The notes under the pieces are model-generated. The model searched no databases. It was not told the origin of the DNA and worked only from the letters and a program-made list of their open reading frames with translations. 22,509 bases of DNA from positions 1 to 22,509 of IMG/VR virus record IMGVR_UViG_3300030105_002680. The stretch is one strand, 5' to 3'. This document shows, piece by piece, positions 1 to 22,509 of the stretch. Each line of letters opens with the position of its first letter. The stretch's first letter is position 1. The position numbers and the translations under genes were made by a program. Origin of the DNA: a virus.

Positions 1-1284
1 AACGAACAGCTAAATGCAATATATGCATCCAAGATTGGATTAGAATTTGAATTCTTTGCCAATGAAGGAATGGATGAAGTTAAGAGAGACCTATCTCAAA
101 CTCTAAATAAGCAAATAAGAGTTGAAGAAAAGGCGCACAGTGACTTTGTACCTAGTGATGAAATTTTCAAATTAGAACCAGATAACTCTGGTGGATCTGG
201 AATGATTGAACTAGTAACAGGACCAATGCCTTTTGTTGAATCCAAACTTATTATTGCAAAGACTCTAAAATGGATTAGAGAAAATGGATCTACTAATGAC
301 AGATGTTCTATACATATTAACGTAGCTTTTGATGGAAAAAAATTAGGATCTCCTACTAACGTATCATCTTTAGATATTGGTAAGTTTGTTCTTAACTTCA
401 ATGAGGATGCTGTTTATGAAGCATTTCCTGACAGAAGAGATTCTGTTTATGCTAAATCTATAAAATTTATTGTACCATTAAGTGGAATGACACAACCTTC
501 TCCTGAAAGAATTTCATGGAAGAATTACATGTTTGTATCAGAAAAATATTATGGTGTAAACTTTTCTAAAATACCTAAGAATTATATTGAATTTAGATAT
601 TTAGGTGGTAAGGATTATGAAAAGAAATATAATACCATAATGAATATGACAGAACATTTTGTTGTATCTTTATATGAGAGTTTAGTTAATCCTATTTATA
701 ATAAGGATGATCTTAAAAAATTAGATTCCATTTTAGAACAACATAAAGGTATTGTAGAATCATATAAAACTTATCAAGCATTCAAAAGAAAATTTCCTAA
801 AATTAGATTAATGGTTGATTTAAAAACATATGACCAAATAATTGAAACGTATTACCCTAAAATGAGAGAACATTTATTTGAATTATTAACTAAAGCTGGA
901 TTAAAAGAAGGTTTAGTTAATTACGATGCAGATACTGGTAGAATGCAACTTAAAGGTGCAGAGTTAATGAAATGCTTTGAAATAAAAGGTATTGATATTG
1001 TTGATTCTAAAATACAAGGTAATGTTTTAAATTGTGATATATTTAGTACAGAGTTAATTAATTCATCAATGACTGAATGTAATCTGTTTGGCTCAACTGA
1101 TGTTGTTGATTCTAAAATAGAAGATTCTTATGTAAGTAAAAATGTAAGTTGTAAAGATTCATATGTTTTTGGCATGAGAGGAGTTTTTAGTGGAGACATG
1201 GAAGGTGGTATATTTAGAAAAGGTAGGGCTACTGAATTAGCAAAGTTTGAGAATACTGAAATTATTGAAATAGAAAAAATATAA
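1..1284 (+). CDS. Amidoligase-family enzyme fused to pentapeptide repeats (5' end outside window)
   Basis: The frame is open from base 1, and the codons before the ATG at 70 encode a conserved motif, so that ATG is internal and the gene starts upstream; 427 codons are visible. Numbering from base 1, KIGLEFEFF (11-19) matches the G-x-E-x-E-F opening of the Amidoligase_2 family (glutamine-synthetase-like COOH-NH2 ligases). The family's other blocks follow in order: IELVTGPMP (69-77), CSIHIN with Cys102, His105 and Asn107, and VNF...IEFRYLGG (186-202). Known members are predicted ATP-dependent amide-bond formers. The substrate here is unknown. A helical linker leads to a C-terminal pentapeptide-repeat segment (about 340-364) and a beta-rich tail. 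It lies six bases before the next gene in a baseplate cluster, so a virion-associated or virion-modifying role is possible. The family call is fairly sure; activity and role are inferred. Confidence 0.75.
   Translation, partial: NEQLNAIYASKIGLEFEFFANEGMDEVKRDLSQTLNKQIRVEEKAHSDFVPSDEIFKLEPDNSGGSGMIELVTGPMPFVESKLIIAKTLKWIRENGSTNDRCSIHINVAFDGKKLGSPTNVSSLDIGKFVLNFNEDAVYEAFPDRRDSVYAKSIKFIVPLSGMTQPSPERISWKNYMFVSEKYYGVNFSKIPKNYIEFRYLGGKDYEKKYNTIMNMTEHFVVSLYESLVNPIYNKDDLKKLDSILEQHKGIVESYKTYQAFKRKFPKIRLMVDLKTYDQIIETYYPKMREHLFELLTKAGLKEGLVNYDADTGRMQLKGAELMKCFEIKGIDIVDSKIQGNVLNCDIFSTELINSSMTECNLFGSTDVVDSKIEDSYVSKNVSCKDSYVFGMRGVFSGDMEGGIFRKGRATELAKFENTEIIEIEKI
1018..1092 (+). repeat. Five tandem pentapeptide repeats in the amidoligase C-terminus
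   Basis: The encoded pentads are GNVLN, CDIFS, TELIN, SSMTE and CNLFG. They fit the A(D/N)LXX rule: a small residue, then mostly Asp, Asn or Glu, then a hydrophobic residue. Two DxVDSKI copies flank them exactly 35 residues (seven pentads) apart, so the repeat register probably extends on both sides. Pentapeptide repeats fold as a quadrilateral beta-helix, often a binding or spacer module. Confidence 0.7.
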
Positions 1285-1290
1285 AATAGC

Positions 1291-2154
1291 ATGGCTAATA
1301 CAAATACATATTGTAATGATCCGGCAGAAGCCGAATGTTTAGATGCATTAATAAAATTAATTAATGATGATCTTACTATTGCTTGTCAGATACCATTCAC
1401 GGTTCCTAAAAAGGAATTGGCAAACATTATTACTAGAGCAAAACAATACTTTTATAAAATATATGAAGATAGTGTAGAGCAAATGTATATTGCTTTACCA
1501 GCAGGCGCAGTTTTAAAAGAAACATTTAAACAAGGTGTACCTTATGGAACTGGTTCAGATAAAGAAACAATAACTAATAAAGCTAACATTGCTAATCCTA
1601 GAGGTGTTGTTCAAATGCCGTCAAGAGTATATTCAGTTAATGCTGTATTTGAAATTGGTGGATTTAGTGGTGAAGATGGTGGTTTTGGTAGTATGAGCTT
1701 TAATGCTGATGATGTTGATTTTTCAATAGATAAGTTTATTTATAATGATGTTTATGGTGCAGGTCTTGGTAGTGAAAATTTAATGTACTATGTAGTGAAT
1801 TCATTATTTATGGATAATGCAAGACAAGTTCTTTTACCACAAATATCATATACTTATAATAGATTAACAAAGAAGTTTAGATTCCAAGGTGAACTACCAA
1901 AAAGAGCTACTATATTTGAAATATTTTCAACAATTCCTGATTGTGCATTGTTTGAAGATGAAGCCTTCCAAAGATACGTTATAGGAATAGCTAAAATTCA
2001 ATTAGCCAGAATATTAGGAACCTTTTCATTTAATCTTCCAGGTAATATTACTATTAATTATGATTTAATTTCAAGTGAAGGCCGAGATGAAGTTGATAGA
2101 GTAGTTGAAGAAATTAAAAACGACGAAGGTGTTGATTACTTTTTTACAGGATAA
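1291..2154 (+). CDS. Unassigned, probable virion structural protein (287 aa)
   Basis: I do not recognise a named family. The N-terminal third (about 20-75) looks alpha-helical, with charged helices around KKELANIITRAKQYFYKIYE. A Gly-rich beta region follows (about 125-150). The last 80 residues look like a conserved block: an FQRYVIGIAKIQLARILG helix, then FNLPGNITINYD and a charged helix ending near DEVDRVVEEI. There is no signal peptide or membrane segment. The length is in the range of T4 neck proteins gp13 and gp14, but no motif I can see proves that. It sits between the amidoligase fusion and the baseplate genes, so a structural or tail-completion role is the best guess. The ATG follows an A-rich stretch without a Shine-Dalgarno site. 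Confidence 0.6.
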   Translation: MANTNTYCNDPAEAECLDALIKLINDDLTIACQIPFTVPKKELANIITRAKQYFYKIYEDSVEQMYIALPAGAVLKETFKQGVPYGTGSDKETITNKANIANPRGVVQMPSRVYSVNAVFEIGGFSGEDGGFGSMSFNADDVDFSIDKFIYNDVYGAGLGSENLMYYVVNSLFMDNARQVLLPQISYTYNRLTKKFRFQGELPKRATIFEIFSTIPDCALFEDEAFQRYVIGIAKIQLARILGTFSFNLPGNITINYDLISSEGRDEVDRVVEEIKNDEGVDYFFTG

Positions 2155-2184
2155 TTATAATCTGAAAGCTATTAAACAAAAAGA

Positions 2185-2202
2185 GAATATATAATAAAAA
2201 AT
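2185..2202 (+). promoter_or_regulatory. Candidate late promoter / AT-rich start-proximal element
   Basis: The 60-base gap before the gp25-like gene contains GAATATATAATAAAAA starting 30 bases before its ATG. Nearly the same string (GAATATATAAAAAAAG) starts 28 bases before the ATG at 14842. These are the two widest gaps in the window. The TATA-rich core loosely resembles the T4-type late promoter TATAAATA. In DNA this AT-rich a chance match is possible. Confidence 0.3.
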
Positions 2203-2214
2203 TAGTATTCTATA

Positions 2215-2577
2215 ATGATAAGAGATATTTATAGTCGTGATATAGAGGCCCCTAACTTTAGTGAAGATACTATTGAGGTTAGCGATTCTTTATCTCAGCT
2301 AATTATAAAAATAGAAAATTGCCTATTCACTAGGAAGGGAGACGTATTAGGAGCTCCTGATATGGGTGCTAATTTAGATGAATTAATATTTTCATTAGTG
2401 TTAAATGAAAATACAATAGAGAATAAAATTACTTCACAAATTTCAGCATATTGTTTGCCTGATTTTTCTGGATTTGATGTTGACGTAAAGGTAACTTTCT
2501 TTTCAACGATAGAAAGAAATGGTTGCTTAGTTGATATATCAGTAAATGAACAACGAGTATTAGGAGCTCTATTTTAA
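2215..2577 (+). CDS. Baseplate wedge protein, gp25/GPW-like
   Basis: This 120-aa protein has the size and pattern of the GPW/gp25 family (T4 gp25, P2 gpW), small wedge proteins at the inner baseplate that link to the gp6/gpJ family and help start sheath assembly. The diagnostic block is at residues 36-59: a hydrophobic helix, then LFTRKGDVLGAPDMGANLDE, equivalent to the family's 'T-x-x-G-x-x-x-x-P-x-x-G-x-x-L' signature. A helix and a short beta C-terminus follow, as expected. The next gene is the gp6-like wedge partner 13 bases downstream, the usual order in contractile-tail phages and injection systems. The ATG has no Shine-Dalgarno site. The family call is strong. Confidence 0.85.
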   Translation: MIRDIYSRDIEAPNFSEDTIEVSDSLSQLIIKIENCLFTRKGDVLGAPDMGANLDELIFSLVLNENTIENKITSQISAYCLPDFSGFDVDVKVTFFSTIERNGCLVDISVNEQRVLGALF

Positions 2578-2590
2578 AAAAAGAAATTGA

Positions 2591-4447
2591 ATGTCATTTT
2601 TTAGCAAAACAAGAATAAGTGCCACCGAGCTATTCCAGGATTCTTTTGAATACCTGCAGCGTACATATAATCAAGCAATTGAAGTATTTACGCCTGCCTC
2701 ACCGTTTGGTCAAATATTAACAGTTGTCTCAAACTTAGGTGAAATGATATTCTTTTACATTGAGGCTGCTCTTACTGAATTAAATATATCCAGAGCTAGA
2801 AATATAGAATCAATCTACGGATTGTCTAGATTAACTGGTCATGATCCTACACGAGGAATATCTTCAAGAGGTATAATTGGATTACGTTTAAATACAAGTG
2901 CGGCTAGCCTCCTTACTGGAGATTATGTACAAATTATAAACGGTGCTAGTTTTGAAATTGCTCAAAATGGCTTAACCTATTTTTTACGATTTAATTCAGA
3001 TTTTATCAGATTAGATAAAACCACAAAAACATTTGTTGATGTTGAAATAATACAAGGTGAAAAAGATGAGCAATCATTTACTGGTACTGGTTTTGCATTA
3101 CAGAGTTATAACCTAACTACAAAAGAACCTACTGATCAATTTTTAGTTGATGTTTTTGTTGATGGACAATTATGGAAATTAGTAGATTCATTATATGATA
3201 TGAATAACGGTGAAAAAACTGCAATGATTAAAACTGGAGTAAATGGAGGATTAAGTGTATTCTTTGGTAATAATCAATTTGGTTTACCACCTGCATTAGG
3301 ATCAAGAATTAGAATTACATATATAAAGACAAGAGGTAATGCTGGTAATATTGGAGGAAAGCAATTAGACATGAAGTTTTCCACATTTGGAACAGACTCT
3401 TCTGGTATAAATGTAGATTTAAATGAAATCCTATCAATTAATATTACAAGGAATCCAGGTTTTGGTTCAGATTCTGAGGATCCACAATTTACAAGATTAA
3501 TTGCTCCTTATGCAAGTAATTCATTCGTATTAGCAAATCCTAATAATTATATTTACTATTTAAGTAAGTATGATTTTTGGTCTTTTATAGATGCTTATAA
3601 TACAAAGAATGATGAATACTTAAATGATGATAATATTATTTACTTATTTTTAATTCCTGATGTAAAAAAGAAACTTACTAGTGATGTAGATTATTTTAGT
3701 GTACCTGAAGTAGAATTTACTATGACTGCTGATGAAAAGGCAATGACTTATGAAATTCTAAACAAGAGTGGTAGACAGGTTGTTACAGCAGAAACTAGAA
3801 TAGTCGATGCCGTTATTAGAAAATATGCACTGAACATTGTTATTAGATGGTTAGAAGATTTTGATAAAGATGAAATAAGAATTGAAATAAGAAAAAATTT
3901 AGATGAATATTTTTTAAATGTAAATAGAAGAGATAGGATTCCAAGATCTGATATTATTTCTATTATAGAAAATGTAGAAGGAATAGATTCTGTAAATGTA
4001 TTCTTCATATCACAAAGAAACGAAGAGGCTATTAGAAATGGTTTTTATTTTATTCCTGTTTATGGAACAGATCCTATAACTGATCAAAGAGTCTTAATAG
4101 AGAATAAGAAAATCGTATTGAAAAAGGATGAAGATCCACAATTAGGTTTAGATAGTTTTGGTGATGTTGTTATAGAGAATAATGATTTAGCTATTATTAG
4201 AGGTGGGTGGAAAGATAGAAATGGTACATTCTATGAACCTATACCTGAAGCTAATAAAATAAGTTCTCTTAATGTATTCTATAAAGAAGGAATAGCAAAT
4301 AATCTTTATAATAAAATACAACAAGAAAAATATAATTCAACACAAAGAAGTAGAGGTACTACGATTGCGACTGGTGTAAATTCTGCAGGTTTAAATACTG
4401 GAAGATTAGTAAGCACACCAACACTTAAAACATTAAAGGGAAATTAA
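2591..4447 (+). CDS. Baseplate wedge protein, gp6/gpJ-like
   Basis: This 618-aa protein is close in length to T4 gp6 (about 660 aa), the wedge subunit that forms the ring joining wedges around the hub. Near the N-terminus (about 58-90) is the helical block ending SRARNIESIYGLSRLTGHDP, typical of the family ('ARN...A...G...'). A beta domain carries IRITYIKTRGNAGNIGG (about 240-255), like the 'Y..G..GN' motif of Baseplate_J proteins. Near 445-470, NRRDRIPRSDIISIIENVEG and DSVNVFF match the family's C-terminal 'i..s.i...i..v.GV..v' segment. The last 80 residues are polar and Ser/Thr/Asn-rich. It follows gp25 and ends one base before the next ATG. It should assemble with the gp25-like and gpI/gp7-like products. 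Confidence 0.85.
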   Translation: MSFFSKTRISATELFQDSFEYLQRTYNQAIEVFTPASPFGQILTVVSNLGEMIFFYIEAALTELNISRARNIESIYGLSRLTGHDPTRGISSRGIIGLRLNTSAASLLTGDYVQIINGASFEIAQNGLTYFLRFNSDFIRLDKTTKTFVDVEIIQGEKDEQSFTGTGFALQSYNLTTKEPTDQFLVDVFVDGQLWKLVDSLYDMNNGEKTAMIKTGVNGGLSVFFGNNQFGLPPALGSRIRITYIKTRGNAGNIGGKQLDMKFSTFGTDSSGINVDLNEILSINITRNPGFGSDSEDPQFTRLIAPYASNSFVLANPNNYIYYLSKYDFWSFIDAYNTKNDEYLNDDNIIYLFLIPDVKKKLTSDVDYFSVPEVEFTMTADEKAMTYEILNKSGRQVVTAETRIVDAVIRKYALNIVIRWLEDFDKDEIRIEIRKNLDEYFLNVNRRDRIPRSDIISIIENVEGIDSVNVFFISQRNEEAIRNGFYFIPVYGTDPITDQRVLIENKKIVLKKDEDPQLGLDSFGDVVIENNDLAIIRGGWKDRNGTFYEPIPEANKISSLNVFYKEGIANNLYNKIQQEKYNSTQRSRGTTIATGVNSAGLNTGRLVSTPTLKTLKGN

Positions 4448-4448
4448 T

Positions 4449-4718
4449 ATGGCAACAATTAAAGATAACAGAACTGGATTTCCTAGCTTATATAGAGCAA
4501 CATATGAAGAAGGCTGGGCGTTAAAAAATACAGGGTATGATTATTCTAAAAATTTATTAAACAATACAATGTCTGCTTATATGTTTAAAAATCCACGTCT
4601 TAAAACGTTCTTAGAGGATTACTTAACTCCTATCATGGTTTTTTATATTAATAAAGTTAAATACGTAAGGATTTTTTATAACTTTGCAGTACCTAAATGG
4701 TATCAAAAAATAAATTAA
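4449..4718 (+). CDS. Small unknown protein between gp6-like and gpI/gp7-like genes (89 aa)
   Basis: I cannot assign this short ORF. It is aromatic-rich (many Tyr, Phe and Trp) and basic at the C-terminus, which ends FYNFAVPKWYQKIN. The YLTPIMVFYINKVKYVRIFY stretch near residues 58-78 is hydrophobic but interrupted by Lys and Arg, so a beta strand or amphipathic segment is likelier than a membrane span. The start lies one base after the upstream stop, and an AAGGGA about eight bases before the ATG (within the end of gp6) is the nearest thing to a Shine-Dalgarno site in the window. The next gene starts seven bases after its stop. Its place suggests a small wedge or assembly factor; this is inference from position only. 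Confidence 0.6.
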   Translation: MATIKDNRTGFPSLYRATYEEGWALKNTGYDYSKNLLNNTMSAYMFKNPRLKTFLEDYLTPIMVFYINKVKYVRIFYNFAVPKWYQKIN

Positions 4719-4725
4719 TAAGATA

Positions 4726-7700
4726 GTGAGTCTCTGGCAAAATTTAGCCTTTTTTGATAAAGAAGGAAAGAACTATAATATGAAATATGACAGTACCACT
4801 GACATGTGGTCTGGTGACATTTTTCTACCCCAAGTTTCTATAAGTTTGTTTGAAGTAGGTCAATTATTCATTTTACAAAAAATGTTTAATAAAACAACAC
4901 AAGCTCTTGAATATGGATACCCTCATACGAAAACTGATAACTGTGATTGGGAGGCTGAATGGGAAACCGAAACGCCAGATAAAATATTTCTTTTTCAGTT
5001 TGATAGGAATTTTAATGATGGTACACAATCTGCGTTAACACAAGAACCTGATGGGCCACCGCTAGTAAAATATACTAAGCTAACAATCCCAATAGATTTT
5101 GATGCTAATCAAACAGAATACATAGATCCTACAACAGGTAAAAGTTTTATTGCTACAGATGAGATTAGATCTATTGCTTTACAAGTAAATTTAGCTTTTT
5201 CTTCAGAAAATGAAAATACCTATAAAAGAACATTAGAAATTACCGATAAGTGTACAAATAATGTAATTGGTAAATTTACTGTTTATGCAGAAAGTATTGA
5301 AGAAGATGAAAGACTAAGAGTCATGACTCAAAATATGGGTTATAATGTTATAGCATCTGACAGTACAGTATTTAGAGATACAAATTTAAAAGAAGCATTA
5401 CCTGATTACGTAGAGATCAATCTTAAGCGTAAAGAGATTATGATGGAAGGTAGTAATATATACCCTTTCATAGGATCATATAAAGGTTTAATAAATGCTA
5501 TTAAGTTTTTTGGTTATGATAATCTTAAGCTTAAAGAATTTTGGAAAAATGTAAATGCAAATTCTCCACAATTTGGTAATTATATTCAAAGTAATACAGT
5601 AGATTTATTTTCTCCTACTGTACAATTTGATGATAAGAGTATAACTTTACCTAATAAAAACTTTAGGAAGACTAGTATGTTTAGTCTTATTTATAGAATT
5701 AATAAAATAACACCAGGTAAATTTACAGATGAGGATTTACCAAAGACAGAAGAATTACAAGATTTTACAATTGAGGAAATATTAATTAAACTGTTTGGTT
5801 TAAAAAGAAAATTAGAAAATGAATATCTTCCACTTAATGCTCATATTAAAGGTATTACAGCAGAAGCGGATTTCTTTGGTTTACTAGAAGTAACAAATAC
5901 AATAAGTAGAAATTTAGCAACAGTTGCTAAGGTTGGTATTAATACAGATTTTAAAGTTTCACCAAGTGCATGTACATATTTAGAAGATCTTAGAAGATTT
6001 AATTCATTCTGTTTAGCTGAAGCGGCTAAGGTTAATACAGCTATAATAAATGATCCATGTATTGTTATTGGACCATTACAAAAACCGTTACCTGCAAATG
6101 CAATAGCAGCTGCAGTGGCACAGGCAATTATTAATTTTAATAATGCTTATGTTGGACCGCTTGCTAAAGGTAATGTTTCAGTTGGTCAAAATTTAGTAAT
6201 GGGACCATATAGTCCAGGGCAAGTTATACCAGAACCACCGATTGGACCAGATCCTAATAGCGTATTAGGTGCTTTGCAAAATGGTAGTAACGTTACGATT
6301 GCATCTGTTGCTGGAGTATATGCTGCATATTTTTCAAGATATGCACCAAATTTAAATAGAACATTAGCTAATGAAGTTCCAGGTGAATCATCAAAAAGTT
6401 TACCCGACCAACCTGGTGTTGGTACAGGGGCATTAGTAACATTAACTAATGATAGCTTTAATACTTTAACATGGAATACTGTTAATAGCACATGGAATCA
6501 ATTAAGCAATGCTAATGATTTCTTTACTTTTGATTTTAATGTACAAGGTATATCTACTGGAGATGTTTATGCAATAACAGATAGAGCAACATCAACATCA
6601 GTAAGTCATACTGTAGCTGCAGGTGAAACTGTACTTCAAGTAACTACTTCATTATTTAATCAAATACTTGCTAAAAGAGCAGCTAATACTGATCCTTGGA
6701 TATTCTTTGATTTTAAACAAACTGATAATGACTTTGGTCCATGTATTAGAGCTTATGGTAATGATGTTAATAGATTTGTACCTTCGGTTGTTTTAGCAAA
6801 TCCTGAATTTGGTGGTCGCTTCACAGCAACACAATTGCCTGGAGAAATATTATTTACATGGAATGGTATAGGTTCTGGTAATTTTACAGAAATTGAATGG
6901 ACTATTACTAAAGATGCTACTGATATATCCCCTGCTTATTATTTTAATATAAGAGGTGCAATTGGAACATTTGGAACTTATCCTATAACATTACCTTATG
7001 TTGGTAATTATAATGTAGAAATGAAATTGTTTGATGTATATAATAATGTATCATCAACTGAAAAAAAATCTGCTATATGCGTAGATGAAAAAGAGGTTGA
7101 ATATTCTGGTTGGTACCAATCTAGAAAACTAATTTATAATTGGAACAATGAAGGTAAGTATACATGGAATAATTATGGTTCTTTATGGAGTCTTCCAATT
7201 GAGCCGTCATGTACATGGGATGAAGAAACTCCAAGTTTATATGAATCACTAGATAGAGTTAATGCAATCTTAAATACTTTTGGTATTGGAACAAATACTG
7301 ATTTTCAATTAATGAATTATCAAAACAGTGGAGCTGTTAGTTTTAGTGGACCGTATCAATGGAAAAATTTAAATGGTAAATTTACAAATTGGAATAATGC
7401 ATATCACTTATGGTGGGATATGACAGCTACAACAGGTGATACTCCTGCATTTTTTGAATTTAATGAAGTAGAAGCAAATTCATATTTAAAAATAACAGAC
7501 AAAAAAGGTATTTCAGCTACTCACTTTTTTGATTCAACAACAGATACATTAGCTGAAGCAGTAGCTCAACTTAATGTTAGTACTAATTCTATAATTAATA
7601 AGTACATTTATAACTTAGTATTAAATGCACAAAGTAATGCTGTATACGTACAGGCTGTGGCAAGATACACTGGTGTATTTGGTGATTTTAACTTTGTTGA

Positions 7701-8097
7701 TATGGTAAATGTAAATGGTGAAAGAGTTTGTTCAACAACTGGCGGTTCTGGTTGTGTAAGCATAGTTTATAAAACAAGCCAAAGTGTATCAAGCAATCCA
7801 ACATGGAGTACTGCTAAATTTATTAATGATGGCAAAACACTACCACCAATGACATGGGCAATGTTTGTCTATGATAAATGTAAGATAGTTGGTAAAACAA
7901 ATCCTAAGTGGACCATATCTAATACTACTAACTCGTCAGTGGCTGATATATATTTTGAAAGCAAGTATCTAACATATCTTTTTAAAGACCCAGGAAAGTA
8001 TATGATATCATTAGAACTTACAGATACGAATGGGAATAAATACAAAAAAGATAGAAATATCTTAAATATAAAACAAACAAAACAAAATGGCAATTAG
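4726..8097 (+). CDS. Large baseplate wedge-like protein with gpI/gp7-like motif, PKD-like domains and Trp-rich repeats
   Basis: The frame is closed by a TAA at 4711, and GTG at 4726 is the first standard start, giving 1123 aa. Around residues 246-270 the sequence YPFIGSYKGLINAIKFFGY, followed by a helix, resembles the 'YP...G...L...L..lG' core of the P2 gpI/T4 gp7 wedge family, as expected directly after a gp6-like gene. Further on are PKD/Ig-like beta domains at about 700-786 (VGNYNVEMKLFDVYNN) and 1040-1120 (FKDPGKYMISLELTDTNGN, a classic PKD ending). A Trp-rich element occurs at 806-821 and 879-897, and a possible duplicated domain at about 598-678 and 905-990. T4 gp7 is of similar length (about 1030 aa). 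The extra beta domains suggest a wedge protein that also decorates the baseplate edge. The wedge call is moderate; the PKD call is good. Confidence 0.6.
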   Translation: MSLWQNLAFFDKEGKNYNMKYDSTTDMWSGDIFLPQVSISLFEVGQLFILQKMFNKTTQALEYGYPHTKTDNCDWEAEWETETPDKIFLFQFDRNFNDGTQSALTQEPDGPPLVKYTKLTIPIDFDANQTEYIDPTTGKSFIATDEIRSIALQVNLAFSSENENTYKRTLEITDKCTNNVIGKFTVYAESIEEDERLRVMTQNMGYNVIASDSTVFRDTNLKEALPDYVEINLKRKEIMMEGSNIYPFIGSYKGLINAIKFFGYDNLKLKEFWKNVNANSPQFGNYIQSNTVDLFSPTVQFDDKSITLPNKNFRKTSMFSLIYRINKITPGKFTDEDLPKTEELQDFTIEEILIKLFGLKRKLENEYLPLNAHIKGITAEADFFGLLEVTNTISRNLATVAKVGINTDFKVSPSACTYLEDLRRFNSFCLAEAAKVNTAIINDPCIVIGPLQKPLPANAIAAAVAQAIINFNNAYVGPLAKGNVSVGQNLVMGPYSPGQVIPEPPIGPDPNSVLGALQNGSNVTIASVAGVYAAYFSRYAPNLNRTLANEVPGESSKSLPDQPGVGTGALVTLTNDSFNTLTWNTVNSTWNQLSNANDFFTFDFNVQGISTGDVYAITDRATSTSVSHTVAAGETVLQVTTSLFNQILAKRAANTDPWIFFDFKQTDNDFGPCIRAYGNDVNRFVPSVVLANPEFGGRFTATQLPGEILFTWNGIGSGNFTEIEWTITKDATDISPAYYFNIRGAIGTFGTYPITLPYVGNYNVEMKLFDVYNNVSSTEKKSAICVDEKEVEYSGWYQSRKLIYNWNNEGKYTWNNYGSLWSLPIEPSCTWDEETPSLYESLDRVNAILNTFGIGTNTDFQLMNYQNSGAVSFSGPYQWKNLNGKFTNWNNAYHLWWDMTATTGDTPAFFEFNEVEANSYLKITDKKGISATHFFDSTTDTLAEAVAQLNVSTNSIINKYIYNLVLNAQSNAVYVQAVARYTGVFGDFNFVDMVNVNGERVCSTTGGSGCVSIVYKTSQSVSSNPTWSTAKFINDGKTLPPMTWAMFVYDKCKIVGKTNPKWTISNTTNSSVADIYFESKYLTYLFKDPGKYMISLELTDTNGNKYKKDRNILNIKQTKQNGN
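7141..7416 (+). repeat. Duplicated Trp-rich element inside the wedge-like gene
   Basis: At 7141-7188 the encoded peptide is WNNEGKYTWNNYGSLW. At 7360-7416 a related peptide reads WKNLNGKFTNWNNAYHLWW. They share W-x-N, then GK(Y/F)T, WNN and LW in the same order, 73 residues apart. This looks like an internal duplication at protein level that has diverged at DNA level. Confidence 0.55.
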
Positions 8098-8740
8098 CGT
8101 AACAGAAATTTTAGGAACGGATTCCTTATCAGGATCAAGACTAGTCATTAATGATAACTTTAATGTTCTCGCAAGTGAGATTAATGCAATGGAGGTATAT
8201 TTTGCACCAGCTGCAGGTACTATCACTAACCTAACCAATGTTTCAACAGAAGCTTTGCGTGTAGGTTTAAGCACTATATTGTTAGATATTAATGCTACTA
8301 CATTCGATATTTTAACAAATGTTAAAATGACAGGTAACCTTACAATGACAGGTGGAGGTATATTTAAAAATGATACTAATGTAACAACATTGGATAACAC
8401 AGGGCAGACTATGCCGGCAACAATTAATGTTGGTACTGCAAGTGCTATTCCACCATCTACTATGTATAGGATTGGTAATACTGATGCAAGTAATACTTTA
8501 ACACTTAAATTATTTAGTGGAAGTATAGGACAAGAAATTGTTTTTGCATATACAGTAGGAACTAAACCAGTAACAATTATTGGTAATTCAAGTAATTTAG
8601 TATTACCTGCAGGTGGTGTTTCACCAAGTGTTACATTAAATGCGATAGGAGAAACGGTAACGTTCTTAGCTATTGATAATGGTGCAGGAATACCAGTTTG
8701 GTTTCTTGTTGGTAGTGCTGGAGCAATAGTAATTGCATAA
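8087..8740 (+). CDS. Small fibre- or baseplate-associated structural protein (217 aa)
   Basis: The gene overlaps the upstream wedge-like gene by 11 bases in another frame, which suggests translational coupling. The N-terminal 30 residues, ISVTEILGTDSLSGSRLVIN then DNFNVLASEI, match the 'R..IN.NF..L' adaptor motif common at the start of phage fibre and baseplate-attachment proteins. A related sequence begins the 879-aa fibre at 19529. The rest is Thr/Gly/Asn-rich beta sequence, with a compact C-terminal domain (about 130-217) containing GSIGQEIVFAY, NSSNLVLPAG and an IGETVTFLAID strand. There is no signal peptide; the hydrophobic last residues (GAIVIA) look like a beta strand. It is probably a trimeric fibre base or spike-like decoration. 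Function is inferred. Confidence 0.6.
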   Translation: MAISVTEILGTDSLSGSRLVINDNFNVLASEINAMEVYFAPAAGTITNLTNVSTEALRVGLSTILLDINATTFDILTNVKMTGNLTMTGGGIFKNDTNVTTLDNTGQTMPATINVGTASAIPPSTMYRIGNTDASNTLTLKLFSGSIGQEIVFAYTVGTKPVTIIGNSSNLVLPAGGVSPSVTLNAIGETVTFLAIDNGAGIPVWFLVGSAGAIVIA

Positions 8741-8748
8741 ATAATAAA
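8736..8748 (+). promoter_or_regulatory. Candidate late promoter upstream of the 705-aa gene
   Basis: CATAAATAATAAA overlaps the stop codon of the upstream gene and lies about 25 bases before the ATG at 8763. CATAAATA differs by one base from the T4-type late promoter TATAAATA. The same TAAATAATAAA string sits 26 bases before the ATG at 10904. The composition makes chance matches common, so this is only a candidate. Confidence 0.3.
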
Positions 8749-8762
8749 GATAAAAACTATAC

Positions 8763-10880
8763 ATGGCAACAACGCCCTTAATTAAAACACCACAAGCAGA
8801 CGGTGGAACTTTTTATACGTTCTCTTCTTCTGCAAAAGACCTCTCTAGGACTCTCAATAATGATGATCTTAAATTGGTCTTTTCTAAGTTTGTGCTTCTG
8901 GATCTACCAGACATGGATAGCTTACCATTAAATTTTGGTAATTATCAAAATTACATGCAATATGATACGATTGATGGCGCAATTCAAAATGCTGCTATTT
9001 CATCAGATCCTAATGTTAACTTTACACAGAGTCTTCAAAACTATATGTTAAATATAGAAGAGATGATTATTAGTGATGCTGGTTATGATAATACAACTAA
9101 CCTAACGGTAACCGAAAGAGTATTTTTTAAGTGGTTAAAAGAAACTGGGGCAATGAGGTTCCGAGAAGCTACTGTTTTAGAAAAAGCTGGTAGTGTAACA
9201 ACACCGAGATTTGTTGAAGAAGACCAAAGCTTATCAGGTACCAGGGAATATAGACCAGTTGTAAAGTATATAGGTGGAATTGATATTGTAAATAATGTAG
9301 ATAAAGCCGGAGAGGCTTATACTGAGTTGTATATTAATGTACCAACAGAGGTAGGTAATACTCCTACAATCCTCTTTAATTCAGTTTCTGATACGAACTA
9401 TCAACCAGGATTAACAATACAAGGTACAAGTGAATTTATACTTGGAAGAACTTCTGCTACTGTGCACCCACAAGGATTAAACATTAAAGCATTTTATGAT
9501 TATGATGATCAACTGCAAGGTTTAAACTCTGCAGGTTATACAGATCCTGCTGCCGATTGGATGGGATTAGGTCCTGGTGTAACAAGTCCTATTACTAATG
9601 CATACTTTACAGAACCTGTAACTTTCACAAGTGCATTAAATGTTCCTATCGTAAAATATGCTGCTGATTATAATAACCCAGGTACTTATGACGGTTCGGC
9701 ATATGAAAGAAGTCAATTAGATGGAATTAGTGTAGATTTTGATGCTAATGATTATCAACAGATTGTAACTGATGCATCTATAAGTACAATACCACAATTT
9801 AATGGTACTGCTCTGGCTGAAACATTTGAATTTAATTCAGTATTAGTTTATTATGATATGGTTGATTTAAGTGACTCAACCAAAACAACTACAAACCTAT
9901 ACGGTATCTTATTATTAGATAATGTAACAGCAACACCATCTGGTGGTTTTGTTCAAAGATATCCAAAATACAAACCTAACCTAACGACTGGCCAAAATGG
10001 TAATAGTTATGGTTTTAAAATTAATTTAAGATTTGATGCTTCCCCAGGAAGTGCTGGTATTGATACAATCATAAATGATTATAATACCTTTTCAATGGGT
10101 CTTTTCTCTGATGCATCTGCTCAGTTACAAACATCGGCTCAAATCTTCCAAAGACAACAGGTAGAGTTAGCTAATATTGAAATTAGATTAGCAGCAGTTG
10201 AAAATACATTAAACTCTGTTAGTACATCTGCATTTTTACAATCACAAATTAATAATTTGCAAACACAAGTTGATAATGCATCTTTAGCTTTTGCTAGTAG
10301 CACTACATTATTAGATCTTATTTCTAAAAATTCAGATGAAATACAAGCATTAGCAAATGGTACTGTTACAGAAACATTGCAATATAATACAGCTGTTGTA
10401 AGGCAAGGTACTGGTATTACAATTAATACTAATACACCTAATCAGATACAAGTATCAAATAATGTACAAGCATATAATTTAATGGTACCATTAAATAGTA
10501 GTGATATTCAAATAACAGCTATTAATCCACTTAACTTAAATGTTGTAAGCCCTCAGGTATTTACAGACTTAGGTACATATACTCAAATGTTAAGATTAGA
10601 TACTATAAATACTGCAGGTGGAAACTTGGATATTTATATTAATGATACAGACACTCAGTGGAGAACTGGGCAAACGATGAGATTAACATTTAATAATACG
10701 CTTCTTATAGGATCAAGAAATATAAGATTATATACTGACGCATCAGGCAGATTAAATAATGGCTCATATGGAAAATTAGCTGCCACTATACCAAATACAG
10801 ATTTAAGTAGTATTCCAATCATTGATTTGATTTGTACAGAACAAGGAGTATTAACTTTTGTCTATGATATAGTTAAATAA
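8763..10880 (+). CDS. Structural protein with central coiled coil (705 aa), tail/baseplate fibre-like
   Basis: I do not recognise a named family. The first 55 residues (GGTFYTFSSSAKDLSRTLNN and then a hydrophobic strand) look like a folded attachment domain. A large beta-rich body follows to about 455. Residues about 463-525 have heptad-like hydrophobic spacing (QQVELANIEIRLAAVENTLN, then INNLQTQVDNASL), indicating a coiled coil and probably a trimer. The C-terminal domain (about 545-705) is beta-rich and carries LDIYINDTDTQWRTGQTMRL near 622-641. A similar D-x-x-x-x-W-x-x-GQ segment is in the 879-aa fibre. The layout of attachment head, shaft and beta tip fits a peripheral baseplate fibre. 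The spacer to the next gene is 23 bases. Confidence 0.6.
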   Translation: MATTPLIKTPQADGGTFYTFSSSAKDLSRTLNNDDLKLVFSKFVLLDLPDMDSLPLNFGNYQNYMQYDTIDGAIQNAAISSDPNVNFTQSLQNYMLNIEEMIISDAGYDNTTNLTVTERVFFKWLKETGAMRFREATVLEKAGSVTTPRFVEEDQSLSGTREYRPVVKYIGGIDIVNNVDKAGEAYTELYINVPTEVGNTPTILFNSVSDTNYQPGLTIQGTSEFILGRTSATVHPQGLNIKAFYDYDDQLQGLNSAGYTDPAADWMGLGPGVTSPITNAYFTEPVTFTSALNVPIVKYAADYNNPGTYDGSAYERSQLDGISVDFDANDYQQIVTDASISTIPQFNGTALAETFEFNSVLVYYDMVDLSDSTKTTTNLYGILLLDNVTATPSGGFVQRYPKYKPNLTTGQNGNSYGFKINLRFDASPGSAGIDTIINDYNTFSMGLFSDASAQLQTSAQIFQRQQVELANIEIRLAAVENTLNSVSTSAFLQSQINNLQTQVDNASLAFASSTTLLDLISKNSDEIQALANGTVTETLQYNTAVVRQGTGITINTNTPNQIQVSNNVQAYNLMVPLNSSDIQITAINPLNLNVVSPQVFTDLGTYTQMLRLDTINTAGGNLDIYINDTDTQWRTGQTMRLTFNNTLLIGSRNIRLYTDASGRLNNGSYGKLAATIPNTDLSSIPIIDLICTEQGVLTFVYDIVK

Positions 10881-10888
10881 ATAATAAA
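10876..10888 (+). promoter_or_regulatory. Candidate late promoter upstream of the 1293-aa gene
   Basis: AATAAATAATAAA overlaps the preceding stop codon, 26 bases before the ATG at 10904. AATAAATA differs by one base from TATAAATA. It repeats the TAAATAATAAA found before the 705-aa gene at the same distance. The repeat itself is certain; promoter function is a guess. Confidence 0.3.
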
Positions 10889-10903
10889 ATCGAAACCTAG
10901 ATA

Positions 10904-13900
10904 ATGGCTGAAAATAATTCAATACAAACTTTGCTACCAGAACTGTTAAGACTCTTTAACAATTCACTGGAGAGCTTTGAGAAAGTTAATCAAGCAATTA
11001 CCTCGAGTAGAGACTCTGTAACTGTTAACATTCAAAACAATGATGGAACTAATGCTAGGATTACTATTCCAAGTTTTGGCTTTCTTAAAAACTCAGTTGA
11101 TCGTTTAAATACTAACATTGATACTCTTACTAATTTTAATGATTCTAATAGTTCAATAAGATTACCTGATGGTACATTTAGAAAATTAGTTTTAGCAAAA
11201 TTACCAACAGAAGCATTGGATGTAACTTCAATGAATTCTATAAATGCATTTAATGTTAAACCTAATTGGTTTTTTGAAGAATTAATTAATCCTTTGCTTT
11301 TCATTTCATTCGATATTACAGGACAAGCACCTATTGATACCGAGAGAGCAATTGTACAAAGATATATTTTAGATACAAATTCCCAAAGTAAAATTAATTT
11401 CTTTGAGAATCAATATAATGGAACTGCTGATATTGCATATTCTACGTTTTTACAACAAATTGTTGAAAAGAATATTTCATATGTTTTAGATGAAGCTGTT
11501 GTAGATTTACCACCTAGAGATAAAAGATTCTCTGGTAAGTTTAGTGTATTAAGAATAGGAGAAGAGAGCATAACGGAAACTGTAAATGGTGTAGAGCAAA
11601 CAGTAACACAAAAGCTATATAAACTTAATAAAATATTTTATACAGATTCAGAAGCTGATTTTGCTGATACTATACAACTTAAAGTTGGTGATAGTTTAGA
11701 AGTCGTATCTGCGCCGATTGATACCAGATATACAGTAACCCAAATTGATAGTAGTACTAGCTCTGTGGTTGTAAGATTACAGGAAGGTTCTAGGACAATC
11801 AGTATTGGTGCTGATGTATTAAAAATAGGATCTGCATTAAATAACCGAGTAGAGGTTGATGTTACTGTTGGATTTAATGAAAGATGTGTAACCTTTATTA
11901 AACCTATTGATCCTGATTCTAAAATACCGGCTGTTAACTGGTCTCCAGGTAGTGGATTTTATACTAATGATTTAAATACAATTGATACTAGCGGTAATCA
12001 GCAAACACTAGCAGATTATTATCAACAAAATGCTGTTGATTTCGGAAGATACTTATTATCATTTGCACAAGACAAGATTCCTACTAGTAGAGAAGGGTTA
12101 ACTCCTAATGCTCCAGTGTTATCGGCTGATGATTTTTCTGTATCCTTAATAAATGGACAGGTTAGTAATTCAGACGCTATCATACAGCTTAAGGATTTAA
12201 ATAATCAAAAGAATACTATTCAGTCTACGTTAACTGAATTAGATACTGTTATTGCACAAAGCAGAACAAAAATACAAACAACTAATTATTCTACTGAAGT
12301 TGAAAGGGATGCAGATAGAAATGCATTACAAGGGCTTATTACAGAAAGAGCATCTCAATCAAAACTCTATTCATCGGTTGTTACAGAAATTGATGCATCT
12401 GCAAATGACAATTCAGTAAGTAGTGTAACACCTAAATATAGAGTAAGAGGATTTTGGGCAATGCCTAATGAAAAATCTGCTCCTGAGACTGGTGTACAAG
12501 ATATAATAAAATTTCAATATCGTTATAGATATCTTTCTGCAGATGGTGCTGCTAATCAAGTAAAGCAGTTTGCTTATACTGATGGGAGTGGAACAAGCCA
12601 AGGTGCTTTTTCAAATTATGTTATTGTAAATAGTGTATTAAGACCTAGGGCTAAAAATACTATAACAGGTTTATATGAATGGATTGCTATTGATGATGAT
12701 AATGCAGATTCTGTAAATATTAATCAATTAGATATTCCAATTAGAAAAGGAGAGCAAGTAGAAATACAAGCTAAGTCTATATCAGAAGCAGGGTGGCCGT
12801 CTAATCCATTGGAAAGTGAATATAGCCCGGCTATAAGAGTAGAGTTTCCTGCTGATTTAAGTTCTGATAACGCATTAGAAAATATTCTTGCACAAAATCA
12901 AGAAGATTTAGCTAAGGTTGCATTAGAAGAAGATTTAGAGGCAAAAGGAATTAATACTCACCTAAGCAGTTCGTTTATTGCAAACGAAACATATTTTGCG
13001 CATTCATCTCCAGTAATTGCTTCTGGTTTTTTATCAGAAAATCAAACACCAATTGATTTATTCTCTAAGTTAACAGAGATGCAAAACCAATTGGATTTAT
13101 TTGCTGAAATATTAAATAATGCACAAGGTGAAATGGCTACTACATTAATTGATGATGGTGGTAACACATACAACCTAAGACAAAATTCAGTTACTAAAAT
13201 ATTTGCTGGTTTTTATTCTCAAGAAGTTGCTGGTTTAGATGATCCTAGAGGAGCAATAATTTCAAAAACTTATTTTATTAATATTGCAAATGTTTCACAA
13301 ACTGCATTACAATTAGTAGCAAGAATTACTGGTAGTAGAACTAGAATGGTTAAACAATCAGAAAATCCTGGTTCTTATAGCCCAACAGATACTGGTGCAT
13401 TAAATAATGGTTCTACTATTTTACCAGCAACTTATCCATGGTTAGATAACGCAGCAGAGAATCAAAGAAACGCTAGGGCTACATATAGGTCTGATGATGT
13501 AGATTATAATACTATTAGAAAATATGATCTTACTCCTCTTCTTTTAACTAATCCTTCAGTAACAACTGCAACAAAATATGGTCAGACGATATCATTGCCG
13601 CCTTTCCAATCAACACAAAATAAGAATCAATTTCTTTATAGTAGATTTAGTGATGTTTCTAATGATGCAAATTTTTATAGCTACATTAATCCATTATCTA
13701 AATATTCAATTAATTTAGATACTACAGAAAATCTTTATAATGCAACAACAAATACAGGTTTAGCCGCGCCAACAACAGAATTTATTTGGGGTGGTGGTTT
13801 CTTGGCAGATGGTTCCCCAACCACAACAGCAGTTTATCCTAACACAGATGATGTGGTTCAGGTTTCTATAGCTCACCCATCATTAACAAATTATACTGCA

Positions 13901-14785
13901 TATAGAAATGCATATATTGGATTAACAAATGATACTGAAACTTTACCTTTAAATATTCCAGCTGGTGGAATTGATTGTACAACAAGTAATGCGGTTACTG
14001 CAGGTGTTGGAACTGCTGGTGTAATATTTAGACAATCTAAATTTGCCCCACTTAAAATTGATGATACTTTTGGAAAAGAGCAAGCAATATATTTAAATGA
14101 AAATGTTACACGCTTACAGGCATTTGCTTTAACCTTACCGGTTATCGCGTTTGATACGTCACAATTATTACAGGCTAGTCCATCTTTAACATTACCGGCA
14201 TTAGCTAATTTATGGGACAGTGATGTTAGTAATGTAGGTTACGTTAATTATGCCAGAAATGCAAAAACATCATTTGACAGTTTTGATCAATATACATTAG
14301 GTAAACAATCTTGTGGATCTTATTTATTCGTTTCTGCTGATTCACATGAAAACATACAAGTAGATGGTGATTCAATACAATCATTAGAAACTATTCAGTT
14401 TGGTCAACAAAACTCAGTAAATATACCTTTAGTCTTTCAATATAGAATGACTGATTATTTTGGAGTTACATCAGGTACAGGTTTAGGAAATATTGCAGGT
14501 GATTCAACTGGATCTACTGTTAATCTTACTTATGCTAAGAAAATAGGATTTGATATTTTTCCAATTAATAGTGAGGCCATACAATTTGATATTGAAGTTT
14601 CAGCTAAATATAGATCTGATAGATTAAGTATTGATAACTTCCCTAAAGCAACAGTGACTAAAGGTCTAAATGATTTAGAAAAGGTAATTGCAGGACTAAG
14701 ACCATCACTAAATCAAACTGTTATTTCTACTTCGGATAGATTAGGCGGTAGCTCGCAATCATTTACCGGAATACAGAACACGTAA
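10904..14785 (+). CDS. Large structural protein with coiled coil and FnIII-like domain (1293 aa)
   Basis: This protein belongs to no family I can name. The N-terminus (1-90) is helical and rich in Asn and Ser (LPELLRLFNNSLESFEKVNQ), consistent with an oligomerising or docking segment. Residues about 427-500 form a predicted coiled coil (LKDLNNQKNTIQSTLTELD and onward). A fibronectin-III-like domain follows directly at about 510-650: YRVRGFWAMPN, FQYRYRYLS, then IPIRKGEQVEIQAKSISEAG and YSPAIRVEF, matching FnIII strands including the 'Y.v.v.a....G.S..S' pattern. A second helical stretch (about 660-765) leads into a long beta-rich C-terminal half with no motif I can place. Its position after the wedge genes suggests a baseplate periphery or tail-fibre connector. 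The gene ends with tandem stops (TAATAG). Start ATG lacks a Shine-Dalgarno site. Confidence 0.6.
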   Translation: MAENNSIQTLLPELLRLFNNSLESFEKVNQAITSSRDSVTVNIQNNDGTNARITIPSFGFLKNSVDRLNTNIDTLTNFNDSNSSIRLPDGTFRKLVLAKLPTEALDVTSMNSINAFNVKPNWFFEELINPLLFISFDITGQAPIDTERAIVQRYILDTNSQSKINFFENQYNGTADIAYSTFLQQIVEKNISYVLDEAVVDLPPRDKRFSGKFSVLRIGEESITETVNGVEQTVTQKLYKLNKIFYTDSEADFADTIQLKVGDSLEVVSAPIDTRYTVTQIDSSTSSVVVRLQEGSRTISIGADVLKIGSALNNRVEVDVTVGFNERCVTFIKPIDPDSKIPAVNWSPGSGFYTNDLNTIDTSGNQQTLADYYQQNAVDFGRYLLSFAQDKIPTSREGLTPNAPVLSADDFSVSLINGQVSNSDAIIQLKDLNNQKNTIQSTLTELDTVIAQSRTKIQTTNYSTEVERDADRNALQGLITERASQSKLYSSVVTEIDASANDNSVSSVTPKYRVRGFWAMPNEKSAPETGVQDIIKFQYRYRYLSADGAANQVKQFAYTDGSGTSQGAFSNYVIVNSVLRPRAKNTITGLYEWIAIDDDNADSVNINQLDIPIRKGEQVEIQAKSISEAGWPSNPLESEYSPAIRVEFPADLSSDNALENILAQNQEDLAKVALEEDLEAKGINTHLSSSFIANETYFAHSSPVIASGFLSENQTPIDLFSKLTEMQNQLDLFAEILNNAQGEMATTLIDDGGNTYNLRQNSVTKIFAGFYSQEVAGLDDPRGAIISKTYFINIANVSQTALQLVARITGSRTRMVKQSENPGSYSPTDTGALNNGSTILPATYPWLDNAAENQRNARATYRSDDVDYNTIRKYDLTPLLLTNPSVTTATKYGQTISLPPFQSTQNKNQFLYSRFSDVSNDANFYSYINPLSKYSINLDTTENLYNATTNTGLAAPTTEFIWGGGFLADGSPTTTAVYPNTDDVVQVSIAHPSLTNYTAYRNAYIGLTNDTETLPLNIPAGGIDCTTSNAVTAGVGTAGVIFRQSKFAPLKIDDTFGKEQAIYLNENVTRLQAFALTLPVIAFDTSQLLQASPSLTLPALANLWDSDVSNVGYVNYARNAKTSFDSFDQYTLGKQSCGSYLFVSADSHENIQVDGDSIQSLETIQFGQQNSVNIPLVFQYRMTDYFGVTSGTGLGNIAGDSTGSTVNLTYAKKIGFDIFPINSEAIQFDIEVSAKYRSDRLSIDNFPKATVTKGLNDLEKVIAGLRPSLNQTVISTSDRLGGSSQSFTGIQNT
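12431..12853 (+). other. FnIII-like domain in the 1293-aa protein
   Basis: Residues about 510-650 show the alternating strand pattern of a fibronectin type III or Ig-like fold, with conserved-looking Tyr/Trp positions and the final 'IQAKSISEAGWPSNPLESEY' loop and strand. Such domains are widespread on phage virions and are usually linked to weak surface binding or structural spacing. Confidence 0.55.
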
Positions 14786-14800
14786 TAGTAGATTTTTAAC

Positions 14801-14840
14801 TTTATCTTTTGGTGAATATATAAAAAAAGTAAAAGATAAA
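14801..14840 (+). repeat. 10-bp perfect inverted repeat just before the 1558-aa gene
   Basis: TTTATCTTTT at 14801-14810 is the exact reverse complement of AAAAGATAAA at 14831-14840, with a 20-base loop that holds a TATATAA motif. The 3' arm ends one base before the ATG at 14842, so an RNA hairpin would touch the start codon. It has one G:C pair per stem, so it is weak. There is no U-tract after it, which argues against a terminator. Confidence 0.6.
14814..14830 (+). promoter_or_regulatory. Candidate late promoter upstream of the 1558-aa gene
   Basis: GAATATATAAAAAAAGT begins 28 bases before the ATG at 14842 and nearly repeats the element at 2185-2202. TATAAAAA within it differs by one base from the T4-type late motif TATAAATA. 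It lies in the loop of the inverted repeat at 14801-14840. Confidence 0.3.
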
Positions 14841-14841
14841 T

Positions 14842-17800
14842 ATGGCTCAAGAACTGCTTGACAAAGCATCATACAGTGTTGTAAGGACTAATCCTAAATT
14901 AACCGCGAATGTTAAGATAGTATCTGATGGAACAGATATTTACTTAGAGTCGTTCAGTGCAAGTACCCAGTTAGCATCTCAGAAATTTAAAGCATTTAAA
15001 GTTGATGGAACTAGTACCTATGATCGTGATGTAAATCGATTCTTTGATAATGGAAAATTCCCTATAGAGGCTGCATATGAAATATTCCAAGAATATGAAG
15101 ATACTGCTGTATTATCTAATTACAGAAATCAATATGAAATGTTTTATTGTGCAGGGACTAGATCCATTGCATCAGAATCATATTCACAAAGCCTAGGAAC
15201 ATTAGCACCATTATGGTTAAATGAACAAATACCTAGTGCGTTTGTTATCTTTAGATTAGATAATCCTGCTGCTGTTAATAATGTAACAGCTACCTCTGAA
15301 AATGCTGGAAAGGTAAATGCACAAACATCTGCTAATTTTTCAAAACAAGTATTAGAAAATTGTACTGCAATCAAAACATTTGATTTAACTGAAGGTAGTA
15401 CACTCGGATCTTATATTAGAAATTACAGGAATCAAGAAGAGTTTCCAGAAGTTCCACTTAATATGACCTGGAGAAAAGATGAGCCAATATTATGGAGTGG
15501 TATATCTTACAAGAATGGTGGGTTTGTAAATAGTGGAAATTTTGCATATGAAGATATTGTAGTTAAAGATTCAACTATTATACAAGATGAGTATTTATTT
15601 ACGCAAGGATTTCAGAACAATGGAATCATTTTAGCAAATCTTTTAAATTTAGAATTCTTATTTGATGATCCTACTGCTGCTGACTATTCAATTAATAGAT
15701 ACTTTGGTATGTATGTTAATGAAATAGAAGAAGGACAGTTTGACATATCAGGAGAAGGTTTTTATAAGAATACCGAGAAGAGCCAATTACCAACTATTAA
15801 AACTATAACTGAAGTATCTCAAGATTTAAATACACCATTTGAAATTACAAATGATGCAGGTATTTTATTATTTTTAGACCCTACTAAAACAACAACAGTT
15901 ACAGGTTTACCAACCCCAACTAGAGTTGATGAGGTTGAATCTGTATTTTATGTAAAAGATAAAAAAGATGATTTTCATACAGTTAAAAAGGGATCGTTGT
16001 GGGGAACCAATGAAATTAGATTATTTGACACTAAAGTAGATGTATCTTTATTTACAGGATATAAAGAACCTGATACTTTTGCTAATGCAAGTATTATTAG
16101 CCATAAAGGATTTTCGCAAATGTATCTTAAAATATTAGATAATGTACAAGAAGGTTCTAAGATATCATTTTATGACGGTGTAAGTTTAACAGGAGAAATA
16201 TTTGCTGATAGTACATTAGCAACAATACCAGGTAAGTCATTTGAATCTTTCTTTAATCCAAATGGAACTATACAAGAAGTTGCACAATCTATAACATCAG
16301 CAATTAATATAGGTATTAATGAAAATAATAGATTCTTTACTGCTACTTATAATAATAGTACTGTTTATGTTAAATCAAGATTTAGTGGTACTAGATTTAA
16401 TAGACTAAATTTTAAAATGGATGTTAATTATCCTGAGCAATTTTTACAAATAGAAACATATCCTTTAACAACAGAAGCAGAACCTGCAAAAACATTTGTT
16501 GGTGGAAATGATGTATCTAATAGTTTACTTAAAGTTGAAATAGGGGATCAGAATAGATTTGTAAAAGGTAATTTTGTACAAACGACTGGTAATTTTGCAG
16601 TTATAGGAGATTGGGTACCATATACAGAAGAACCTATTTATAGTGGCAATAATCAAATTATTGGATATACTAACATTGATAAATTTGTTATAATTACATG
16701 TAATGATAATCAAATAATGGTTACAAATGCTAACCAGGTTGCTTTATACTCTGATTATAAACCGTCATTTGGTAGATTTTCATTTTTTGATGTTAAGGAT
16801 TTTGATTTTGATTTTTATAGTACTCTATACAGCGAAGAAGGTGAATTAGATTTTGAATATGCAGAATACAATAAATCAACAGCAGGAACTAATCCACCAG
16901 CATATACAGGAGTAAGTAGTACTCCACAGATTAGAGAATTTTATGATAACGGTGGTTTTTATAATCTTATTGGATTATTAAATGATGCCGAAGAAGATAA
17001 CCCAGATGATGAGTATATTAAAAGTGAATATTTCAGATTAGAAGAAAACTATTTAACATCACAAGCTAACATATCAAGGATTGCGCCATATATTAATAAA
17101 TGGGCATGGATTAATGATGGTAAAGATGTAAGGAATCATCCATATAGATTAGATGTTAATCAAGCATTTGGTTTAAATAACTTTGCACCATCTAAATGGG
17201 ATTTAGGCCAAGAGGCTAGTGGGTTTACTCATGAGTGGTATTATCTTTCAGAGTTCCCTGAGTATTTTACAAAAGCAGCTATTAAAAGTTCTTGGAGTTA
17301 TATTGATAAAGCTCCTGTTGATAACACTGATGGTATTGGCGAAACTTTTGCATTAGGTACTTTTCAGAATGTTACTAAAGATAACTTTAATGATTATTTT
17401 ATAATAGAAAGATTTACAACTGGCGGAATAACTGAAATTGATAGACAATTAAGATATGCTAGATTAGATGGCGGTAATGAAAAAAATTATTCGGAAGGCT
17501 TTTTGAGAGGAGTTAGAATAATAGCAAAATCTAAAGCAATAGGATCAGAAAAACCAGATTTTAATGCCAGATCATTATCATATGTACAAGACGGTTTATT
17601 TAATGATTATCGTTTCTCTGCTATTTTAGTTCCTAATTTACCAGATAAACCTGAATCTCAAATTAAATTTATTAAGAACGAAAAGTGGAAAACTGTTGTA
17701 ATGTTAATTTCAGTAGATTATGCCAATGTATGTTTAAATAATGGGGGAGATTCTATTATTGATAGAACAACTTTATATTCTTTAAATAGTTCATATGTAC

Positions 17801-19518
17801 AAACCGCTAGCTGCGCACCTACACCAAGCGGTGATAGTTTTAAATACACCGACACTGTATTAAGAGGGGCTATAAGTTTTGCAACATCAAAATTTGATAC
17901 TGCTTCTGGTTTATATACAATTAATGGCATGCCTAATAGTACAGGTGAGCTCACAGATTTTGTAAATGATATTAGGATAATAGAAAATGGTTCTTATGGT
18001 GTAATTAAGTTTAGTGGTTATGAAATAAGCGGTATTCAATCTATCATATCATCTGATCAATTTACATGTACTAGTGTAAAGTTAGCAGGTAATGATATAC
18101 CGTTACCAAACCCAACACCATCTACATTAATCTTACGTGCGGCTACTTATACAGTTGCAAATGGTGGTTATTTTCAATTTGAAAATAGATTAAAGTCAAT
18201 CAGCTTTGGTGAAATATTTAATGCAGTTAATCAAGGTAATCCTAATGTTATATATGAAACAATAACAGAGGCTGGTGCACAAGTAAAAAATACTGATGGT
18301 ACATTAGCTCAAACTTTTGCAATAGAATTGAGGGCACAGGCTGATATTCTTAAATCTGTCTATATAGGTATATTACCAGATCCTGTTAAACCTACTGCTT
18401 TTAATTTAACTGATGTTGTAGGATATGATTTATCTTTACAAAAGAATCCTAATATAACTCCTATTGCTAGACATGCAGGTTATTATGCACCTTATGCATT
18501 ACCTTTACTATTCTTTAGGGATCCATATATGAATTTAGATTTTACTGGAAATGTAACAGGTGCTGCTACTGGCGGTGCAAGTATTTCTGATTCAGTTTAT
18601 AAATTAAAAGTATTAGAGTTGTGTAAATTTAAAAATTCACAATTTAATAGTGCGGATGTTAACTTTGGACAAATACAAAATTTCTTTTATCATAAAGTAA
18701 ATGAAGAAGATCCGTCAACCGTTTTAGAATTATCTAGAGAAAGTGCATTTCCTAGTTTATATCCTTTGATACAAGAAATAGGTATTGATTATAAAGACTT
18801 TTATGCATTCTCTTCTAATTGGGAACCTTCATATTTTACAAAAAGTATTGACAAATCATTAATAGAGGATGTTATTGGTACAAGATCAATGTTTGAGAGA
18901 AAATCATTTTTTGGTTCAAAATATTTAAAAGTTCCAGAAACTATAATTTTAGAAACATTTAAACCAGATCCTTTTGTTAGGGCAGCAGTTAAACAGCCTA
19001 ATTTAATAGAAGGAACATTTATGCACCAAGATACACCGTCCGTTACTGTTAATAAAAGACAGATTTTAACTGCAGGCGTTGTAAATACTAGAGATATTAA
19101 AAAGGTACCATCAACACCAACAGTTGAATTTTATTTGTTTAATCAAAAACGATTAATTGAATTCTTATTTATACCAATTAAGGCTCAGTTCGTAAAGTAT
19201 GTTAATGCATTATATGGTTATGGTGATTTGGAAACATTAGATGATGATGTTAATCAATACATTAGAGAAAATATATTAAAGCTATATAAAATAGAAAAAG
19301 TAGAATTATATACTTTAGCAAGTCGTGACATTAGTGAATCTACTTATAGTACTGCTGAATTAACTGATGCAGAAAAAATTAGTGAGGGTTTAACTGTTAA
19401 TGATAATGTGTCATCAAAAACAATAAATACAAACCCATTTGATTTAAGGCTAATATATAATAAAAGAACAGGTTTCTCTGAATCGTTTGGTTTCAGTGTT
19501 ACTATAGTTAAAAAATAA
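14842..19518 (+). CDS. Giant unassigned structural protein (1558 aa)
   Basis: This is the largest gene in the window and I do not recognise its family. It has no signal peptide, membrane segment or obvious catalytic motif. The body is beta-rich and strongly aromatic. Conserved-looking blocks include an early LWLNEQIPSAFVIFRLDNP, a Trp/His-rich stretch at about 751-810 (INKWAWINDGKDVRNHPYRL, then HEWYYLSEFPEYF), and a late block near 1314-1370 (IDYKDFYAFSSNWEPSYF, then ERKSFFGSKY). Residues about 437-530 resemble the domain duplicated in the 1123-aa wedge-like protein: a 'T..evA..I..aIN' helix, then 'A...n.tVyVksr.sG..fN.l'. It is too beta-rich and lacks the long coiled coils expected of a tape measure. 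A large baseplate-arm or fibre-platform component is the most likely role. It ends with tandem stops (TAATAA). Confidence 0.6.
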   Translation: MAQELLDKASYSVVRTNPKLTANVKIVSDGTDIYLESFSASTQLASQKFKAFKVDGTSTYDRDVNRFFDNGKFPIEAAYEIFQEYEDTAVLSNYRNQYEMFYCAGTRSIASESYSQSLGTLAPLWLNEQIPSAFVIFRLDNPAAVNNVTATSENAGKVNAQTSANFSKQVLENCTAIKTFDLTEGSTLGSYIRNYRNQEEFPEVPLNMTWRKDEPILWSGISYKNGGFVNSGNFAYEDIVVKDSTIIQDEYLFTQGFQNNGIILANLLNLEFLFDDPTAADYSINRYFGMYVNEIEEGQFDISGEGFYKNTEKSQLPTIKTITEVSQDLNTPFEITNDAGILLFLDPTKTTTVTGLPTPTRVDEVESVFYVKDKKDDFHTVKKGSLWGTNEIRLFDTKVDVSLFTGYKEPDTFANASIISHKGFSQMYLKILDNVQEGSKISFYDGVSLTGEIFADSTLATIPGKSFESFFNPNGTIQEVAQSITSAINIGINENNRFFTATYNNSTVYVKSRFSGTRFNRLNFKMDVNYPEQFLQIETYPLTTEAEPAKTFVGGNDVSNSLLKVEIGDQNRFVKGNFVQTTGNFAVIGDWVPYTEEPIYSGNNQIIGYTNIDKFVIITCNDNQIMVTNANQVALYSDYKPSFGRFSFFDVKDFDFDFYSTLYSEEGELDFEYAEYNKSTAGTNPPAYTGVSSTPQIREFYDNGGFYNLIGLLNDAEEDNPDDEYIKSEYFRLEENYLTSQANISRIAPYINKWAWINDGKDVRNHPYRLDVNQAFGLNNFAPSKWDLGQEASGFTHEWYYLSEFPEYFTKAAIKSSWSYIDKAPVDNTDGIGETFALGTFQNVTKDNFNDYFIIERFTTGGITEIDRQLRYARLDGGNEKNYSEGFLRGVRIIAKSKAIGSEKPDFNARSLSYVQDGLFNDYRFSAILVPNLPDKPESQIKFIKNEKWKTVVMLISVDYANVCLNNGGDSIIDRTTLYSLNSSYVQTASCAPTPSGDSFKYTDTVLRGAISFATSKFDTASGLYTINGMPNSTGELTDFVNDIRIIENGSYGVIKFSGYEISGIQSIISSDQFTCTSVKLAGNDIPLPNPTPSTLILRAATYTVANGGYFQFENRLKSISFGEIFNAVNQGNPNVIYETITEAGAQVKNTDGTLAQTFAIELRAQADILKSVYIGILPDPVKPTAFNLTDVVGYDLSLQKNPNITPIARHAGYYAPYALPLLFFRDPYMNLDFTGNVTGAATGGASISDSVYKLKVLELCKFKNSQFNSADVNFGQIQNFFYHKVNEEDPSTVLELSRESAFPSLYPLIQEIGIDYKDFYAFSSNWEPSYFTKSIDKSLIEDVIGTRSMFERKSFFGSKYLKVPETIILETFKPDPFVRAAVKQPNLIEGTFMHQDTPSVTVNKRQILTAGVVNTRDIKKVPSTPTVEFYLFNQKRLIEFLFIPIKAQFVKYVNALYGYGDLETLDDDVNQYIRENILKLYKIEKVELYTLASRDISESTYSTAELTDAEKISEGLTVNDNVSSKTINTNPFDLRLIYNKRTGFSESFGFSVTIVKK

Positions 19519-19528
19519 TAAGAAAGAA

Positions 19529-22168
19529 ATGCCAATCACTATACAAGAAATAATAGCATCGGATACTATTTCGCAGCTTGTCGATAAGACTAACTTTAAC
19601 TTTGATCAGTTATTGCTAAATGGTGGCGGTCCAGCTGGTACCACTGGTGTTGCTGGTCCAACTGGTCCAAATGGAGGAAGAGGACCTAAAGGAAGTACAT
19701 GGTATGATGATGCAAGTACTACTGCGCCTGGTGTTAGTCCTAATGTTACTGCCCCAACTGCAACTCCATTGAGTGGAGATTATTATTTACAATTTAATGG
19801 AAGAGTTTGGGAATATAATGGAACTACTTGGGTAATCACCACAGTGGATTTACAAGGACCTACTGGTGCTGCTGGGACTACTGGTGGTTTTAGTTTAGCT
19901 TATGGGCAAGGTAACATTAACAATATAAATAGTTATTATCCAGCCCCTAATGGTTTAAGCGCTGGTGCAACAACAACAAACCAAGGTGTTATGTCAGTAA
20001 TGATGGGTGGTGTTGTATCAAATACTGTACCAATTGATGCTAGTATTCCATTAACCAATGCATATATAATACCAGATGTAATATCTACAGCGATGGCATC
20101 TGATGTATTATCAGTTTTAATTCACCAACGTGATTCGGCTGCAACTGCAATAAAATTTCATGGTGGTAATTCTATTAGTTCAGAAAATTATGAGCAGGCT
20201 TCATTAGGTAATTTAAGTGGTATACAATTAGGTGCTGATGATAGGTTAAGAATGGTTGTACCTAAAGCAGCAACCAGTCCAACAGCACAAGCTGATTTAA
20301 TAGGATATGAGGTTAGTACTGCACAAAGAGCTCAATATTACTCAGCAGGCCAATCGATAGAATTTGCAACAGGTCTTGAAGGAACACAGCAATTTGCCGG
20401 TCAACATTCTAATTTTGAGATTGCAGTAGGCAACGGTGCAACTTCAAATGCAGGTAATAAATATAAGATGGCTACGTCAGGTACGGAATCCACTACATTG
20501 ACAGAAGCAGGAAATGTCAATACAGTAACCTTATTGAATACTAGTACTTTGGTTGGTAATTGGCAAGCAGTTGCTGGTACGATTAGATTAGTATCAAGTT
20601 TAAACACTGAAATATACTCTGGTAGAACAATAAGATTAGAAACAACAACAAATACAGCAGCAGGTGCAATAATATTAAAAACTCTTAGTGGGGGAATGCA
20701 ATTGAATTCTGTAGGAGGCCCTATAACAATTCAACAAACAGACGCGACAGCAACTGCTCCGATTAACATTACTAATAATGATAATAATATAAATTTAACT
20801 ACTACCGTCGATGGAGAGATTAATTCTAGTGTAGCGGCAGCTGGTGAAATTACCAATACAGTAGCAGTTAATGCAGGAATAGATAATGTTTATAAGTTAA
20901 CATCAAGTGGAATTAGCCTAACAACAAAAACAGGAAATGCCCTTACAAACATTCAAGCATTTGGTTCAGGTGGTAATATTAATTTAGAAGTTTTAGCAGC
21001 TGATGGGAAGATTGAAATAGGTTCTGCAGCAACCTCAGTAGCTACTAATTTTAATTATTTTGGAGGTGGTCCAGAACTTTCAATGATAAACACAAGAGGT
21101 AGAACAAATTGGAATCTAACAGGTAATGGTATTGTTTCTACCGGTACTACAATAGAATCATATAGACAGATTAATATAGATAACATTCCACGTGGAAAAA
21201 CTATAACACAAACTGGTTTAACAACTTCAGCAGCCACAAACGGTGTTGCTCATGCTGGTTTCATTGATGGAAGATCTGATCCGAAATTAGGTAATAGTAT
21301 TTATATAGGTAAACCGAACTATTACCAAGCAGGTGGAAGTTTTGCACCTGAAGAAGCAATGGGTATTTTTATTAACAGTGGTGCTCAATTTTTACAAGGA
21401 CCTGCAACTAGTAGTAATGGAGCTTCATTCTCTCCTATTCAAGAAGCATTTAGTGTAACAGGTGGAGCTGATGCTACTACTAAGATAAGTAATAGATTAC
21501 TATATGGTGGAAAGAATGGTGTACAAACTGTTTATTTTGATCCACTAAGAACAATTTCAAATACTGAAAGCATTACAGTAACATCACCTTATCTTAGGAT
21601 AGTGGTAGGATCTGATGCAAGAGGTGGTGGTTTATATACAGAAGCAGCATTAAATGCTAATGCTATTGCTAGTAGGCTGGCTTATACTATTAATTTTAAT
21701 CTTATAATTGATACTACTACTAACAATTGGATTGAAGGACAACATGTTTATGTTGAGTTAATTAATTCTAATGCTCAGATTATTATTAATAAAAGTAATA
21801 ATACAGAATTAAAAATAAGGCAATACGGTACGGTTAATGTAAATTATGCAGTATTTAAAAATGTAGGAGGTACTGTAGTATTTTCACAACCAGGGATATC
21901 AGCATTTTTTGAGAGATCATTACAGGCAGTAACACCAGACCCAGAACTAATATCAAATACACCTGGTCAAGTAACAACAGTAACACAGAGTGGAGAGATG
22001 CAACTTAGAGGTAGTGATGTTGACAAAGTTCAAATTAGATTTGTAGCCGGTGGACAATCTCCTGCTGGAACCAACACGGTAAGTACAGGTACTCTGCCAT
22101 TATATTGGGGATTATCTGGAAAGGCATTTAATTCCGAAACATATAGCCAAGTTTATCCAGTATCATAA
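19529..22168 (+). CDS. Collagen-like tail fibre protein (879 aa)
   Basis: The N-terminus (ITIQEIIASDTISQLVDKTN then FNFDQLL, 3-29) resembles the start of the 217-aa protein at 8087 and probably attaches the fibre. Two collagen-like Gly-X-Y runs follow, at residues 34-57 and 110-121. Between them is a small insert (GDYYLQFNGRVWEYNGTTWV, about 83-102) often found inside phage collagen-like fibres. The middle (about 330-500) is a low-complexity beta region rich in Thr, Asn, Ile and Gly, consistent with a beta-helical or triple-beta shaft. The C-terminal domain (about 690-800) carries DTTTNNWIEGQHVYVEL, similar to the 705-aa protein. I see no S74 self-cleaving chaperone domain. It is probably a trimeric receptor-binding fibre, a likely host-range determinant. 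The gene ends with tandem stops (TAATAA). Confidence 0.75.
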   Translation: MPITIQEIIASDTISQLVDKTNFNFDQLLLNGGGPAGTTGVAGPTGPNGGRGPKGSTWYDDASTTAPGVSPNVTAPTATPLSGDYYLQFNGRVWEYNGTTWVITTVDLQGPTGAAGTTGGFSLAYGQGNINNINSYYPAPNGLSAGATTTNQGVMSVMMGGVVSNTVPIDASIPLTNAYIIPDVISTAMASDVLSVLIHQRDSAATAIKFHGGNSISSENYEQASLGNLSGIQLGADDRLRMVVPKAATSPTAQADLIGYEVSTAQRAQYYSAGQSIEFATGLEGTQQFAGQHSNFEIAVGNGATSNAGNKYKMATSGTESTTLTEAGNVNTVTLLNTSTLVGNWQAVAGTIRLVSSLNTEIYSGRTIRLETTTNTAAGAIILKTLSGGMQLNSVGGPITIQQTDATATAPINITNNDNNINLTTTVDGEINSSVAAAGEITNTVAVNAGIDNVYKLTSSGISLTTKTGNALTNIQAFGSGGNINLEVLAADGKIEIGSAATSVATNFNYFGGGPELSMINTRGRTNWNLTGNGIVSTGTTIESYRQINIDNIPRGKTITQTGLTTSAATNGVAHAGFIDGRSDPKLGNSIYIGKPNYYQAGGSFAPEEAMGIFINSGAQFLQGPATSSNGASFSPIQEAFSVTGGADATTKISNRLLYGGKNGVQTVYFDPLRTISNTESITVTSPYLRIVVGSDARGGGLYTEAALNANAIASRLAYTINFNLIIDTTTNNWIEGQHVYVELINSNAQIIINKSNNTELKIRQYGTVNVNYAVFKNVGGTVVFSQPGISAFFERSLQAVTPDPELISNTPGQVTTVTQSGEMQLRGSDVDKVQIRFVAGGQSPAGTNTVSTGTLPLYWGLSGKAFNSETYSQVYPVS
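19628..19699 (+). repeat. Collagen-like Gly-X-Y repeat, first run
   Basis: Eight consecutive Gly-X-Y triplets are encoded: GPA GTT GVA GPT GPN GGR GPK GST. Pro and Thr fill the X and Y positions, as in other phage collagen-like fibres, where such runs form short triple helices. Confidence 0.85.
19856..19891 (+). repeat. Collagen-like Gly-X-Y repeat, second run
   Basis: Four triplets (GPT GAA GTT GGF) continue the collagen-like pattern after a 52-residue insert. Too short for a stable helix on its own, it may extend the first run around the insert. Confidence 0.6.
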
Positions 22169-22190
22169 TAATTATATTAATTCAAATAAA

Positions 22191-22424
22191 ATGACAAAAA
22201 AAGAAATAAAAGATTTAAATGGATTTGTAAGTAGATATAGAGAGATAACACTTTCTTTAGATCTAATGCAAAAAAGTATTGTAAGTTTAGCAAAGAAAAG
22301 AGACGATCTTTTTACAGAGGTTGATTCTATGAAAGGTAAAGAAACTAAATTTATTGAAAAAATCGCAAAAAAATATGGAGCTGCTGAGGTAACACCAAAC
22401 AAGCTTCTTAAGTATATACAATGA
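22191..22424 (+). CDS. Small coiled-coil protein of unknown function (77 aa)
   Basis: This is a highly charged, Lys- and Glu-rich small protein with helical character over residues 3-60 (ITLSLDLMQKSIVSLAKKRD and then LFTEVDSMKGKETKFIEKIA) and a short C-terminal tail. There is no signal peptide or membrane segment. It follows the collagen-like fibre by 22 bases, where phages often place a fibre assembly chaperone, but nothing in the sequence shows that function. Its TGA stop overlaps the ATG of the next gene (ATGA), so the two are probably translated together. The ATG follows an A-rich stretch (CAAATAAA) and lacks a Shine-Dalgarno site. Confidence 0.65.
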   Translation: MTKKEIKDLNGFVSRYREITLSLDLMQKSIVSLAKKRDDLFTEVDSMKGKETKFIEKIAKKYGAAEVTPNKLLKYIQ

Positions 22425-22509
22425 TACTAATTATTAAAAATATTCTTGGTATAATAACAGACCCAAAAAACACTAGGATGTTTTTATTAGGAGGTATTGG
22501 TGTTTTACT
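22421..22509 (+). CDS. Start of a protein with an N-terminal membrane-type segment (3' end outside window)
   Basis: An open frame starts at the ATG that overlaps the stop of the 77-aa gene (ATGA) and runs to the end of the window, giving 29 codons. The visible residues are MILIIKNILGIITDPKNTRM, then a hydrophobic run beginning FLLGGIGVL, which looks like the start of a transmembrane helix. The overlap and the hydrophobic start make it a likely real gene. The short fragment does not allow a functional call; possible types include a membrane-anchored lysis or tail-assembly protein. Confidence 0.5.
   Translation, partial: MILIIKNILGIITDPKNTRMFLLGGIGVL

Follow-up and report, generated by a model that had tools for sequence, protein, structure and literature searches.

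Gene organization of the locus

The window analysed here, by which we mean the whole stretch of DNA under study, is a virus record of 22,509 bases. Its first open reading frame remains open across positions 1 to 1284 and runs off the left edge (this and all features below lie on the plus strand). From its sequence and predicted structure, we identify the product as a protein of very large bacterial viruses, in which a glutamine synthetase (GS)-like enzyme, a predicted amide-bond former, is fused to a short β-helical tail. The amidoligase-pentapeptide fusion gene (1..1284) was delimited by the open frame, full-length orthologues and the family alignment. Two orthologues (L001 and L002) are 100% identical over the part contained in the window and add only three residues N-terminal to it, so that the window gene is almost complete, with its first three codons outside. 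Full-length close orthologues have 430-432 amino acids, and a residue number in the window plus three gives the number in the full-length protein. A first-pass annotation of this DNA had placed a G-x-E-x-E-F motif ahead of the first ATG in the window and counted it as part of the gene; both the open frame and the orthologues agree with this placement.

Close behind the ligase gene lies a gene for a neck/head-tail adaptor-like protein (1291..2154; phrog_211, 2.1e-11), followed by genes for a gp25-like baseplate wedge protein (2215..2577; phrog_43, a weak match at 3.1e-4) and a gp6/J-like baseplate wedge protein (2591..4447; phrog_219, 1.4e-23, with a weak Baseplate_J match at 0.046, under the cut-off). 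The baseplate and wedge context proposed in the first-pass annotation is thereby upheld.

Family assignment and motif conservation

Searched alone against Pfam, the window protein gave no match to Amidoligase_2 (PF12224); being below detection, it owes its assignment to this family to its relatives. Each of 90 representative members was scanned singly, and 29 matched Amidoligase_2 at E<=0.01, while the remaining 61, including the window's orthologue, had no match at this threshold. In such single-protein scans, an orthologue with 69% identity (L047) scored 23.1 bits and L142 22.1 bits, against a curated cut-off of 22, and a distant relative from Atu_ph07 reached 30.2 bits. In PHROGs, the window protein matched two function-less families and one regulator at chance level (0.2), and of two relatives scanned, one found phrog_2443, an amidoligase family, at 1.5e-5; a match of the neck protein to phrog_2443 (0.13) was taken as chance. 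Six proteins compared with NCBIfam yielded weak matches only, mostly of pentapeptide type on the tail (HalA at 0.0011, with 18.2 versus 250 bits). PADLOC returned no match for the family proteins, and a PF14395 profile search returned none anywhere searched. A six-frame family search of the window record found nothing either and is uninformative, since no control genome was matched.

The first-pass annotation had recognised the Amidoligase_2 blocks in their expected order, and this order holds: in window numbering, the blocks are G13-x-E15-x-E17, D61-x-S63-G-G...E70, H105-x-N107, R145, K182-Y-Y-G-x-N187 and E197-x-R199. Their conservation was assessed in a family alignment of 301 sequences (300 loci plus the window), 299 of which matched the family at 1e-10; of these, 289 were complete by a start/stop rule and represented 155 distinct proteins, the ten dropped being the window and nine loci. 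One retained row is apparently truncated at a contig edge, and several loci correspond to the same contig fetched twice. Using full-length numbering from here on, G16, E18 and E20 of the G-x-E-x-E-F motif in the first catalytic strand (37..54) are present in 154 of the 155 proteins, the other row being gapped by the apparent contig-edge cut. All 155 keep D64, S66 and E73 of the D-x-S-G-G-x4-E block (181..210), the arginine R148 (433..435), K185, Y186, G188 and N190 of the K-Y-Y-G-x-N motif (544..561; Y187 in 154), and E200 and R202 of the E-F-R motif (589..597); G68, K131, E138, Y153, P162, Y203, G205, N310 and R409 are equally invariant. In the H-x-N motif (313..321), which hhalign pairs with the GS His motif in a short, non-significant segment, H108 and N110 are each kept in 151 of the 155 proteins. 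The Glu, His and Arg positions are presumably the defining ones of Amidoligase_2, as the first-pass annotation also held, and no general loss across homologues was seen, Glu and Arg being retained essentially throughout and His in all but four. These four (L142, L197, L210 and L211) make up a minor subgroup whose motif His is replaced by Gln, and their activity may differ.

In ungapped comparisons of the window's identical orthologue with 12 close orthologues, dN/dS ranged over 0.04-0.14 for the catalytic part and 0.10-0.18 for the tail, and both domains are under purifying selection. In our judgement, the protein is very probably catalytically active. A structural pseudoenzyme, whose GS fold and β-helix would serve as a mere building block of the neck or baseplate, would also account for the gene order, the core conservation of the gene and the Q at the motif His in four members; however, the acidic, Arg and Lys motif positions are invariant in family members down to 28% identity to the window protein's orthologue, which fits catalysis better, and we regard such a role as decidedly improbable.

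Predicted structure and relationship to glutamine synthetase

An AlphaFold2 model built from 90 sequences had a mean pLDDT of 91.5 and a pTM of 0.86. The top Foldseek match in the PDB was the glutamine synthetase 8fbp (1.7e-4), with low whole-chain TM-scores of about 0.3, and at E<=0.001 the matches comprised 14 glutamine synthetases and one bifunctional glutathione synthetase. VIA-align placed 4bax first (Z 12.4, rmsd 3.2 over 182 residues), and among the matches listed, all 50 were glutamine synthetases or GS-like enzymes, at 10-15% identity. The catalytic barrel of GS (4bax, 8fbp) superposes on the model, residues 1 to about 235 aligning mostly from GS residue ~100-119 onward, whereas the N-terminal domain of GS, which in the true enzyme completes the active site, has no counterpart. 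Sequence comparisons with GS were not significant: hhalign of the family profile against 13 GS sequences gave an E value of 0.052 over 18 columns, and the family profile searched against PDB sequences gave 10 weak matches, all on the tail and none to GS. The link to GS therefore rests on the predicted fold. Structure comparison thus recovered a GS-like fold, with PF12224 matches in the relatives, in keeping with the amidoligase identity first proposed, and we consider the fold and superfamily (GS-like, Amidoligase_2) practically certain.

Among viral models (BFVD), the best match, ahead of many proteins named amidoligase, was A0A6J5PQ40, which comes from an uncultured Caudovirales phage and is uncharacterised. 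Since A0A6J5PQ40 matches structurally over the whole length (TM 0.90, 24% identity), the architecture was already present in databases.

The C-terminal domain

Residues encoded at 907..1281 form a predicted pentapeptide-type β-helix with a conserved capping segment, supported by periodicity, Pfam matches of relatives, a separate model and fold matches, which together substantiate the pentapeptide-repeat C-terminus described in the first-pass annotation. The repeat pattern consists of a small residue two positions before a hydrophobic centre, every five residues; over residues 318-368, a stretch picked after seeing the model, the score of this rhythm was reached by 12 of 20,000 shuffles. Pentapeptide_4 was matched at E<=0.01 by 31 of the 90 members scanned singly; among the relatives with individual bit scores, the best stayed below the curated cut-offs (26.7 vs 38 bits for Pentapeptide_4, and 17.3 vs 20.2 for Pentapeptide). 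The separate C-terminal model (pLDDT 94.5) has a β-strand every five residues, and its best Foldseek matches were the pentapeptide proteins Rfr23, MfpA and AlbG, with Qnr also among the fold matches. VIA-align of the tail gave Z values of at most 9.2, with antigen 43 in the top row; these values are common to other β-helices, so that the pentapeptide label draws chiefly on the rhythm and the relatives' Pfam matches. The tail is also found in members at ~30-34% identity.

Five-residue periodicity and, in the predicted structure, a β-helix are shared with MfpA, AlbG, Qnr and Rfr23, but here they occur in a short tail of ~120 residues fused to an enzyme. In MfpA and Qnr, the β-helix acts as a DNA-like binding surface. 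By analogy, the fusion protein might join an amino acid to a modified base, with the β-helix as a DNA-like surface, or it might make a gamma-glutamyl metabolite. The presence of MfpA, AlbG and Qnr among the fold matches and a mean net charge of -4.6 for the C-terminal domain would suit such nucleic-acid or small-molecule chemistry, but this charge is not large, with individual values between -9 and +6, and we hold this function to be highly improbable.

Distribution in very large phages

Four viral scans were carried out, the first of which gave 70 confirmed stretches and the others at least 566, 482 and 468, with 80 kept from each of these three. Relatives whose alignments span 88-99% of the protein, with identities of 31-41%, occur in LR756500 (462 kb), LR756502 (642 kb), LR745206 (635 kb), LR756501 and LR756503 (735 kb) and LR756504 (636 kb); these record sizes of 462-735 kb match the largest phage genomes reported in 2020, according to the available sections of that report (PMC7162821). 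A scan of genome contigs from 84,980 species found a single relative, L142, on a 5.9-kb MAG contig; the patterns used were narrow, and cellular relatives may lie beyond their reach. This contig (L142:1-5933) is filed under a Deltaproteobacteria MAG and has phage-type neighbours (S1 domain, neck and gp25-like), with a GIY-YIG-like frame, recognised by eye, between the S1 and ligase genes.

Synteny and core-gene status

The gene order in the window's group is S1-domain protein, ligase, neck protein, gp25-like and gp6-like protein. We compared 95 loci, namely 90 representatives under 90% identity and 5 phage records. The neck gene lies directly downstream on the same strand in at least 58 of them, with a spacing of -14 to 25 nt (first start codon), and the S1-domain gene lies directly upstream in at least 50, and within four genes in 55; because some loci end shortly beyond the ligase gene, these counts are minimum values. 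In one locus (L004:6811-7950), the gene immediately upstream of the ligase, itself surrounded by baseplate genes, encodes an S1-domain protein of ~380 amino acids (PF00575, 1e-16), and a hub-like and a wedge-like protein are encoded further upstream. In the 462-kb phage and in L142, the S1-domain gene is also upstream, with inserted genes in between. A second gene-order group (e.g., L143-L180 and L068-L071), which holds the 635-735 kb phages, has the ligase either close to baseplate genes that lie on the other strand or at a distance from such genes, and hence the linkage is not universal; both groups were defined by gene order alone. A gene resembling DHH-type phosphoesterases by eye is often found close downstream of the ligase in this second group (L068:11817-14093, L069:11823-13814).

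The arrangement noted in the first-pass annotation recurs in related phages of the window's group: in a search that started from the neck gene, the ligase was directly upstream in 145 of 146 testable loci, the remaining one (L489) carrying a frame-broken copy. This search covered 157 loci (L340-L496, omitting L001, L101 and L235, already in the first set), of which 11 with less than 1.6 kb upstream were set aside (nine with the ligase adjacent and two without). The neck loci were the best 80 matches per scan, many of them on contigs of the first set, and represent near relatives rather than an independent random sample. Among these near relatives of the window, the ligase is a core gene. The L489 copy (L489:4600-6000) is split by several frame shifts, possibly a sequencing error, and its relatives have intact copies. 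A T4 late-promoter pattern gave 10 matches vs 7.5 expected, that is, no signal.

The S1-domain neighbour raises the alternative of a function linked to translation. RimK acts on S6, and by analogy the ligase and the adjacent S1-domain protein might act together as a module, with ribosomal or S1-like proteins as the targets of modification. The upstream position of the S1 gene in at least half of the loci would agree with this, as would the S1-domain match found in 11 of 14 large records and the S1-domain proteins described for huge phages in the accessible part of a published survey (PMC7162821). However, in the phages of 635-735 kb a distance of over 20 kb separates every S1 match from the ligase gene, the match is absent from a 211-kb fragment (G006) and from the distant carriers Atu_ph07 and SCTP-2, and the neck gene is spaced closer to the ligase than the S1 gene is; we therefore consider a role in translation quite improbable.

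Partner genes and the cell-wall cassette

In the available sections of published work, the amidoligase genes of phages figure as accessory genes of metabolism or of the cell wall (PMC10580990, PMC3890496, PMC5498523), and an amidotransferase accompanies the amidoligase (PMC5498523, PMC10580990, PMC3890496, PMC3517423). Three cases combine the amidoligase with a glutamine amidotransferase, two with an ATP-grasp protein and one with a cyclotransferase (PMC10580990, PMC3890496, PMC5498523); in PSA-HP1, a cyclotransferase accompanies the amidoligase and amidotransferase. The peptidoglycan-modification cassette of phiEco32, RIO-1 and PSA-HP1, with similar genes in LUZ24-like phages, likewise contains phage amidoligases, but its partners as given in these sources are not found beside the ligase of the window family. 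No amidotransferase, ATP-grasp protein or cyclotransferase was named among the annotated neighbours in the window and the relatives' loci, which extends the first-pass annotation's statement that a gamma-glutamyl cyclotransferase partner was missing. The class-II glutamine amidotransferase profile PF13522 matched none of the 14 large records (seven of them fragments, and only L019, of 181 kb, from the window's group), and all 14 control genomes. Gamma-glutamyl cyclotransferase-like (GGACT) genes were found in five of the 14 large records, at least 24 kb from the ligase. In the parts of the UFV-P2 description at hand, cassette-type genes are located in the early module (PMC3890496), in contrast with the position among neck and baseplate genes observed here. 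The family, then, does not fit the published cell-wall cassette.

These data bear on the possibility that peptidoglycan or some other polymer at the surface of the host envelope is modified by the enzyme, for example to block superinfection. Such a function has been proposed for amidoligase cassettes of other phages, as far as the accessible text goes (PMC5498523, PMC10580990), and would be compatible with the GGACT genes of some large records; however, these genes are remote from the ligase. This explanation loses weight because the gene is core within a neck/baseplate run in its group and the cassette amidotransferase was not found in the 14 large records, and we rate it as rather unlikely.

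Proposed function and significance

We favour, tentatively and with slightly less than even confidence, a ligase with a GS-type catalytic barrel and a β-helix that would be made together with neck and baseplate proteins and would modify a virion or other late protein of the phage. Glutamine synthetase binds ATP and metal, activates a carboxylate and joins it to an amine. As an ATP-dependent carboxylate-amine ligase of this superfamily, the enzyme would use its acidic residues to bind ATP and metal, turn a carboxylate into an activated acyl phosphate and couple it to an amine. Its genomic context suggests production along with neck and baseplate proteins; the β-helix, which most likely recruits a macromolecular partner, would dock the enzyme on a protein made by the phage, most probably one that belongs to the virion or is otherwise produced late, and this protein would be amidated or tagged with an amino acid during assembly. 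That the substrate is a protein seems somewhat probable. The tight spacing to the neck gene and the gene's core status speak for a late protein of the phage, and that the substrate is a protein of the virion or of late expression has, in our view, nearly an even chance; the presence of the enzyme itself in the particle is doubtful. In a more specific and fairly unlikely version, a core enzyme of the huge-phage clade would read the assembling neck or baseplate with its β-helix and amidate or cross-link the phage's own proteins with its GS-like barrel. Membership in a run of tail genes need not mean action on virion proteins.

The Amidoligase_2 family is already known, as is at least one database protein of the same architecture without an assigned function; the apparent novelty lies in recognising that an amidoligase-pentapeptide subfamily constitutes a core gene in one group of huge phages. 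No report of such a fusion was found in the available portions of the literature on amidoligases, phage amidoligases or pentapeptide repeats. In contrast with the accessory amidoligases of other phages, the amidoligase of the window's group is a core gene, locked between the S1-domain and neck protein genes, and from this degree of conservation it follows that huge phages need its function. If virion proteins are indeed modified, this would represent a previously unrecognised covalent step in the maturation of contractile tails; within the accessible text of the literature searched, we found no description of covalent neck or baseplate amidation in contractile-tail phages. The small size of the protein, its confident model and its clear motif residues make the proposal directly testable.

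Distant relatives and prepeptide-like starts

Atu_ph07 (AUZ94978.1, named 'Amidoligase enzyme' in BFVD) and SCTP-2 (gp124/gp125) carry distant homologues of the catalytic domain only, at ~26% identity; the alignment ends at about residue 249 and leaves the tail unaligned, their N-terminal parts are longer and their neighbours differ. In Atu_ph07, one gene separates the amidoligase gene from the portal gene. Mass spectrometry of the Atu_ph07 virion has been published (PMC6102473), and by accession offset AUZ94978.1 would correspond to gp196, within the MS-rich cluster CDS 170-215 as given in the available part of that article.

T4 head proteins carry capsid-targeting prepeptides that are cut after Glu, as stated in the accessible sections of PMC5694885. 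In the second-group loci and in L067-L071 (e.g., L067:15238-16634, L071:9205-9840), many genes open with a short Lys/aromatic-rich stretch ending in x-Glu. Such prepeptide-like starts were counted in 41 of 563 ORFs in 42 loci (the loci lacking an S1-cluster gene, together with L067 and L142; a few of the 42 belong to the first group) vs 1 of 539 in 53 S1 loci; an internal-Met control gave 7 of 2239 and 6 of 3258, respectively. This pattern was drawn up once examples were already known, and a looser one was less clear in the control. Genes with these starts may encode head-packaged proteins. The SCTP-2 amidoligases (L073:13924-17684, L072:14497-15999) and, less clearly, that of Atu_ph07 also have prepeptide-like starts, ending in I/L-x-Glu, and these distant amidoligase relatives might be packaged in the head.
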